Shown here: positions 1 through 64,000 of the stretch, one piece after another
Layout: each line of letters begins with the position of its first letter
Position numbering within the stretch: position 1 is the first letter of the stretch
Source of the DNA: Alphaproteobacteria bacterium
Lineage (GTDB): Bacteria > Pseudomonadota > Alphaproteobacteria > UBA2966
Direction of reading: 5' to 3'
Length of the DNA stretch: 64,000 nt
Assembly: GCA_021296255.1 (NCBI GenBank)
Contig: JAGWAU010000009.1
Coordinates: forward strand, 62,001 to 126,000
The notes under the pieces: generated by a model
Seen by the model: only the letters and a program-made list of their open reading frames with translations
Told to the model about the DNA's origin: nothing
Databases searched by the model: none
Translations under genes and position numbers: made by a program

Positions 1-70
1 TAAGAACGAAACAGGAACATTACACGCTCTTCGGCATCGCTATAAACCCCTTTCTCCGACCGCACCGACT

Positions 71-110
71 ACCCATGTCTCCGGTCAGAACCGTTACCCA
101 TGTTCCCGGT
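71..110. repeat. Two near-identical 15-bp direct repeats at left edge
   Basis: ACCCATGTCTCCGGT (71-85) and ACCCATGTTCCCGGT (96-110) are 13/15 identical with a 25-bp period. Closely spaced, slightly diverged repeats of this kind are typical of transposase-binding ends of IS481/IS21-like elements, but no transposase is visible inside the window, so the assignment to an insertion-sequence end is inference. Nothing else supportable lies in bases 1-166. Confidence 0.4.
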
Positions 111-166
111 TGCTCAGGGTGGGGGGTGTTTGAATGGGGGGTGCCCGGTCGAACTTGAAATGCGGG

Positions 167-1381
167 CTAGTTGTATTGCCGCAGTTCGAGGCGGGCGACC
201 TGGTCGGTGTGCACCTCGTCGGGACCGTCGGCAAGCCGCAGGGTCCGCGCCCAGGAGTAGGACCACGCCATGTGGAAGTCGTCCGACACCCCGCCGCCGC
301 CGTGGATTTGAATGGCGCGGTCGATCACCCGGCAGGCCATCTGTGGCGCCACCACCTTGATCATGCCGATGTCCTTGCGGGCTTCCTTGGAACCGACGGT
401 ATCCATGCGCCACGCCGCGTGAAGCGTGAGCAGACGGGCCTGGTCGATCTCCATGCGCGATTGCGCGATCTGCTGCTTGACCACGCCCTGCTCGGCGATC
501 GGCTTGCCGAACGCGACCCGCTCGCGGGCGCGGCGGCAGGCGGCCTCGAGCGCCCGCTCGGCTTGGCCGATGGTTCGCATGCAATGGTGGATGCGGCCCG
601 GGCCCAGGCGGCCCTGCGCTATCTCGAACCCGCGGCCTTCGCCGAGCAGCATGTTCGACGCGGGAACCCGAACGTCGGTGAGCCGGACCTCGCAATGACC
701 GTGCGGCGCGTCGTCGTAGCCGAATACGCTCAACGGACGGACGACTTCGACGCCCGGCGTGTTCATGGGCACGATGATGATGGCGTGTTGCTTGTGACGT
801 TCGGCGTCCAGGTTCGACTTGCCCATGACCAGCAGCAACTTGCAGCGCGGATCGCCGACCCCGCTGATCCACCACTTGTGGCCGTTGATCACGTAGTCGT
901 CTCCGTCGCGGAGGATGGTGGTCTGGAGATTCGTCGGATCGGACGACGCGACGGCCGGCTCGGTCATGGCGATGGCCGAGCGGATCTCGCCTTCGAGCAG
1001 GGGGATCGCCCATTCCCGCTTCTGCTCTTCCGTGCCGAACCGCAGCAGGGTTTCCATGTTCCCGGTGTCGGGCGCGGAGCAGTTGAAAGCTTCGGGCGCA
1101 ATGTGGGAGCGGCCCATGACTTCGCACAGCGGCGCATACTCGAGGATCGTCAGCTCGGTGCCGTAGCCTTCATAGGCGATGTCCGCAGGCAGCCAAAGGT
1201 TCCAAAGTCCTTCCGCGCGGGCCTTGTCCTTGATCTCCTCGATGATGGGAGCCGGTTCCCAACGGTCTCCCTTCGCCACCTGCTCGTGGAAAACGCTTTC
1301 GTTGGGATAGATGTGCGCTTCCATGAAGGTGAGAAGACGCTCCTTGATCTCCCGGGTCCGCGGAGAGAGTTCGAAATCCAT
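167..1381 (-). CDS. Acyl-CoA dehydrogenase (ACAD11/FadE-like)
   Basis: A 404-residue flavoprotein predicted to introduce the alpha,beta double bond into acyl-CoA thioesters and pass electrons to ETF. The length and domain order fit the family: helical N-terminal domain ([16 protein letters not shown] start), middle beta domain around 130-240 with the FAD/substrate segment [14 protein letters not shown], and a C-terminal helical domain with [12 protein letters not shown] and ADGPDEVH. The N-terminus and the end resemble the ACAD10/11 branch, often acting on long or hydroxylated acyl chains; the true substrate cannot be read from sequence. It stands alone, pointing the same way as tadA, 66 bp away. 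The ATG at 1381 is the natural start. Confidence 0.9.
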
Positions 1382-1447
1382 GTGTCCCGCCCGTCGTCGA
1401 GTGTGAGGAATAGGTGCCGGAAGTATGCCCCGGCGTATCCGCCGAAT

Positions 1448-1906
1448 TTAGCGTCTGTCCCGGAAAAAGTCGCGCAGCAGCTCCGCGGCGCGCGACTCGT
1501 TCATGCCGCCGTAGACTTCCGGAACGTGATGGCAGGTCCGCTGGGCGAAGATCCGCGGACCGTGCTCGACGCCACCGCCCTTTTCGTCCGGCGTCCCGAA
1601 GTAGAGCCGGCGGATCCGGGCGAAAGAGATGGCCTGGGCACACATGGGGCATGGCTCCAGCGTAACATACATATCCAACCCCTCGAGACGTTCGCTGCCG
1701 ACGGCGCGACAGGCCTCCCGAACGGCCAGCAGCTCGGCGTGGGCGGTGGGGTCCCGGCGTTCGATGACCCGGTTGCCGTCCGCCGCGATCACTCGCCGTT
1801 CAACCGGATCGACGATAACGGCGCCGACCGGGACTTCCCGGCGCGCCGCGGCGCGTTCCGCTTCGCTCAAGGCGAGAAGCATGAATCCGGCTTGACCTTC
1901 CGACAC
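1448..1906 (-). CDS. tadA: tRNA-specific adenosine deaminase TadA
   Basis: Converts A34 to inosine in the tRNA-Arg(ACG) anticodon. The 152-residue protein has the zinc deaminase signature: PTAHAE (His56 ligand, Glu58 catalytic proton shuttle) and EPCPMC (Cys86, Cys89 ligands), plus the family segment EVPVGAVIV near residue 24. The reading frame stays open to 2026, but that extension would overlap the divergent gene at 2017 and is not family-like; the GTG at 1906 (or the internal ATG at 1882) gives the normal size. It heads the conserved alphaproteobacterial block tadA / pseudouridine synthase / rsmD / mutL. Confidence 0.9.
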   Translation of the reverse strand: MSEGQAGFMLLALSEAERAAARREVPVGAVIVDPVERRVIAADGNRVIERRDPTAHAELLAVREACRAVGSERLEGLDMYVTLEPCPMCAQAISFARIRRLYFGTPDEKGGGVEHGPRIFAQRTCHHVPEVYGGMNESRAAELLRDFFRDRR

Positions 1907-2016
1907 GATTCGAACCCAGGTGCAATGCCCGTACGCGCGATGCAGTCCGACGCGACGGTGAACGAGACCTGGAATATCACATTGTCGCCGGACGCTCCCC
2001 CGCATAAATTCGCTAG

Positions 2017-2701
2017 ATGGCGGCACCGACGATCGGCCTCACGCTCGATTCCGAAGAGGCAGGCGGCTATTCAAACCAGCCATGGTATGCCGTTCGCCAG
2101 AACTACTGCGCCAGCGTAGACCGCGCGGGTGGATTGCCCATGCTCTTGCCGCACGCGACCGGGCGGGCGTCCGCATACCTCGACGCCATCGACGGACTGA
2201 TCGTCACCGGCGGCCACTTCGACGTCGATCCCGCCCTGTTCGGTGCCGAGGACCGGCACGACACCGTCAAACTCAAGGCAGCGCGCACCGATTTCGAATT
2301 CGCTATCACCCGTGGCGCGCTCGAGCGCGACATGCCTCCTGCACGTGGTCCTCGGAGGTACGCTGATCCAGCACATCCCCGACGAGGTCCCGGGTGCCTT
2401 GGCTCATGAACAGCCCAATCCGCGGACCGAACCCGGCCATACGGTCCGTATCGAGCCGGGGACGTTGTTGCACGGCATCGTCGAGTCCGATGAGCTGGAC
2501 GTGAACAGCGCGCACCATCAGGCGGCCAAGGACGCGCCCGCCGGAGTCGTGGTCAACGCGGTCGCACCCGACGGCGTGATCGAAGGGATCGAGGCGCCCG
2601 ACCACGGGTTCTGCCTGGGCGTGCAGTGGCATCCGGAGTACGACGTCAACCCCGGAGACGGCAGGATCTTCAAAGCCTTCGTCGCGGCTTGCGGCGGTTG
2701 A
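2017..2701 (+). pseudogene. Class-I glutamine amidotransferase (peptidase C26, PuuD-like), disrupted
   Basis: Two frames together make one gamma-glutamyl-GABA-hydrolase-type protein. Frame 1 (2017 to about 2330) gives the N-terminal half with DGLIVTGGHFDVDP; frame 2 (from about 2330 to 2701) gives LHVVLGGTLIQHIPDE, the NSAHHQAA segment and the catalytic GVQWHPE. At the junction family members carry a GICGGxQ nucleophile loop with the catalytic Cys. Here it is absent: frame and spacing are explained by a deletion of about 29 nt, so the product would lack its nucleophile as well as being frameshifted. Either a true pseudogene or an assembly error in one small spot; the remainder is well conserved, which suggests a recent event or artefact. 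Confidence 0.8.
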
Positions 2702-2703
2702 AC

Positions 2704-3444
2704 ATGGGCGCGCCGGTCAGGGAACGCGTCGCCAAACGGTTATCGATGGCCGGGGTCTGTTCCCGGCGCGAAGCCGAAAGATGGATCTCCGACGGCCGGG
2801 TCGCGGTTGACAGCGTGGTCCTCAAGTCGCCTGCCGTGCTCGTCACGCGCGAGAACGCGATCACCGTCGACGGCAAGCCGCTTCCCGACGATCCGCCCCC
2901 GCGCGTTTGGCGCCTGCACAAGCGCAGAGGACTGATCACGACGCATCGCGATCCACAGGGCCGGCCGACGGTGTTCGACTCCTTGTCCGGGAACCTGCCG
3001 CGGGTGGTGTCCGTCGGGCGCCTCGACATGAACAGCGAAGGGCTCTTGCTGCTCACGACCCACGGCCCCTTGGCCAGACGGCTGGAGCTGCCTTCGACCG
3101 GCTGGATCCGTCGCTATCGCGTGCGCGTGTTCGGACGCCCCGAGGCCCGGCAGCTCTCCGCGCTCGCCGACGGCGTGACCGTGGACGGCGTGCGTTACGG
3201 TCCCGTCGTCGCGAAGCTCGACCATGCCCGGGGGGCGAATGCGTGGCTTACGGTCGCCTTGAAGGAAGGCAAGAACCGTGAAGTGCGCCGCCTGATGGAG
3301 CATCTCGATCTCGTCGTCAGCCGGCTGATCCGGACCGCCTTCGGCCCCTTTCAGCTCGGCCGCCTCCCGCCCGGCGACGTCCGTGAAGTTCCCGGCAAGG
3401 TGATCAGGGAGCAACTGGGCGGCCTGATCGAAACCCATCCGTAA
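2704..3444 (+). CDS. rRNA pseudouridine synthase (RsuA/RluB family)
   Basis: Isomerises uridine to pseudouridine in rRNA. The 246-residue protein has an N-terminal S4 RNA-binding domain (about residues 4-60, with AGVCSRREAERWISDGRV) and a catalytic domain whose motif GRLDMNSEGLLLLT supplies the catalytic Asp108. The C-terminal part carries KEGKNREVRRLMEHL, typical of RluB/RluE/RsuA. ATG 2704 lies 2 bp after the stop of the broken amidotransferase; the open frame upstream of it is not family-like. Which position of 16S or 23S rRNA it modifies cannot be decided here. It is 12 bp upstream of rsmD, so the two are probably cotranscribed. Confidence 0.9.
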   Translation: MGAPVRERVAKRLSMAGVCSRREAERWISDGRVAVDSVVLKSPAVLVTRENAITVDGKPLPDDPPPRVWRLHKRRGLITTHRDPQGRPTVFDSLSGNLPRVVSVGRLDMNSEGLLLLTTHGPLARRLELPSTGWIRRYRVRVFGRPEARQLSALADGVTVDGVRYGPVVAKLDHARGANAWLTVALKEGKNREVRRLMEHLDLVVSRLIRTAFGPFQLGRLPPGDVREVPGKVIREQLGGLIETHP

Positions 3445-3456
3445 CGGAGAACGCGG

Positions 3457-4050
3457 GTGCGCATCGTCGGCGGCATGTTCCGGGGAAGACGGCTGGCGAC
3501 GCCGCGGGGGCGGTCGATCCGGCCGACGTCGGACCGGGTTCGCGAAGCGTTGTTCGACGTTCTCCAGCACGGCCTGCAATCAATCCGACGGGGATCATGG
3601 CCGAAGGATGCCCACGTACTCGACGTCTTCGCGGGAACGGGCGCGCTCGGACTGGAAGCCCTGTCGCGCGGCGCCAGCCACGTCACGTTCATCGAAAAGG
3701 ATTCCGCGGCCTGCCTCGTGATCGAACGCAACGCCAGAACGCTGCGGGCCACGGAGCAAGTGACCCTCCTGCGGCGCAACGCGCTGCGCCCCGCGGCACC
3801 GCCTTCGGGCGCGCCCGTCGCCGACATCCTTCTCATGGATCCTCCGTATCGCTCGGACTTGGCGGCACCCGCCCTGAAAGCGCTGCGTGCCCGCGGATGG
3901 ATCGCGCGAGACGGCGTTTCCGTTGTCGAAATGGCGGCGGATGAGTCGCTCGAGCCGCCCCGCGGTTTCGCGCTCGCCGACGAGCGCCGCTACGGCGATA
4001 CCGTTCTCTCGTTTCTGAGATGCGAAGGGTCGGACAACGCGGCCGTCTAG
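3457..4050 (+). CDS. rsmD: 16S rRNA (guanine966-N2)-methyltransferase RsmD
   Basis: Methylates G966 of 16S rRNA with S-adenosylmethionine. The 197-residue protein begins MRIVGGMFRGRRLATP, the usual RsmD N-terminus; it has the SAM-binding VFAGTGALGLEALSRGA segment near residue 52 and the catalytic LLMDPPY motif near residue 125. The start is the GTG at 3457, preceded by ACGGAGAA. It ends inside a perfect palindrome shared with convergent mutL. Confidence 0.93.
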   Translation: MRIVGGMFRGRRLATPRGRSIRPTSDRVREALFDVLQHGLQSIRRGSWPKDAHVLDVFAGTGALGLEALSRGASHVTFIEKDSAACLVIERNARTLRATEQVTLLRRNALRPAAPPSGAPVADILLMDPPYRSDLAAPALKALRARGWIARDGVSVVEMAADESLEPPRGFALADERRYGDTVLSFLRCEGSDNAAV

Positions 4051-4081
4051 AGAGGCTCCGGTCGAACCGGAGCCTCTCTAG
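4047..4081. terminator. Bidirectional terminator-like palindrome between rsmD and mutL
   Basis: A perfect 16-bp inverted repeat (arms 4047-4062 and 4066-4081, loop CGA) with arm CTAGAGAGGCTCCGGT. Both convergent stop codons are inside it: rsmD TAG at 4048-4050 and mutL TAG (complement 4078-4080). Symmetry and position suit termination for both strands; there is no long T tract on either side, so efficiency is uncertain. Confidence 0.75.
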
Positions 4082-5898
4082 CGACGTCCGAACAGCCGCT
4101 CGATATCGGAGAGCTTGAGCTCGATGTAGGTCGGGCGGCCGTGATTGCACTGGCCGGAATGGGGGGTCACCTCCATCTCGCGAAGCAAGGCGTTCATCTC
4201 CTCCGCCGAAAGCTGCCTGCCCGCCCGCACGCTCCCGTGGCAGGCCATGGTGCTGCATACGTCCGCGAGGCGTTCGCGAAGGGCCAGTGCGTCTCCGAGA
4301 TCGCGAAGACCGTCGACGAGGTCCTTCACCAGGGATGCCGCGTTCACCTCGCCGAGAACCGCCGGAGTCTCGCGAACCACCACCGCGTCGGAACCGAACG
4401 GCTCGACCGACAGCCCGAGCTCGGAAATCTCGTCGGCGCGCGACCGCAACCGCGCAACGTCATCCTCGGGCAACTCAACGACTTCGGGCAGAAGCAGCAT
4501 CTGACGGGCGACTCCGGCATTCGAGAGTTCCTTCTTGATACGCTCGTACACCAGCCGTTCGTGCGCGGCATGCTGGTCCACGATGACGATGCCGTCTTCG
4601 GTTTGCGAAAGGATATACGTCGCGTGCACTTGGCCGCGCGCGGTACCCAAAGGATAGGCGTGCGGGGACCCGTCATCGCCCACCACTTCGCCGGCGCCGG
4701 GCGGCGCAGAAGGCGCAAAGGCGGCGCCGGCGCCGGTCTCCAGCGGACGCTGGAACGCGCTGGCGGACTCCGCGAATCCCGTTCCGTGACGCGGATCGTG
4801 ACGGAGGTAGGGTGCCATGAACGGCCTGTCCTGCGGCGCCCCCGACCCGACCCGGGCGGCGCCCAGCGCCGCCTGTCCCACCGTGGTCGACGCCCGGTGT
4901 CCCGCTTCGGCGAGACCGTGCCTGAGGGCGGAGACGATCAGGCCCCGGATCAGTCCCGAATCGCGGAACCGAACCTCCGCCTTCGTGGGATGCACGTTGA
5001 CGTCGACGTCGCGCGCCGGCAGCTCGAGGAACAGCGCCACGACGGGATGGCGGTCGCGGGCGAGCAGATCCTGATAGGCGGCCCGGACGGCGCCGCCGAA
5101 CAGCTTGTCGCGGACCGGACGCCCGTTCACGAACAGGAACTGCATCCGGGCGTTGCCCCGGTTGAACGTGGGCAGGCCCGCGTAGCCGGACAACGTGACA
5201 CCGTCGCGCTCGGCCCGAATGGGGACCGCGTTCTCCACGAAGTCCCGGCCAGCGATCTCCCCCAATCTGTCGAGGCGGGCGGCGAACAGATCCTCCTGGT
5301 GGGCCGCCGTGCGAACAATCTCGCGGGAGCCGTCGCCGACAGAGAACGCGATCCCGGGATGGGCCAGCGCCAAGCGCTTGACGGCATCCACGGCGTGGCC
5401 GAACTCCGTCCTTTCCGTCTTGAGAAACTTGAGCCGCGCGGGCGTCGCATAGAACAGGTCCCGCACCTCGACCCGGGTCCCCGGCGGATGCGCGGCCGGC
5501 GCTATGCCGCCGACCGTGCCGCCCTCGACGCTCAACGTCCAGGCCGCCGCCCCGTCGCCCGTGCGGCTCGTCAACGACAGGCGACTGACCGCTCCGATGG
5601 AGGGTAGGGCCTCGCCCCGGAATCCCAGGGTCGCGATGTCCAGCAGATCGTCGGAGGCGAGTTTCGACGTCGCGTGACGCTCGACGGCGAGGCGGAGTTC
5701 CTCGGGCGTCATGCCGATACCGTCATCGACGACCACGATGCCCGTACGTCCGCCGTCGGTCACCGTCACGTCGATGCGCCGGGCGTGCGCATCGACGGCG
5801 TTCTCGACGAGTTCCTTGATGGCTGCGCCGGGCCGCTCGATCACTTCACCGGCTGCGATGCGGCTGACGAGCGATTCCGGAAGGCGTCGAATGGTCAT
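4078..5898 (-). CDS. mutL: DNA mismatch repair protein MutL (endonuclease type)
   Basis: A 606-residue MutL. The GHKL ATPase domain is intact: [10 protein letters not shown], the ATP-Mg Asn in [15 protein letters not shown], and [10 protein letters not shown]. The C-terminal dimerisation domain has the nicking-endonuclease motif [21 protein letters not shown] and the CNHGRPT metal-site segment, as expected in bacteria that lack MutH. Start chosen at [10 protein letters not shown]; 21 upstream in-frame codons from 5961 are not conserved-looking. It converges on rsmD and shares the palindromic terminator. Confidence 0.95.
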
Positions 5899-6023
5899 GC
5901 GAATCGGGAATGCCGGTGTGCAGGGCTCGTGGCGGACAGCCTTCGGTCTGTCCGGCCGCATCCTACCACGGCGGGAACCGTCATGTACGGCCCTGCCGGC
6001 ATCGAGGAGACGAGACGAAGCGC

Positions 6024-7403
6024 TCAGCCGTCGTTCCGGACTCCCGCAGGATCGCCGACGACGACGATCGTAAGGTCAACGCGACCCAGCAAACGTTCGG
6101 CGATCCGCTGGATGTCCTCCAGGGTCACGGCATTGATCAGCTCCGGACGCCGCCGGATGTAGTCCTTGCCCAGGTTGTCCAGCTGGATGCCCACCAGCGT
6201 ACGGGCGATCTTGACGTTGGAATCGAGCTGCAGCGGGAACGACCCGTTGAGAAACGTCTTGGCGCGTTCGAGTTCATCCGCGGTGATGCCGTTCTCGGCG
6301 ACGTCGGCGATCTGGGCCTTGATGATGTCGAGGGAGTCGCCGACCCGCTCGTTCACGGTGGCCACGCCGCCGAGATAAACGGCGGAATGGTCGTAAGGAT
6401 AGAGGTAGGTGTACACCGAGTACGCGAGGCCGCGCTTCTCGCGGACCTCCTGGTACAGTCGCGAAGCAAATCCGCCGCCGCCAAGCACGTAGTTCATGAT
6501 GTAGGCGGCGTAGTAATCGGGGTCGTCGCGTTTGAGTCCGGGGAGCCCGAACATCACCACGCTTTGTGGAATCGGCTTGCGAATGACCGTGACCGATCCT
6601 TCGGCCGACGGCATGGTTTCGGTCACTTCGACCGGTCTCGCCGTTTCCGCGAGATCGCCAAAGCCGATATCCAACAATCGCTGCAGCTCTTTCGGCGTGA
6701 CGTCGCCCACCACCCCGATGACGGCGTTGTCCCGGGCAAACCGGTTGCGGCTGAAAGCCGCGAGATCGTCCCGGGTGATCGCGGTGATGCTCTCCAGTGT
6801 CCCGCGGTTCGGCCGTCCGTACGGGTGATCGGGGAACACCCTGGCGAACCAGGTACGGCTGGCGATGCGGTCCGGGTCTTCCGCGTCACGGGCCAGAACG
6901 ACCCTCAGCTGCTGGCGGATGCGCTCCACGGGCCGCGGGTCGTAACGCGGCGTGGAGAGGGCCATCCCGAGCATGCGGAAGGCCTCGTCGCGGTGCTCGG
7001 CCAGCGTCCGAATGCTCAAGCGGAACGTGTCCTTGTTCGCGCGAGCGGAAAATCCGATGGCGAGTTCCTGCAGCCGCTCCTGAAAGGCGGCCGAGTCGAG
7101 ATCGCCCGCCCCTTCATCGAGAAGGCCGGCGACCATGTTGGCCAAGCCCTCCTTCCTCGCCGGATCGGTAACGGAACCGCCGCGGAAGGCGATCTGGACG
7201 GAAATGACGGGAATACTGGGCTCGTTGACGAGCCATGCCCTCACGCCCTTGTCGCTTTCGATTTCGAGGATTTCGGGAGCGGCGAGCGCCCGCGGCGACG
7301 GCAGGGCCGCGACCGGGACGAGCAACGCGGCGGCGGCGGCCAATCGAACCGTCCGGAGCCCCAACGCCGTGAGGTTGCGGTCGAATCCCTTACCGGGTCG
7401 CAT
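6024..7403 (-). CDS. M16-family peptidase subunit lacking the zinc motif
   Basis: A 459-residue secreted or periplasmic M16 protein with a signal peptide (hydrophobic residues about 20-33, cleavage near ALAAPE). The place where active M16 enzymes carry HxxEH reads [13 protein letters not shown], so the zinc ligands are missing: it is the noncatalytic partner of the pair. The R/Y pair typical of the regulatory half is present ([24 protein letters not shown]). It follows the catalytic partner by 8 bp on the same strand; the two likely form a heterodimer, as in alphaproteobacterial and mitochondrial processing-peptidase-like pairs. Confidence 0.9.
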
Positions 7404-7411
7404 CCGGATTC

Positions 7412-8803
7412 CTAACCATCCCGCTGCGGCAACAGGAGACCGGTCACCGATGTGCGATCGTCGAACACGTGCCGCGCCGCCGCGAGAACGTCTTCGGCGG
7501 TCACGGCGGCGATCAGGTCCGGCCAGGCTTCCACGTCCTCCGCGGTGCGGCCGACCGCGAGTGCGGCGCCGAAAAAGCGTGCCCCGGCCGCCAAACTGTC
7601 CCGAGAGAATACGGCTTCGGCCATCATGCCGGCCTTCGCCCGCCGAAGCTCTTCCCCCGTGACCCCGGAGTCCAACAGCGTGTCGATCTCCTCCTCGATC
7701 CGCGTTTCGATTGTCTCAAGGTCCCCACCGGCCCGCGGACTGCCGTAGAGATAAAACCGTGAGAGGTCCATCGAGCCGCCGCCGTACGATGTCCCGGCAC
7801 CGCTCGCCACCTTTTCCTCGACGACCAGCCGCCTGTAGAGGCGTGACGTCGTTCCGCCCCCGAGAATTTCCGAAAGAACCTGGAGCGGTATCGCATGCCG
7901 GGTCTCGCCGGCCGTTCTGCTGGGTGCCAGGTAGGTCCGTCTCCAGGACGGCACGCGGACTCGGGGATCACGCATCACGACGCGCCGGGCGGCCCGCTGC
8001 GGCGGCTCGCGCAGACGCTGGCGTGCCGCGACGTTTCGCGCCGGAATGGGGCCATAGTGCTTTTCGGCCAGCGGACGCACCTGGTCGGGGGTCACGTCCC
8101 CCGCGACGATCAGCACGGCGTTGTTCGGCGCATAATACCTGGCATAGAGATCGAGCAGGTCCTGCCGCGAGAGTTCCGCCACCTCGTGCTCCCAGCCGAC
8201 CACGGGGCGCCCGTACGGGTGTGAGTGGAACTGCACGGAGTTCATCTGCTCGCTCAGCAGACTGCTCGGATCGTTCTCCAGCCGCGAACGGCGCTCCTCC
8301 TGAACGACCTTGCGTTCGGCGGCGATATCCTCCTCGCGCACCACCAAGTTGGTCATGCGATCGGCCTCCAACCGCATCACCGTCTCCAGATGCCGGGAGG
8401 CGATCGTCTGGTAGTAGCCCGTGTAGTCGTAACCCGTGAAGGCGTTGTCGTGGCCGCCGAGGTGGGCCACGGTCCGCGAGAATTCGCCCGCCGGTACGTT
8501 TCGCGTCCCCTTGAACATGATGTGCTCGAGGTAGTGAGCGAGCCCGGATCTGCCCGGCGGGTCGTCGGCCCCGCCCACCTTGTACCAGATCATGTGGGTG
8601 ACGACGGGAGCCCGGTGATCCGAAATCACGACGACCTGCAGTCCGTTGTCGAGGGTGAACTGCCGGGGATTGAACAGGCCCGCCCGCGTGGCGCCGTGGA
8701 GGTCGCCGGCGAGGAGGGCCAGGAACAAGGTCGTGGCGATGACCGGAAGGTCCGGCCGCAGGCGCCGTCCACCCCTGAATTTCCTTGGCACGGTGCGAGC
8801 CAT
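7412..8803 (-). CDS. M16-family zinc metallopeptidase, catalytic subunit
   Basis: A 463-residue zinc protease with the inverted HYLEH motif (His90, Glu93, His94) and the downstream EERRSRLEN glutamate that completes the zinc site. A signal-anchor/signal sequence spans about residues 18-37. The frame is open to 9238 but the ATG at 8803, with GAGAACGAGG just upstream, starts the normal protein; the upstream 145 codons are Ser/Arg/Ala-rich and not family-like. Forms an operon with the noncatalytic partner. Substrate unknown; such pairs degrade peptides in the periplasm. Confidence 0.92.
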   Translation of the reverse strand: MARTVPRKFRGGRRLRPDLPVIATTLFLALLAGDLHGATRAGLFNPRQFTLDNGLQVVVISDHRAPVVTHMIWYKVGGADDPPGRSGLAHYLEHIMFKGTRNVPAGEFSRTVAHLGGHDNAFTGYDYTGYYQTIASRHLETVMRLEADRMTNLVVREEDIAAERKVVQEERRSRLENDPSSLLSEQMNSVQFHSHPYGRPVVGWEHEVAELSRQDLLDLYARYYAPNNAVLIVAGDVTPDQVRPLAEKHYGPIPARNVAARQRLREPPQRAARRVVMRDPRVRVPSWRRTYLAPSRTAGETRHAIPLQVLSEILGGGTTSRLYRRLVVEEKVASGAGTSYGGGSMDLSRFYLYGSPRAGGDLETIETRIEEEIDTLLDSGVTGEELRRAKAGMMAEAVFSRDSLAAGARFFGAALAVGRTAEDVEAWPDLIAAVTAEDVLAAARHVFDDRTSVTGLLLPQRDG

Positions 8804-8939
8804 ATCGCCTCGTTCTCTCCGTTCGCGGACGTCACGCGCAATCTCTGGAGGATATGGAGGTATGAAAGACGACCGCAAGCGCGGGAACTTCACGCTCCCG
8901 TGAATTCGGGCATCCCGGCGGTCGGAAGCAGCGGGCAAG

Positions 8940-9242
8940 GTGCAACGACTCGTGCTCATCGGGGGAGCACCAACCGATTCGGTCGCGATGCGCGACGGCC
9001 GATTGCCGACAATGGGTGCTTGCGCGCCGGGCCGTTCCTTGGCGCTCGAAACGTTCCGGCTGGCCGAAGACGCGGAAGCGTTCGCCCGCCGGTTGGAGAA
9101 GCCGCGCGCCTTCGCGCGGGTCGAGGCGGCGGGCGACGCGCCCTCGCTCAAGGCGGTGCGCTCGGCGCTGGAAGAGGCGCTCTCGGATCGAACCGGTATA
9201 CCGACAGGCAGGCTACGATCCGCCGGTGATCTGTACACCTAA
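8940..9242 (+). CDS. Possible small unknown ORF
   Basis: The 459-bp gap between the M16 gene and the next gene contains a 100-codon frame starting with GTG. Its second half (about residues 35-82, ALETFRLAEDAEAFARRL onward) has strong G/C third-position bias and a helix-like Ala/Glu/Arg composition, as in real genes here, while the first 30 codons do not. I recognise no family; it may be the remnant of a longer gene. Low confidence. Confidence 0.25.
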   Translation: MQRLVLIGGAPTDSVAMRDGRLPTMGACAPGRSLALETFRLAEDAEAFARRLEKPRAFARVEAAGDAPSLKAVRSALEEALSDRTGIPTGRLRSAGDLYT

Positions 9243-9262
9243 CGAACTTTTGGAGTCCGATC

Positions 9263-9481
9263 ATGCAGACGACACGGCCTGACCCGATCATCACCGAAGT
9301 CCGCGCTATTCGGGACGAATACGCGGCTCGTTTCAACTACGACGTGGGGAGGATGTTCCGGAACCTCCGAGCCAGAGAGGAGGCTTCCGACCGCAAGTAT
9401 GTCTGCCTTCCCGCTCGTCGTCCGGCGACCGATTTGAGTATTGCTCGGGATCAAGTTGCGGACGAGACACGTGGCCAATAG
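9263..9481 (+). CDS. Small conserved protein of unknown function (72 aa)
   Basis: Begins MQTTRPDPIITEVRAIRDEY and continues with AARFNYDVGRMFRNLRAREE and YVCLPARRP. This resembles a widespread family of short proteins of unknown role with the pattern DPIxEEVRxIREEYAxxFxYDL. GGAG precedes the ATG by 9 bp. The last 15 residues (after ARRP) look unrelated and may be an added or frameshifted tail. No partner toxin or antitoxin lies beside it. Bases 9482-9780 contain nothing I can support. Confidence 0.55.
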   Translation: MQTTRPDPIITEVRAIRDEYAARFNYDVGRMFRNLRAREEASDRKYVCLPARRPATDLSIARDQVADETRGQ

Positions 9482-9780
9482 CCGGGATAAGGGACCGAAA
9501 GGCAGTGAAGTTTCGATTCAGGAATGGCTCGAACAGATAGGGAAGCGCGAGACCTGCTTCCTCGGGTTCTTGGCGATGCCGAGACAGGGATTGGTGCCGC
9601 GCTCGCGCAGGCCCCGCTTCCCGGCCCGGAACATCCTCGCGCGCAGGATCTTCGAGGAAGCCGCTTGGCGATGTGGGACGGGGTAAGCCGTAAGGCTCTG
9701 CAACCAGGGCAGTTTCCGCCGCTTCACGCGATGACGGACACCAGCCGGAAGCGCATCAGCGACGCGTCGGGCGGGATCGA

Positions 9781-10362
9781 TCAGAAAACGCGCTTGAAGA
9801 TCGAGTCCTTGCGTTCGATCACGGGCACCTCGCCTTGGGCCGGTGACTGACCTTTCTCCGCTGCCTCGCGCAGGCGTTCGGCTTCCTTCTCCGCATCGAC
9901 GAGCGACTCTTCTTCGGAATCGTCCTGCCAGAACATCAGGCGTCGGGTAAACGAGGAGTCCTTTTCCGCCAACGCCGAGGTCTCGCGGCGGAGGAGGGCT
10001 CGTATCTGCGGATCCGCCTCGTCCGTACTCGCTTTTCTCAAGAAGAGGGTTTCCGCGCGGCTACGGGTCGGTTGCGTGCCGGTTTCGCGGGCGGCCGCGG
10101 CTCCGGACTGGTTCCGCGCGGCGCCGATCAGCGCGCGCCGGGCCTGTTCGCGTACCTGAACGTCCTGCGGCCCGCTCGATCCCGGCCTGGGCGGCCGCAG
10201 GGTGAAATCGGGTGGAATGATGAGCGGCGCCTTCGTGACCACGGTGAATTCATCCGGGGCCGACTTCGTCAGCCCGAGCTGCTTCTTGATGCCGGTACAG
10301 GAGGACAGCGCCGCCCCCAGCAGAAGAACGGCAAGGCATCGGTAAATCGGTCGGGTCGTCAT
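9781..10362 (-). CDS. DUF3035-type lipoprotein
   Basis: A 193-residue predicted lipoprotein: short basic start, hydrophobic core, and lipobox LSSC near residue 22, followed by TGIKKQLGLTKSAPDEF and the family segment VVTKAPLIIPPDFTLRPPRP. This alphaproteobacterial family sits next to lspA and M16 peptidases, as it does here; its function is unknown. The C-terminal half is charged and low in hydrophobic residues. It is 41 bp downstream of lspA, the enzyme that would process its signal peptide. Confidence 0.8.
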   Translation of the reverse strand: MTTRPIYRCLAVLLLGAALSSCTGIKKQLGLTKSAPDEFTVVTKAPLIIPPDFTLRPPRPGSSGPQDVQVREQARRALIGAARNQSGAAAARETGTQPTRSRAETLFLRKASTDEADPQIRALLRRETSALAEKDSSFTRRLMFWQDDSEEESLVDAEKEAERLREAAEKGQSPAQGEVPVIERKDSIFKRVF

Positions 10363-10403
10363 CTTCGGGAACCGTTCGCTCGATAAGGCTCGCTCGACAT
10401 GAT

Positions 10404-10874
10404 TCAGGCTTCGTCCCGCCGCGCGCGGAAAAATCCATCATACAGCAGCGCCGTCACGCCGGCGACGATGGCTGAATCGGCAACATTGAAGGCGGGCCAA
10501 TGATACCCCGCCACGTGAAAGTCCAGGAAATCCAAAACGGCACCGAAGGTCAGACGGTCGAACGTGTTGCCGAGCGCGCCCCCGATGACAAGACCGAGAC
10601 CACTCGCCATGACCCGATTCTCGGCCCGGCGCAGCCAAACGATCAATGCCACGACGATGGCGAGGGCGAGCCCCGACAACAACAGGGGCGCCAGAGAGGA
10701 TTGGCTCTGCAGCATTCCGAAGCTCACGCCCGTATTCCAGACGACCCGGACGTCGAGGAACGGCGTGACCGCATAGTGCGCGTCACCAAGGCCCCAGACG
10801 TCGAGGACCAACCACTTGGTGAGGCGATCACAGGCGAAGACCGCGAACGCGATTCCCGCGCCCCAGCGCAACAT
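10404..10874 (-). CDS. lspA: Lipoprotein signal peptidase II
   Basis: Cleaves the signal peptide of prolipoproteins in the inner membrane. The 156-residue protein has four predicted membrane helices and the two catalytic aspartates in their conserved boxes, GNTFDRLTFG and FNVADSAI. The start ATG overlaps the ileS stop (TGATG), showing translational coupling. Although the frame is open to 11261, the start at 10874 (MLRWGAGIAF) gives the normal length. Confidence 0.95.
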   Translation of the reverse strand: MLRWGAGIAFAVFACDRLTKWLVLDVWGLGDAHYAVTPFLDVRVVWNTGVSFGMLQSQSSLAPLLLSGLALAIVVALIVWLRRAENRVMASGLGLVIGGALGNTFDRLTFGAVLDFLDFHVAGYHWPAFNVADSAIVAGVTALLYDGFFRARRDEA

Positions 10875-13735
10875 CAAGCATTCGCCATGACGGCCGACGG
10901 TGCGGCATCGACCGCATTCCCGCACCGCCGACAGAGGTCGGGATGAACGGGGTCGTCGCCCACCTCCACCAGCACCTGCCAGCACCGCTCGCACTTGGTC
11001 CCGTCGGCCGGGTCCGGCACTACGGTCACGCCCGCCACCTCTTCGAGGCGGAAACCATCCCCCGGCCCTTCGGCGACGACGAGCTCGGCCCCCGACGTAA
11101 TGGCGATCTCGCCCAGGTCGAGTCCTTCGAGGGCCTCCGCGAACTCCGGGGTGACATGGACTCTGGGCCGGGATTGGAGGCTGGAGCCGATGCGTTTTTC
11201 CTGGCGCTCCACCTCGAGGGCACCCGTGACGACCCGCCGCAGGTTGCGGATCTTTTCCCACTTCCGCGCCAGGGCGTCGTCACGCCACTCCTCCGGCACG
11301 CTCGGGAAGGTTCGGAGATGAACGCTGTCATCCTCTCCCGGATTTCGGGACAGCCAAGCTTCCTCGGCGGTGAAACACAGGACCGGTGCGAACCAGGCCG
11401 TCAGGCAATCGAACAAGGTATCAAGCACCGTTCGGGCCGCCCGGCGACGCGGCGAATCGAGCCTGTCGCAATAGAGCGAGTCCTTGCGGATATCGAAGTA
11501 CAACGCCGACAGATCCACCGTGCAGAAGTTGTAGAGAGCGACGAACATGCGATGGAAATCGAAATCGTCGCACGATCGGCGGACGAGCCGGTCGAGCTCG
11601 CAGAGCCGATGCAACACCCAACGCTCCAGCTCGGGCATCTCGCTTGCCGGTACGCGTTCGGATTCGTCGAACTCCGCGAGGTTGCCGAGCAGGAAGCGCA
11701 AGGTGTTACGGAGCTTCCGGTAGGCGTCCACCTGCGTCTTGATGATCTCGGGGCCGATCCGAAGATCTTCGGTGAAATCCGAGCTGACCACCCAGAGCCG
11801 CAGGATATCGGCCCCGTGCCGATCCATGATCTCCTGGGGACCGACCACATTGCCGAGCGACTTCGACATCTTCCGTCCGTGTTCGTCGAGGACGAAGCCG
11901 TGGGTCAGCACCGCATCGTAAGGTGCCCGTCCGCGCGTGCCGCAGGACTCGAGCAACGAGGAATGGAACCAGCCTCGATGCTGATCGGAGCCCTCCAGAT
12001 AGAGGGACGCCGGCCACGAGAGGTCATCCCGGACCTCGAGCACGAAGCTGTGGGTCGATCCCGATTCGAACCACACGTCGACGATGTCGTCGACCTTGTC
12101 GTAGTCCGCCGGGTCGTATTCCGGTCCGAGGAAGCGTTCCGCACCGCTGGTGAACCAGGCATCCGCGCCTTCCTGCCCGAAGGTCTCGACGATCCGTTGG
12201 TTGACCTTCTCGTCCCGCAGCGGTTCGCCGGTCTTCTTGTCGACGAACACGGTGATGGGAACGCCCCAGGCGCGCTGGCGCGAGATCACCCATTCCGGCC
12301 TCTGCTCCACCATGGAGTAGATCCGGCTGTAGCCGCTTTTCGGGACCCATCTCACCTCGTCGATGGCCTTCAGTGCGGTCTTCCGCAGGTCGTTCTCGGT
12401 CATGCCGATGAACCATTGCGGCGTGTTGCGGAAGATGAGGGGCGCCTTCGACCGCCATGAATGCGGATAGGAGTGGGTGATCCTGCCGCGTCCCAGAAGT
12501 CCGCCGGCGCCCCGTAACGCCTCGCACACCGGGTCGTCGGCCTTGAACACGTGGACGCCGGCGAAGAGCGGCACGTGATCGAAGAAGTTGCCGTCCTCGT
12601 CCACAGTGTACGGCACCTCGATGCCGTTGGCCTGGCCGAGCTCGAAATCCTCCGCGCCATGCCCCGGGGCGATGTGCACGAACCCCGTGCCCTGCTCCAT
12701 GTCGACGAAATCCGCCGGCAGCAACGGCACGTCGAAATCATAGCCCTGACCGCGGAGGGGATGCTGACAGAGCGAGCCGGCCAGATCGGTGCCGCTGAAC
12801 CGTTCCACAACGTCATGGCCGGCGATGCCCGTTTGTCGGCACACGTCGCCGATCAGCGCCGCGGCCACCACGATCTCTTCGCCGACGACGGCGAGACTCG
12901 TGTCGCCGACCTCGGTTACGCGAATCCGCGCGTACTGGGCCTTGGGAGAAACGGCGAGCGCCCGGTTCCCCGGCATGGTCCACGGGGTCGTCGTCCAGAT
13001 CACGATGCTGGCGCCCGACGCCGCCGCGACCGGCGATGATTCGAGAACGCGGAACCGCACGTAAACGGTCGTCGACACATGGTCGTGATACTCAATCTCG
13101 GCCTCGGCGAGCGCCGTCTTCTCGACGACCGACCACATGACGGGTTTCGACCCTTTATAGAGGCCGCCGTTCATCAGGAACCGGCAGATCTCGCCCGCGA
13201 TGACGGCTTCGGACTCGCGATGCATGGTGGCGTAAGGGTGCTTCCAGTCGCCGAGCACGCCGAGTCTCTGGAACTCCCGGCTCTGGATTCCGATCCATTT
13301 CTCCGCGAATTCCCGGCATTCCTGACGGAATCGCACGATCGGCACTTCATCCTTGTCCCGGCCCGAATCCCGGTACATCTGTTCCACCTGCCACTCGATG
13401 GGCAGGCCGTGACAATCCCATCCGGGGACGTAGTTCGCGTCCTTCCCCATCATCTGCTGGGACCGGTTCACCACATCCTTGAGGATCTTGTTGAGCGCCG
13501 TGCCGATGTGGATGTTGCCGTTCGCATAGGGCGGACCGTCGTGAAGGATGAACGCCTCGTGGCCCTTCGAGGCTTCCCGCAGCCGTGTATAGAGGTCGAG
13601 CCTGGCCCAGCGCTCGAGCAGTTCGGGCTCGCGCTTGGGCAGTCCGGCACGCATGGGAAAATCGGTTTTGGGCAGAAATACCGTCGGCCGGTAATCAGAG
13701 CCGGAACGATCAGAGGCTTGTTGTTTGGCAGACAT
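10874..13735 (-). CDS. ileS: Isoleucyl-tRNA synthetase
   Basis: A 953-residue class-I synthetase. The HIGH box appears as HIGT (residues 76-79, in NGNIHIGTALNKILKD), the KMSKS loop as GRKMSKSLGN, and the C-terminal zinc finger has both Cys pairs (CERCW and CRRCG). The CP1 editing domain is present with WTTTPWTMPGNRAL. Bacterial housekeeping type. First gene of the ileS-lspA-lipoprotein run. Confidence 0.97.
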   Translation of the reverse strand: MSAKQQASDRSGSDYRPTVFLPKTDFPMRAGLPKREPELLERWARLDLYTRLREASKGHEAFILHDGPPYANGNIHIGTALNKILKDVVNRSQQMMGKDANYVPGWDCHGLPIEWQVEQMYRDSGRDKDEVPIVRFRQECREFAEKWIGIQSREFQRLGVLGDWKHPYATMHRESEAVIAGEICRFLMNGGLYKGSKPVMWSVVEKTALAEAEIEYHDHVSTTVYVRFRVLESSPVAAASGASIVIWTTTPWTMPGNRALAVSPKAQYARIRVTEVGDTSLAVVGEEIVVAAALIGDVCRQTGIAGHDVVERFSGTDLAGSLCQHPLRGQGYDFDVPLLPADFVDMEQGTGFVHIAPGHGAEDFELGQANGIEVPYTVDEDGNFFDHVPLFAGVHVFKADDPVCEALRGAGGLLGRGRITHSYPHSWRSKAPLIFRNTPQWFIGMTENDLRKTALKAIDEVRWVPKSGYSRIYSMVEQRPEWVISRQRAWGVPITVFVDKKTGEPLRDEKVNQRIVETFGQEGADAWFTSGAERFLGPEYDPADYDKVDDIVDVWFESGSTHSFVLEVRDDLSWPASLYLEGSDQHRGWFHSSLLESCGTRGRAPYDAVLTHGFVLDEHGRKMSKSLGNVVGPQEIMDRHGADILRLWVVSSDFTEDLRIGPEIIKTQVDAYRKLRNTLRFLLGNLAEFDESERVPASEMPELERWVLHRLCELDRLVRRSCDDFDFHRMFVALYNFCTVDLSALYFDIRKDSLYCDRLDSPRRRAARTVLDTLFDCLTAWFAPVLCFTAEEAWLSRNPGEDDSVHLRTFPSVPEEWRDDALARKWEKIRNLRRVVTGALEVERQEKRIGSSLQSRPRVHVTPEFAEALEGLDLGEIAITSGAELVVAEGPGDGFRLEEVAGVTVVPDPADGTKCERCWQVLVEVGDDPVHPDLCRRCGNAVDAAPSAVMANA

Positions 13736-13942
13736 CGTCAGTGCAACTTTCGCGAACGGGATGCGAAAAAGGTGAAAAGGCTCGTGGCCCGACCCTCAGT
13801 GGAGGGCCGGGATCGTAATTCGTTCGCTTCCCGCCGCTCGTTTGTGCATTGCCGACAACATCGGCGACCTTTCTAACAGCGTCTTGATTCGGTGTCGAGC
13901 GCTGCGCGCCCGGTCTGCCGGCACCAGGGCTCGCCGCGGCGT

Positions 13943-15979
13943 CTACTGATTGGGACGGGACGGGAAGCGATCTCCGGAATATGCCGGATCGGCGAGAATA
14001 GCCCGGGCGCCCTCGCAGTCGGCCGTGATCTGCGCCTTCAGCGCGTCCAGCACGTCGAATTTGCGCTCCGGCCGAAGGAAGTCCAGAAATGCCACGCGCA
14101 CATCCCGGTCGTAGATGTCCTCGTCGAAATCGAAGATGTGGACTTCCAGCAGCGTGCTCTTGCCGTCGAACGTGGGCCTGCGGCCGAGATTGGCAACCCC
14201 GCCGTGCCAGGTTTCGGGCTCCTCGCCCTCGATGGCAGTGCGGACGGCGTAGACGCCCAGAGCCGGCTCCAGATGGTCGTTCAACGCGACGTTGGCGGTG
14301 GGAAAGCCCAGGCGACGACCGCGCCGGTCCCCGGGGAGGACCGGGCCGCTGATCTCCCACCAGCGGCCGAGGCGATCGGCGGCGGGGAGCGGCTTACCCG
14401 CCATCAGATACTCGCGGATCCGGCTGGAGGCGTAGATTTCCCCGCCTTCGGCGGGGTCCCCGTGCGTGACACTGTCGATGACGGTCAACCCGTAGCCGCC
14501 GTCGTTGGACATGCGCGCGAGAAGCTCGTGATTTCCCGTACGCCCGCGGCCGAACACGAAGTCGTAACCGACGACGACCCGCCGAACCTCCAATGCGCCG
14601 ACCAGGACGTCACGCACAAAATCCTCCGCGGCGATGGACGCGAACTCCCTGTCGAAGCGAACGGCGACCATGAACTGCGCGCCCAGCTTCTCGACCTGGA
14701 TGGCTTTGCTGTGCAGCGGCGTCAATCGAAAGGGCGGGAAATCAGGCTGGAACACCGTGCGGGGGTGTGGCTCGAAGGTCAGGACGCCGAACGGGATGTC
14801 CAGATCCGCGGCTTGGCGGCCCGCCTCGCCGATGACCGCCCAGTGGCCTCGGTGCACGCCATCGAAGTTGCCGATGGCGACGGCACCGCCGCGCACGTCC
14901 CGGGGCAGACCCGCATACTCGCTGAAGGAGACTCGCACGGTTCGCGTCCGGCGCGCCGACGAAACGTGCTCGTCGGATCGGGGATCGAATCGCGCGCGCC
15001 ACTGCTTGAGGAGGTCGTTGTCCCCCTCGACGTAGCGCGCCTGCCGCAGCGCCACTTTGAGCGCGGCGCTGTCGATCGCGCCGCCGTCTCCACCGTGGGC
15101 GTCGGGTGGATCGCCTGCCCGAAGCGCCGCGCCGACCGTGCGTTTCGCTTTCACGTAGTCCATCGCACCCCAATCCCCGAGCAACTTCTGGAACTTTTCG
15201 TGCGCGTCCCCGTCGAACGAGGTCCGCTCACCCCGGCGGTCGAACAGGGGGTTGCGCGGATAGACCTGCAGGCAGACGGTGTGCGCGGGCGGAACGACCG
15301 CGGTCCAGGGCGCGTGCCCGTCGCGGCCGAAGAGATCCGGCAAGAGGTGCGTGTGAGGCCCGTCGAGAAGATCCGTGTCGCCACGCGATTTGGGGATCGG
15401 TTGATAGACCTCGATGCGTCCGAGGGCCGAGAGAAAGACCCGGTGGGGACCGGCCTCGACGATCGTGCGGCCCAGCTCGCCGCCTTCCGCGAATACGGAC
15501 CTTCCCGACATCGTTCGGAGGCGTTCGATCAGGTTCCGATCGCCGGCCCGAATACAGGCTCTGATACGGTCCGTCGGAAGGCCGAGATCGAATAGCGCGG
15601 CGTTTCGGTCCGGCCTGCGAACGGCGCCCGCATCGGGGCCGCGATCCTCGAGACCCTCCGGACCCGCCATGTGCGCATGATGCGAGGGCAACACGGCAAC
15701 GAGCCCTTGCTGCCAGTGATCCCCCCGCTTCGATGGCGCCTCATAGGCGATCAGCCGAACACCCGGCTTCAAATGAATGCGCATGGCACCGCGGCCGGTC
15801 GCGACGACGAGATCCTCCGGAGCGTAGACATCATAGGTGTCCCGCTCGTGGTGAAGGAATTCGGCAATCGCGCCGTGAACCCCCAGGCCCCACCCCGTTT
15901 CGAGATGCCGCAGGAGATCTGCCAGGGTCGCCTGAACGTCCTGCGCATCGTTCGGTAATCCGTGGCCCGAACCAGTCAA
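13943..15979 (-). CDS. ribF: Unknown alphaproteobacterial domain fused in frame to riboflavin kinase/FAD synthetase RibF
   Basis: One open frame of 678 codons. The last 331 residues, from the GTG at 14938, are a complete RibF: FAD synthetase domain with AIGNFDGVHRGH, then the riboflavin kinase domain with GRRLGFPTANV; it makes FMN and FAD. The first ~340 residues, from a TTG at 15979, are an uncharacterised protein normally separate, with LLDGPHTHLLPDLF and CLQVYPRNPLF; I cannot name the family with certainty. No stop codon separates the two. Either a true fusion, a lost stop codon, or two genes read in frame with RibF translated from its own GTG. The domain's ending LKQWRARFDP looks like its natural C-terminus. 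Confidence 0.8.
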   Translation of the reverse strand: MTGSGHGLPNDAQDVQATLADLLRHLETGWGLGVHGAIAEFLHHERDTYDVYAPEDLVVATGRGAMRIHLKPGVRLIAYEAPSKRGDHWQQGLVAVLPSHHAHMAGPEGLEDRGPDAGAVRRPDRNAALFDLGLPTDRIRACIRAGDRNLIERLRTMSGRSVFAEGGELGRTIVEAGPHRVFLSALGRIEVYQPIPKSRGDTDLLDGPHTHLLPDLFGRDGHAPWTAVVPPAHTVCLQVYPRNPLFDRRGERTSFDGDAHEKFQKLLGDWGAMDYVKAKRTVGAALRAGDPPDAHGGDGGAIDSAALKVALRQARYVEGDNDLLKQWRARFDPRSDEHVSSARRTRTVRVSFSEYAGLPRDVRGGAVAIGNFDGVHRGHWAVIGEAGRQAADLDIPFGVLTFEPHPRTVFQPDFPPFRLTPLHSKAIQVEKLGAQFMVAVRFDREFASIAAEDFVRDVLVGALEVRRVVVGYDFVFGRGRTGNHELLARMSNDGGYGLTVIDSVTHGDPAEGGEIYASSRIREYLMAGKPLPAADRLGRWWEISGPVLPGDRRGRRLGFPTANVALNDHLEPALGVYAVRTAIEGEEPETWHGGVANLGRRPTFDGKSTLLEVHIFDFDEDIYDRDVRVAFLDFLRPERKFDVLDALKAQITADCEGARAILADPAYSGDRFPSRPNQ

Positions 15980-16073
15980 ACCGTCGCCCGCAGATTCGAT
16001 GTTGCGATCAACGCTTCGCGTACCCGTTCTTCATTGCCAAGCCCAGCCTTGTGTCCCATCCGGAGACACCCGG

Positions 16074-16649
16074 CTAGCCGTCCGGGGTTCCGTCGAACTC
16101 CTCGAGGGAGTAGTCGAAGTGCACGACGTCGTCGCCAAATTCCGAGGCGAAGCTGAACTCCGTCTTCATGTCCTCGATGCGCATCGGGTAGAGGACGCCG
16201 TCCAGGTGGTCGCACTCGTGTTGCAGGAGCATGGCGTGGAACCCGTGGGCGATGCGCTCTTCCTTCGTTCCATCCAGCGTCGAATAGGTGATCCGAATGT
16301 CCCGGTGCCGTCTCACCTTGCCGAACAGGCCGGGCAGCGAGAGGCAGCGTTCCCAGATCATCTGGCAATCGTCGCTCAACGGTTCGATAACCGGATTGAT
16401 CATGGCGGTCCAGGGCACCGGTGCGGTCGCCGACCCCTTCGGTATATGTTCCGCGGGGAGGCGATAGACCACCAGCCTCTGACCGACCGAGACCTGCGGC
16501 GCGGCGATCCCTCGGGCGTCGATATCGACCAGGGTATCCTTCATGTCTTCCGCGAGACGCGCCACGGCTTCGGCCTTGACATTTTCCACCGGCGCCGCCG
16601 CTTTCCTGAGAATGGGATTGCCCATCAGAACGATCTTGCGAATTGTCAT
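16074..16649 (-). CDS. def: Peptide deformylase
   Basis: Removes the formyl group from N-terminal Met of new proteins. The 191-residue protein has all three motifs: GIAAPQ (47-52), ERCLS (100-104; usual form EGCLS, the Cys102 metal ligand is kept) and HECDH (144-148). GGAGG lies 8 bp before the ATG at 16649. It is not beside fmt, and the Arg in motif II suggests a secondary PDF-like paralogue rather than the housekeeping copy. Confidence 0.85.
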   Translation of the reverse strand: MTIRKIVLMGNPILRKAAAPVENVKAEAVARLAEDMKDTLVDIDARGIAAPQVSVGQRLVVYRLPAEHIPKGSATAPVPWTAMINPVIEPLSDDCQMIWERCLSLPGLFGKVRRHRDIRITYSTLDGTKEERIAHGFHAMLLQHECDHLDGVLYPMRIEDMKTEFSFASEFGDDVVHFDYSLEEFDGTPDG

Positions 16650-16746
16650 CTCTGCGCCTCCTCCGTCCGCCGGGCGACTCCCATCCACCGGCACCATACA
16701 CTGCCGCGGTCCTTCTCGGCACGCCTCATGATGGAAGCGTCGGCCG

Positions 16747-18000
16747 TCAGCCCTGCGCGGCCTGAGCCTCAAGGGACGAAGATATGCCGCTCAACTGACG
16801 CCACGCCCAGATCAGGGACAACAACACCAGGAAAGCTCCGGTAGCCAGCGGCCAGCGCAGCCCGACGCTCTCCGACGCCGCGCCCATGATGAGGGCGCCG
16901 AGGGCGGGCATGCCCCGAAACGTCAGGCCGAAGATACTCAGGACCCGCCCCCTGACGGAGGCGTCGACGGTCAGCTGCATCAGGGTCTGCACGCCGATGC
17001 CCGTCATCGTCATTCCCAAGCCCGCGACCGTGACGGCGGGAACGGCCACCCAGAGGGAATCGGTTGCGACGAATACGAACATCGACAAGGCCTGGATGAC
17101 TGTCGCGATCAGGATGAGCTTCGTCAGGCCTGACGGTCCGCCACGCTGCGCGAGCCACAGGCCGCCTACCACGGCGCCGACGCCCGTCGCGCAGGTCAGC
17201 ACGGCGAGAATGTCCGCTCCTCCGCCGAACACGTGATCCGCGAAACCCGGAAGAAGCTCCTGAAACGGTCGGATCCCGAGACAGACCACGATCAGGATCA
17301 TCAGGATCGGGGCGACTCCAGCGTGGGATGCCACGTAGCGGACCCCGTCGCCGAACTCGCGGACGAGACCGGGGCGATCTTGTTGGCGCGGAGTCACCGT
17401 GTTTTCGATACGAACGCGGCCGAGCGCCCACAGGAACACGGCAAAGCTCAGCGCGTTGAGGCCGAAGGTCGCCCCCGTCCCGAAAGCGAGAATCACCACG
17501 CCGGCGAAGGCCGGACCGATGAAACGCGCCAGATTGAAAGAGATGGAGCTCAGGGCCACTGCGGTGGGCAGGTATTCGCGGCGAACCAGGCTGGGCACGA
17601 GGGCCATCCGTACGGGCTGATGAAATGCAGTGACGATGCCGAGAAACAGTGTCAATGCGAACAGGATCTCGATCGTGATCAATCCGGAAACCGTCAGCCC
17701 GAAGAGTGCGACGGCTTGCAGAAGAGACAGCACCTGGCTGATCTTGGTGAGCCTGAGGCGATCCCAGCGATCGGCCGCGGAGCCTCCGATGGGCGCTACC
17801 AGGACCGCCGGAAACAGGTCGGCGAAGGCGACCGCCCCCAGCCAGGCGGCGGATTCCGTCAGTTCCCAGGTCAGCCAACCCACGCCGAGCCGCTGCATCC
17901 ACAGGCCGATCATCGAGACCGACATGCCGGCCATGTAGACGCCGTAGTTCGGCTGTCCAAGCGCCTGAACGATCCGCGTGAGGCCCGAGAAGCGGATCAT
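16747..18000 (-). CDS. MFS transporter (DHA3/EntS-like exporter)
   Basis: A 417-residue protein with about twelve hydrophobic helices. The loop GGSAADRWDRLRLTKISQ after helix 2 matches the MFS motif A region, and the overall pattern fits the drug/siderophore exporter group typified by EntS. Nothing nearby identifies the substrate. It is 97 bp upstream of def on the same strand. Confidence 0.85.
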   Translation of the reverse strand: MIRFSGLTRIVQALGQPNYGVYMAGMSVSMIGLWMQRLGVGWLTWELTESAAWLGAVAFADLFPAVLVAPIGGSAADRWDRLRLTKISQVLSLLQAVALFGLTVSGLITIEILFALTLFLGIVTAFHQPVRMALVPSLVRREYLPTAVALSSISFNLARFIGPAFAGVVILAFGTGATFGLNALSFAVFLWALGRVRIENTVTPRQQDRPGLVREFGDGVRYVASHAGVAPILMILIVVCLGIRPFQELLPGFADHVFGGGADILAVLTCATGVGAVVGGLWLAQRGGPSGLTKLILIATVIQALSMFVFVATDSLWVAVPAVTVAGLGMTMTGIGVQTLMQLTVDASVRGRVLSIFGLTFRGMPALGALIMGAASESVGLRWPLATGAFLVLLSLIWAWRQLSGISSSLEAQAAQG

Positions 18001-18218
18001 CGGATGTCTTTCGCGTGCGAGATGGGTTCAACAACCACAGATGTGCGACACGTTGCGGCCTGCCGGCATTTCGAGGGGCGTCGACGTCGGCGAACGCCGA
18101 GGTCCGATTGCGTTCCGCTGGTCAGTAGGGAGCGTTTGTGCCACCATCGTACGAGCGACGCAAATCACGCCGCGCGGCGCGATGGCGGGCCCCTTCCAGG
18201 ACAAGCGGGAACGAAGAC

Positions 18219-19013
18219 ATGAGCGACACCGTTTTGTATGAGACCGACGGCGCCATCGCGACCGTGACCCTGAACCGGCCGGAAAACATGAACACGATGA
18301 ACAGCGAGCTGCTCGCGGCCGCGGTGGATATCTTCGAGCGGGTAGCGTCGGATGACACGATTCGGGCCGTCATCTTCACGGGCAATGGTCGCGCGTTCTG
18401 TGCCGGCGGGGATCTCGGGGGCGGTGCCGGCGGCGGCGTCTTCGACGAGCGTCCCGTCCAACAGCAGGTCGAGAGCCTGCGCCGCTCGATGCGTACTTCC
18501 CAGCTTCTGCACGAGATGCCCAAGGTGACCATCGCCGCGATCAACGGCGCGTGCGCAGGCGCGGGTCTGTCCTGGGCCTGTGCCTGCGATCTTCGTTACG
18601 CCGCGGAATCGGCTAGATTCAACACCGCATTCCTGTCGGCGGGCGTTTCCGGAGACTTCGGGGGAACCTGGACCCTGCCGCGGATCGTCGGCCCGTCAAA
18701 AGCCCGGGAGCTGTACATGTTGTCCGAACGTTTCACCGCTGCGGACGCGGAGCGTTTCGGGCTCGTGGCGCGGGTTCTGCCCGACGGCGAGCTCGTGCCG
18801 TCCGTCCGCCAGGTGGCGGAGAAGCTGTCCAGATCGGCCCCGCTCGCATTGCAGCGGATCAAAGCCAATTTCAACGACTCCGAGCGCCTCAGTTTCAGCG
18901 AAGCTCTCGACCTGGAAGCAGACCGTCACACGCGATGTGCGCTGACAGAGGACGCGACCGAGGCCGCCAGCGCCTTCATGGAGAAGCGAGAGCCCGTATT
19001 CAAGGGCCGTTGA
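18219..19013 (+). CDS. Enoyl-CoA hydratase/isomerase family protein
   Basis: A 264-residue crotonase. Oxyanion-hole segments are AFCAGGDLGGGAGG (near residue 60) and the second-half INGACAGAGLSWACACDLRYA. The second-site residues are within VSGDFGGTWTLPRIVG; a canonical Glu at the second catalytic position is not obvious, so hydratase, isomerase or other crotonase activity is possible. Start chosen at MSDTVLYETDG, since the 27 upstream codons are basic and not conserved-looking. Probably cotranscribed with the aminotransferase 37 bp downstream. Confidence 0.88.
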   Translation: MSDTVLYETDGAIATVTLNRPENMNTMNSELLAAAVDIFERVASDDTIRAVIFTGNGRAFCAGGDLGGGAGGGVFDERPVQQQVESLRRSMRTSQLLHEMPKVTIAAINGACAGAGLSWACACDLRYAAESARFNTAFLSAGVSGDFGGTWTLPRIVGPSKARELYMLSERFTAADAERFGLVARVLPDGELVPSVRQVAEKLSRSAPLALQRIKANFNDSERLSFSEALDLEADRHTRCALTEDATEAASAFMEKREPVFKGR

Positions 19014-19050
19014 GGCTGGGACGGACGTTCACCCCATCCATGAGGCTGCC

Positions 19051-20445
19051 GTGACCGGTGCCGCCGATACCCTCGAGAGGTCGCTCACCAACTCCATGAT
19101 CGTGGCGGCCTATCGGGAGAAGACGCCGACGTCCGAACGCCTGGCTGCCGAGGCGCATGAGCTGTTTCCCAGCGGACTGACCCACGACAGTCGGCATCTG
19201 ACGCCCTACGGCATCTACGTGGAGCGGGCGGAGGGGTCGCACAAATGGGACGTCGACGGGAACGACTACGTCGACTACTTCGGCGGCCACGGAGCCTTGA
19301 TCCTGGGCCACGGCCATCCCGATATCCGTGCCGCTGCCCACGGGGCCCTCGACGATGGTACGCACTTCGGTAGCGGCCACGAGATGGAGATTCGCTGGGC
19401 CAAACTTATCACGCGGCTCCTGCCATCGGCGGAAAAGGTCCGCTTCACGGCTTCGGGTACGGAAGCCACGCACATGGCGCTGCGCATCGCGCGGGCGTTC
19501 ACTGGCCGGCCAAGGATTCTAAGGTTCTTGGGACATTTCCACGGCTGGCACGACCACATGGCATCCGGTGTCCACAGCCATTTCGACGGATCGCCGACCC
19601 CGGGCGTGCTGGATGACGTCGCCGGCGCCGTTACCCTGTGCCCGCCCGGCAACATCGACGCGGTGAAGAACGCCTTCCAAACGCACAATGACATCGCTGC
19701 GGTGATCCTCGAACCCATCGGCAGTCAAACGGGGCAAGTCCCGCATCCTCCGGGATTCCTGACCGAGTTGCGGGAGGTCACGCGGGCGTACGGCGCACTC
19801 CTGATCTTCGACGAGGTGGTGACCGGGTTCCGCGTGTCACGCGGGGGTGCCCAGGCGCACTATGGAGTGATGCCGGACCTGACGACACTCGCGAAAATCG
19901 TCTCAGGGGGCGTCCCCGGTGGAGCCGTTGCCGGTCGAGAGGATCTGCTGGAGCTGTTGGACTTTGGAGCGGCCGTACGGAACGGCAGGGCGAAAATCGG
20001 TCACCAGGGAACCTACAACGCCAATCCCTTGACGGCGGCGGCGGGCGTCGCGGCGCTCACCATCATCGCGGAAACGGATGCCTGTGAGCGCGCGAGTCGT
20101 TCGGCCGCGTCCCTGCGAAGCTCGCTGAACGCGGTCATCGAAGAAGCGAGCGTGCCGTGGGCGGCATACGGCGAGTTTTCCATGTTCCACATCTTCACGA
20201 ATCCCAAAGGCCGAGCGATCAAGGCCGGCGAGTTCGATCCTCTGGACCACGATTTCGAGGAACTCGCCCTGAAGCCGAAGGAAACGATCCACAAGCTTCG
20301 CCTCGCCCTGCTGATAAACGGAGTCGATGTCACCGGCTGGCCCGGCGGCACCGTGTCGGTCGCCCATGGCGAGGCAGACATGTCGCATACGGCAGAAGCG
20401 TTCGCCCGGGCTCTGCACCTGCTCAGGCAAGACGGCGAGCTCTGA
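19051..20445 (+). CDS. Class-III PLP aminotransferase (glutamate-1-semialdehyde aminomutase-like)
   Basis: A 464-residue fold-type I enzyme. PLP contacts: ASGTEATHMALR, the Asp254 box FDEVVTGFR and Lys282 in LAKIVSGG. It resembles GSA aminomutase in sequence, but tetrapyrrole genes are absent nearby and alphaproteobacteria make 5-aminolevulinate from glycine, so a catabolic omega-transaminase or mutase is more likely. Start is GTG 19051 (ATG 19096 is possible). Adjacent enoyl-CoA hydratase suggests degradation of an amino-acid-derived acyl chain. Confidence 0.85.
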   Translation: MTGAADTLERSLTNSMIVAAYREKTPTSERLAAEAHELFPSGLTHDSRHLTPYGIYVERAEGSHKWDVDGNDYVDYFGGHGALILGHGHPDIRAAAHGALDDGTHFGSGHEMEIRWAKLITRLLPSAEKVRFTASGTEATHMALRIARAFTGRPRILRFLGHFHGWHDHMASGVHSHFDGSPTPGVLDDVAGAVTLCPPGNIDAVKNAFQTHNDIAAVILEPIGSQTGQVPHPPGFLTELREVTRAYGALLIFDEVVTGFRVSRGGAQAHYGVMPDLTTLAKIVSGGVPGGAVAGREDLLELLDFGAAVRNGRAKIGHQGTYNANPLTAAAGVAALTIIAETDACERASRSAASLRSSLNAVIEEASVPWAAYGEFSMFHIFTNPKGRAIKAGEFDPLDHDFEELALKPKETIHKLRLALLINGVDVTGWPGGTVSVAHGEADMSHTAEAFARALHLLRQDGEL

Positions 20446-20447
20446 AG

Positions 20448-20464
20448 CGGTTTCAGTCAAACCG
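20448..20464. terminator. Short hairpin between convergent genes
   Basis: CGGTTT (20448-20453) pairs with AAACCG (20459-20464) around a 5-nt loop, 3 bp after the aminotransferase stop and before the convergent small gene. A weak terminator candidate; no T run. Confidence 0.35.
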
Positions 20465-20485
20465 GAACCGCCAAAGGATGGGTTT

Positions 20486-20836
20486 TCACTTCCGCGACTT
20501 GCTCGCTGGAACGATTCGTTTCCTCAGCTTGACGAGTTCGGTTCGCTCGAAGCGGAGATGGCGAAGTTGCTCCGTGCTTCCCTCCCTGGCGGCGATGGCT
20601 TTCGATAGCTCCGCGACCACTTCGTCGATAACTTGGCCGAGCTGACCTTTCTGGTCTTCCGAGCACGGCAGGACGACGTCGTGGTCCATCATCAGGTCGG
20701 CGAAGGCGTCCGCATCGGACTCGCCGAGACGCGTCAGCGCCCGGTCTACCTCGTCCCAGGACGCACGCCACTCTCGATACAGCCTGTCACGCGGACTCCT
20801 TCCCCGGGTTTTGACCGTTTCCTCGAGACGTACCAT
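20486..20836 (-). CDS. Hypothetical protein, charged and helical
   Basis: I do not recognise this family. From the ATG at 20836 it is 116 residues, with predicted amphipathic helices (SWDEVDRALTRLGESD; QVIDEVVAELSKAIAARE) and a basic C-terminus (KLRKRIVPASKSRK). The frame continues upstream to a TTG at 20941 that would bring the start next to the stop of the small membrane protein; the extra residues are Arg-rich and less convincing. Same strand as the next gene, so possibly cotranscribed. Confidence 0.55.
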   Translation of the reverse strand: MVRLEETVKTRGRSPRDRLYREWRASWDEVDRALTRLGESDADAFADLMMDHDVVLPCSEDQKGQLGQVIDEVVAELSKAIAAREGSTEQLRHLRFERTELVKLRKRIVPASKSRK

Positions 20837-20945
20837 GATGCGGACGAATTGCCAGACACGGAAAGTGTTCTTGACCGCGGACGTACGGGCGCCGCTCCGG
20901 CGGATCGCCACGCCGGCCTCCCGGGGCGGTTTCCCCGGCAATCGG

Positions 20946-21152
20946 CTAGGAGTTGCCGATGAGGAACGGAATGACGCGGATAAACAGAAAGCCGAAGATC
21001 AGGAAGGCCAACAGGATCAGTCCGAGTGCGCCGAAACCGTATATGACCCAGGTGGTGGGATCGTTCCAATCCAGCGCGATCTTGCGGTCCTGATGGGTGC
21101 GGGCATCGAGTACCGCTTGTGCTTCGGTGGTCGTCGCGTCTTCTTGTGACAT
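20946..21152 (-). CDS. Small single-pass membrane protein of unknown function
   Basis: A 68-residue protein (MSQEDATTTEAQAVLDART start): soluble acidic N-terminus, then a hydrophobic helix at about residues 37-63 (VIYGFGALGLILLAFLIFG). The next gene is 110 bp downstream on the same strand. No recognised family. Confidence 0.55.
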   Translation of the reverse strand: MSQEDATTTEAQAVLDARTHQDRKIALDWNDPTTWVIYGFGALGLILLAFLIFGFLFIRVIPFLIGNS

Positions 21153-21385
21153 TCCTGCCTCCCGCCCGTGCACGCCCCGAGGACGTCGCGGAGTTCAAGC
21201 TCTTCGATGGTTTCCGGGGGTTCCCCCGAGTCTCCGAATCGGCGCTAGTTTACGTTTCTGGTCACGACGCGCAAGTAGGCGCCGGAAAGCGGTTCGGGAG
21301 TTTTCACGAGGCCGCGGGGGACTTGCGAAATAGCCGGGACACTATAGGGTGGACGCAACTCCTCCGTTCTGAGGGCGAGTCGGGC

Positions 21386-21952
21386 ATGGAACGACCCGTG
21401 CGCATCTACCTCATGCGCCACGCGAAGACCGCCGAACCTTGGCGTACGGCCCTGGATGCTCCGCTCGGCGAGGTCGGGCATCGACAGGCTGGGGAGGCCG
21501 CGCGCGTTTTAGCGCCTCTCGGCCCGCTGCCGCTGTGGTCCAGTCCCTTGCGCCGGGCACGTCAGACGGCGAATCCTCTTGCCGCGCTCTGGCGCACGGA
21601 AATTCATATCGAGCCCCGAATTACAGAGATTCCCGCACCGGGAACGGATCCCAAGGCGCGAGGTGGTTGGCTGATGCGAACGCTCACGTCCCGTTGGCGG
21701 GACATGGACGCAGACCTACGGGCGTGGCGCCACGACGTGCTCGACACGATCGGTGCGGTCCACGAGGACACCGTGATGGTGACCCACTACGTCGTCATCA
21801 ATGCCGTCGTGGGCGCGGCGACGAACGACGATCGCGTGATCAGTTTCCATCCGGACTATACCGACACGATCGTCGTCGAAAGGGCCGGCGCCCGATTGAC
21901 GGTCGTTGACTACACGTTGAACGAGGTTTCCGAGGCGGCGCCCGCGACTTAG
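21386..21952 (+). CDS. Histidine phosphatase family protein (SixA-like)
   Basis: A 188-residue phosphohistidine-type phosphatase. The catalytic box is LMRHAKTAEPW (His nucleophile and the RH motif); WSSPLRRARQTA supplies the second Arg, and VTHYVVINAV the second His. Substrate could be a phosphoprotein or small phosphoester. Start at the ATG in MERPVRIYLMRH; the upstream open frame is not family-like. Confidence 0.88.
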   Translation: MERPVRIYLMRHAKTAEPWRTALDAPLGEVGHRQAGEAARVLAPLGPLPLWSSPLRRARQTANPLAALWRTEIHIEPRITEIPAPGTDPKARGGWLMRTLTSRWRDMDADLRAWRHDVLDTIGAVHEDTVMVTHYVVINAVVGAATNDDRVISFHPDYTDTIVVERAGARLTVVDYTLNEVSEAAPAT

Positions 21953-22042
21953 AGGCCGGCCCGTTCGGCTGGAGCCGCTCCGGCGCCCCTCGTCGCCCGC
22001 GGCAACGGACCTCCCATCCGCGCCAAGGGAATTGGTGCGTCG

Positions 22043-22588
22043 TCAAACGAGATCGGAAACGCCTCGATAATCTCCCTGGCTGTAGAGCAATGCGTGACCT
22101 TCCTCGTGGTCGTGCATCCTGACTTGCACGACGTCGCCGAAGAATATCGTGTGGGATCCCGATTTGACGGCCTCCCGAATCCGGCAGATCACGTTGGCGC
22201 GGGCGTCATGGAGTATGGGGGCGCCCGCCGCCGAATCCGTCCACACGGCGCCGCCGGCGGCAAAACGTTCATCCCAATCCGTAATCCCCGCCTGACCGGC
22301 GAACGCCTCGGCGATCAGGCGCTGATTCTCGTTGAGGATGTTGACCGAGAAGCATCGCGCGTCGGCGATCAAGTCGTGTGACGACGACGCCTGATTCACG
22401 CAGATGAGCATCGTCGGCGGGTCGAGCGAAACGGAGCAGACCGCGGTCATGGTGAGACCGCCGCGCGCGCTTCCGGATCTTGCCGCGACGACCGATACGC
22501 TTGCCGCCAACTGGCGCATCGCCATGCGGAAGCCGTCCGCCATCGACCGGGCAGATTGCGATTCGAAGTCGATCGTGTCCTGGGTCAT
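22043..22588 (-). CDS. Flavin reductase family protein (HpaC-like)
   Basis: A 181-residue FMN-binding split-barrel protein. Typical segments: TMTAVCSVSLDPPTMLICVN (flavin-binding strand region), FSVNILNENQRLIAEAFAG, and the C-terminal GDVVQV. Members supply reduced flavin to two-component monooxygenases; no monooxygenase partner is adjacent, so its client is unknown. Confidence 0.85.
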   Translation of the reverse strand: MTQDTIDFESQSARSMADGFRMAMRQLAASVSVVAARSGSARGGLTMTAVCSVSLDPPTMLICVNQASSSHDLIADARCFSVNILNENQRLIAEAFAGQAGITDWDERFAAGGAVWTDSAAGAPILHDARANVICRIREAVKSGSHTIFFGDVVQVRMHDHEEGHALLYSQGDYRGVSDLV

Positions 22589-22663
22589 CGCCTCACGTGC
22601 ATGTCCCCGAGTGTGGCATAGAGGCGGACTTCAAACCAAACCCCGAGGAGGTATGGCAGCAAC

Positions 22664-22862
22664 ATGGACACGGATGTGATCATGATTGGCCTCGGCCTCA
22701 CAGCGCTTATGGTTGGCCTGGCTCAAGGCGGACATCTCCGGGCTGCGCCAGGAAATACAGCAGTCGGACGGCCGCTTGCGGGCAGTCGAGCACGGCCAGG
22801 CGAAACCAGAGAGCCTGCTGGAAGACCCGCGCGAGGCGATTGGCGCCCGCAGCGCAGCCTGA
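22664..22862 (+). pseudogene. Frameshifted small membrane-anchored protein
   Basis: ATG 22664, behind a strong GAGGAGG at 22644-22650, starts MDTDVIMIGLGLTALMVGL, a membrane helix. After base 22720 the frame runs into unlikely Arg/Pro sequence, whereas the frame beginning at 22722 continues as LKADISGLRQEIQQSDGRLR, AVEHGQAKPESLLEDPREAI and a stop at 22860-22862. Together they form a TM helix plus coiled coil, like a common family of small uncharacterised proteobacterial proteins. One base gained or two lost between them would explain the break; the GGCCTGG surroundings are repetitive. Decay or sequencing error. Confidence 0.55.
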
Positions 22863-23145
22863 TTAACTCGAAGGCCACCTCTCTTGGAGCGAGCATGCTC
22901 TCGAAGGGCGCGGAAATCCTTCGGGCCGTGAGCAATGAGGAGGATCCGAACCGACTGGAAGCTAGCCCGTTGTCGCCCGCCCGGAATGTGTGTCATGAGC
23001 GAACGCACGCCCGCTCTGGACGGCACGGCCTGGTGCCTGCTGCGCGGCAGCGAACGTGGACCTTAACCCTCATCAAGTGTCCCTTGGCGCGCGAGCGCTA
23101 TGGTCGAGCCAGCCAAAACAGGCGATTGGATAACGGCAGGGCGGG

Positions 23146-23325
23146 ATGGAGCTGCTCTATTTCACGGTCATGGCGGTCGTGCTCTACTTCGTCTCCGACT
23201 GGGTCGTTGATCGGATCGAGCATGCGGCGGGCCGTCGTTTCGAACACCGTACGCTGCTCTTCTTCGCCGTCATCCTCGCTCTCGGGACCGTTGCCTTCTG
23301 GCTGATTCGAACGCTACCGGGTTGA
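23146..23325 (+). CDS. Small two-helix membrane protein next to heme-copper cluster
   Basis: A 59-residue protein: MELLYFTVMAVVLYFVSDWV, then a basic loop DRIEHAAGRRFEHRT, then a second helix LLFFAVILALGTVAFWLIR. I recall similar short proteins beside terminal-oxidase genes in proteobacteria, but no function is established. GGGCGGG precedes the ATG. Its stop codon is inside the FNR-type box at 23322-23335, so it is probably a separate unit upstream of the regulated cluster. Confidence 0.7.
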   Translation: MELLYFTVMAVVLYFVSDWVVDRIEHAAGRRFEHRTLLFFAVILALGTVAFWLIRTLPG

Positions 23326-23335
23326 TCTAAATCAA
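23322..23335. promoter_or_regulatory. Perfect FNR/DNR-type binding site
   Basis: TTGAT-CTAA-ATCAA matches the FNR/ANR/DNR consensus TTGAT-N4-ATCAA at all ten positions. It lies 93 bp before the first gene of the heme-copper cluster. A candidate -10 element TAGGGT at 23358-23363 would put the transcription start near 23370, making the box centred at -41.5, the class-II activator position. The regulator itself is not in this window; an O2-sensing FNR or an NO-sensing DNR/NnrR protein would both fit. Confidence 0.75.
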
Positions 23336-23428
23336 TCAGGGCCTTCCGGTGGCCTGCTAGGGTACCCCGGTTGAGCGCCTCTCCCTGACTCGGGCGTGTC
23401 GCGGCGAGGCCGAGAGAGGGGACGAATC

Positions 23429-23605
23429 ATGACGGATACCGGTCAAGACACGAGAGCGTCGGATCAGCCGGCCGAGCGCGTGCCCTTCATGCAGCGCCTG
23501 CTGGACAACCCGTTCCTGCTGCTCTTCCTCGGGGTCGCCGTGCCGGCGGTCCTCTATCTCATGTGGGGGATCATGGAGGTCGCCCAGATCCCCATCGCGC
23601 CGTAG
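23429..23605 (+). CDS. Small membrane subunit of the heme-copper complex (CbaD-like)
   Basis: A 58-residue protein with one membrane helix (PFLLLFLGVAVPAVLYLMWG, residues about 28-47) and a soluble polar N-terminus. Its size and position directly before the CuA subunit recall subunit IIa of ba3-type oxidases. AGAGGGG precedes the ATG at 23429; an upstream in-frame start at 23396 is unlikely because it would lengthen the polar tail with basic residues. Confidence 0.7.
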   Translation: MTDTGQDTRASDQPAERVPFMQRLLDNPFLLLFLGVAVPAVLYLMWGIMEVAQIPIAP

Positions 23606-23620
23606 GCCGGAGGGACCGAC

Positions 23621-24166
23621 ATGGCCATACATCCGCCTGAAAAACGCATTTGGTGGAACGAGCCCCTCGAAAGATCGGAAGTCACGTGGATCACCATCGC
23701 TTTCATCTGGGGCTTGGTGATGTTCTTCACCATGGTGTTCTGGCACTTCACCGGCGAACAGAACCTCTCCAACGAGGCCTACCGTATCCACCCCGAGACC
23801 TTCGCCGAGCGCACCGAGGCGATGGCTGACCAATATACGGTCCGCGAAGAGGGCGACACCGGTATCCCGGTGGTCCATCCACCGCCGGGAAGCGACGTTT
23901 ACATGTTGGCGCGCCTTTGGGAATGGTGGCCGATCCTCGAACTGGAGGAGGGTAAGGATTATCGCCTGCACCTCTCCTCGATGGATTGGCAGCACGGTTT
24001 CTCGCTGCAGCCCGAAAACATCAATATCCAGGTCCATCCGGGCTACGAGCTCGTGTTGACGCTCACGCCCGAAGGCGTCGGAGAGTACTGGGTCGTTTGC
24101 AACGAATTCTGTGGGATCGGCCACCATCAGATGGTGGGAAAGATCTACGTGGTGGAAGCGAAATAG
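23621..24166 (+). CDS. Heme-copper reductase subunit II with CuA site
   Basis: A 181-residue subunit: one N-terminal helix (TWITIAFIWGLVMFFTMVF, about 22-40) and a periplasmic cupredoxin domain. All CuA ligands are visible: His125 (DWQH), Cys160, Glu162, Cys164, His168 and Met171 in CNEFCGIGHHQM. It should accept electrons from a c-type cytochrome or cupredoxin and pass them to subunit I. Such a CuA subunit occurs in ba3 oxidases and also in sNOR-type NO reductases. Ends 10 bp before subunit I. Confidence 0.88.
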   Translation: MAIHPPEKRIWWNEPLERSEVTWITIAFIWGLVMFFTMVFWHFTGEQNLSNEAYRIHPETFAERTEAMADQYTVREEGDTGIPVVHPPPGSDVYMLARLWEWWPILELEEGKDYRLHLSSMDWQHGFSLQPENINIQVHPGYELVLTLTPEGVGEYWVVCNEFCGIGHHQMVGKIYVVEAK

Positions 24167-24176
24167 GGGGCGTGTC

Positions 24177-25901
24177 ATGGCGAGCATCGCTGATACCGGT
24201 ACCCTGCCGAGGGCTGCCGAGTTCCGAACGTGTCCCGACACCGGCCTCAAGATCGACCTCGCGGCCGAGAAGCTGATCCGCTGGAACGCGGTCGTTGCCG
24301 TGGTGTTCCTCGCCATCGGCGGCTTCTTCGGCCTGCTGGTGGCGCTGACCCGCTGGCCAGCGGTCCATCTGTTGCCGGCGGAGTGGTTCTACCTGGCGCT
24401 GACGGCGCACGGCGCCGACGTGCTGCTGTTCTGGGTCATCTTTTTCGAGATCGCCATCCTCTACTTCGCTTCGGCGGTTCTGCTCAACAGTCGCCTCGCG
24501 GCCCCGCGGATCGCCTGGCTCGGGTTCTGGCTCATGCTGGCCGGCGCCCTTCTCGCCAACGTGGCGGTGCTACAAGGCGAGTCGAGCGTCATGTTCACGT
24601 CCTATGTGCCCATGCAGGCGGCACCCCACTTCTATCTCGGCCTGATCCTCTTCGCCGTCGGGGCTTTGGTTGCCGTCGCCGTGTTCTTCGGCACGCTGGT
24701 CATCGCGAAGGATGAGGGCACCTACGAGGGATCGGTGCCATTGGTCACATTCGGTGCCATCGCCGCGGCGGTTATCGCGGTCTTCACCATCACCTCGGGT
24801 GCCATCATTCTCATTCCCACCTTCTTCTGGTCGGTCGGCATCATCAGTCACATCGATCCGGTGATGTACAAGGTCGTGTGGTGGGGCATGGGCCACTCCT
24901 CGCAGCAGATCAACGTCTCGGCCCACGTCGCGGTGTGGTATGCCATCGCCGCCATGGTGCTGGGCGCCAAGCCGCTATCGGAGAAGGTGAGCCGTTTCGC
25001 CTTCCTCATGTACATCCTGTTCCTGCAGATCGCTGCGGCACACCACCTTCTGGTGGAACCGGGTATCAGTTCGGAATGGAAGATCTTCAATACGAGCTAC
25101 GCGCTCTACCTTGCCGTGCTCGGCAGCCTCATCCACGGCCTCAGCGTCCCCGGTGCCATCGAAGCGGCCCAGCGCCGCCGTGGCTTCACCAAGGGCGTGT
25201 TCGAATGGTTGCGCAAGGCGCCGTGGGGTAATCCGGCCTTCTCTGGGATGTTTCTGTCGCTCGTCATGTTCGGTTTCCTCGGCGGCATCTCCGGCGTGGT
25301 GCTCGGCTCGGAGCAGATCAACCTGATCCTGCACAACACCATGTACGTGCCTGGCCATTTCCACGGCACCGTCGTTGCCGGGACGACGCTCGCCTTCATG
25401 GCCATCACCTATCTCGTGGTGCCGCTGATTTTCCGCCGCGAGATCATGTTCAAGAAAGTTGCCCAGTGGCAGCCGTACGTCTTCGGTCTCGGCGTCGCAG
25501 GCATATCGCTGTTCATGATGGGAGCGGGCACGCTCGGCGTCAGTCGGCGCCACTGGGACATCACCTTCTCCGATGCCCCCGTGGCCTTCGACTATCCCGG
25601 CACGGCTTTCTTGATGATGGGGCTGAACGGCGTGTTCGGCGTCCTCGCGGCTTTGGGTGGCCTGATGTATATCGTGGTTGTGGTCTGGTCCGTCTTCTTC
25701 GGAGAACGACGAACCGAGGAGAAAGCGCGGTCCGAGCCGTTGTTGCCCCAGGACGGCGCGGCGGCGGTTGCGACCTACGGCAGCGAGGGCACCCTCAAGC
25801 TGCCGGGCACGATCACGCTCGTCGCGGTCTTCTTCGTGGCTTTTGTCCTCTACTACTTCGTCAACTGGAAGTTCCTGTCGGAAGTCTGGCCCTTGAGTTG
25901 A
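24177..25901 (+). CDS. Heme-copper reductase subunit I lacking the active-site Tyr (candidate sNOR-like NO reductase)
   Basis: A 574-residue, 12-or-more-helix catalytic subunit. Metal ligands are intact: His78 (LTAHGAD) and His396 for low-spin heme, His394 for the high-spin heme (PGHFHG), and CuB ligands His240, His289 and His290 (AAAHHLL). However, oxygen reductases have HPxVY after the first CuB histidine, where Tyr is covalently cross-linked; here the segment is HSSQQ, with Gln244 at the Tyr position. Loss of that Tyr is characteristic of nitric oxide reductases. Together with a CuA subunit and SenC this recalls the norSY-senC genes of ammonia oxidisers. A divergent ba3 oxidase remains possible. 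ATG 24177 chosen; the upstream frame overlaps subunit II. Confidence 0.8.
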   Translation: MASIADTGTLPRAAEFRTCPDTGLKIDLAAEKLIRWNAVVAVVFLAIGGFFGLLVALTRWPAVHLLPAEWFYLALTAHGADVLLFWVIFFEIAILYFASAVLLNSRLAAPRIAWLGFWLMLAGALLANVAVLQGESSVMFTSYVPMQAAPHFYLGLILFAVGALVAVAVFFGTLVIAKDEGTYEGSVPLVTFGAIAAAVIAVFTITSGAIILIPTFFWSVGIISHIDPVMYKVVWWGMGHSSQQINVSAHVAVWYAIAAMVLGAKPLSEKVSRFAFLMYILFLQIAAAHHLLVEPGISSEWKIFNTSYALYLAVLGSLIHGLSVPGAIEAAQRRRGFTKGVFEWLRKAPWGNPAFSGMFLSLVMFGFLGGISGVVLGSEQINLILHNTMYVPGHFHGTVVAGTTLAFMAITYLVVPLIFRREIMFKKVAQWQPYVFGLGVAGISLFMMGAGTLGVSRRHWDITFSDAPVAFDYPGTAFLMMGLNGVFGVLAALGGLMYIVVVVWSVFFGERRTEEKARSEPLLPQDGAAAVATYGSEGTLKLPGTITLVAVFFVAFVLYYFVNWKFLSEVWPLS

Positions 25902-25916
25902 GCGGAGGCGCTCGGC

Positions 25917-26783
25917 ATGGTAGCGGTTGTCAGGGAGCTTTACGGTGTCTTCAAGCTGCGTATCGGATTCGCGATCGCGCTGAGCGCGGCGGCAGGTCTC
26001 GCGGCGACGCCTGGTCCATCCCTCCCGTTCTGGAACGCTACGGCTCTCGTCTTGGCCGTATTGCTTGCAGCCGCGAGCGCCGGCGCCTTCAACCAATTCG
26101 CTGAGCGCGATCTCGACGCGCGCATGGTCCGCACCCGCGAACGGCCCTTCGTCTCGGGCCGGTTTACCGCCGGGCCTTTCTGGCTTGCCATCATCGGTGG
26201 ACTGCTTGTGTTTTCGGTGATGCTGGCCGCCTGGGCCACCAACGTAGTGGCCGCCACGCACGTGTTCCTCGGCGCCTTCGTGTACGGCGTCGTCTACACT
26301 GTGTGGCTCAAGCGCCGCACCTGGCTCAACATCGTCGTCGGAGGTCTGTCGGGAAGTTTCGCGGTGCTGGCCGGTGCAGCGGCCGTCGATGCGAGTCTCT
26401 CCGCCGTGCCGGTCTGCCTCGCAATCGTTCTGTTCCTCTGGACGCCTCCGCATTTCTGGAGCTTGGCGATGGCACTGCGCGAGGACTATGCCCGGGCCGA
26501 GGTGCCCATGCTGCCGATCGTTGTCGGCGATGTACGGGCGGCCAAGGTTATTCTTGCCCATACGGTGGTGCTCGTCGCCTTGTCGTTGATGCCTTTCATC
26601 TACGGGCTTGGCCTCGTCTATCTCGCGTTGGCGGTGATTGGCGGCTGGGTTTTCGTCGAGAAGAGCATCGCCCTCGTACGCACACCCGGACCTGCGGCGG
26701 CGCGCGCGAACTTCAAGGCCTCGCTGCTGCAGCTCTCGTTGATTCTGGTCGGCGCCATGGCGGACGCATGGTTGCCCTTGTAA
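25917..26783 (+). CDS. ctaB: Protoheme IX farnesyltransferase (heme O synthase)
   Basis: A 288-residue UbiA-family prenyltransferase that farnesylates heme b to heme O for heme-copper enzymes. The prenyl-diphosphate/Mg2+ motif is NQFAERDLDARMVRTRERP (residues about 61-79) and the second is WTPPHFWSLAMALREDYA. About eight membrane helices. It lies 15 bp after subunit I and overlaps the SCO gene, so it is part of the same transcript. No heme A synthase gene is present here. Confidence 0.92.
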   Translation: MVAVVRELYGVFKLRIGFAIALSAAAGLAATPGPSLPFWNATALVLAVLLAAASAGAFNQFAERDLDARMVRTRERPFVSGRFTAGPFWLAIIGGLLVFSVMLAAWATNVVAATHVFLGAFVYGVVYTVWLKRRTWLNIVVGGLSGSFAVLAGAAAVDASLSAVPVCLAIVLFLWTPPHFWSLAMALREDYARAEVPMLPIVVGDVRAAKVILAHTVVLVALSLMPFIYGLGLVYLALAVIGGWVFVEKSIALVRTPGPAAARANFKASLLQLSLILVGAMADAWLPL

Positions 26784-27595
26784 GTCGTTGCGCTTCGCGG
26801 GTCTTGACTGCGTTGTGCCTGTTCGCAGCCGTCCCGGGGCTGGCGGCACCGCCAGCTCCCACCGCCTTCGATCCTGATCGGGCGCTTGCGGATAGCCAAG
26901 CGGCTCTGGGACGCACGCTCTCGGGTTACGAATTTCGTGACGCTTCGTTCCGACCGCTGACGCTTTCGGAGTTTCGCGGCCGACCGTTGCTGATCAACCT
27001 GGTCTATACGAGTTGTGCTTACGACTGTCCGCTTACCATCGAGACGTTGGCCGAAGCCATCGATATCGCGCGCGAAGCAGTGGGCCGGGAAAGTTTCCAA
27101 GTGCTGACCGTCGGATTCGACACGCGCATGGATACGCCGGAACGGATGCGCGAATTTGCCGCCAATCATGGCATTCGCGACGACGGCTGGCGTTTCGCCA
27201 GTGCCGAGCACGAGACCATTGCACGACTCTCGAAGGATTTGGGCTTCTTGTTCTTCCCTTCGGCAAAAGGCTTCGACCACATCGCCCAGACTACGCTCGT
27301 CGACGCTGACGGCGTCATCTACCGCCAAGTCTACGGCGCTGCGTTCGATCCGCCCTTTCTGGTGGAGCCGCTGAAGGATCTGGTTTTCGGGCGCGAGAGC
27401 GTGCCGACGTCGCTTGAGGGGCTGATCAACCGCATCCGCTTCTTTTGCACCATCTACGACCCGTCGAGCGGCCGCTACCGGTTGGACTACTCCCCCTTCA
27501 TTGCCATCGCTGTCGGTATCGCCTCCCTCGGCGGGTTGGGCTTCGTCGTCGTGCGCGGTTGGCTCCGTCAGCGTCGCCCTCGCGCGCGGTCCTGA
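26768..27595 (+). CDS. SCO1/SenC-family copper chaperone
   Basis: A 275-residue thioredoxin-fold protein involved in building CuA. N-terminal signal sequence (about residues 10-26), copper-binding CAYDC (after VYTS) and the conserved His in KGFDHIAQTTLVD; a C-terminal membrane helix (about 245-264) makes it doubly anchored. The ATG at 26768 overlaps the end of ctaB by 16 bp in another frame. The partner subunit II keeps all CuA ligands, so the chaperone has a target. In ammonia oxidisers senC follows norSY. Confidence 0.9.
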   Translation: MVALVSRCASRVLTALCLFAAVPGLAAPPAPTAFDPDRALADSQAALGRTLSGYEFRDASFRPLTLSEFRGRPLLINLVYTSCAYDCPLTIETLAEAIDIAREAVGRESFQVLTVGFDTRMDTPERMREFAANHGIRDDGWRFASAEHETIARLSKDLGFLFFPSAKGFDHIAQTTLVDADGVIYRQVYGAAFDPPFLVEPLKDLVFGRESVPTSLEGLINRIRFFCTIYDPSSGRYRLDYSPFIAIAVGIASLGGLGFVVVRGWLRQRRPRARS

Positions 27596-27613
27596 CGGGG
27601 CGAGGGCGGGCGT

Positions 27614-29203
27614 GTGACGGCGCTGCAGCGTATCTTGCGGCCGGCCCTCTGGCGCCTCGACGATCTGTTGTCGCGTATTTTTGGACCTGCCTGGAACCCC
27701 CTCTACAACCTCGGAGCGCTGGGTTTTTTCTTTTACTGGATCGTCGCGATCAGCGGCATATACATCTACATCTTCTTCGATACCGGCGTTACCGAGGCTT
27801 ACGACTCCGTCGCCTACATGACGGAGGACCAGTGGTACCTTGCCGGCGTGATGCGGAGCCTGCACCGCTACGCCTCGGACGCCCTGGTCGTCGTCATGGT
27901 GCTGCATCTGATCCGCGAGTTCGCCTATGACCGCTACCGAGGCGCGCGTTGGTTCAGCTGGCTTACCGCCGTCCCGATAATTTTGTTTGTCCTCGCGTCC
28001 GGCATCACGGGCTACTGGCTGGTCTGGGACCAGCTTGCGCAGTACGTCGCCATTGCCACCATGGAATGGCTCGACTGGCTGCCCATCTTCGGTGAGCCCA
28101 TCGCCCGTAACTTTCTGGCGCCCGACGCGCTCGATGACCGTTTCTTCACTTTGCTCGTGTTCCTGCACATCGCCGTGCCGTTGCTGTTGCTGCTGGCATT
28201 GTGGATCCACCTGCAACGGGTGAGTCGGCCACGCGTCAACCCGCCGCGCGGTCTGGCCGCGGGTAGCTTCGCGGCGCTTCTCGCGCTCTCATTCGCCATG
28301 CCGGCGACCAGTCATGCACCCGCCGATCTGGCGAAGGTCCCCACAGTCCTCGATCTCGACTGGTTCTATCTCGGATTCCATCCGTTGATGGACGTGTGGT
28401 CCCGCGGCACGGTGTGGGCCACGGCCGCTGTGCTGATGCTGACGATTGCCGTCATGCCCTGGTTGCCTCCCTTTCGCCGCCCTGAGGTGGCGCGGGTTGA
28501 TCTCGACAACTGCAACGGGTGTGCCCGCTGCGCCGAGGACTGCCCCTTCAACGCGATCTCGATGGAGCGCCGCAGTGACGGCAAACCGTTCGACCGGGAA
28601 GCGGTCGTCAATAGCTCGCTGTGCGTGAGCTGTGGGATTTGCGCGGGGGCCTGCCCGACGGCGACCCCCTTCCGCCGCACCGGCGCCCTGGTCCCGGGGA
28701 TCGAACTGCCCCACGCCACCCTGGTGAGCTTGCGGGACGCACTCGATCGAAAGGCGGATACCGGTAGCCAACAGGTCTACCTCATCGCCTGCGAGCATGG
28801 GGCTAGGCGGGAGACGATCGGCCACCCGGACCTCGCCGTCGCCACGGTACCTTGCATCGGCGCCCTGCCGCCGTCGTTCATCGACTACCTGCTGAGCCGC
28901 TGTGGCGCGGCAGGCGTCTACTTGGCCGGATGCCCGCAGGGCAATTGCCACTTCCGCCTCGGCAACGCATGGACCGAGGCGCGCCTCGAGGGACGGCGCG
29001 ACCCGATCCTGCGCAAACGGGTTCCACGCGAACGGGTGTGCTGGGGCTGGTTCGCGCCTCACCAGTCGTCGGGGCTGCGGCGGTCCGTCGAGGCGTTCCT
29101 CCGCGATGTCCGCGGTTTGCCTCCTCAGGAGGCTCCGTCCGTCCGACAGCTCAGCACCCGCTTCGACCGGTCGCGGGAAGAGGGAGGCGTTGGCGGTCCA
29201 TGA
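27614..29203 (+). CDS. Cytochrome b6-like / 2[4Fe-4S] ferredoxin / MvhD-like fusion protein
   Basis: A 529-residue three-part redox protein. Residues 1-280 are a cytochrome b/b6 membrane domain with two bis-His pairs each 14 apart (His84/His98 and His185/His199). Residues 296-352 hold two [4Fe-4S] motifs: Cys300, 303, 306, 310 and Cys337, 340, 343, 347. Residues 386-510 resemble the delta subunit of methyl-viologen hydrogenase/heterodisulfide systems, with Cys393, 414, 430, 440 and 445 (GCPQGNCHF). It could link the quinone pool to low-potential carriers or feed the heme-copper enzyme. GTG start at 27614; it overlaps the next gene by ATGA. Confidence 0.85.
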   Translation: MTALQRILRPALWRLDDLLSRIFGPAWNPLYNLGALGFFFYWIVAISGIYIYIFFDTGVTEAYDSVAYMTEDQWYLAGVMRSLHRYASDALVVVMVLHLIREFAYDRYRGARWFSWLTAVPIILFVLASGITGYWLVWDQLAQYVAIATMEWLDWLPIFGEPIARNFLAPDALDDRFFTLLVFLHIAVPLLLLLALWIHLQRVSRPRVNPPRGLAAGSFAALLALSFAMPATSHAPADLAKVPTVLDLDWFYLGFHPLMDVWSRGTVWATAAVLMLTIAVMPWLPPFRRPEVARVDLDNCNGCARCAEDCPFNAISMERRSDGKPFDREAVVNSSLCVSCGICAGACPTATPFRRTGALVPGIELPHATLVSLRDALDRKADTGSQQVYLIACEHGARRETIGHPDLAVATVPCIGALPPSFIDYLLSRCGAAGVYLAGCPQGNCHFRLGNAWTEARLEGRRDPILRKRVPRERVCWGWFAPHQSSGLRRSVEAFLRDVRGLPPQEAPSVRQLSTRFDRSREEGGVGGP

Positions 29204-29700
29204 CCAGTGCTCTCCGATATGTGGGCCAGGCCGCCGTGCTCGTCGCCTTTGCCGGGGTGGTCGGGTTCTTTTCCGCCGCTCCGTCTTTTCGTCATTTTCC
29301 CGAGGGGCAGGCCTTACTCAAGGTGAGCTTCGCGCATGGCGGCGCCCGTAGGGCGGAATGCCGGAAACGGACGCGGCGGGAGCTTGCGGAGATGGCGGCG
29401 AACATGCGGAAGGAGATGGATTGTCCTCGTGGACGAGTAGACCTAAGGCTCGAGGTCGACCTCGATGGAGCACCGCTCTACCAGGCGACGCTGCCGCCGA
29501 CGGGGCTTGCGGGGGACGGCCCGTCGCGCGTCTACGAACGGTTTGTGCTCCCCGCGGGTCGCCACGTTCTCCATCTTCGCTTGCGCGATTCCCGTCGGAA
29601 TCAGGGGTTCGATCACGTCACGCAGAAGGTTGTGGAGCTCGCTGCCGGACAAAGTGTTGCCGTCGATTTCCGCGTCGGCGAGGGGTTCATCGTCCGATGA
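29200..29700 (+). CDS. Membrane-anchored protein of unknown function in heme-copper cluster
   Basis: A 166-residue protein starting in the ATGA overlap with the preceding gene. One N-terminal helix (YVGQAAVLVAFAGVVGFFSA) followed by a mainly beta periplasmic domain with RYxLDDG-like pattern (RVYERFVLPAGRHVLHLRLR). Pairs ECRKR and MDCPRG give two cysteines that might bind metal or form a disulfide. Strict coupling to the cytochrome b fusion suggests a partner in the same complex; no known family recognised. Confidence 0.7.
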   Translation: MTSALRYVGQAAVLVAFAGVVGFFSAAPSFRHFPEGQALLKVSFAHGGARRAECRKRTRRELAEMAANMRKEMDCPRGRVDLRLEVDLDGAPLYQATLPPTGLAGDGPSRVYERFVLPAGRHVLHLRLRDSRRNQGFDHVTQKVVELAAGQSVAVDFRVGEGFIVR

Positions 29701-29737
29701 CGGCTGGGCCAGGCAGGACTGTCGAGGGAGGTCCATC

Positions 29738-30145
29738 ATGGCGCTGATCCCGTGGCGAGAGGCGTTCGAGATCGGGATCGAGCCGGTCGATCACGAGCAC
29801 CGCGAGTTGATAGACCTTATCAACCAACTCCATGACCGGCTCGATCGTAGCGCCGAGCCGGAGATCGTCGCTGGTTTTCTCGGTGAGATCTATGCGCGCA
29901 TCTCCGCGCATTTCGCCCTCGAGGAACGAGTCATGCGCGACCTCGAGTACGACGACTACGCGGATCACAAGGATGACCATGAAGCCCTGCTGGACGATAT
30001 CAGGGACATCATGGATGTCTTCGACGAGGGCGGCTATGTGGACTTACAGGAGGATTTGGGAGACCAACTCGAAACGTGGTTCGGTGGACATTTCCGCACG
30101 AAAGACGCCCGCCTTCACACCTTCCTCGAAGACAGGGGCGCTTGA
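29738..30145 (+). CDS. Bacteriohemerythrin
   Basis: A 135-residue four-helix-bundle protein with a carboxylate-bridged di-iron centre that binds O2 or NO. Ligands: His21 (VDHEHREL), His58 and Glu62 (HFALEE), His77 and His81 (HKDDH), His118 and Asp123 (HFRTKD). GGGAGG lies 8 bp upstream of the ATG. Thirty-seven bp after the cluster's membrane protein, so it is likely cotranscribed; it may deliver or scavenge O2 or NO for the reductase. Confidence 0.92.
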   Translation: MALIPWREAFEIGIEPVDHEHRELIDLINQLHDRLDRSAEPEIVAGFLGEIYARISAHFALEERVMRDLEYDDYADHKDDHEALLDDIRDIMDVFDEGGYVDLQEDLGDQLETWFGGHFRTKDARLHTFLEDRGA

Positions 30146-30155
30146 TCGAAATCAA
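30142..30155. promoter_or_regulatory. Second perfect FNR/DNR-type binding site
   Basis: TTGAT-CGAA-ATCAA matches the same consensus at all ten positions and overlaps the hemerythrin stop codon. It lies 182 bp before the BKACE gene. I see no convincing -10 at the class-II spacing, so its target is unclear: it may act at a distance on the next gene or be a roadblock at the end of the cluster. Confidence 0.55.
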
Positions 30156-30336
30156 GGATGGCGGCGCGCCCCGCGTCCATGAATGGAGCGTCGCCCGATG
30201 CCCCGGGTGCGCTGGATTGTAGAGGTGGAAGAAACCATCATGGGAGTGGCACAACATGTCGTAGCCGCCTCTTTGACACACCGGCGACGAACGAGATAAT
30301 GCCGCTTTACCCTTCGTTCGCACGGGAGACAGTCAA

Positions 30337-31260
30337 ATGACGGACAAGGTTGCCATCGTTGTCGCACCGACCGGGGCGCTCAACACGCGCGAATCGGCGC
30401 CTTACATGGCCTATACCGTTGAGGAGCAGGCTGTAGAAGCGAGGAACTGTGAAGACGTCGGCGCGTCCATCTATCACGTCCACGTCAGGGACGAGCGGGG
30501 CGCGAATTCGGGTGATCCCGAGATCTACGGCCGACTGGTCGAGCACGTGAGAGCGAAGTCCGGTTTGCTCATTCAAATCGGCGGGGCGCTCGGACCCGGC
30601 CGCGACCCCGACACCGGCATCATCGGCTATCCCTTCACCGAGGAAGACCGGCTGCACGCTCTCGAGACGAAGCCGGCGCCGGACATGTTCACGGTGAAAA
30701 TCGGTGCGGTCGAGCTTCGGGTTCCGGCCAAGAACTATGAAACCATCGGCCTGCGGAACTCGCCCAAATTCCTGCGCCAGGCGATTCCCTACGTCATGGA
30801 ACGGGATATGTGCCTGGAGCTGGAAATCTTCGATGTCGGCTGTCTGTACAACGCCAAGATCCTGGAGGAAGAGGGGCTTTTCGGACCTGCGGGACTGAGC
30901 TCTCCCGGGTGCTACCTGCACTTCGTGATGGGCCATGGTGGCCAGCCGGCGACGATGAAGCAGCTGATGTATCTGCATGAAGAGTCGCTGAAACTGTTTC
31001 CCAGTGCGGAAATCTGCGTAAGCGCCGCGGCGGACGAATGCTATCGCATCATCACGACCGCGATGCTTCTGGGCTGCAACATGGTGCGGTGCGGTATAGA
31101 AGACAGCCGGCACCTGTCGAACGGCCGGCGCGCCGAAAGCAACGTTCAAATCGTCGAAAACGTCGTGAGGATCGCGCGGGAGATCGGACGGGACGTGGCC
31201 TCGGTCAACGAAGCTCACGAGATGCTGATGCCGAAGACGTCGGCCCAGCGCGCCGCCTGA
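30337..31260 (+). CDS. Beta-keto acid cleavage enzyme (BKACE, DUF849)
   Basis: A 307-residue TIM-barrel zinc enzyme that condenses a beta-keto acid with acetyl-CoA, giving a CoA thioester and acetoacetate. Zinc ligands are in IYHVHVRDERG near residue 45; GGALGPG and the C-terminal GCNMVRCGIEDS are typical. Substrate specificity (3-keto-5-aminohexanoate, dehydrocarnitine, beta-ketoadipate and so on) cannot be assigned. Likely acts with the SDR 217 bp downstream. Confidence 0.88.
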   Translation: MTDKVAIVVAPTGALNTRESAPYMAYTVEEQAVEARNCEDVGASIYHVHVRDERGANSGDPEIYGRLVEHVRAKSGLLIQIGGALGPGRDPDTGIIGYPFTEEDRLHALETKPAPDMFTVKIGAVELRVPAKNYETIGLRNSPKFLRQAIPYVMERDMCLELEIFDVGCLYNAKILEEEGLFGPAGLSSPGCYLHFVMGHGGQPATMKQLMYLHEESLKLFPSAEICVSAAADECYRIITTAMLLGCNMVRCGIEDSRHLSNGRRAESNVQIVENVVRIAREIGRDVASVNEAHEMLMPKTSAQRAA

Positions 31261-31279
31261 CCGCGCTCGATCCATTTGA

Positions 31280-31308
31280 GGTCCACCTGCTATCGGTAGC
31301 AGGGGACC
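31280..31308. terminator. Hairpin downstream of BKACE gene
   Basis: GGTCC (31280-31284), bulged A, CCTGCTA (31286-31292), loop TCGG, TAGCAGG (31297-31303) and GGACC (31304-31308): a 12-bp stem with one bulge, 20 nt after the stop. Terminator-like, but not followed by a T tract. Confidence 0.5.
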
Positions 31309-31477
31309 CGGTCGCGACGGAGTACTCCATCGGGAGGCCGTTGAGGGGAACGACCGGACCTACCTTCCCCTCGGTGGCCTTGCATCGATAGGCCGCAAGC
31401 CGGGCCGGACATGCCGGTGCGCCTCGCCGACAGGGCGGTTCGAACGGTATTCAACAACGGGGACGGGGAGACAAGAC

Positions 31478-32266
31478 ATGGATATGGGCCTTGACGGCAA
31501 AGTGGCCCTGGTAACGGCGGCCAGCAGGGGCATCGGTCGCGCCATCGCGCAAGAGCTCGCCGCCGAAGGCGCGAACGTCGCCATCGCATCGCGTAACGAC
31601 GATGCCCTGAAGGCGGCCGCGGATACCATCAAGCAGGAGACGGGCAAGGACGTCGCCGCCTATGTGACGGATTTGCTCAACGATGCCGAGGTGCGGAAAC
31701 TGGCCGATGACGTCGAGAAGGATCTGGGCCCGATCGAGGTTCTGGTCAACAGCTCGGCAGGACCGCCCACCAAACCGTTCGAGGAGCTCTCCGACGAGGA
31801 TTGGCGGGAGGCCCTCGACATCAAGTTTCTGGCGCAGATGCGGCCCTCGCGCGAGATCCTCCCGCGCATGAAGAAGCGCGACGGGGGGCGCATCATCAAC
31901 ATCATTGGCAGCCACGGCCGCTACCCGCACGCCTATGCCATCACCGCGGGTGTGGTGAACGCCGCGCTGCTCAACCTGACCAAGGCGCTGGCGGAGGAAG
32001 GCGCACCGCACAACGTCCTGGTGAATGCCATCAATCCCGGGCTGACGGACACCGAACGGGTGACCTATCTCGCCAACCTCAAGGCTGAAACCCAGGGCAT
32101 CACCTACGATGAAGCCGTCGCGGAGATGTGCCAGGACACTCTCCTCAAGCGGCTCGCCGCGCCCACGGAGATCGCCTCGATGGCCGTTCTGATGGCGTCC
32201 TCTCGCGGCGGGTTCATCACGGGATCGATGATCGACGTGGACGGCGGCATGACGCCGTGCATCTGA
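31478..32266 (+). CDS. SDR-family protein with degenerate catalytic site
   Basis: A 262-residue Rossmann-fold protein. The NAD(P) motif is VTAASRGIG and the C-terminal signature is IDVDGG. The segment that normally carries YxxxK reads AGVVN before AALLNLTKALAEE, so the catalytic Tyr and Lys are both replaced. It may bind a nucleotide without classical reductase chemistry or use other residues. Homologues of this divergent type often sit near CoA-metabolising genes. Confidence 0.8.
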   Translation: MDMGLDGKVALVTAASRGIGRAIAQELAAEGANVAIASRNDDALKAAADTIKQETGKDVAAYVTDLLNDAEVRKLADDVEKDLGPIEVLVNSSAGPPTKPFEELSDEDWREALDIKFLAQMRPSREILPRMKKRDGGRIINIIGSHGRYPHAYAITAGVVNAALLNLTKALAEEGAPHNVLVNAINPGLTDTERVTYLANLKAETQGITYDEAVAEMCQDTLLKRLAAPTEIASMAVLMASSRGGFITGSMIDVDGGMTPCI

Positions 32267-32292
32267 ACGCCGACGATTGAGGCGCCAAAACG

Positions 32293-34707
32293 CTAGTTGA
32301 CGGCGCCGCCGCCCGGTTCGCCAAATCGGCGCAGCCGCACCTCGGCAACGGCGTCGATCAGTGCGTCGGTATCGATGCCGTAGGTCCGATAGAGGTCCGC
32401 GACGCTCCCCGACTGCCCGAAATGATCGACGCCCAGCGGTGCGATCGAGTGCCCGAGGACGGAGCCCAACCAGCTCAGCGTTACGGGATGGGCATCGATG
32501 ACCGTGACGATCGACGCTTCGGCCGGCAGGACGCCCAGCAACCGTTCCACGTGACTGAGGGCCCCGCGTGCCCCGGCATGGCGCTCCCGCATCGTGGTGC
32601 GCCAGTCCGTATGGAGCCGGTCGGCCGACGTGATCGCGAGCAGTCCCGCGTCGGGAATGTCGTCGATGAGGCTGGCGTGCGCCTCGACGGCTTCCGGCGC
32701 CACGGCGCCTGAGAACACGATCGCGAGATCGGCGTCCGGTCCGGGTTCCCGGTACCAGTAGCCGCCGGCCAGGATGTCCTTCTCCAATGCCGGCGTCATG
32801 GCCCGTTGGGGCTGTTCCAGCGGCCGCGTGGAGAGGCGCAGGTAGACCGAAGTCCCGTCGGGCTTCTGGATGTGCTCCATGGCCCAGCGCATGCTGACGG
32901 CGAGTTCGTCGACGAAGGCGGGCTCGAACGTGAGCAAGTTGTCCTGCGCCATGCCGACCAGCGTCGTGCCGACGGACTGGTGAGCTCCACCTTCCGGCGC
33001 GAGCGTAACGCCCGAGGGCGTACCGACCAGTATGAAACGGGCGTCCTGATAGCAAGCGTAATTGAGCGAGTCCAATCCCCGGCTGATGAAGGTGTCGTAG
33101 AGCGTCCCGATGGGGAGCAGGCGTGTTCCGAACATGTCCTCGGACAAGCCGAGCATGCAGAGCAGGAGGAACAGGTTGTTCTCCGCGATGCCCAGCTCGA
33201 TATGCTGGCCGCCGGGGGACGTCTCCCATTTCTGGGCGGAGGTGATGTGCTCCAGACGGAACTGGTCCGAGCGCGTCTCGCGATCGAACAGGCCCCGTTG
33301 ATTGACCCAGCCGCCCAGGTTGGTGGAGACCGTGACGTCCGGTGACGTCGTCACGATGCGGTTGGCCGCGTCGGAATCGCCCCGACCCAGATCGTTGAGG
33401 ATGCGCCCGAACGATTCCTGAGTGGACGTCCACTTGGTCTCGGGCACGGCGATCTCGGGAATGGCGATGACCGCGGGTTCCTGGCGGGTCCGGCGAACGT
33501 TGCGGTAGGGCACCGTGTTCAGAAATTCGGTCATCTCTTCCGGACTCGGGCCCAGGCCCTCGAAGGGCTCCCATTCGCGACCTTCCGCGACGTTGTTGGC
33601 CTCGCGGAAGAGCTGCATCTGTTCCCGATTCATGAGACCGGCGTGATTGTCCTTGTGGCCCGCAAATGGCAGACCGAGGCCCTTGATCGTGTAGGCGATG
33701 AAACACTGCGGCGTATCGTCCTCGACCGCCTCGAATGCTCCCAGAACGCTCCTCATGTCGTGGCCGGCGAGGTTGGTCATCAGGCGGTGGAGGCTGTCGT
33801 CGTCGTGGGAGTCGAGAAACTCCTTCGACCCCGACGTCCCTCTCAGATCACGCTTGAGATGGTCGCGCCAAGCCGCGCCTCCGGCAAACGTCAGCGCGGA
33901 GTACATCGGGTTGGGGCAATCGTCGATCCAGCGCCGCAGCGCTTCTCCGGCCGGTCCCTCGAAGGCCTTTTGCAGGCGCGTGCCGTATTTCAGCGTGACG
34001 ACGTTCCAGCCGACCGAGCGGAAGAAGTCCTCGATCTTTTGGAAGAGGAACATGTTGATGACGCCGTCGAGACTCTGCCGGTTGTAGTCGATGATCCACC
34101 ACAGGCTTCTGACGTCGTGCTTCCAACCCTCCAGCAGCGCTTCGAAGACGTTGCCCTCATCGAGCTCGGCATCGCCCATCAGGGCGATCATGCGTCCCGC
34201 CGGCTGATTCGACTCCGCGAGTCCATGCATGCGCAGATAATCCCGAACCATCGACGCGAACAGGGTCGCTCCCACTCCGAGACCGACCGAACCCGTGGAG
34301 AAATCGACCGGACAGGCGTCTTTCGTGCGCGACGGATACGACTGGGCGCCGCCGAACCCGCGGAACCGTTCCAGATTTTCGCGCGTCTGAAGGCCGAAGA
34401 GGTAGTGGATCGCGTGCATGACCGGCGATGCGTGCGGCTTGACCGCGATCCGGTCTTCCGGCTGCAGGATGCGCGCATAGAGCGCCGTCAACAGCGTGCT
34501 TGCGGAGGCACAGGAGGCCTGATGCCCGCCCACCTTCACGCCATCGTCGTTGGGCCGGATGTGATTGGCGTTGTGGATCATCCACGTGGCCAGCCACAGG
34601 ACCTTGCGATCGAGCGCCTCGAGTCGCTGGAGGAGCACGCCGCGCTTCTGATCGGCGCCTCCATCGGACTGCTTCGGCGAGCGGGCCGCCGAACGTCGGG
34701 TTGCCAT
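32293..34707 (-). CDS. Transketolase / AceE-like thiamine-diphosphate enzyme
   Basis: An 804-residue homodimeric pyruvate-dehydrogenase-E1-like or transketolase-like protein. ThDP/Mg2+ site GDAELDEGNVFEAL and its His-containing N-terminal half (HASPVMHAIHYL) are clear; the pyrimidine half has ENNLFLLLCMLGLSE. It lacks E2/E3 genes nearby and is shorter than E. coli AceE (887 residues), so its acceptor is uncertain. Directly preceded (6 bp) by the CBS gene on the same strand, which points to coexpression. Confidence 0.88.
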   Translation of the reverse strand: MATRRSAARSPKQSDGGADQKRGVLLQRLEALDRKVLWLATWMIHNANHIRPNDDGVKVGGHQASCASASTLLTALYARILQPEDRIAVKPHASPVMHAIHYLFGLQTRENLERFRGFGGAQSYPSRTKDACPVDFSTGSVGLGVGATLFASMVRDYLRMHGLAESNQPAGRMIALMGDAELDEGNVFEALLEGWKHDVRSLWWIIDYNRQSLDGVINMFLFQKIEDFFRSVGWNVVTLKYGTRLQKAFEGPAGEALRRWIDDCPNPMYSALTFAGGAAWRDHLKRDLRGTSGSKEFLDSHDDDSLHRLMTNLAGHDMRSVLGAFEAVEDDTPQCFIAYTIKGLGLPFAGHKDNHAGLMNREQMQLFREANNVAEGREWEPFEGLGPSPEEMTEFLNTVPYRNVRRTRQEPAVIAIPEIAVPETKWTSTQESFGRILNDLGRGDSDAANRIVTTSPDVTVSTNLGGWVNQRGLFDRETRSDQFRLEHITSAQKWETSPGGQHIELGIAENNLFLLLCMLGLSEDMFGTRLLPIGTLYDTFISRGLDSLNYACYQDARFILVGTPSGVTLAPEGGAHQSVGTTLVGMAQDNLLTFEPAFVDELAVSMRWAMEHIQKPDGTSVYLRLSTRPLEQPQRAMTPALEKDILAGGYWYREPGPDADLAIVFSGAVAPEAVEAHASLIDDIPDAGLLAITSADRLHTDWRTTMRERHAGARGALSHVERLLGVLPAEASIVTVIDAHPVTLSWLGSVLGHSIAPLGVDHFGQSGSVADLYRTYGIDTDALIDAVAEVRLRRFGEPGGGAVN

Positions 34708-34713
34708 GGTCCT

Positions 34714-35109
34714 TCAATCCGGGACTTGGAGGATCCTGTACTCGATGAGATCCCTGAGACTGATGATACCCTCGATCTTACGGTCCTCGATGACCGGCAC
34801 GTGCCGGAAATGACGCTCCGTCATCATCTTGATGACGTCGTTGATATCGTCTTCGAGACCGCAGCTCACGACCGTCGTCGTCATCACTTCCCCGACTTCC
34901 ATGGAGAGCAGTTTCTCCCGATCCGAAGCCAGGCCGTGCACCACGTCGCGCTCGGAGAAGATGCCGATGATGACGCCCTCCCAGTTGCGCACCATGACGG
35001 CGCCGACTTCCTCCCTGGTCAGCAGATCGGCGACTTCCTGCACGGTCTTTTCCGGAGTGGTCGCCACCACCCGAGGTTCGTGCATCGCGAGTACGTCTTT
35101 GACTTTCAC
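34714..35109 (-). CDS. CBS-domain protein
   Basis: A 131-residue protein made of two CBS modules (about residues 5-58 and 70-128; VGAVMVRNWEGVIIGIFSERD and HFRHVPVIEDRKIEGIISLRDL), the fold that binds adenosine nucleotides. AAGGGA sits 5 bp before the GTG at 35109, which fits better than the ORF extension upstream. Six bp before the AceE-like gene, it may regulate or report energy state for it. Confidence 0.85.
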   Translation of the reverse strand: MKVKDVLAMHEPRVVATTPEKTVQEVADLLTREEVGAVMVRNWEGVIIGIFSERDVVHGLASDREKLLSMEVGEVMTTTVVSCGLEDDINDVIKMMTERHFRHVPVIEDRKIEGIISLRDLIEYRILQVPD

Positions 35110-35295
35110 GTTCCCTTTCGCCCCCCTGGCGTACACGAGCGATCCAGGCAGCCCCCACCCTACGCATGCACGGGCAAAACGCGAGTACGCCTTGCTCCGA
35201 CGGAATTCTGTCCTCCCTGCGCCGGGGGAACAAGCCGCCGGCTTCGCCTGCTATCGAATACAATATACCACCGGGAACGCGGCCGTGGCCCGCCG

Positions 35296-36135
35296 TTACT
35301 CGAGCAGGAACCCCTGCCGGCGGACGAATGCCCCGAAATCGTCCCGCTCGGGTTTCGAAACCTGCCGGGCCTTGTCCTCGGACCAGCCGTAAAATTCGGC
35401 CGTTCCGTAATCTTCGACGTATTTCTGCTTTTCGTCCGGGATCGCGTACCGGGCATGGCGGCGGTGATCATAGTCGTCGAGGCCGCGCTCCAGCGCCTCG
35501 TCGTCGTAGGTATCGACGTAGACTGTCGCCGACAGGGGCAGGCGCATGCTGACGTGGGCCCGGGCCGACGGATAGCCGAGACACAGCCCCGCCACCGGGA
35601 ACACCCAGTTCGGCAGCTGCAGGATCTCGGACACCCGGGTGGCATGATTCCTGATGACGCTGATGGGACAGCAACCGAGGCCCCTGGACTCGGCGGCCGT
35701 GATCAGATTCTGCATCACGATGGCCGCATCGATGGCGGCGTTGAAGAACGCATCGAGATGATCGTTGGCGAACGGGCGGCCCCGCCGCGCGCAAATTCGG
35801 CGAATGCGCCGGGAGTCGCCGCAAAACACCATGAATTCCGGTGCCGCGCCGATCCAGGGCATGCCGGGGATGAGCTCGGCGATGCCCTGCCGTTTATCCT
35901 CGTCGATCACCCGCACCACGGTCGCCTGCTGCAGGTCCGACTTCGAAGGTGCCGAATACGCGCAAGCCAGCAGCACCTCCATCAGGGCGTCCGGCACGGG
36001 ATCCGGAAGGAATCGCCGATGGGTGCGGTGCGAGAGCAATGTCGTGATGACTTCGTTCGCGTCGTCGTCGCCGGACGCGGCGTCCATGTCGTGCCCGAAC
36101 CGTTGGGTGTATAGCTCCGCGATCGTCTGCGTCAT
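35296..36135 (-). CDS. Nitroreductase-family FMN protein
   Basis: A 279-residue NfsA/NfsB-fold flavoprotein. FMN contacts appear in LLSHRTHRRFLPDPVPDAL and AYSAPSKSDLQ; the C-terminal region has DYDHRRHARY. A longer N-terminal segment with TQRFGHDMD precedes the core. Substrate unknown. Confidence 0.85.
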   Translation of the reverse strand: MTQTIAELYTQRFGHDMDAASGDDDANEVITTLLSHRTHRRFLPDPVPDALMEVLLACAYSAPSKSDLQQATVVRVIDEDKRQGIAELIPGMPWIGAAPEFMVFCGDSRRIRRICARRGRPFANDHLDAFFNAAIDAAIVMQNLITAAESRGLGCCPISVIRNHATRVSEILQLPNWVFPVAGLCLGYPSARAHVSMRLPLSATVYVDTYDDEALERGLDDYDHRRHARYAIPDEKQKYVEDYGTAEFYGWSEDKARQVSKPERDDFGAFVRRQGFLLE

Positions 36136-36251
36136 GCCTGATGATGCTCCGCCGTAGTCGGCCGGCCGGTTCCGTGCGCCGGTTCATGTCTATTCGCAGG
36201 GAGTAAACGCGATGTCATAGTGGGAGTCACGCGGCAGCAAAGGAGGACGCG

Positions 36252-36743
36252 ATGCAGGACCTGGGATCGATGGCGCAATCCGTGGCCGCCAAGCTCAAGG
36301 AACGGAGAGAGACGGTTTCCGTCACCGAATCGTCCGGCGGAGGCCTGATCTCCGCCGCGCTCCTCTCCATCCCGGGAGCCTCCGCCTACTTCATGGGTGG
36401 CGGCGTGATTTACACGCACCAGGCGCGCCGGGGCCTGCTCGGGGTTCCGGAGGAAGCGATGAGTGGATTGCGTTCGAGCACCGAGCCTTACGCGCACCTG
36501 CTGGCGACCCGCATGAACGGGATTCTCGGCACGACGTGGACCGTGAGCGAGACGGGCGCGTCGGGACCTGCCGGCAATTCCTATGGGGACAAGCCGGGAC
36601 ACTCCTGTATCGCGGTGGTCGGACCGCTGAAACGGACGATGACGCTCGAGACCGGCGACGACGACCGGGTGGCCAACATGTGGGTCTTCGCGCGGACGGC
36701 CCTCGACTTCCTCGAACAGTGCATCGACGACACGGCTGATTGA
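36252..36743 (+). CDS. CinA C-terminal-domain protein (NMN amidohydrolase-like)
   Basis: A 163-residue stand-alone CinA C-terminal domain, the PncC-type nicotinamide-nucleotide amidase. Key segments: ESSGGGLISAALLSIPGAS and the binding loop VSETGASGPAGN. It lacks the N-terminal MoaB-like domain of full CinA. GGAGG occurs 7 bp before the start. It precedes the TauE gene by 15 bp. Confidence 0.85.
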   Translation: MQDLGSMAQSVAAKLKERRETVSVTESSGGGLISAALLSIPGASAYFMGGGVIYTHQARRGLLGVPEEAMSGLRSSTEPYAHLLATRMNGILGTTWTVSETGASGPAGNSYGDKPGHSCIAVVGPLKRTMTLETGDDDRVANMWVFARTALDFLEQCIDDTAD

Positions 36744-36758
36744 GGACTGAACGGTCCC

Positions 36759-37505
36759 GTGGACCCGTTCGCCGCCCTGTCCCTCGACCCCATGGCCTTC
36801 ATATTCGCGGCGGCCATGGCGGCGGCCGCCGGCTTGATACGCGGTTTCTCGGGATTTGGAGCCACGATGACCCTGGCGCCATCGCTCAGCTTGGTGATGC
36901 CGCCGCCGGAAGCCGTCGCGGTCGCACTGACGATGGAGGTCGCGGGCGCCTCGCAGTTGTTTTCCCGCGCGGCACGTGAAGCCGACTGGCGGGAGTTCGC
37001 GCCGTTGACGCTCGCCGCCTGCGCCATCGCTCCGTTCGGAAGCTATCTGCTCGTCACCTTGGACGCGGACTTCACCAGACGGATGATCGGGGCAACGGTG
37101 CTCATCTTCGTTTTCGTCATGCTCTCCGGGTACCGCTTCAAAGGCCGGCCGAGCATGACCGCCTCCGTTTCCGTCGGCGGCCTCGGAGGCTTGCTGCTCG
37201 GCAGCACGGGCGTCGGCGGCCCGCCGGTCATCCTCTATCTGTTGTCCACGCCGACGCCGGTCCAGGTCCAACGGGCCAACATCATCATCCACATCGGGCT
37301 TACGTCCGCCGCCTTGCTCGTGCTGCTGTGGCTGCATCAAGCGTTGGGCATCGTGTCCCTGTGGCGAAGCCTCGTGCTGTTTCCCGTCCTGCTCGCCGCG
37401 AACTGGGCAGGGGCGCGCCTGTTCGGGTTTGCCAGTGAAGCCCTGTTCCGGCGCTTCGCCCTGATCTTCCTTGCCTGCGTGGGATTTGTCGCGCTGACCG
37501 TATGA
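36759..37505 (+). CDS. TauE/SafE-family sulfite/organic-anion exporter
   Basis: A 248-residue membrane protein with about eight helices and the repeated Gly-rich helix ends of the family (GFSGFGATMTLAPSLSLVMPP and LLLGSTGVGGPPVILYLL). GTG start at 36759. Could export sulfite, sulfoacetate or similar. Converges with an SDR gene, 8 bp apart. Confidence 0.85.
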   Translation: MDPFAALSLDPMAFIFAAAMAAAAGLIRGFSGFGATMTLAPSLSLVMPPPEAVAVALTMEVAGASQLFSRAAREADWREFAPLTLAACAIAPFGSYLLVTLDADFTRRMIGATVLIFVFVMLSGYRFKGRPSMTASVSVGGLGGLLLGSTGVGGPPVILYLLSTPTPVQVQRANIIIHIGLTSAALLVLLWLHQALGIVSLWRSLVLFPVLLAANWAGARLFGFASEALFRRFALIFLACVGFVALTV

Positions 37506-37513
37506 GAGGCGGA

Positions 37514-38296
37514 TCAGAAAATGCCGTCACGCACGCCCGTGGCGATGAAGCCGCCGTCGACGTTGAGGACGTGCCCGGTGATCCACGCGGCATCGTCGCT
37601 CGCGAGCATGAAGGCGGCATTGGCGATGTCTTCCGGCTGGCCCAAGCGTCCCATGGGAATGTTGGTGAGATAGCCGGATTCGGCGGCTTCTTCATCGGGA
37701 TTGGCCGCCAGCCACAGCTCCGTCTTCACGGGCCCCGGCGCGATCGAATTGATCGTGACACCATGCGGCGAAATCTCCCCGGACATGTGCTTGGTCAGCG
37801 CGATCACGGCCCCTTTCGTCGTGCCGTAGGACATGCGCCGGTCGCCAGAGCGCTGCCCCATGACGGAGGAGACGGTGATGATGCGGCCGGACTTCTGCTT
37901 GATCATCTGACGCGCCGCGATTTGGGCACAGAGGAAGGTGCCCGTCACGTTGACGTCGAGCTGGCGCTGCCAGACCTCGTCGGTGCAGTCCATTGCCGGC
38001 CCGAACAGCGCGACGCCGGCGAAGATCGCCATGACGTCGATGCGACCGTGATCGTTGACCGTCGACGACACGAGATCCTCGACGTCCGGGCGCTTGGTAA
38101 CATCCATGACAACCGCGGACGCCCGCCCTCCGGCGGCTTCGATCTTCCCGACAACGCCCTCGGCGAGGTCCTTGTCCAGATCCGCCACCATGACGATGGC
38201 CCCTTCCCTGGCATAGCGATGGCATGTGGCCTTGCCCAGCCCGCGGCCGCCCCCGACCACGACGGTTACCCTGTCCAGAAGTCTTTGATCGCTCAT
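37514..38296 (-). CDS. SDR-family 3-oxoacyl-ACP-reductase-like oxidoreductase
   Basis: A 260-residue canonical SDR: VVVGGGRGLG nucleotide motif, NVTGTF, catalytic Ser in ITVSSVMG and the intact YGTTK. C-terminal VDGG present. The ATG at 38296 follows GGGGAG by 8 bp; the upstream open frame is antisense noise. Confidence 0.9.
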   Translation of the reverse strand: MSDQRLLDRVTVVVGGGRGLGKATCHRYAREGAIVMVADLDKDLAEGVVGKIEAAGGRASAVVMDVTKRPDVEDLVSSTVNDHGRIDVMAIFAGVALFGPAMDCTDEVWQRQLDVNVTGTFLCAQIAARQMIKQKSGRIITVSSVMGQRSGDRRMSYGTTKGAVIALTKHMSGEISPHGVTINSIAPGPVKTELWLAANPDEEAAESGYLTNIPMGRLGQPEDIANAAFMLASDDAAWITGHVLNVDGGFIATGVRDGIF

Positions 38297-38502
38297 TTCG
38301 ATTCTCCCCTTCGACATCGTGCTGCAGCCATCAACCACAACTGCGGGGATGGCTTCAAGGTTCCGGGCCGAATCGGCCGGTTCCGGAGGTTTGACGCCGG
38401 AGCGGTTCCGGTGCAGCTTGCGGGCATCCAAGCCGCGGGGTGGGGTGTCGCCGGACGTCCCCGCCCGGTAGCCGATCGGATGGCGGAAATGGAGGCCGCG
38501 CC

Positions 38503-38808
38503 ATGAGCGGACGCGCACACGACACTCTCCGCCTCACCGCCGGGCATGCCGACTTTGAAGCCAGGGAGATCGAGCGCCTCGGCGAGGAGGCGGCGCGTGA
38601 GAAAAGGCGGCGGCAGTGGCGCAAGGTCTTCGAGGAGCGCGCCCCGCTGGTGGCCCGTCTGCTGGAGGAGCCGACGCCGGACGAGCGCTTGGAGATCTTG
38701 CGCCGGATCGGCGAGATCAACGCCGAAATCCACGCCGAGATCGACGCCGAGAAACGCGCCCAGGAAGCGTGGGAGCGGGCGGGACGGCCGGCGCCGGCAG
38801 CGATGTGA
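38503..38808 (+). CDS. Small charged coiled-coil protein of unknown function
   Basis: A 101-residue protein with long Glu/Arg-rich helix (AREIERLGEEAAREKRRRQW and EINAEIHAEIDAEKRAQEAW). GGAGG precedes the ATG by 8 bp. I recognise no family. It starts 206 bp after, and divergent from, the SDR gene. Confidence 0.55.
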   Translation: MSGRAHDTLRLTAGHADFEAREIERLGEEAAREKRRRQWRKVFEERAPLVARLLEEPTPDERLEILRRIGEINAEIHAEIDAEKRAQEAWERAGRPAPAAM

Positions 38809-38936
38809 GGCCTGAAGGAACTGGTCGACAGATCGAGCCTGGAGAACCTTCTGCTCAAAAACATGCACGGAACCGGGGAAGGCGTGTCGAAGCTGCAGCC
38901 GCCTCTATCGTCCAATCCGCCCGAACCGTCGGTGAA

Positions 38937-39623
38937 TCAGCCGGCGAGTCTCACGTTCTGCGGGAACATGTGACGCCGGGCCTCGTCATCCATCTCGGCC
39001 TTGAACGCGTGGCGGTCCCTGAGGGCGTTCGCCCGCTCGGCCGCGGGGCGCGCACTGATTTCATCCACCAGGCGTTTGAGGTTGGGCATTTTCGGGAAGG
39101 CGTCCTCACCCAGGACGAACGGCACCATGCGGGCCCAGCCCCACAACGCCATGTCGACGATCGTGTACGTCTCGCCCAGCATGTAGGAATTCTCTCCGAG
39201 ATGCCGGTCGAGAATTCCGTAGTGACGCTCCGCTTCGAAGTCGTAGCGGTTGACGGCGTAGGGAAGTTCCTCCGGCGCATGATGCTTGAAATGAACGGCC
39301 TGTCCCGAATAGGGACCCACGCCCGTAGCTACGAACATCAGCCAGGACAGCAGCCGCGCCCGCGTCTCGGGCGTGTCCTCCGGCAGGAACTTCCCTGTCT
39401 TCTCGGCGAGATACAGAAGGATGGCATTGCTGTCGAACACCGCAACGCCGTCATCGACGATAGCCGGCGCCTTCGCATTCGGGTTGATCGCAAGGTATTC
39501 GGGCCGGTGCTGATCACCGAGGCGGGTGTCGAGCGGCACCGGCTCGTACGCCAAGCCCGCCTCTTCGAGGAACAAGGCCACCTTCATCGGATTGGGAGCT
39601 GCGTTATAGTAAAATTTCAGCAT
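38937..39623 (-). CDS. Glutathione S-transferase
   Basis: A 228-residue GST: N-terminal thioredoxin fold (LKFYYNAAPNPMKVALFLEE, cis-Pro region APAIVDDG, DSNAILLYLAEK) and an all-helical C-terminal domain. Resembles the bacterial Nu/YfcG-YghU type in outline. The ATG at 39623 follows AAAGG. Confidence 0.88.
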   Translation of the reverse strand: MLKFYYNAAPNPMKVALFLEEAGLAYEPVPLDTRLGDQHRPEYLAINPNAKAPAIVDDGVAVFDSNAILLYLAEKTGKFLPEDTPETRARLLSWLMFVATGVGPYSGQAVHFKHHAPEELPYAVNRYDFEAERHYGILDRHLGENSYMLGETYTIVDMALWGWARMVPFVLGEDAFPKMPNLKRLVDEISARPAAERANALRDRHAFKAEMDDEARRHMFPQNVRLAG

Positions 39624-39921
39624 GTCTGACCTTTCATTTTGCTGGCCCATTTGAACGAAACCGGCGGGTCTCCACGGATACGTTCGACCCCTGGGCCCGC
39701 CTGGTGGCGCCCCAGGCCGAGGCGCGGGCAACTCTCTCCGCGCCGAAACGGCTTCCCTAACGGCCTCTCTGACCGAACTCGTGGTGGATTTCTGTGCCAT
39801 GCCACGGCGGACTCACCGTGAACGACCGGTTGGTCGATACATAACATGACCGACGAACTGCTGTCACATTCAGCCGCTTCGAGGAGGAACGGACCCGCAA
39901 GCCGGTCAAAGCTGCCGCGTG

Positions 39922-39974
39922 AAACTGTCCGACCCCAGGGGCCCACTCCGATCGGACTGGCAAAAACTGTCGGA
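39922..39974. repeat. Two AAACTGTC(C/G)GA direct repeats
   Basis: AAACTGTCCGA (39922-39932) and AAACTGTCGGA (39964-39974), 10/11 identical with a 42-bp period, sit in the 389-bp gap before the integrase remnant. They could be the worn end of an insertion sequence. Nothing else I can support lies in 39624-40012. Confidence 0.35.
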
Positions 39975-40012
39975 AAACCCGCGCCCAACCCCGAGCCGCG
40001 CGGGGCTGCGGC

Positions 40013-40171
40013 TCAGATGTGAATGTGCTCGATCTCGTCGAGTGGGATCTCTGCGGGCAACTCCACCCGCCGCGCCCGGTGCTTGATCATCTTGAACGCG
40101 CCCTGCCGCGTCATGCCCTCCCCGAGGAGGATATCGCGCGGCCCGGGCGTCGCGCTCCGGAACAGGCCCCC
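40013..40171 (-). pseudogene. Remnant of a tyrosine-recombinase (integrase) C-terminus
   Basis: Residues GGLFRSATPG, MTRQGAFKMIKHRARRVELP and the end AEIPLDEIEHIHI match the C-terminal pattern of phage/ICE integrases (PLFRS..., the (K/R)RRAxxAGLPxxI helix and the terminal ITLDEIERI). The stretch between AEI and LDEIEHI, where the catalytic HxxR, His and Tyr belong (about 40 residues), is missing, and nothing recognisable lies upstream. A decayed, inactive integrase. Confidence 0.6.
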
Positions 40172-40444
40172 GGCGGTCCTGGGTGATGTCCGACTTCGAC
40201 CCCGAGGATCCGTACCGGTACGGCTACCAGTACGGTCGGCCGCGCCGCGCGCCACCCGTCCGGCCGCCTCGCTCGGTGTGGCATCTTCGGGATGAATGTA
40301 TTGGTCGGTGATGGCCTGTTGTCCGCGCCTCCGACCGTCCGGTTCCCGGCGCGGGACTTGGCATTAATCCCGAAATTTGGCACACACCGCCTGCGACCCG
40401 ACATTATGCCGTGCGCGCGCCACCGCAATCCGGAGACCGAACCC

Positions 40445-42145
40445 ATGAACGTCGCGGAAACCGATCTTGACGAGGGACCACGCGACTTCATCCGAGATAT
40501 CGTGCGAAGCGATCTGGCCGCAGGGCGCGTTGAGACCGTCGTGACCCGGTTTCCGCCGGAGCCCAACGGATATCTCCATATCGGCCACGCCAAGTCCATC
40601 TGCCTGAATTTCGGCGTGGGGCGGGGCTTCGGTGGCCGCTGCCATATGCGATTCGACGACACCAACCCCACCAAGGAAGAGCACGAATACATCGACAGCA
40701 TTCAGGAAGACGTCCGCTGGCTGGGATTCGACTGGGGCGAACATCTCTATTTCGCGTCGGACCACTTCGAACGCCTGTACGAGTGGGGCCGGCACCTGAT
40801 CCGCAACGGCGACGCCTACGTCGACGATCTCGCGGCGAGCGAAATCCGCGAATACCGGGGAACGCTGACAGAACCGGGCACCGACAGTCCCTACCGCGAT
40901 CGCCCCGTCGACGAGAGCCTGGATCTGTTTGCCCGCATGCGCGCGGGCGAATTCCCCGACGGTGCGCGCGTACTTCGCGCCAGGATCGATATGGCTTCGG
41001 GAAACATCAACATGCGGGATCCCGTGCTCTACCGCATCCTTCATGCCGAACACCCGCGCACCGGCACGGACTGGTGCATCTACCCGACGTACGACTTCGC
41101 TCACGGGCAGTCGGATGCGATCGAGGGAGTCACCCATTCTCTGTGCACCCTCGAGTTCGAGGATCATCGCCCCCTCTACGATTGGCTGATCGAGCGCCTG
41201 CCGGTGCCGTACGTGCCCAAGCAGTACGAGTTTGCCCGCCTCAACCTGACCTATACGATCATGTCGAAACGTGCCCTGATCCGGTTGGTCCGGGAGGGCC
41301 ACGTCAGGGGATGGGACGACCCGCGCATGCCCACGCTGAGCGGCATGCGGCGGCGCGGCATCCCTCCCGAGGCGATCCGGGACTTCATCGGGCGCATCGG
41401 CGTGGCCAAGGCGGACAACCTGGTTGACGTGGCCATGCTCGAACACTGCATCCGCGACCGACTCAACAAGCGTGCGCCGCGGCGGATGGGCGTGCTCGAC
41501 CCCCTCAAGGTGGTTATCGAGAACTACCCGGAGGGCGAGGGGGAAGTCCTGGAGGCGGTCAACAACCCGGAAGACCCGGAGGCCGGCACCCGCGCCGTGC
41601 CCTTCGGCCGGGAAATCTTCATCGAGCGCGCTGATTTCATGAAGGATCCGCCCAGGAAGTTCTTCCGGCTGGCGCCCGGCCGGGAGGTGCGGCTTCGCTA
41701 CGCCTATTTCATCACCTGCACGGACGTGATCGAGGATGCCTCCGGCGAGGTCGTCGAACTCCGCTGCACGTACGATCCCGATACCCGGGGGGGGAATTCG
41801 CCGGACGGCCGGAAGGTCAAGGGAACCCTGCACTGGGTCTCGGCGGCACACGCCGTGGCCGCCGAAATTCACCTCTACGACCGCCTGTTCACCCGGTCCG
41901 ACATGAGCGCGAGCGGCGACTTCGTCGCCGATCTGAACCCGCAGTCCGTTACCGTCCTGGAAGGCTGCCGTGTCGAGCCCGAAGTTCGGAACACGGCGGG
42001 GGGCACCGTCATTCAGTTCGAGCGCCAAGGCTACTTCTGCGTCGATCCCGATTCGACGGAAGACAACCTAGTCTTCAATCGCACGATCGGGCTGCGCGAT
42101 ACCTGGGCGAAAATCCAAAGCGCCGAAGGCGGGAGCGGCCCGTAG
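40445..42145 (+). CDS. glnS: Glutaminyl-tRNA synthetase
   Basis: A 566-residue class-Ib synthetase: HIGH (45-48, in [11 protein letters not shown]), KMSKS-equivalent IMSKRAL, and the C-terminal GlnRS anticodon-binding domain with YFITCTDV and [10 protein letters not shown]. Attaches glutamine to tRNA-Gln directly. Many alphaproteobacteria lack GlnRS and use GatCAB transamidation instead, so its presence narrows the lineage or reflects transfer. ATG 40445 chosen by homology to the usual N-terminus. Confidence 0.95.
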
Positions 42146-42293
42146 ACATCGCCGCGCGCTCCGCCGGTGCGCGATGCCCGACACACGTCGTGCCCGCCTT
42201 GCCGTCGGACCGGTATCCGATGCACCATGCCGCCGGTGTCTTCGGCCGGCATTCGGTGTGGCGGGCCATCGACAGGTTCCGACGGAGAGCCCC

Positions 42294-43157
42294 TTGGGCC
42301 TGAATTACGACGCACTGATGAACCACGAGTTCGAAGAACTCGTACAGACCTATACGACCGCTGACACGGCGCTCTACGCGCTTGGTGTCGGTCTGGGTCA
42401 TGATCCGCTGGACGAGGCCCAGCTGCGGTTCGTGTACGAGGAGAACATGTTGGCGCTGCCCACCATGGCCACGGTTTTGGCGGGCCATGGATTCTGGCTC
42501 AAGGAGTCCTGGACCGGGGTGGATTGGGTTCGGGTTCTGCACGGAGAGCAGGGATTGCGCCTGCACGGCGTTCTGCCGGCGGCGGCGACCGTCAAGGCCC
42601 GCATGCGGGTCACCGAAATCGTCGATAAGGGTCCCGACAAGGGCGCATTCATCCATTGCGAGCGCGAACTCAGGGACGAGACGACCGGAGATCTCCTGTG
42701 CACGTTGACCGCGACGGTCGTCGCCCGGGGTGACGGCGGCTTCGGCGGGCCGTCCCGGAGGAGCAAGCCCGTCCATGCCCCACCCGATCGCGATCCCGAT
42801 GCGGTGTGCGATCTGCCCACGCTCTCTCAAGCCGCGCTCATCTACCGTCTGTCGGGCGATTTCAATCCCCTCCACGCGGTTCCGTCCGTGGCGCGAGAGG
42901 CGGGGTTCGAGGTACCGATCTTGCACGGCCTGTGCACGCTCGGCGTCGCCGGCCACGCCGTTCTCAAGACCTGGTGCGGTTACGATCCCGCCCGATTCAA
43001 AAGTCTGGACCTGAGGTTCTCGGCGCCGGCGTACCCGGGCGAAACCATCCGCACGGAGATGTGGCGGGATGACGGAGTCGTATCGTTCCGGGCACGAGCC
43101 ATCGAACGCGACGTCGTGGTGCTCGACAACGGCCGGGCCGAGGTGGCGGAGTCATGA
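42294..43157 (+). CDS. MaoC-like hydratase (2-enoyl-CoA hydratase 2)
   Basis: A 287-residue double hot-dog hydratase. The active-site segment is FNPLHAVPSVAREAGFEVPILHGL (hydratase-2 motif with Asp-Asn-Pro-His geometry, DFNPLH). N-terminal start is TTG at 42294 behind GGAG; the frame is open upstream but the usual N-terminus LNYDALM is here. Hydrates 2-enoyl-CoA to (R)-3-hydroxyacyl-CoA. Overlaps the GFA gene by ATGA. Confidence 0.88.
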   Translation: MGLNYDALMNHEFEELVQTYTTADTALYALGVGLGHDPLDEAQLRFVYEENMLALPTMATVLAGHGFWLKESWTGVDWVRVLHGEQGLRLHGVLPAAATVKARMRVTEIVDKGPDKGAFIHCERELRDETTGDLLCTLTATVVARGDGGFGGPSRRSKPVHAPPDRDPDAVCDLPTLSQAALIYRLSGDFNPLHAVPSVAREAGFEVPILHGLCTLGVAGHAVLKTWCGYDPARFKSLDLRFSAPAYPGETIRTEMWRDDGVVSFRARAIERDVVVLDNGRAEVAES

Positions 43158-43585
43158 GCGAGGATGGGGACCCGCATACCGGCGGATGCCTCTGCGGCGC
43201 CGTGCGCTACGAAGTGCACGGACCTCTGCGCGGCATCGTCGATTGCCACTGCACCATGTGCAGGCGCCTTCACGGAGCGTTCGGAGCACACTCCAAAGCC
43301 AGAAAAGCGCACGTCAAGATCGTCGAGGACCGGGGGCTCAAGTGGTATGCGACCTCGGCGCGGGTCCGCCGGGGCTTCTGCAGCGAATGTGGAACGAACC
43401 TGTTCTGGGAGCCCGCCCACCAGGATGCTACGGGAATCGTTGCGGGCAGCCTCGACCAACCTACCCGTCTCGTGAGGATCGGTCAGGTCTTCACGGCGGA
43501 GAAGGCGGATTTCGTTGACCTCGCCGAAGGCGTGCCGACCTTCGCGGGGTCGTCGGCCGGCGCCCTCGACAACGACCATGTCTGA
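43154..43585 (+). CDS. GFA-family (CENP-V/GFA domain) protein
   Basis: A 143-residue zinc-binding beta-fold protein. Zinc Cys are in GGCLCGAVRYE, CHCTMCRR and GFCSECGTNLFWEP. Family members are related to glutathione-dependent formaldehyde-activating enzyme, but most have unproven activity. Translationally coupled to the MaoC-like gene. Confidence 0.85.
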   Translation: MSEDGDPHTGGCLCGAVRYEVHGPLRGIVDCHCTMCRRLHGAFGAHSKARKAHVKIVEDRGLKWYATSARVRRGFCSECGTNLFWEPAHQDATGIVAGSLDQPTRLVRIGQVFTAEKADFVDLAEGVPTFAGSSAGALDNDHV

Positions 43586-43620
43586 CGTGCCCTGACGCCC
43601 TTGGACACCGTGGGCTGCCC

Positions 43621-44733
43621 ATGCGCGTATTGATCTGCGGCGGCGGCGTCATCGGCGCCTCGATCGCCTGTTTTATGAGTGCGCGCGGCGTCGAAACCAC
43701 CGTGATTGAGCGCACGGGAGTCGCCAACGCGGCGTCAGGCAAGTCGGGCGGCTTCCTGGCGCTCGACTGGTGCGACGGCTCTCCCGTGGAAGCGCTCGCG
43801 CGACGCAGCTTCGCGCTTCACGCGGAACTCGCCGACAAGATCGATGACGACTGGGGCTATCGGCGCCTCGATACCCTGGACGTCGTTGCCAGCGCACGCC
43901 GTGATGTCGGCATCTATCGGCGGCTCGACTCGCCGGGCTGGCTGGATGGCGATACCGCGGTGCGCGCTCGACTCGGCACGACGGAGTCCACCGCGCAGGT
44001 CGATCCCGCGGCCTTCACCAAGGGGATGATGCGCGCCGCGATCGCGAACGGGGCGCAACTCGTGATGGGGAACGTCACGGGCCTTGCCTTCGCCGGTCCC
44101 GGCACGGCGGTGCGAGGGGTCGTGGTGGACGACGAGGAGGTGGAGGGCGATGCCGTCGTCGTCGCGATGGGACCCTGGTCGGTTCTCGCCTGCCGGTGGC
44201 TGCCGCTGCCGGCGGTGTACGGCCTGAAGGGCCACAGTCTGGTGTTTCGCTACGTACCGCCGGTACGCCCTCATGCGCTGTTCGTGGAGCTTGAGAGCGA
44301 AACCGGCGCGGTTGCGTCGCCCGAGGTGATTCCCCGCCCCGACGGAACGACTTACGTCTGCGGCCTGTCCAGTGAGGCGCCGCTTCCCGTGGATCCGGGC
44401 CAGGTCGCGCCGGACGATGGAGGATGCGAGAAGCTGCACGCGATGACCGCCCGATTCGCACCCGAATTGGGCGGCTCGGAAGTTCTCGCTGCCCAGGCGT
44501 GCTATCGCCCCGTCGCCCAGGACGGTCTGCCGCTCATCGGCCCCATATCCGGAGTCGACGGCGCGTTCGTGGCGACGGGCCATGGCGTTTGGGGCATGCT
44601 GAACGGCCCCGCTACGGGCGAAGCCGTCACCGAATTGATCGTCGATGGGGCTGCCAGAACGGTGAATCTGGCGCCTTTCGACCCGTCGCGATTGGCGCCG
44701 TTGGAAGCGACCGCCGTACGAGCGGAAGCCTGA
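43621..44733 (+). CDS. FAD-dependent oxidoreductase (DAO/TDA3-like)
   Basis: A 370-residue flavoprotein with the N-terminal GxGxxG motif ICGGGVIGAS and the DAO-family core SGKSGGFLALDW; C-terminal ATGHGVWGMLNGPATG binds FAD. Oxidises an amino acid or amine; substrate not deducible. Thirty-five bp after the GFA gene. Confidence 0.88.
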   Translation: MRVLICGGGVIGASIACFMSARGVETTVIERTGVANAASGKSGGFLALDWCDGSPVEALARRSFALHAELADKIDDDWGYRRLDTLDVVASARRDVGIYRRLDSPGWLDGDTAVRARLGTTESTAQVDPAAFTKGMMRAAIANGAQLVMGNVTGLAFAGPGTAVRGVVVDDEEVEGDAVVVAMGPWSVLACRWLPLPAVYGLKGHSLVFRYVPPVRPHALFVELESETGAVASPEVIPRPDGTTYVCGLSSEAPLPVDPGQVAPDDGGCEKLHAMTARFAPELGGSEVLAAQACYRPVAQDGLPLIGPISGVDGAFVATGHGVWGMLNGPATGEAVTELIVDGAARTVNLAPFDPSRLAPLEATAVRAEA

Positions 44734-44746
44734 CGTACCGTCTCCG

Positions 44747-44790
44747 GAAACCCTATGCGAGCAGCCGGATATCTGCTCGCTCGGGGTTTC
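44747..44790. terminator. Long hairpin between convergent genes
   Basis: Outer stem GAAACCC (44747-44753)/GGGTTTC (44784-44790), 3x3 internal loop, inner stem GCGAGCAG (44757-44764)/CTGCTCGC (44773-44780), loop of 8 nt. Both stems are perfect. It lies 14 bp after the FAD oxidoreductase stop and 59 bp before the PAS gene's end, a likely bidirectional terminator. Confidence 0.6.
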
Positions 44791-44848
44791 GGTGGTCACG
44801 GGTTCAACGATGAAATCGTCGATCCTGCGGATGTAGCCTCGTGGCCGT

Positions 44849-45571
44849 TCAACCTGGGCTTGGACCGCCGGAGAGTTCGCGAGCGGCGGGCTCTTGCGAC
44901 AATTCCGAAATGTCGGTTCTCAGGACGATGGTGCTGCCGTCGTCCAGGCGAACCTCCTGAATGAACAGGTGCCGACCGTCACTGAGCACCTGAGAATGCG
45001 GGAGCCCGGGGTTGCGGTGCCGCGCGACCCGCTCGCGCACAAAATCCTCGATCTCCTGGTCCGTTCGATATAGATCGCTTGCCGCCGTGGCGCGGACCAT
45101 ATCCTCGAACGTCGTGCCCGAAACCATCCGATCGGCGACAGCGGGATAGAGACTTTTGTTGGCCGGATTGCACAGGGCCATCCGGTCGGCCCCGTCGTAG
45201 ACGACGAGGCCCGCGGGAAGGGCTTCGAAGGTACGGCGCAGCAAATCGGCTTCCGCGCTCGTCGCGCCGCGGTGCCGGAGCACCATCGCGACGGCCAGCC
45301 AGATGGCGACGACGAGACCGGCGCCGCCGATCAATCCGCCTCCGGCCGCGCCTGAGCCCCCGACGAACGGGGCCAGCACTCCGCCCGTGGCGACCAGACC
45401 GATGACGATGGCGGGCCATCGGTTCACCGACCACAAGGCTCCGAGCACCGCAACGGGATACAGGCAAGCGAGTCCCGATTGGCCGGGCAGGACCGCCTGA
45501 AGCGTGAAGACGGCCGCAAGCGCCCCCAGACCGACCACGACACCCCGAGTTTCGTGCTTTGTGTCCGACAT
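44849..45571 (-). CDS. Membrane protein with PAS-fold domain, no output domain
   Basis: A 240-residue protein: about four N-terminal helices (residues 10-98), then a PAS fold from about 106 to 230 (LLRRTFEALPAGLVVYDGADRMALCNPAN). It ends soon after the PAS domain, without kinase, GGDEF or methyl-accepting domains, so it is either a truncated sensor or a stand-alone input protein. Divergently oriented from the oxoprolinase gene. Confidence 0.8.
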   Translation of the reverse strand: MSDTKHETRGVVVGLGALAAVFTLQAVLPGQSGLACLYPVAVLGALWSVNRWPAIVIGLVATGGVLAPFVGGSGAAGGGLIGGAGLVVAIWLAVAMVLRHRGATSAEADLLRRTFEALPAGLVVYDGADRMALCNPANKSLYPAVADRMVSGTTFEDMVRATAASDLYRTDQEIEDFVRERVARHRNPGLPHSQVLSDGRHLFIQEVRLDDGSTIVLRTDISELSQEPAARELSGGPSPG

Positions 45572-45696
45572 TCGAAAACGGTCCTCGATGACGGCGGCGC
45601 CTTGTCATGTTTTGGCGGCGTCGGGCATTCTCGCGCCGCAATCTCCAGCCCGATCTGCGCCGGGAAGATGATGAAGCACGCGAGAGAGCCCGTGCA

Positions 45697-48600
45697 ATGA
45701 GCGGAAAAGCGGCCGGCGATGGGCGCTGGCATTTCTGGATCGACCGTGGCGGCACGTTCACCGACGTCGTCGCCCGTTCGCCGGAAGGACGAATCACGAC
45801 CCGCAAGCTTCTGTCGGAGAATCCGGAACACTACGAGGACGCCGTCCTCCAGGGAATCCGGGATGTCCTCGGGCTCGAACCGGCCGCTCTTCTCCCCCGC
45901 GGGCGGATCGCCGGCATCAAGATGGGCACCACGGTGGCGACCAACGCGCTGCTCGAACGTCGCGGCGATCCCACCGTCTGGGTCACGACGCGTGGATTCG
46001 GAGACATGCTGCGGATCGGCTACCAGCAGCGTCCCGATCTCTTCGCCCTGAACATCGTCTTGCCGGAGCCCGTCCACGACAGGGTGATCGAAGTTGCCGA
46101 ACGGGTCATGGCGAACGGCACGATCGATGTACCGCTCGACGAGGACGGCGCCGAGCGTGAACTCAAGGCCGCCTTCGAAGCGGGTTACGGATCCGTCGCC
46201 ATCACGTTCATGCACGGATACCGCTATCCCGATCATGAACGGCGGATTGCCCGGATCGCCCGGCGTCTCGGCTTTTCCCAGGTCTCCGTGAGCCATGAAG
46301 TCAGTCCGCTGATCAAGTTCATCTCGCGGGGCGACACCACGGTGGTGGACGCCTATCTCTCGCCCATCCTGCGGCGTTACGTCGACACGGTCGCTGCGGA
46401 CGTCCTGACCGACGACAGCGGCATGCGGTTGATGTTCATGCAGTCGAACGGCGGACTCACGGATAGCAGCATGTTCCAGGGCAAGGATTCGATCCTGTCG
46501 GGGCCGGCCGGCGGAGTCGTGGGTGCTGCGCGCACGTCGCGCATGGCGGGCCTGGACAAAATCATCGCCTTCGACATGGGCGGCACGTCGACCGACGTGT
46601 CGCACTTCGCCGGCGAGTTCGAGCGCAGTCTCGAAACGGAGGTCGCGGGCGTCCGAATGCGAGCGCCCATGCTCTACATCCACACGGTCGCCGCAGGCGG
46701 TGGCTCGATCCTCCATTTCGACGGCGCGCGCTACCGGGTCGGCCCCGATTCCGCCGGTGCCGATCCTGGCCCGGCCTGCTACCGGCGGGGCGGTCCGCTG
46801 ACGATCACCGACTGCAACGTCATGCTGGGGCGCATCGTGCCGCGGTTCTTCCCGGGCGTGTTCGGCTCGGGACAGGATGAGCCCCTGGACGATCGGGTGG
46901 TGGCCGAGAAGTTCACGATTCTCGCTTCCGAAATCACGGCCGCGACCGGCGACCGGCGCTCTCCCGAAGCGGTGGCGGAAGGATTCCTCACCATCGCCAT
47001 CGAGAACATGGCGAATGCAATCAAGAAGATTTCCCTGCAACGGGGATACGACGTTTCCGAATATGCGCTGTGCTGCTTCGGCGGCGCCGGAGGACAGCAC
47101 GCCTGCCGCATCGCCGACTCGCTCGGCATGCGAACCGTGTTCATCCACCCGCACGCCGGCGTTTTGTCCGCTTACGGCATGGGTCTCGCCGATATCGTGG
47201 CGATGCGCGAACGATCCATCGAGACGCGTCTCGACGAGACCGCGATGGAAAGCCTGACAGGCGTCATCGCTGCATTGGAGGCGGAAGCCGTCGGAGAGTT
47301 GCGGGAGCAGATCGGGACGGAGGCGACGGTGACCGTCGAGCGCCGAGTCCTGATCCGCTACGACGGTACGGACTCGGCGCTGACCGTGGACTTTGACGCC
47401 GCGACCGAGATGACGAGCGCGTTCGAGGCGCTTCATCGCCAGCGTTATGGGTTCGTCACGCCCGACAAGCCCTTGATCCTCGAAGCCGCCGTCGTCGAGG
47501 CACTCGGAGGTGCCGCCGATATCGAGGACCCACAGATCGACCAGGAAGGGGAGGATCGAACCGGCGCGTCCGTGCCGAGGATTGCCGAAACGTTGGTGTT
47601 CATGGACGGCGGACGCCGCACCGTGCCCGTCGTCGATCGCGCCGGCATGCTTCCGGGCGACATCGTGGAAGGTCCGGCAATCATCGTCGAGCCGCATGGC
47701 ACCAACGTGGTCGAGGACGGCTGGCAGGCCCGCCTGACGAGCCGGGGTCATCTCATGCTGGACCGGGCGATGCCGGCCGAGGAGTCGGTCCGCCTGCGGA
47801 CGGCGTCGGATCCGGTCATGCTCGAGGTGTTCAACAACTTGTTCATGTCGATCGCGGAGCAGATGGGAGCCGCGCTGACCAACACGGCTTATTCGGTCAA
47901 CATCAAGGAGCGCCGCGACTTCTCGTGCGCCTTGTTCGATTCCGAGGGCCAACTGGTCGCCAACGCTCCGCACCAGCCGGTGCATCTGGGATCGATGAGC
48001 GAGAGCATCGCCGCGGTGATCCGCAGCCGTCGCGACACCATGCGGCCCGGCGAGGTCTACATGCTGAATGCGCCCTACAACGGCGGAACCCATCTTCCCG
48101 ACGTCACGGTGGTGCGGCCGGTCTTCGACGACGCGGGACAACAGGTGATCTTCTACGTGGGGGCCCGCGCTCACCACGCCGACATCGGTGGCCTGACGCC
48201 CGGGTCCGTGCCGCCCGACTCGCGCGTCGTCGAAGAGGAGGGCGTCCTGATCGACGACTTCCTGGTGGTGGAGAACGGCGTGTTGCGCGAGCGGGAGACG
48301 CGGGATCTGTTCGCTTCGGGCCGGTATCCGTCTCGGAACGTCGATCAGAACATGGCCGATCTCACGGCGCAGATCGCCGCATGTGAGACGGGTGTCCGGG
48401 AACTCGCGCGGATGGTCCGTCACTACGGTCTCGACGTCGTGCGGGCCTACATGGGGCACGTGCAGGACAACGCGGAAGAGCTGGTACGCCAGGTGCTGGA
48501 TGTGCTCGCCGGCGGCGAGTTCACATACCCGATGGACAACGGCGCCGAGATTCGCGTGCGCATCGACGTCGACCGCGGGGCGCGTCGGGCGACCATCGAT

Positions 48601-49356
48601 TTCACCGGCACGTCGCCGCAGCAACCCAACAACTTCAACGCGCCGACGGCCGTCTGCAAGGCTGCCGTGCTGTACGTGTTCCGCTCGCTGATCGATGACG
48701 ACATCCCGCTGAACGCCGGGTGCCTCAAGCCGCTCGACATCATCGTGCCGGAGCGCTCGATGCTGGCCCCGGAATACCCTGCCGCGGTGGTCGCCGGGAA
48801 TGTCGAGACCTCGCAATACGTCACCGACACCTTGTTCGGCGCGCTCGGCACCGTGGCCGCGTCACAGGGGACCATGAACAACGTCACCTTCGGAGACGGC
48901 ACCTGGCAGTATTACGAGACCAATGCCGGAGGCGCCGGGGCGGGCCCCGGCTTCGACGGCGCCTCGGTCGTCCAAACCCACATGACCAACGGCCGACTGG
49001 CGGATCCCGAAATGCTCGAATGGCGCTTCCCGGTCCTCGTCGAATGCCTGCGCATCCGTAACGGCTCGGGCGGTCGCGGTCGCTACGTCGGTGGAGACGG
49101 ATCCCACCGAAGGTTACGCTTCCTGCGGGACATGACGGGAGCCATCGTGTCGTGTCACCGAAAGGTTCCGCCTTACGGCATGGCGGGGGGCGAGCCCGGC
49201 CAAGTCGGCAGGACCTGGGTGGAGCGCACCGACGGGACCACCGTCGAGTTGGAGGGTTGCGACCAGATCGAGATGAACGCGGGTGACGTCTTCGTGCTCG
49301 ACACGCCGTCGGGCGGCGGTTATGGGCCGCCCACGGAGCGCTCACCTCTGCAATAG
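45697..49356 (+). CDS. Fused HyuA-HyuB hydantoinase/5-oxoprolinase
   Basis: A 1219-residue ATP-dependent amidohydrolase with both halves in one chain: HyuA-like from residue 1 to about 700 ([12 protein letters not shown] ATPase motif, [13 protein letters not shown]) and HyuB-like from about 707 on ([29 protein letters not shown]). It hydrolyses a cyclic amide such as 5-oxoproline or a hydantoin. ATG 45697 gives the usual N-terminus; the 30 codons upstream are basic and unlikely. Confidence 0.93.
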
Positions 49357-49362
49357 CCGCGG

Positions 49363-49383
49363 CCGGTCGGCGTGCCGGACCGG
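49363..49383. terminator. Hairpin in 37-bp convergent gap
   Basis: CCGGTC (49363-49368) pairs with GACCGG (49378-49383) around GGCGTGCCG, with internal GGC/GCC extending the stem. It occupies most of the gap between the oxoprolinase and the aldo/keto reductase. Confidence 0.4.
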
Positions 49384-49393
49384 TTCGTCGGGG

Positions 49394-50377
<984 letters not shown>

Positions 50378-50574
50378 TCGAAGCTCCTGTGGGTTGGGCG
50401 GCGGCGCAGGGTGTCACAGGGGCCGGGTTCCGCTCAAGCGGAGGCGATTCGGAAGGTTCTCTCGACCCATGGACCGCAGGGACCGATCCGGCCGGATGGA
50501 TTCCATTGATTGGGAATTACATACCCATATTTATTCGGGATGGATGTGTGATGTTGGGCGAGAAGTAGTTTTGT

Positions 50575-50838
50575 ATGTACGTGCGGTATTCCGACTCCGC
50601 GAGCGGGCTCAGCATCGACGCGAAGGTATGGGGCCCCGGCGCCTTCGGCGGCAGCGGCATGATGACGCTCTACGCGGGGCTGGGGCTGTCGGAGGCCGGG
50701 GATCGGGCTTGGCGCAGCGGAGTTCGCCGGACGCTCGGGTCCGACATCACCTTCGGGCTGGAAGGCACGCGCAGCGAGCCCGTCAACGATGACGCGCCGG
50801 AGCACAGCCTTCAGTTCCGGGCGGTGCTCCGTTGGTAG
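50575..50838 (+). pseudogene. Outer-membrane beta-barrel C-terminal remnant
   Basis: Eighty-seven codons ending in the typical barrel C-terminus with aromatic last residue (HSLQFRAVLRW). Segments SGLSIDAKVWG, MMTLYAGLGLSEAG and FGLEGTRSEPVNDDAP match the last strands of autotransporter-like outer-membrane proteins, but SGLSIDAKVWG is joined directly to the end, so an internal portion is missing, and no signal peptide or passenger domain is present. The 197 bp before it, with an unusually A+T-rich patch around 50505-50560, has no other supportable feature. Confidence 0.55.
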
Positions 50839-50935
50839 CCACGGCGGGCAAGGCGGTCCATGGCGGCGCATTCGCGCGCATGTCATGTACTCGAGGCTAA
50901 TACTCGACGCTAACGTCGTTTGACTGTGATCGAAC

Positions 50936-52096
50936 CTAGGGCCACAGGGTGCTCTCGGCGAGGGCCTGTTGCAGCCGGTCGATGGACCATACGTCGATCC
51001 CGTCCCCGGTCCGGAAAGACCGCTTGCCGCCGTAGACCAGGACGCGCCGCGCTATTCCCGGTAGCTCCGCGATGGCGCGCAGCCCCGGCAGCATGCCGGT
51101 GTGATACCGCGGCTGTGACTTGACCTCGATCGCCGTCAGCTCGCCGTCCCGACGGAGCAGGAAGTCGACCTCGGTGCGGTTGGCCGGGTGGGGCGCCCAG
51201 TAGTGCAGCTCGTCGAACAGCCCACCTTCCTCGGCGTGTGCCCGCAGAAGATGCAGGACCCAGCCTTCCAGGAGCACGCCGCGTTCCTCGGGCGCGATCG
51301 GCCCGTGCAGCCTCTTCACCGCACGGATCAGGCCGGGATCGACCCAGTAGAGCTTCGGATGGCGGCGCTCGCGCGCCCGCAGCCGCGGCTGGAAAGCGGG
51401 CAGGCGGAATGCAAGCAGGGTGTCCTCGAGAATGTCCAGGTAACCCTGCACGGTGGTCCGGGCGACGCCGCAGTCGCGCGCGATGCCGGATATGTTGACC
51501 ACTTGGCCGTGATAGAGGGCGGCAATCGGCAGGAAGCGCGCAAATCCCGGGAGATTCCGGACCAGCCCCTCGGCCCGGACCTCTTCGCGGAGATAGAACC
51601 GGACATAGCTTTCCAGCACCGGGCGCCGTTCCTCGGCGACCCAGACCAAGGGGATGGTTCCCGTATCGAGGGCGGCTTCGAGGTCGAAGTCGTCGCCGAG
51701 TTCGGCCGGGGTCAGGGGATGCATGGTCTTGTGTAGCGCGCGGCCGGCGAGCAGGTTGACGCCCGCCGCCTTGAGCTTTCGCGCGCTCGATCCGAGCAGG
51801 GCGAAGTTGAGACGCCGCTCCTCGATGTGCCGGTGCACTTCGTTGAGGAGATTGGGAAGGCGCTGGATCTCGTCGACGACCACCCAGCTGCCCGGCGGCA
51901 CGGTCTGGAGATCCGCAGCGAACAGGGACGGATCGGCGAGGTAGTCCTGGTAGCGGGCCTCGTCGAGAAGATCGATGCGCGGCGCATCGGGAAACTGCCG
52001 TCGCGCCCAGGTGCTCTTGCCGACCCCGCGGACGCCAAGGAGAAAGAAGCTCTGCCCGGGTGGGCGGCTTAGCCGCGGGTAAGTCTCTCCCGCCAT
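50936..52096 (-). CDS. DUF4143 AAA-type ATPase
   Basis: A 386-residue ATPase: Walker A GVRGVGKST, Walker B WVVVDEIQRLP, then a helical region and a C-terminal DUF4143 nuclease-like domain (TEVDFLLRRDGELTAIEVK). This widespread accessory family is often autonomous in genomes and its role is unclear. The start codon follows directly on an inverted repeat (see separate entry). Confidence 0.9.
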   Translation of the reverse strand: MAGETYPRLSRPPGQSFFLLGVRGVGKSTWARRQFPDAPRIDLLDEARYQDYLADPSLFAADLQTVPPGSWVVVDEIQRLPNLLNEVHRHIEERRLNFALLGSSARKLKAAGVNLLAGRALHKTMHPLTPAELGDDFDLEAALDTGTIPLVWVAEERRPVLESYVRFYLREEVRAEGLVRNLPGFARFLPIAALYHGQVVNISGIARDCGVARTTVQGYLDILEDTLLAFRLPAFQPRLRARERRHPKLYWVDPGLIRAVKRLHGPIAPEERGVLLEGWVLHLLRAHAEEGGLFDELHYWAPHPANRTEVDFLLRRDGELTAIEVKSQPRYHTGMLPGLRAIAELPGIARRVLVYGGKRSFRTGDGIDVWSIDRLQQALAESTLWP

Positions 52097-52098
52097 AT

Positions 52099-52129
52099 TG
52101 CCGTTATTTTTCTACGAAGAATAACGGCA
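52099..52129. promoter_or_regulatory. Inverted repeat against the DUF4143 start codon
   Basis: TGCCGTTATT (52099-52108) and AATAACGGCA (52120-52129): perfect 10-bp arms with an 11-nt spacer, 2 bp from the ATG at 52096. No Shine-Dalgarno sequence fits between. It could be an operator bound by the protein or a regulator, or a hairpin controlling translation. Confidence 0.6.
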
Positions 52130-52258
52130 TATTGTCAGTCGGGCATCGGCGAGTCAATGACGCGACCCACTATGACGCAACCCACGCACCCACGCCTCGG
52201 GGTGATGACAGGTGAACGGGTTCTGCGTTAGCGTTCCAGGGGCGGTGCGGAATCTCAA

Positions 52259-53044
52259 ATGAAGTTGTCTGACGCGCAGATCGAACGGTTCGAGAACGAC
52301 GGGTTCCTCGTCCTGCCGTCCGTGTTCACGCATGACGAGGTCGACGCGCTGAAATCGGACCTGCCGCGACTGTTCGCCGAACGCCGGCCGGAAAACTTCA
52401 GGGAGAAGGAGAGCGACGCCGTGCGCACGGCGATGGCCCTGCACCAGCGCAGCGACGTCTACGCGCGTCTCGTGCGCCACCCGCGCCTGGTAGAGCCTGC
52501 GAAACAAATCCTCGGCGACGACCTCTACATCCAGCAGGTCAAGGTGAACGCCAAGGAGGCCTTCTCCGGCGACGTCTGGCAATGGCACTACGACTTCGCC
52601 ACCCATCACGAGGAGGATGGCGTGCCGGAGCCGCTGGCGCTCAATCTCCATATCCTTCTCGACGAAGTAACCGAGTTCAACGGACCCCTCGTGTTCATTC
52701 GCGGCTCGCACCGGCGTGGTCCCGTGCCCGCGACCTTGGACACCGAGACGACCAGCTACCCGCTCTGGGTCGTCGATCGCGAGGCCGTGGCCGAGCTGGT
52801 GGCGGAGGGCGGCCTGGTCTCGGCCAAGGGACCACCCGGCACGGTGCTCATTTTCGGCGACACGCTGGTGCACGGCTCGTCGATCAACATGTCACCCTGG
52901 CCGCGCACGATCTTCTCCTTGATTCTCAATCCCGTGTCCAACGCCTTGACCCGCTACCGACGACCGGAGCACCAGCACCATCGGGACCTCGGCGCGGTGG
53001 TGTCGCTCGCCGACGACTGCCTGATCGCGGGGGCGGCCGCGTGA
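52259..53044 (+). CDS. Phytanoyl-CoA dioxygenase family protein
   Basis: A 261-residue Fe(II)/2-oxoglutarate oxygenase. HxD in [13 protein letters not shown] (ligands His/Asp), a second His in [10 protein letters not shown] and Arg in SPWPRTIFS for 2-oxoglutarate. Translation is coupled to the SHMT-like gene by GTGA overlap, implying a shared pathway; its substrate may be the SHMT-like enzyme's amino acid. Confidence 0.88.
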
Positions 53045-54324
53045 GCGAGCCTCACGCCGGCTACTTCAGCGCACCGTTGGCGGAGGCGGATTCGGAGGTG
53101 GCCGCGGCCATCGCCGGCGAGGCGGCCCGCCAGAACGACCAGATCGAGCTGATCGCCTCCGAGAACATCGTCAGCCGGGCGGTGCTGGAAGCCCAGGGTT
53201 CGATACTCGCCAACAGGACCGTCGAGGGGTACCCGGACGGGCGCTATCACGGCGGGGCGGCGAACGTCGATGTCATCGAAAAGCTGGCGGTGGACCGCGC
53301 GCGCCGGTTGTTCGGCTGCGCGTTCGCCAACGTGCAGCCCCACTCGGGGAGCCAAGCCAATCATGCCGTCCTCCTGGCCCTCGTCAAGCCCGGCGAGGCC
53401 CTTCTCGGCATGGATCTGGCGGCGGGCGGACACCTGAGTCACGGGGCGGGGGCCAACCTTTCCGGCAAATGGTTCGACGCCCGGCACTACGGCGTGCGGC
53501 GCCAGGACGGGCTGATCGACTACGACGAGGTGGAGCGCCTGGCCGCCGAGCACCAGCCCAAGCTGATCATTGCCGGCGGTTCGGCCTACCCGCGCGTCGT
53601 CGATTTCGAACGATTCCGCGCGATCGCCGACGGCTGCGGTGCTTCCCTTCTCGTCGATATGGCGCACTTCGCCGGGCTCGTGGCCGGCGGCGTGCACCCG
53701 AGCCCCGTGCCCTACGCCGACGTGGTGACCACGACGACTTACAAGAGTCTGCGCGGCGCCCGGGGCGGACTGATCCTGACCAACGACCCAGCGCTTGCGC
53801 GGAAGCTCGATTCCGCGATGTTCCCCGGACTCCAAGGCAGCCCGCTGTTGCATGCCGTCGCCGCGAAGGCGGTGTGTCTCGGCGAGGCGTTGCGGCCGGA
53901 ATTCAAGGACTACGCGAAACGCGTGCTGGAGAACGCCCGCGCCCTGGCGGACGCGCTCATCGCGGGCGGTCTCTCCCTGGTGAGCGGCGGCACGGACACG
54001 CCGCTCATGCTGGTCGACTTGCGGCCCCTCGAGCTTACGGGAGATGCGGCGAGCGCCAGTCTCGAGCGGGCCGGCCTCACCGCCAACAAGAACGCGATCC
54101 CGTTCGATCCGAAGCCGCCGACGGTGACGTCGGGCCTGCGCCTCGGCTCCTCGGCCGGTACGACGCGGGGTTTCGGGAGGGCGGAATTCAAGCTGATCGG
54201 GGAGACCATCGTCGAGGTCTTGAAGGGTTTGCGGACGTCGCCGGACGGCAATGGTGCCGTCGAAGCCGCCGCGCTCTCCCGCATCGGCGCCTTGAGCCGA
54301 TCCTTCCCGATCTATACGGCGTGA
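53041..54324 (+). CDS. SHMT-like PLP enzyme with altered active site
   Basis: A 427-residue fold-type I enzyme of the glycine/serine hydroxymethyltransferase family. The PLP Lys235 is present ([14 protein letters not shown]), as is Glu62 and [12 protein letters not shown]. Three positions that in E. coli GlyA are Tyr55, Tyr65 and His228 are here Thr60, His70 (RYHGG instead of RYYGG) and Tyr234. Thus it is probably not the housekeeping enzyme but one acting on another amino acid (alpha-methylserine or another hydroxy-amino acid). GTG start overlaps the dioxygenase stop. Confidence 0.85.
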
Positions 54325-54516
54325 CGGCGCGGGACCCGTGAAGTTCGCCGGGGATCACGGTCCTGCCGCTCCGCTTGCAGCTCGGACACTTCATGCTGGG
54401 CGCAACGCTTGTCTCCGCCTTCAGTATCGGCCTTGCGGCGCGCGCTGGGAGATCTTTCACGGAAAGGTCCCGTACACGTTCGACGATTTGGGGTGCCTCC
54501 CGGCATCACCCGGAGG

Positions 54517-55101
54517 TCAGTCCCCCGAGGGTCTTCCCAGGATGTCCGCGACGGAAACGACCTTCGCGAATCGCGTGCCCATCGTGCGCAGCGAAGGTTC
54601 GTGCATGTCGCCCATGCGGGCACCCGTGGCCTCGCGCGGGATCACGACGCGGTAGTCGAGGCTGTCGGCGTCGCGCACCGTCGACTCGACGGCCCAGTTG
54701 GTCGACGTGCCGACGACGATCAGGCGCTCCACACCCAGACCGCGCAGCACCCAGTCGAGATCCGTGCCGAAGAACGCGCTCGGACGTTTCTTCGTGATGA
54801 CGATGTCGTCGTCCCGCCGCCCCACGTCGTCGCAGATGTCGGCGCCCCAGCTTCCGTCGACGAGACGGCCGGCCATCTCGTCCGCCGTCTCGCGGACCGA
54901 CAGGGGGGCGTCGATGTAGCCCGGCCGGAAGGCCATGCGGATCCAGATCACCGAGATGTCTCGATCGTGCGCCCAATCGACCATGGTACGAACGGCGGCG
55001 AGGAGCCCCCCGGCCACCTTGGGCAGATCACCGCCGAGCGTGCCCTTCGGATCGAGCACTTCTTTCTGGACGTCGACGACGAGAAGAGCGTCTTGCGGCA
55101 T
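54517..55101 (-). CDS. Isochorismatase-fold protein lacking catalytic Cys
   Basis: A 194-residue cysteine-hydrolase-fold protein. Asp10 and Lys104/105 of the usual triad are visible (VVDVQ; ITKKRPSAF), but the Cys position (TNxCVES) holds Ala137 (STNWAVESTVRDA). It resembles a Cys-less subgroup; a hydrolase using another nucleophile or a non-enzymatic role is possible. Start at 55101; the longer frame adds ten unlikely residues. Confidence 0.85.
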   Translation of the reverse strand: MPQDALLVVDVQKEVLDPKGTLGGDLPKVAGGLLAAVRTMVDWAHDRDISVIWIRMAFRPGYIDAPLSVRETADEMAGRLVDGSWGADICDDVGRRDDDIVITKKRPSAFFGTDLDWVLRGLGVERLIVVGTSTNWAVESTVRDADSLDYRVVIPREATGARMGDMHEPSLRTMGTRFAKVVSVADILGRPSGD

Positions 55102-55142
55102 CTGATTTCCTTCACAATCCGGCGCGGGCATGAGGCCTCACG

Positions 55143-56240
55143 CTACAGGACCTGCTCGGAGCGGGCCGGCCGAGTTTCCGCATGTCCGGGTGCGTCCCCC
55201 GGCATTTCTTCGAGAACCGCCCGCACCGCATCCGCGGCTTCCTCTACGTCGGCGCTGGACACGTCGAGATGCGTCACGGCCCTGAGCCGGCGCTGCGAGA
55301 CGGCGGTGATGCGTACACCCCGTTCCTCCAGTCCCATCTGCATGGCCGGTGCGGAGATGCCGCTTCGGGATACGTCGAAGAAGATCATGTTGGTCTGCAC
55401 GGTGTCGAGGTCGACGGAGATTCCCGGCAGGTTGGCGACTCGTTCCGCGAACACGCGCGCGTTCGCATGATCCTCTGCCATGCGGTCCACATGGTTCTCC
55501 AGGGCGTACAGGCCGGCGGCGGCGATGACGCCTGATTGGCGCATCGCACCGCCGAGACGCTGCTTCCACCGCCAGATTTCGTGGATAAATTCAGTCGACC
55601 CTGCGAGAACCCCGCCGATGGGACAGCCGAGGCCCTTGCTGAGGTCGATCCACACCGAATCGAACGGCGCGGCTTGATGCCCGGCCGGTACGCCCGTCGC
55701 GACCACGGCGTTCATCAGCCTGGCGCCGTCCATGTGAAGGGCGAGACCGTGTTTCTTGGCCACTTCGGCCACGGCCCGAACCGTCTCGAGCGGCCACACC
55801 GTCCCCCCGCCCGCGTTCGACGTTTGCTCCACTTCGACCAGGCGGCTTCTCGGCGCGTGACGTCTGGACGGTCGGATGGCCTCCTCAAGTTGGTCTGGGC
55901 CGTAGATGCCGTTCCGGCCGTCGAGCGGCCGGACCATCGCCCCGAACATGGCGAGCGCGCCGGACTCGGCGTTGATGATGTGCGACGTGCGATCGCAGAT
56001 GATTTCGTCACCGGTGCGGCAGTGGACGGCGATCGCGGCGATGTTGCACATGGTGCCCGAGGGCATGAGGACGGCCGCTTCCTTGCCGAGCAGCTCCGCC
56101 ACCGTTTCACCGAGTCTGATGGTCGTGGGGTCCGTCATCGACTGCTCGTCACCCAACTCCGCGGCCATCATGGCTTCCTTCATGCCCGGCGTCGGCCGGG
56201 ACTGGGTATCGCTGTGCATGTTGATGCGAATGTCAGCCAT
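55143..56240 (-). CDS. Threonine-aldolase-type PLP lyase
   Basis: A 365-residue low-specificity threonine aldolase/beta-eliminating lyase. PLP Lys in DLSKGLGCPIGG; HMDGARLMNA provides the Asp and Arg that hold PLP; NMHSDTQSRPTPGMKEAM near the N-terminus. Cleaves beta-hydroxy-alpha-amino acids to glycine and an aldehyde. Near but divergent to the SHMT-like pair, it could act on the same compounds. Confidence 0.88.
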   Translation of the reverse strand: MADIRINMHSDTQSRPTPGMKEAMMAAELGDEQSMTDPTTIRLGETVAELLGKEAAVLMPSGTMCNIAAIAVHCRTGDEIICDRTSHIINAESGALAMFGAMVRPLDGRNGIYGPDQLEEAIRPSRRHAPRSRLVEVEQTSNAGGGTVWPLETVRAVAEVAKKHGLALHMDGARLMNAVVATGVPAGHQAAPFDSVWIDLSKGLGCPIGGVLAGSTEFIHEIWRWKQRLGGAMRQSGVIAAAGLYALENHVDRMAEDHANARVFAERVANLPGISVDLDTVQTNMIFFDVSRSGISAPAMQMGLEERGVRITAVSQRRLRAVTHLDVSSADVEEAADAVRAVLEEMPGDAPGHAETRPARSEQVL

Positions 56241-56461
56241 CGTCGGATCCCTTCGGCTTCCGCCTCCGCCGGTCTTCGGTAAGTCTGTCGGCCAGAAGGC
56301 ACAAACGTAAGCGATCGACGTATTTTGGCAAACAGTGCGGCGGCGCTTTCGGGTGCCAGGCGGACAACGAGCCCGCGCCGCATCGGCGAGCAGCGGCGTC
56401 CCGCGTCTACCAGTAAACCGACCAGCGCTGCATCGGGCCGTGCCTGGGTTTTAAAAATACA

Positions 56462-56480
56462 TGGTATACTTGGTATACCA
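56462..56480. promoter_or_regulatory. Perfect operator-like palindrome before toxin-antitoxin-like pair
   Basis: TGGTATAC (56462-56469), spacer TTG, GTATACCA (56473-56480). It contains the -10-like hexamer TATACT (56465-56470), so a repressor bound here would block transcription of the following two genes. Confidence 0.6.
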
Positions 56481-56504
56481 GTTGCAATGACGATTGGATG
56501 GAAC

Positions 56505-56993
56505 ATGGAATACGGGATTCGCGTAGCGGATGAGGTTTGGATCGCAGTTGCGACCCTCCACCGTAGACATCCGGATCGTGCGGATTTCGCGATCAGCGAG
56601 ATCATGGCACAGGCCGAGGCCGCAAACGTCACGGGAATCAAGCCGCTGCGGCCGGGCGTCAAGGTACACGCTTACCTCCACTGCGTTGCCAACAAGCCCC
56701 CGAATCCCGGCCGCTACCGCATGCTCTTCGAAACAGTGGGCGGGCGCCGTCGCCTGGTCCGACCTGGCGATTTGTGCCACCCCCTTCGGGCCGCGGGAAA
56801 GGGCACGCCCAAACGCCATGAGATTCCGGTCGGCTATCGTGACCTGATCGATTGGTACGTCCGGGAATATGCGGTCGGATCGCCGGACGATGCCGAGGAT
56901 CCCGTACTATTGCTACGGGGCCTGGGGGAGGAGATCTGGGCCGACGAAAACGCCGATGCGTACGTTCGCCGCCAGCGGTCGGGCTGGCGATGA
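56505..56993 (+). CDS. Unknown protein coupled to PIN toxin (candidate antitoxin)
   Basis: A 162-residue protein starting MEYGIRVADEVWIAVATLHRR, with a predicted winged-helix-like N-terminal half (ISEIMAQAEAANVTGIKPLR) followed by basic VHAYLHCVANKPPNPGRYRM and GGRRRLVRPGD. I do not recognise an established antitoxin fold, but the ATGA overlap with the PIN gene and the palindrome upstream are characteristic of toxin-antitoxin operons. A start at 56487 would add six residues. Confidence 0.65.
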   Translation: MEYGIRVADEVWIAVATLHRRHPDRADFAISEIMAQAEAANVTGIKPLRPGVKVHAYLHCVANKPPNPGRYRMLFETVGGRRRLVRPGDLCHPLRAAGKGTPKRHEIPVGYRDLIDWYVREYAVGSPDDAEDPVLLLRGLGEEIWADENADAYVRRQRSGWR

Positions 56994-57412
56994 GCAGGAT
57001 CTTCTGGGACACGAACCTGTTCGTGTACCTGTTCGAGAACAGGGGTGAACCCACCGAAAGAGTCGTGTCGTTGCGCAAGCGAATGATCGAACGCAACGAC
57101 GAACTGTTCACATCTGCGCTTACCTTGGGCGAACTCCTCGTCAAGCCCATGGAGGCGGGCAACGAGATCCTCATGCGACGCTACGAGCGGGCGGTCGCGG
57201 CGGCCGCCACTGTGGTGCCGTTCGACCAAGCGGCGGCATCCGTGTTCGCTGCCGTTCGCCGGGACCGGACAATCCAGCCTCCGGACGCGATCCAGCTTGC
57301 GTGCGCCTCGGTGGCGGGCGTGGATCTGTTCATCACGAACGACAGACGTCTCAGCCGGAACGTCGTTCCCGGGATACACTTCATTCAGTCGCTCGCGGTG
57401 GCGACGCTTTGA
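56990..57412 (+). CDS. PIN-domain RNase (VapC-like toxin)
   Basis: A 140-residue PIN nuclease with all four acidic residues: Asp7 (FWDTNLF), Glu48 (TLGELL), Asp99 (PPDAIQLA) and Asp118 (FITNDRR). The standard role is Mg2+-dependent RNA cleavage. Coupled by ATGA to the upstream gene, which would be its antitoxin. Confidence 0.88.
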   Translation: MSRIFWDTNLFVYLFENRGEPTERVVSLRKRMIERNDELFTSALTLGELLVKPMEAGNEILMRRYERAVAAAATVVPFDQAAASVFAAVRRDRTIQPPDAIQLACASVAGVDLFITNDRRLSRNVVPGIHFIQSLAVATL

Positions 57413-57583
57413 CCTCGGGAGAGCCCGCGATGAGCAAGAAGTCTCACGTCTTGCAGAGGGCGCAGCGAAGTAATCACCGATGAGGGCGCTCCACGTCTTC
57501 CCGTACATCGACTCGAGGTTGCGCTCGCGGCCACGCGGAGTCCCCGGTATCGGCGTGTGCCGTCCCCTCGGGCCGGCCGACCG

Positions 57584-58900
57584 TCAACCGAACAGCACTT
57601 CCGGCAGCCACAAGGCCAGTTGCGGGAACATCAGGAGGCAGCTCAGGCCGATGAGCTGGATCAACATGAACTGGATCATTCCGGCGTAAATGTCGCTGAG
57701 CTCCCAGTTCGGAACGACGCCCTTGATGTAGTACGCGGAGAGGGCGACCGGGGGTGACAGCCAGGCGGTCTGCAGACACACGGCAACCAAGGTGCAGAAC
57801 CACAGAATGTCGATTCCGAGTGCCTTCACGAGCGGCAGCACGATCGGCACGATGATGATGACGATGGGCACCCACTCCAACGGCCATCCCAGCACGAAGA
57901 TGAAGCCGAGCAGGGTCAGCAAGATGACCATCGGATTGAAATTCAGGCCCAGCAGGGACTCGGCGATCATCGTGGCGGTGCCGAGTCGCGAGAACACCGC
58001 GCTGTAGAGGTTCGATCCCACCACCAGGATGGAGACCATGCTGGACGTGATGATGGTCCGGTAAGCCGCCTGTTTCAGACCCTCGAGCGTGAAGCGCCGA
58101 TAGAGGACGGTCAGAACGAAGGCACCGAAGGCGCCCATCGCCGCGGCGTCGGTCGGGGTTGCGAGACCTCCCAAGATGCTGCCGAGCACGGCCAGAATCA
58201 GTACCGCGAGGGGAATGATCCCGAAGAACAGCTCCCGGACCATCTCGAGGACCGACTTGGCCCGCTCTTCGACCGGCAGGGCCGGGCCCAGGGCGGGATT
58301 GATGTAGCTGCGAACCAGGGCGTAGGCGGTATACAGCCCGGCCAGAACCAACCCCGGCATGACGGCGGCGGCAAACAAGTCCGTGATCGGGACACCGACG
58401 ATGGGCCCCATCACGACCAACATGACGCTCGGCGGGATAAGCATGCCGAGCGTCCCGCCCGCGGCGATTGCGCCCGCGCTCAGGCGGATGCTGTAGCCGC
58501 TTTTCTCCATTACCGGGCCGGCCATCACGCCGAGGATCGTCACCGATGCGCCCACGACGCCCGTGGCGGCGGCGAACAGCGTGGCCGTCGCCAGGACGGC
58601 GATGTAGAGAGAGCCCCGGATCCCCGCGAGCAGCAGCCGGAAGCCGTTGAACAACCGGTTCATCAGCCCCGCCTGTTCCAGGAGATAGCCCATGAAGAGG
58701 AACAGCGGCACGGCGGCGAACAGCGGCTCGCTCATTACCTGAAAGGCGTGCAGGACCATCAGATAGAACACCGGGGCGCCGAACCCGATGACGCCGAAGA
58801 CGATCCCGAGGAAGATCAACGTGAACGAAATCGGAAAACCGACGCAGATGCCGATGAATAGAGCGGCGAGCGAGACGAGTCCGAGGGTCTCGGAACTCAT
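57584..58900 (-). CDS. dctM: TRAP transporter large permease (DctM family)
   Basis: A 438-residue membrane subunit with 12-13 helices and typical segments GVVGASVTILGVMAGPVM and MLIPPSVMLVVMGPIV. Couples Na+ gradient to uptake of a carboxylate delivered by DctP. The ATG at 58900 overlaps the stop of dctQ (ATGA), with GGGGGA about 10 bp upstream. Confidence 0.92.
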   Translation of the reverse strand: MSSETLGLVSLAALFIGICVGFPISFTLIFLGIVFGVIGFGAPVFYLMVLHAFQVMSEPLFAAVPLFLFMGYLLEQAGLMNRLFNGFRLLLAGIRGSLYIAVLATATLFAAATGVVGASVTILGVMAGPVMEKSGYSIRLSAGAIAAGGTLGMLIPPSVMLVVMGPIVGVPITDLFAAAVMPGLVLAGLYTAYALVRSYINPALGPALPVEERAKSVLEMVRELFFGIIPLAVLILAVLGSILGGLATPTDAAAMGAFGAFVLTVLYRRFTLEGLKQAAYRTIITSSMVSILVVGSNLYSAVFSRLGTATMIAESLLGLNFNPMVILLTLLGFIFVLGWPLEWVPIVIIIVPIVLPLVKALGIDILWFCTLVAVCLQTAWLSPPVALSAYYIKGVVPNWELSDIYAGMIQFMLIQLIGLSCLLMFPQLALWLPEVLFG

Positions 58901-59436
58901 GACGGCCATTCCCCCTTGATGGCGGCGTACAGGCTTTTGATGAACTCCGAGACGCCTTGCATTATCAGCATGGCCCCGGTCACCGGAATGACCGTCTTGA
59001 AGGGATAGAGCGGCGGCGCCCAGGGGCCGGTGATGCCGACCTCTCTCTGCTCCCACGAGACCGAGGCGAAATCGTAGCCGGCCCAGGTGAACAAGCCGAT
59101 CGCGGGAAAATACAGGCAAGCATAGAGCGTCGCATCCACGATTCCCTGCCACCGCGGCGGCCAATTTTGGTACAGAAAATCGGTACGGACGTGCGCCTGG
59201 CGCACCGACGTGAAGGCGGCGCCCAGCATGAAGTGGGAGCCGTAGATCATGTAGGTCGCGTCGTAGGCCCAGACGGTCGGTGCATCGAAGAGATAGCGGG
59301 CGAAGACCTCGTAGACCAGGCAGAGGACCATCGGAATGATCAGCCAGCAGAAGAGCTTCCCCGACCAGACGCTGATCGTGTCGATGACCCGGACGACGCG
59401 GCGAAGGGGCAGCGGCAGGGATTGGTATGAGGTCAT
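58897..59436 (-). CDS. dctQ: TRAP transporter small permease (DctQ family)
   Basis: A 179-residue subunit with four helices, e.g. LFCWLIIPMVLCLVYEVFARY. Acts with DctM. Separated from dctP by 210 bp that contain a large hairpin (next entry). Confidence 0.88.
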   Translation of the reverse strand: MTSYQSLPLPLRRVVRVIDTISVWSGKLFCWLIIPMVLCLVYEVFARYLFDAPTVWAYDATYMIYGSHFMLGAAFTSVRQAHVRTDFLYQNWPPRWQGIVDATLYACLYFPAIGLFTWAGYDFASVSWEQREVGITGPWAPPLYPFKTVIPVTGAMLIMQGVSEFIKSLYAAIKGEWPS

Positions 59437-59550
59437 GTCAAACCCGCACGCAGCACCTTACCCATGGCGCGCCGCCTTCTTGATCAAACGGGACTGAAAC
59501 ACTCGATCGGGCGAGAACAAAATGCGTGGCTACAATCCGTATCCGGCGTA

Positions 59551-59594
59551 TCGGGTGCGGGCGATGGACCGGCCGGTCCCCCACCCGCACCCGA
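59551..59594. terminator. Long nested hairpin between dctP and dctQ
   Basis: Outer stem: TCGGGTGCGGG (59551-59561) pairs with CCCGCACCCGA (59584-59594), 11 bp. Inner: the perfect palindrome GGACCGGCCGGTCC (59566-59579). No T tract on the transcribed side, so it fits an mRNA-stabilising or attenuating structure at the end of dctP mRNA rather than full termination. Confidence 0.6.
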
Positions 59595-59646
59595 ATCCTG
59601 CGGGATCACGCCAAAGCACGCTTCATCACGCTAACGCACGCTTCCG

Positions 59647-60756
59647 CTAGTTCTTCGCAAGCGCGGCCTCGCCCATGGACGCGTAAAGTGCAAGCAGTTT
59701 CGTCCAGTACGGTACGACCACCTTGGCGAATTCTTCCTGCGATTCCGCAACCTTCTTGAAGAAGGGGTCCGCCGCCTTGTGTTTGGCCATCACTTCCTCC
59801 GATGCCGCGGCGAATGCGGCGAACAGATCCGGCGGCGTGTCGTACACCTTGACCCCATGCTTTTCCTTCAGTTCGTTCAAGGCGACTGCGTTCCGGTAGA
59901 TGTTGCCGGTCAGCGTCGTCGTGATCGTCGCCAATGTCGCGGTCTCGATAATGGCCTGGAGATCATCGGGAAGCTTGTTCCAGAAGTCCTTGTTGATGAT
60001 CAGCTCGGTGATGTCCGTCGCTTGGTGAAAGCCCTGCAGATAGTAGTTCTTCCAGATGTCCTGCAGCCCGAGATTGATGTCCTCGCCGGGATTGATCCAC
60101 TCGGCCGCGTCGATGACGCCGCGTTCCGCCGATGGAACGATCTCGCCGCCGGGCAGTGCCACCGCGGTTATTCCCATCGTCGTAAACAGCTCACCGGTGA
60201 TGCCCGGCGGAGACCGGTACTTGAGCTTCTGGAAATCCTCCAGGTTCTCGATCGGGTTCTTGAACCAGCCGAGCGGTTGTCCACCCGACAGCAAGGTGAT
60301 GAACGGAATAATGTTGACCTTCAGATGATCGTCGTGCATCTCCCGGTAGAGTTTGTTTCCGTCACCTTCCAGAAACCACGCGACGGCGCTCAGTTGGTCC
60401 AGGCCGCCGACCGCCGGCTGGTCGGCGAACAGATAAGCAGCCGACACCTTGCCCGAGTGGAAATGCGCTCCCGTTACACCGGCTTCGACGATACCCTGAT
60501 GCACTGCGGTCAAGGTTTCGGTAAAGCCCACCACCGCGCCCACGGGCAGCATCTCGACGTCCAGTCTTCCGCCGGACATCCTGTTGATACGCTTTTCCAT
60601 GTCCTGCAGCATGCCGAAATACATGCTGGCCGACGGAAAGATGGTTTGGACACGCATCTTGATGGCGTCGGCAGCCTGGGCGGTGCCGACCGCGCCTACC
60701 ACAATAGGTAAAGCCAGCGCCGCCGCGAGGGCTGACGCCAATAATTGTCTTTTCAT
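59647..60756 (-). CDS. dctP: TRAP transporter substrate-binding protein (DctP family)
   Basis: A 369-residue periplasmic binding protein: signal peptide (LLASALAAALALPIVVGAVG, cleaved near AQAAD), then the DctP fold. WFKNPIENLEDFQKLKYRS contains the Arg that binds the substrate carboxylate. GGGAGGAT precedes the ATG at 60756. Substrate probably a carboxylated cyclic amide or its product, given hyuAB upstream. Confidence 0.9.
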   Translation of the reverse strand: MKRQLLASALAAALALPIVVGAVGTAQAADAIKMRVQTIFPSASMYFGMLQDMEKRINRMSGGRLDVEMLPVGAVVGFTETLTAVHQGIVEAGVTGAHFHSGKVSAAYLFADQPAVGGLDQLSAVAWFLEGDGNKLYREMHDDHLKVNIIPFITLLSGGQPLGWFKNPIENLEDFQKLKYRSPPGITGELFTTMGITAVALPGGEIVPSAERGVIDAAEWINPGEDINLGLQDIWKNYYLQGFHQATDITELIINKDFWNKLPDDLQAIIETATLATITTTLTGNIYRNAVALNELKEKHGVKVYDTPPDLFAAFAAASEEVMAKHKAADPFFKKVAESQEEFAKVVVPYWTKLLALYASMGEAALAKN

Positions 60757-61048
60757 GATTTCATCCTCCCCATGGCAAGGTTCTTTCCACTTGCCAAGTC
60801 ATTGGTACTCGCCAACTACCAGAGGACTGAAATAGTAGCGGAAGCGGGTGTCCATCCCAACCGCTATTTGCGGGATCCCATCTCGCGTGCCGCGGGATTG
60901 GTTCTCAGAGGCTCGATTTTGCTTTCGAGGGGTTCCGACCGATCGAACCGGATCACGTCCGCCGAGCACCACACCCGGAACCGAGCTGCGTCAGGTCCGG
61001 CAACAGCCTTGGACGGCGAGCCGCCCCGTCGTCCGTCGGCGCCCCGAT

Positions 61049-62767
61049 TCAATCCGCGCGCTTCGAAGCGTTGTACCCGTAATCCCGCTTGGCGCCCTCC
61101 TCGGTGATGAAACCGTCCGCAAGATCTTCCTCGATCTCCGCGGGGTCCCGCTCTCCCGGATCGCCGTAACCGCCGGCGCCGCTGAGACGCCAGCTCACGA
61201 CGTCACCCTTCTTGAGCATGCGGGTCTCCTTGGAACCGAGCGCAATCGCGCCGTCGTCGGAATTGAGGATGGTTTCGGCCAAACGCCCGGGCTTGCCGCC
61301 GAACAGACCGAAGGGTTGGTGCACATGGCGATCGCCGAGATTGCAAAGGCTGGCACTGGAATTGAGAAGTTCGACGTCCTTGCGCACGCCGCAGCCCCCT
61401 CGGAATTTGCCTGCACCGGCGGAATCGGCGATGAATCCGAGATGACGAATGCGAATTGGATTGCGTGCCTCCAGTATCTCCACGGGAATGTTCGTGCAAT
61501 TCATCACCGGAGAGAGGCCTTCGATGCCGTCCCTCCTTGATTGGGCGCCCAACCCGCCGAAAATCATGTCGTAATAGAGGAAATTCTCCCCCGTGCGGTC
61601 GTCCATCCCGCCGACATTCGGGTTGGAAAAATGGGAGAACGCGGCAATCGCCTTTTCCGGTACGATCGGCGCGAGGGCACCTACGACCACTTCGAAGATG
61701 CGCTGCGGGTTGGCTGACCTTCCGCCGCTCGGCGCGGGATACACGGCATTGAAATAGGAGCCCTCACGCGCGATGGCCTGGAGCGGTTTCGCCGAGCCGT
61801 GGTTTTGAGGCACCAGCGCTTCGGACATGATCTTGGCGGCAAAGGTCGAATAGGCACGGGTGTAGTTGATGTAGCAGTTGATCCCTGCGGGGACCTGATC
61901 GCTGCTGCCGGAAAAATCGATCAGCAGGCCGTCGCCCTTGATCGTCACCTCCACGTGGAACCGGATGGGGTCGGAGCCCGGTCCGTGATCGTCCATGAAG
62001 TCCTCGAACGTATAGGTCCCGTCGGGCAGTTCGCGGATGCGGTCCCGCATGCGCTTCTCGGAGTGCTCCAAAATCTCCTCGATAACGCCTTCGATCAGGT
62101 CCGTGCCGTATTCTCGATGGAGACCGACGAGGCGCCGCCCGCCGACGTGGTTGGCGTTGCGCTGTGCCTGCAAATCGCCGCGCACCTTGTCGGGGAAGCG
62201 CACATTGCCGAGGATCAAGCGCAAGAGGTCCGGCTCGAACTCGCCTTCGCGGATCAGTTTTATGGGCCGAATGCGCAGGCCCTCCTGAACCGCCTCGCTG
62301 ACACCACGAACCTCCTGCGAGCCGGGATGGGGACCGCCGACGTCCACGTGGTGTGCCGTATTGCACGCAAAACCGATGAGCCGCCCGTCGTCGAATGCCG
62401 GCGTCACCATGAAGCAGTCGGGGAAATGCCCCGAACCGATGCGGGAGTCATTGACGAAGATCGAATCCCCCGGACGCAGCGTCTCGGGCGGAAAGAAGTC
62501 GAGAACCGTCATCACGACGTAGGGCATGGCGCCCGTATGGCCGGGAGTGAAGTTACCCTGGGCGACGAGCCGGCCGTGGCGGTCGAACAGGCCCGTCGAA
62601 AAATCATCGCCTTCGCGCACCGCTTCGGAAAACGCGGTTCGCCTCAGGGTGCTCCCCATTTCCTCGGCGACGGAGAGAAGCCGGCCCCACAAAACCGACA
62701 GCGTGACCGGGTCGACCGCCGGGCGATTTGATCCCCGGCTTTTCGAAGATTGGGGCGCGTCGTTCAT
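61049..62767 (-). CDS. hyuB: Hydantoinase/oxoprolinase B subunit
   Basis: A 572-residue HyuB: SVLWGRLLSVAEEMGSTLRR, FTPGHTGAMPYV, and the C-terminal RLSGAGGYGDPGERDP. The ATG at 62767 is chosen over a TTG two codons earlier because it follows GGAG at a good distance. Its start lies 3 bp after the hyuA stop. Works with HyuA to open a cyclic amide at the cost of ATP. Confidence 0.9.
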   Translation of the reverse strand: MNDAPQSSKSRGSNRPAVDPVTLSVLWGRLLSVAEEMGSTLRRTAFSEAVREGDDFSTGLFDRHGRLVAQGNFTPGHTGAMPYVVMTVLDFFPPETLRPGDSIFVNDSRIGSGHFPDCFMVTPAFDDGRLIGFACNTAHHVDVGGPHPGSQEVRGVSEAVQEGLRIRPIKLIREGEFEPDLLRLILGNVRFPDKVRGDLQAQRNANHVGGRRLVGLHREYGTDLIEGVIEEILEHSEKRMRDRIRELPDGTYTFEDFMDDHGPGSDPIRFHVEVTIKGDGLLIDFSGSSDQVPAGINCYINYTRAYSTFAAKIMSEALVPQNHGSAKPLQAIAREGSYFNAVYPAPSGGRSANPQRIFEVVVGALAPIVPEKAIAAFSHFSNPNVGGMDDRTGENFLYYDMIFGGLGAQSRRDGIEGLSPVMNCTNIPVEILEARNPIRIRHLGFIADSAGAGKFRGGCGVRKDVELLNSSASLCNLGDRHVHQPFGLFGGKPGRLAETILNSDDGAIALGSKETRMLKKGDVVSWRLSGAGGYGDPGERDPAEIEEDLADGFITEEGAKRDYGYNASKRAD

Positions 62768-62769
62768 CG

Positions 62770-64000
62770 TCAACTCTCCAGGGAAACCGTGATGATCAAA
62801 TGACCTCGCGGCGATATGCGGGCATTGTCCCCCGGCAGCACGACCGTCGTCGAATCGCGCTCCTCGATGATCGCCGGTCCGGCCACCTCATCGCCCGGCG
62901 CCAGGCGAAAACGGTTGACCACACGGCACGGAACGAATCCCCCGGCTTCTTCGAAGTAAGCTTGCCGTTCGCCGTCGTCGGACGCCGCCGACATCTCGCC
63001 ATCGTCACCGAGAACCGTGGGGTCCCCGTCGACCGAGGCCGGTATGACGGCCGCCAGGCACCAGTCCACGGCTTCGATGCCCGCCTCCTCGTCGCGATAA
63101 TCGAAATTACGTTCGTAGGCCTCGTGGAACGCGGATGCAACGCGGTCCGCATAGCCTTCCGCAATCGGCCCGTCCGGCAGATCGACCTTGATCTCGAACC
63201 CTTGTCCCAAGTAGCGCAAGTAGGCGTATCGGGTCCAGACGAGCGGTCGGTCGCTGCGCAGTCGGGCCACGTCCTCGGCGGCGCGGGCCTCCAGTTCCCG
63301 GTAGATATCAGCGATGCGGCGATCGCTCTCGCCGTCGAGAGCAAAGATCCTCGATACCGATACGTCGATGCGCGAATCGGCGTTCAGCAACCCGATGGCC
63401 GAACCGACGCCCGCGCCCTGCGGCACCACAACTGTCGGAATGTTCAGGGAACGGGCCAGGCGCGCGGCGTGCAGCGGGCCCGCGCCACCGAAGGCGACCA
63501 GGGCGTAGTTGCGGGGGTCTCGGCCACGCTCCACCGAGATGACCCGCATGGCCCGTTCCATGTTGCCGTTGGCGACGGCGTGGATGCCCCACGCGGCTTC
63601 CCCCACTGACAGACCGAGAGGCTTGGCCACGGCGGTTTCGATGCCCGTGACGGCCGCGGCGGCGTCGATCCGCATGGCGCCGCCGTTGAAGTAATCCGCG
63701 TTGAGGTATCCCATGACCAAGTTGGCATCGGTCACCGTCGGTCGGGTGCCGCCGGCGCCGTAACACATGGGCCCCGGGTCGGCGCCGGCGCTTTGCGGAC
63801 CCACCTCGATCAGGCCACCGTCGGCGCGGGCGATGCTGCCGCCGCCGGCGCCTATTTCCAGAAGCTCGACCGCCGCGATGTTGAGAGGAAGACCGCTGAA
63901 CTTGCGATAGTGTATCGCGCCGACCTCGAATTCCGACGTGATGGCGGGTTCGCCGTCGTCGATCGCTCCCATCTTCGCGGTGGTGCCCCCCATGTCGAGG
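62770..64000 (-). CDS. hyuA: Hydantoinase/oxoprolinase A subunit (partial, N-terminus beyond edge)
   Basis: The visible C-terminal part (about 410 residues) has the ATPase motif [36 protein letters not shown] and FGGAGPLHAARLA. The reading frame continues to the window edge, so the gene is incomplete. Two chains here contrast with the fused protein at 45697-49356. Confidence 0.92.
   Translation of the reverse strand, partial: LDMGGTTAKMGAIDDGEPAITSEFEVGAIHYRKFSGLPLNIAAVELLEIGAGGGSIARADGGLIEVGPQSAGADPGPMCYGAGGTRPTVTDANLVMGYLNADYFNGGAMRIDAAAAVTGIETAVAKPLGLSVGEAAWGIHAVANGNMERAMRVISVERGRDPRNYALVAFGGAGPLHAARLARSLNIPTVVVPQGAGVGSAIGLLNADSRIDVSVSRIFALDGESDRRIADIYRELEARAAEDVARLRSDRPLVWTRYAYLRYLGQGFEIKVDLPDGPIAEGYADRVASAFHEAYERNFDYRDEEAGIEAVDWCLAAVIPASVDGDPTVLGDDGEMSAASDDGERQAYFEEAGGFVPCRVVNRFRLAPGDEVAGPAIIEERDSTTVVLPGDNARISPRGHLIITVSLES

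Follow-up and report, generated by a model that had tools for sequence, protein, structure and literature searches.

At the class-II promoters of Escherichia coli FNR, the box of the regulator is centred at -41.5 and the -35 element is poor or absent. The regulator DNR is reported to bind TTGATnnnnATCAA and to activate NO-reductase genes (PMC1274295). The eNORs are heme-copper nitric oxide reductases with a cupredoxin subunit II, for which a Gln at the Tyr position is diagnostic, and their genes are often annotated in error as those of cytochrome c oxidases (PMC8756737). In the literature searched, no account of eNOR regulation was found. Here we describe a 64-kb stretch of DNA (hereafter, the window) in which a putative eNOR operon is preceded by an FNR/DNR-type palindrome; judged from sequence, this palindrome very probably acts as a genuine binding site and turns on the gene cluster of the NO-reducing enzyme (Table 1).

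Table 1. Features of the eNOR cluster and of the two palindromes that border it, in window coordinates
Feature	Position	Strand	Evidence
tm1, 59-aa membrane ORF	23146..23325	+	homologues at some related loci; stop codon overlaps box
FNR/DNR-type palindrome TTGAT-CTAA-ATCAA, putative class-II activator site	23322..23335	+	10/10 match; TTGAY-N4-RTCAA similarly placed at many related loci
-10-like hexamer TAGGGT, predicted +1 near 23370	23358..23363	+	22 nt after box; TAnnnT at 21-23 nt in 12/23 box loci
tm2, 58-aa membrane ORF, predicted to open the operon under control of the box	23429..23605	+	homologues in 39/42 related loci
eNOR subunit II, CuA motif CNEFCGIGHHQM	23621..24166	+	weak CoxB and NosZ cupredoxin matches; conserved order
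eNOR subunit I, B-family-like heme-copper protein, Gln at Tyr237 position	24177..25901 (start approximate)	+	PF00115; ba3 alignment; Gln and six His kept throughout 43 loci
heme O synthase CtaB	25917..26783	+	TIGR01473 above cut-off
SCO1/SenC-like copper chaperone	26789..27595	+	PF02630
fusion of cytochrome b, two 4Fe-4S and FlpD(MvhD) domains, predicted to serve for electron entry	27614..29203	+	Pfam; conserved order
166-aa conserved protein, family not assigned	29200..29700	+	conserved order in eNOR clusters
bacteriohemerythrin, at the end of the shared module	29738..30145	+	NF033749 above cut-off
second perfect palindrome TTGATCGAAATCAA, role uncertain	30142..30155	+	perfect match; missing from nearest relatives

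Among solved structures, subunit I of the cluster is nearest by sequence to the ba3 oxidases, whose Tyr237 is replaced here by Gln. In 43 of the 43 loci compared, Gln takes the place of the cross-linked active-site Tyr, on which ground an oxidase reading of the cluster was dropped, and the six metal-ligand His of subunit I are likewise invariant in the 43 loci. The cupredoxin (CuA) subunit II adjoins subunit I, and it is this subunit, together with the Gln signature, that points to membership of the eNOR-type NO reductases. The gene order of the module is largely kept across the related loci in genome contigs, including the gene for the 166-aa protein, which has no Pfam or NCBIfam match. A copper nitrite reductase, as supplier of NO, gave no match above cut-off in a search for the Cu type.

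The palindrome at the head of the cluster, TTGATCTAAATCAA, agrees with the TTGAT-N4-ATCAA consensus at all 10 fixed positions, and lies where an earlier note on this DNA had placed it. In the window, which has a G+C content of 64.8%, TTGATCTAAATCAA and TTGATCGAAATCAA are the only perfect palindromes and both border the cluster, as had been claimed; the expectation for independent bases, which the note had put at about 0.006 in 64 kb at about 65% G+C, was recomputed as 0.0062 per 64 kb. The whole 4.25-Mb genome contains five perfect sites, whereas the reversed pattern, taken as control, has none. Of the three sites outside the window, two lie within coding sequence, and the eNOR cluster is flanked by two of the three genomic sites that are not clearly coding. 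The hexamer TAGGGT, identical to TATAAT at only three positions, follows the first box at a spacing that fits the class-II placement proposed in the note; specifically, with the box centre at 23328.5 set at -41.5, the spacing predicts a +1 at 23370. A simple promoter scan of positions 23050-23700 returned no sigma-70 promoter with a -35, an absence that is expected of an activator-dependent promoter. The open reading frame whose stop codon the box overlaps, tm1, is a small upstream membrane ORF of the same module.

The explanation that we favour, and that we consider probable as a whole, is that the palindrome serves as class-II activator site for an eNOR operon comprising the genes for tm2, subunit II, subunit I, CtaB, SCO, the cytochrome b/Fe-S protein, the 166-aa protein and hemerythrin. 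In particular, a Crp/Fnr-family dimer at -41.5 would substitute for the missing -35 and, once bound, would recruit RNA polymerase to TAGGGT, and the presumed NO reductase would be made together with its assembly and electron-entry proteins at low oxygen and/or with NO.

The related loci were aligned by tm2, the small first gene, with upstream zones of 230 bp. Upstream sequence was sufficient in 40 loci, counting the window: 7 carry a perfect box, 11 a box with at most one mismatch and 21 a box with two or fewer. The corresponding means after shuffling are 0.01, 0.25 and 3.3, as obtained with single-base shuffles and for loci that are related and thus not independent; no box can be recognised in about half of the related loci. 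The pattern TTGAY-N4-RTCAA has 20 occurrences in the 9.1 kb of zones upstream of tm2 and 22 over the 571 kb that remain, which corresponds to a 57-fold enrichment, and its occurrences upstream of tm2 span alpha-, beta- and gammaproteobacteria as well as Magnetococcales. The class-II geometry is conserved too, as TAnnnT -10 hexamers cluster at a fixed distance from the box: they start 21, 22 or 23 nt past it in 12 of the 23 box loci, and at any other offset in two at most. The reading of the first box as a class-II FNR/DNR-type activator site is, therefore, well supported by conservation. The same data bear on the view that the palindrome arose by chance and has no regulatory role: the motif is short, perfect sites are also present in coding sequence elsewhere in the genome and the closest relatives manage without the box, but position, -10 spacing and sequence are conserved across distant relatives, and a chance origin appears extremely improbable.

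Further sequence elements were observed among these loci. An extra FNR-type box is located inside the cluster, after the SCO gene, in six of them (L024, L025, L028, L030, L033 and L044), directly before the cytochrome b/Fe-S gene in five of the six, and these boxes suggest a separate control of the cytochrome b/Fe-S electron-entry protein. In the betaproteobacterial eNOR loci L031, L032, L034, L035 and L037, another conserved upstream sequence, TTAA(A/C)CCACATGAAGGAATT, is positioned about 78 nt before tm2.

The second perfect palindrome of the window overlaps the stop codon of the hemerythrin gene and sits at the extreme edge of the shared module. No TAnnnT is found 21-23 nt after it, that is, it is without a -10 at class-II spacing, and no box was found at the hemerythrin end in the nearest relatives. 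A reading of this box as a promoter element is not supported, and on both grounds its assignment as class-II promoter of the downstream BKACE gene was rejected.

All ten box-bearing genomes examined contain Crp/Fnr regulators above the Pfam cut-off, and each has at least one E-x-x-S-R helix among the regulators fetched, which are a subset of those present; one of the ten has a single Crp/Fnr regulator, and an E-x-x-S-R helix. Genomes of the family to which the window belongs have several Crp/Fnr regulators each. In two of these (G025 and G027), which carry an eNOR at 66-67% identity with boxes upstream, two DNR-type regulators with KPESLSR helices are encoded directly downstream of the eNOR cluster, and G027 also possesses an NnrS-like gene, so named from its sequence. 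Responsiveness to oxygen or NO would fit the eNOR-type enzyme, the linked DNR-type regulators and the NnrS-like gene of these same-family genomes. The activator responsive to one of the two signals that the earlier note held likely would agree with these observations, but no regulator with a matching helix was found in the genome under study.

In this genome, 97% complete and in 136 contigs, there is one full Crp/Fnr regulator, on contig C32, and a search for a regulator with a matching recognition helix, as the note had proposed, returned this protein only. The four FNR cysteines are kept (three in C-x2-C-x7-C plus one at the C122 column), but the recognition helix reads SVHVNR where FNR has VETISR (V208-R213), with the Glu lost; the E. 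coli FNR sequence used in this alignment matches the aligned FNR chain in the helix region. In other words, the contig C32 helix does not have the ExxSR pattern, and no regulator that does was found in the 97% of the genome that is covered. The nearest same-class homologues are likewise without the Glu (SVHVNR, SVHVSR, PVHVSR and PVHISR). As the identity of residue 181 (CRP numbering) and the bases recognised are correlated within the family (PMC1274295) and the Glu is lost, the contig C32 protein is not predicted to prefer TTGAT. No box within two mismatches is found near its own gene. A wider regulon is not evident in the genome, as the other perfect or near-perfect sites inspected are mostly coding, and a genome-wide regulon was rejected on account of the many such sites inside coding sequence.

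The box would be read by the contig C32 protein all the same, or by a regulator encoded in the missing ~3% of the genome, or else it is an orphan. Although uncertain, and in spite of an atypical helix, the one FNR-like protein with four cysteines, encoded on contig C32, is the best candidate. A tentative and rather doubtful extension of this is that the four-cysteine protein with SVHVNR took over the canonical TTGAT-N4-ATCAA box and controls little besides the eNOR operon; if true, this takeover would depart from the established correspondence of helix residues to box sequence. That the box is actually read by an FNR/DNR-type regulator whose gene the assembly lacks would be in line with the several Crp/Fnr regulators of the same-family genomes, two of which, with ExxSR helices, are located beside the eNOR cluster; it is nonetheless quite improbable, as no regulator follows the cluster in this window and the chance of one given gene being missing is a few per cent.

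The orphan alternative is best considered with the six nearest clusters, in which subunit I is about 95% identical to that of the window. The box upstream of tm2 is absent in all six, which show instead a sigma-70-like promoter (TTGAAT-17-TATCCT-like, by eye from the alignment), and no Crp/Fnr regulator above cut-off was found in their genomes. Incompleteness may account for the gap in any one of these genomes, and is unlikely to do so in all six together. Perfect sites number 0-3 per genome in the six, versus 9-14 in four genomes with eNOR and box. According to the orphan alternative, the box was functional in an ancestor, the cognate DNR/FNR was lost, and the palindrome is a relic that decays as it seemingly did in these six relatives. 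The window cluster and the six diverge by only ~27-42% at four-fold degenerate sites, so that survival of the box alone does not prove selective maintenance; at this divergence, the estimated probability that ten intact bases survive without selection is roughly 0.1-0.2. No ExxSR regulator was found in the 97% complete genome, and the nearest relatives lack both box and regulator. The box is nevertheless perfect, and there is neither a replacement -35 nor a takeover by a sigma-70-like promoter of the relatives' type, and we regard an orphan box as unlikely.

The block common to the window and the six nearest clusters extends from ~23105-23143 to 30139-30149 at ~84% identity, with flanks that have no match. 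The six genomes that share it bear the titles Alphaproteobacteria or Rhodospirillales, and no eNOR was found in two genomes of the same genus, only weak oxidase-level matches. Horizontal movement of the 7-kb eNOR module thus appears likely. In trees built by FastTree, the protein tree places the window cluster outside the six nearest, in agreement with a single loss of the box in the latter; the nucleotide tree is compatible with a window cluster either sister to the six or nested among them.

With the class-II activator site as the preferred reading, the conserved FNR/DNR-type promoter would represent independent evidence that eNORs function in metabolism at low oxygen or of nitric oxide, and would supply a simple DNA marker with which to locate eNOR operons. 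In addition, the joint absence of box and regulator in the close relatives and the odd helix found here would offer a clean natural case of a regulatory link that was lost or rewired.

The predicted promoter of the eNOR operon is a further case of an already known kind of promoter. With the DNR-controlled denitrification promoters (of Pseudomonas and of betaproteobacterial nir, nor and nos genes; PMC1274295) it shares the palindrome TTGATnnnnATCAA upstream of an NO reductase operon and, in same-family genomes, DNR-type regulators linked to the eNOR cluster; it differs in that the target is of the eNOR type, not cNOR, and in that this genome is without a regulator with a DNR-type helix. The class-II promoters of E. 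coli FNR have in common with it the -41.5 centre (predicted here), the poor or absent -35 and, as regards the candidate regulator, the four cluster cysteines, whereas the helix is SVHVNR instead of VETISR and the target is an NO reductase cluster. As in the described eNOR family (PMC8756737), a B-family-like subunit I with Gln for Tyr is preceded immediately upstream by a cupredoxin subunit II; to this picture, the present comparison adds an accessory module (CtaB, SCO, cytochrome b/Fe-S protein and hemerythrin) and an FNR-type promoter.

What the first reader, a model, noticed from the sequence alone, without database searches (positions are those of the whole stretch)
23429..29203. Heme-copper cluster that may be an sNOR-type nitric oxide reductase
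The sequence shows a CuA-bearing subunit II beside a subunit I with all six His ligands but with Gln244 in the position (His240 + 4) where oxygen reductases carry the cross-linked Tyr. Established knowledge: loss of this Tyr is shared by NO reductases (cNOR, qNOR and the CuA-containing sNOR of ammonia oxidisers, whose genes are norSY-senC). Inference: the order II, I, ctaB, senC plus the FNR/DNR-type box and a hemerythrin fits NO reduction better than ordinary ba3 oxidation.
Basis: partly seen in the sequence, partly recalled or inferred. Interest (0 to 1): 0.85.

Follow-up and report, generated by a model that had tools for sequence, protein, structure and literature searches.

The report
Nitric oxide reductase (eNOR) operon
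This gene cluster most likely encodes eNOR, a known but often misannotated enzyme that turns toxic nitric oxide into nitrous oxide, and it nearly always travels with an electron-carrying membrane protein whose role has not been tested.

Summary
Window 23146-30145 is a nine-gene unit: small membrane protein, IIa-like protein, CuA subunit II, B-family heme-copper subunit I with six His but Gln244 in place of the cross-linked Tyr, ctaB, Sco, a cytochrome b/[4Fe-4S]/FlpD fusion, an unnamed protein and bacteriohemerythrin, with a strict FNR box near its start. NO reduction is supported, but as eNOR, not sNOR: a published table gives Gln for eNOR and Asn for sNOR. All 122 distinct Gln-type homologues also carry Glu91 and group apart from Tyr-type enzymes; one lies in a MAG (BS150m-G9) already credited with eNOR in print. 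cd1 nitrite reductase genes lie 5-12 kb away in 6 of 7 relatives, although the host genome shows no NirS, NirK or NosZ. The enzyme is a new member of a known kind. Less expected is the partner: the cytochrome b/FeS/FlpD fusion keeps its cofactor ligands and is present in 30 of the 31 Pseudomonadota genomes that have the enzyme (34 of 398 genomes have the fusion), in half of them on another contig or more than 13 kb away. It may be a cytoplasm-facing electron-input module; that is inference. No activity was measured, and the primary eNOR paper could not be read.

The parts
23146..23325 (+). 59-aa membrane protein, first gene of the 7-kb unit
   Evidence: ORF; inside the shared 7-kb homology block; no Pfam or NCBIfam match
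23322..23335 (.). Strict FNR/DNR-type box TTGAT-N4-ATCAA
   Evidence: FNR-like box within 1300 bp upstream of the SU-I ORF in 48 of 72 named loci against 2 of 58 in a control stretch. The closest relatives L026, L027 and L158 show none by this pattern
23429..23605 (+). 58-aa single-helix protein, subunit IIa-like (by size and place)
   Evidence: Homologue beside SU-II in 75 of 76 named loci with enough upstream DNA; no family match
23621..24166 (+). CuA subunit II
   Evidence: PDB 1ehk_B match; CuA ligands kept in 129 of 129 homologues, repeats included
24177..25901 (+). B-family heme-copper subunit I, eNOR type (Q244, E91)
25917..26783 (+). Heme o synthase CtaB/CyoE
   Evidence: TIGR01473 over cut-off; present in 57 of 73 named loci
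26780..27595 (+). SCO1/SenC copper chaperone
   Evidence: PF02630 over cut-off; present in 69 of 69 named loci
27614..29203 (+). Cytochrome b (two b-heme His pairs) + two [4Fe-4S] + FlpD/MvhD fusion
   Evidence: Pfam; ligands in 75 of 75 distinct rows; 65 of 66 named operons; co-occurrence
29200..29700 (+). 166-aa protein with N-terminal hydrophobic segment, no family
   Evidence: No Pfam, NCBIfam or PHROGs match; present in 62 of 63 named loci
29738..30145 (+). Bacteriohemerythrin
30142..30155 (.). Second strict FNR box at the end of the unit
   Evidence: target unknown

Best explanation
The unit encodes an eNOR-type nitric oxide reductase with its assembly factors and a dedicated electron-transfer partner, probably switched on by an FNR/DNR-type regulator at low O2 or in the presence of NO. 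SHOWN by sequence: a B-family heme-copper subunit I with heme and CuB His intact and Gln replacing the cross-linked Tyr; a CuA subunit II; ctaB and Sco; a partner with two b-heme His pairs, two [4Fe-4S] sites and an FlpD domain; a hemerythrin. INFERRED from the family: electrons enter at CuA, pass to the low-spin heme and on to the heme/CuB site, where 2 NO + 2 e- + 2 H+ give N2O + H2O; without the Tyr the site lacks the extra electron and proton donor used to split O2. INFERRED, less sure: the cytochrome b/FeS/FlpD protein, with its iron-sulfur part in the cytoplasm, links a cytosolic electron carrier to the membrane (quinone pool or eNOR), and the hemerythrin binds NO or O2. As no nitrite reductase was found in the host, its use there is more likely removal of NO made elsewhere than full denitrification.
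For: Gln at His+4 in every one of 122 distinct close homologues and E91 in all of them and in none of 15 Tyr rows. Tree: 30 Gln rows on one side of a branch, 99/94, 100% of 200 bootstrap trees, 13 Tyr rows on the other. Published diagnostic: Gln = eNOR. L029, second-nearest row in the tree, is from MAG BS150m-G9, to which PMC8879329 assigns ba3-a1/eNOR. cd1 nitrite reductase homologues 5-12 kb from the gene in 6 of 7 relatives and NirK in the seventh; annotated nirS about 3.6 kb from a Gln-type gene on a Thermus plasmid. FNR-like boxes. Partner: 30 of 31 genomes with the enzyme also have the fusion, of 398; identical set of 8 of 96 relatives.
Against: No activity data here. The host genome (97% complete) shows no NirS, no NirK over cut-off and no NosZ, so no NO source of its own was found. 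The three closest relatives lack the FNR box by the pattern used. Only 12 of 80 named loci show NirS and 1 NirK in the held flank (many loci are short). The tree holds no biochemically characterised O2 reductase and no sNOR, and has long branches. Gln-type Thermus and Thermomicrobium plasmid records lack the partner, so it is not needed for the chemistry everywhere. The primary eNOR paper was not read.
Confidence: 0.82

Rival explanations
1. It is an sNOR (NorSY).
For: CuA subunit II beside subunit I, Sco nearby, missing Tyr.
Against: Gln, not Asn, at the diagnostic place in 122 of 122 close homologues (table). No Asn-type sequence was found in the searches made, so sNOR could not be put in the tree.
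Confidence: 0.04
2. It is an O2 reductase that manages without the Tyr, or whose Tyr comes from another place.
For: B-family fold; invariant Tyr residues such as Y255, Y279 and Y308, of which Y279 on helix VII cannot be excluded as a site residue; FNR control also fits a low-O2 oxidase.
Against: Separate branch from Tyr rows; the helix VII place used by cbb3 (six before the His pair, recalled) is Leu or Ile in 122 of 122; nirS and nirK neighbours; literature reports NO reductase activity for the family (second-hand).
Confidence: 0.08
3. It acts on NO in another way, for instance as a dismutase, or as an NO sink only.
For: Loss of Tyr and gain of Gln is compatible with other NO chemistry; in NO dismutases the NOR Glu is also a Gln (recalled, different family).
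Against: eNOR is counted among biochemically characterised NO reductases (PMC11388526). CuA electron entry, ctaB and Sco point to an electron-consuming reaction.
Confidence: 0.03
4. It is eNOR, but the cytochrome b/FeS/FlpD protein is not its electron donor: eNOR is fed by cytochrome c, and the fusion does a separate job, such as feeding the quinone pool, a cytoplasmic repair or hemerythrin reduction.
For: eNOR is reported to use reduced cytochrome c (PMC8879329 citing the preprint). Thermus and Thermomicrobium plasmid records have the enzyme without the fusion. FlpD domains usually talk to soluble Hdr-type proteins (family knowledge; matches).
Against: It is about as constant as subunit II and Sco (65 of 66 operons) and more than ctaB (57 of 73) or hemerythrin (54 of 61), and it stays in the genome when it has left the operon.
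Confidence: 0.45

Closest known systems
eNOR, earlier 'ba3-a1' in Alphaproteobacteria (PMC8756737, PMC8879329, PMC6431628)
   Same: B-family subunit I with Gln for Tyr, CuA subunit II, Sco in the operon; same clade as the copy in MAG BS150m-G9, 78-79% identical
   Different: Nothing in the enzyme itself; the passages read do not mention the cytochrome b/FeS/FlpD partner or the hemerythrin
Thermus thermophilus ba3 oxidase
   Same: Fold (Z 33.7, rmsd 2.7 over 479 residues, 27% identity), six His, CuA subunit II
   Different: Tyr at His+4 there, Gln here; no Glu at position 91 in Tyr-type rows
sNOR (NorSY-SenC)
   Same: CuA subunit II, Sco/SenC gene, no cross-linked Tyr (sNOR features from the finding)
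   Different: Asn in sNOR, Gln here
Cytochrome b6 / HdrA2-type FeS-FlpD tails (for the partner protein)
   Same: His pairs 14 apart as in b6 (H84/H98, H185/H199), ferredoxin plus FlpD tail as in HdrA2
   Different: All in one chain without a flavin domain. PMC8756737 Table A3 lists one ORF, RME88945.1, with a C1 (cytochrome) domain, cyt b6, FeS and FlpD, so the combination is not unique

Membership tests
eNOR | Gln in place of the active-site Tyr (PMC8756737 Table A4) | tested here: met
   Q244; 122 of 122 close homologues
eNOR | Heme and CuB His ligands | tested here: met
   All six in the window protein and in 121 of 122 Gln rows; the Thermus plasmid copy has Lys for the last
eNOR | CuA/cupredoxin subunit II next to subunit I | tested here: met
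   23621-24166
eNOR | Groups with sequences called eNOR in print | tested here: met
   Second-nearest row L029 is BS150m-G9, named as a ba3-a1/eNOR carrier in PMC8879329. The link is by MAG name, not by protein accession
eNOR | One proton channel (Table A4) | tested here: inconclusive
   Polar residues N246, Y255, N305, T306, S307, Y308 almost invariant, but no channel was modelled
eNOR | Reduces NO to N2O | not testable with these tools
   Needs biochemistry
sNOR | Asn at the Tyr place (Table A4) | tested here: not met
   Gln
sNOR | Groups with NorY of ammonia oxidisers | not tested
   No Asn-type sequence was found to include
B-family (ba3) O2 reductase | Cross-linked Tyr at His+4 of helix VI | tested here: not met
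   Gln
B-family (ba3) O2 reductase | Nests among Tyr-bearing rows | tested here: not met
   Separate side of a 99/94 branch; no characterised oxidase was in the tree
bNOR (CuANOR) | Asn at the Tyr place (Table A4) | tested here: not met
   Gln
gNOR | Asp at the Tyr place (Table A4) | tested here: not met
   Gln
cNOR/qNOR | Glu at the Tyr place (Table A4), no CuA | tested here: not met
   Gln and a CuA subunit II

The most novel reading that the evidence does not exclude
In Pseudomonadota eNOR is not a stand-alone cytochrome c-fed enzyme. It works with a near-obligate, cytoplasm-facing electron-input protein (cytochrome b + two [4Fe-4S] + FlpD, in some loci next to a cyt b + [2Fe-2S] + FAD + NAD-binding version), so cytosolic reductant can drive NO reduction through the membrane. 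That would be a heme-copper enzyme system with its own cytosolic electron supply, letting cells remove NO while the ordinary respiratory chain is blocked by it.
Probability: 0.3. Interest if true: 0.72.

Novelty: new member of a known kind. Interest (0 to 1): 0.47.

Why it matters
In the rows compared here Gln244 with Glu91 separates this type from Tyr-type enzymes. The constant partner, about which four text searches of the open library found no link to eNOR, makes the question of where eNOR gets its electrons in Proteobacteria directly testable.

Tried and rejected
sNOR: rejected on the published diagnostic residue; it could not be put in the tree because none of the hits had Asn. Oxidase with a displaced Tyr: the cbb3-type place was checked and is Leu or Ile; Y279 stays open. 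Denitrification at home: no NirS (PF02239), no NirK over cut-off (TIGR02376; two weak hits, 34 and 23.5 bits), no NosZ over cut-off (TIGR04244; the one weak hit is the CuA end of this SU-II) in G000; a 97%-complete assembly can miss genes. Text searches for the partner with eNOR or NO reductase listed no paper whose passages describe the link; I saw listings, and did not open the papers of 88 and 89 apart from those read earlier. The PNAS eNOR paper is not held, so the link may be described there. A first NirS check used the longest ORF of a locus as query, probably an antisense frame; its NirS rows are not used and one search replaced it with the annotated Thermus NirS. A first count of ctaB and Sco (49 of 73 and 63 of 69) missed genes whose ORFs read far upstream; one search recounted them as 57 of 73 and 69 of 69. 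In one search, 132 Gln of 151 rows include re-fetched copies; one search gives 122 of 141 distinct. The SU-I model is only moderate (pLDDT 74; low at 375-393) and no coordinates could be measured, so no distances are claimed. In one search A-family oxidases score as high as ba3, so the fold alone does not fix the family. VIA-align listed only cytochrome b chains for the partner, which says nothing on its FeS and FlpD parts. The mirrored identity of SU-I and partner (r 0.75, 75 rows) was not used, as shared descent gives the same.
Full report
Anatomy. Re-reading the window gave nine same-strand genes in 23146-30145: a 59-aa membrane protein, a 58-aa single-helix protein placed like subunit IIa, CuA subunit II, subunit I, ctaB, Sco, a cytochrome b fusion, a 166-aa protein without a family, and a bacteriohemerythrin. 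Pfam or NCBIfam cut-offs are met by subunit I, ctaB, Sco, the fusion and the hemerythrin; subunit II rests on its match to Thermus ba3 subunit II. Strict FNR boxes lie at 23322 and 30142; 0.006 are expected in the window. About 7.0 kb, from 23105-23130 to 30139-30154, is 84% identical to L158, L026 and L027, and blastn found nothing more in their held flanks. The same order from IIa to hemerythrin, without a match to the first small gene, is on a Defluviimonas plasmid. Two same-genus genomes lack the gene while a genome of another family has a 95%-identical copy. That the unit moves between lineages is inferred from this.

Active site. Subunit I aligns with Thermus ba3 and its model superposes on it (Z 33.7, rmsd 2.7, 479 residues); A-family oxidases score slightly higher, so fold alone does not set the family. 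All six His are present and Q244 stands where ba3 has the cross-linked Tyr. Of 141 distinct aligned rows 122 have Gln, 15 Tyr, 3 Phe and 1 is cut off. All 122 Gln rows have Glu at position 91 in helix II; none of the 15 Tyr rows does. 121 of the 122 keep all six His; the Thermus plasmid copy has Lys for the last. The helix VII place where cbb3 oxidases carry their Tyr (place recalled) is Leu or Ile in all 122.

Family. In a 46-row maximum-likelihood tree the 30 Gln rows lie on one side of a branch (99/94; 100% of 200 bootstrap trees) and the 13 Tyr rows on the other; three Phe rows attach on the Gln side with 94/78. The tree has long branches, no Asn-type sNOR and no biochemically characterised oxidase. 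PMC8756737 (passages and part 1 of Appendix 2 seen) gives Gln for eNOR, Asn for sNOR and CuANOR, Asp for gNOR. PMC8879329 (passages seen) says that ba3-a1 of Alphaproteobacteria was renamed eNOR after NO reductase activity was reported, and names MAG BS150m-G9 as a carrier. That MAG's copy is L029 here, 79% identical and 78%, and the second-nearest row. PMC6431628 (passages) had noted that ba3-a1 lacks the Tyr and has Sco in its operon. PMC11388526 (passages) counts eNOR among characterised NORs. PMC8114936 and PMC10734462 (passages) use eNOR as a denitrification gene. The primary paper was not available.

Context. cd1-type nitrite reductase homologues lie on the same contig 5-12 kb from subunit I in 6 of the 7 other genomes with the gene among 96 relatives; in G015 the near one is a 46%-identical cd1 homologue and the best-scoring cd1 gene is on another contig. 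The seventh, G089, has NirK. Four of the seven have NosZ over cut-off. Among the 80 named loci, 12 have a NirS match above 400 bits and one a NirK match in the held flank; many loci are short. Thermus plasmid pTF24b has an annotated nirS about 3.6 kb from the Gln-type gene. PMC4653789 (passages) reports eNOR in an operon with NirK. Against this, the window's own genome shows none of NirS, NirK or NosZ over cut-off, and only two COX1-family genes, this one and an aa3-like one.

The partner. The gene at 27614-29203 encodes cytochrome b, a two-cluster ferredoxin and FlpD in one chain. In 75 of 75 distinct rows the four heme His, the eight ferredoxin Cys and three FlpD Cys are kept; a fourth FlpD Cys is kept in 73. 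The predicted helices and the Arg-rich loops put the iron-sulfur part in the cytoplasm (inference). Of 398 Pseudomonadota genomes, the Gln-type SU-I was found in 31 (30 long matches, one 84-residue fragment that does not reach the Gln) and the fusion in 34; 30 have both. Enzyme alone: G156. Fusion alone: G208, G224, G362 (69-82% complete) and G231 (730 contigs). In 13 of the 30 the best matches lie on different contigs, and in two more they are about 14 and 19 kb apart; some of this is assembly breakage. In 96 relatives the same 8 genomes have both. The one named miss, L105 (Accumulibacter), has the fusion elsewhere in its genome, and so have G137 and G123 behind the two unnamed misses. The Saprospiraceae MAG behind L085 has none. 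Kinship makes the Fisher value of 1e-39 far too small; the match over many families remains.

A clue to direction. In L103 and L204 a second cytochrome b lies next to the fusion and ends in [2Fe-2S], FAD and NAD-binding domains; the Accumulibacter genome has a second cyt b in the same place whose tail was not scanned. These were 2 of the 108 loci checked for such a tail. PMC8756737 Table A3 lists one ORF that joins a C1 cytochrome domain to cyt b6, FeS and FlpD. Both hint that a cytosolic redox domain feeds a membrane cytochrome b; this is inference. The Thermus and Thermomicrobium plasmid records, searched alone without their chromosomes, carry the Gln-type enzyme without the fusion, so the fusion looks like an addition in Pseudomonadota rather than part of the core chemistry.

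Verdict. The enzyme is a new member of a known kind. The conserved electron-transfer partner is the part worth following; the library searches showed no description of it with eNOR, but the primary paper was out of reach.

Noticed in passing
30142-30155: A second strict FNR box at the very end of the hemerythrin gene, before a BKACE-family gene (30337-31260); its target is unknown.
   Followed up: no
L015 (Thermus thermophilus pTF24b), SU-I 7983-9668: This Gln-type subunit I has Lys where the other 121 distinct Gln rows have the last His (window H396, expected low-spin heme ligand), in a motif GHFK.
   Followed up: no
L103:13420-15882 (+), L204:6640-8631 (-): A second cytochrome b fused to [2Fe-2S], FAD and NAD-binding domains beside the cyt b/FeS/FlpD gene.
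   Followed up: partly
29200-29700: A 166-aa protein with an N-terminal hydrophobic segment, in 62 of 63 named operons yet in no Pfam, NCBIfam or PHROGs family.
   Followed up: partly
   Followed up: partly
L211 (G286) and genomes G223, G311, G362: Two copies of the cyt b/FeS/FlpD gene in tandem.
   Followed up: no
L014 (Defluviimonas plasmid NZ_CP156080.1), 6214-12960: The cluster from IIa to hemerythrin on a 165-kb plasmid.
   Followed up: no
L085: A MAG titled Saprospiraceae carries a 71%-identical copy on a contig that ends just after subunit I and has no partner gene; it may be a mis-binned contig.
   Followed up: no
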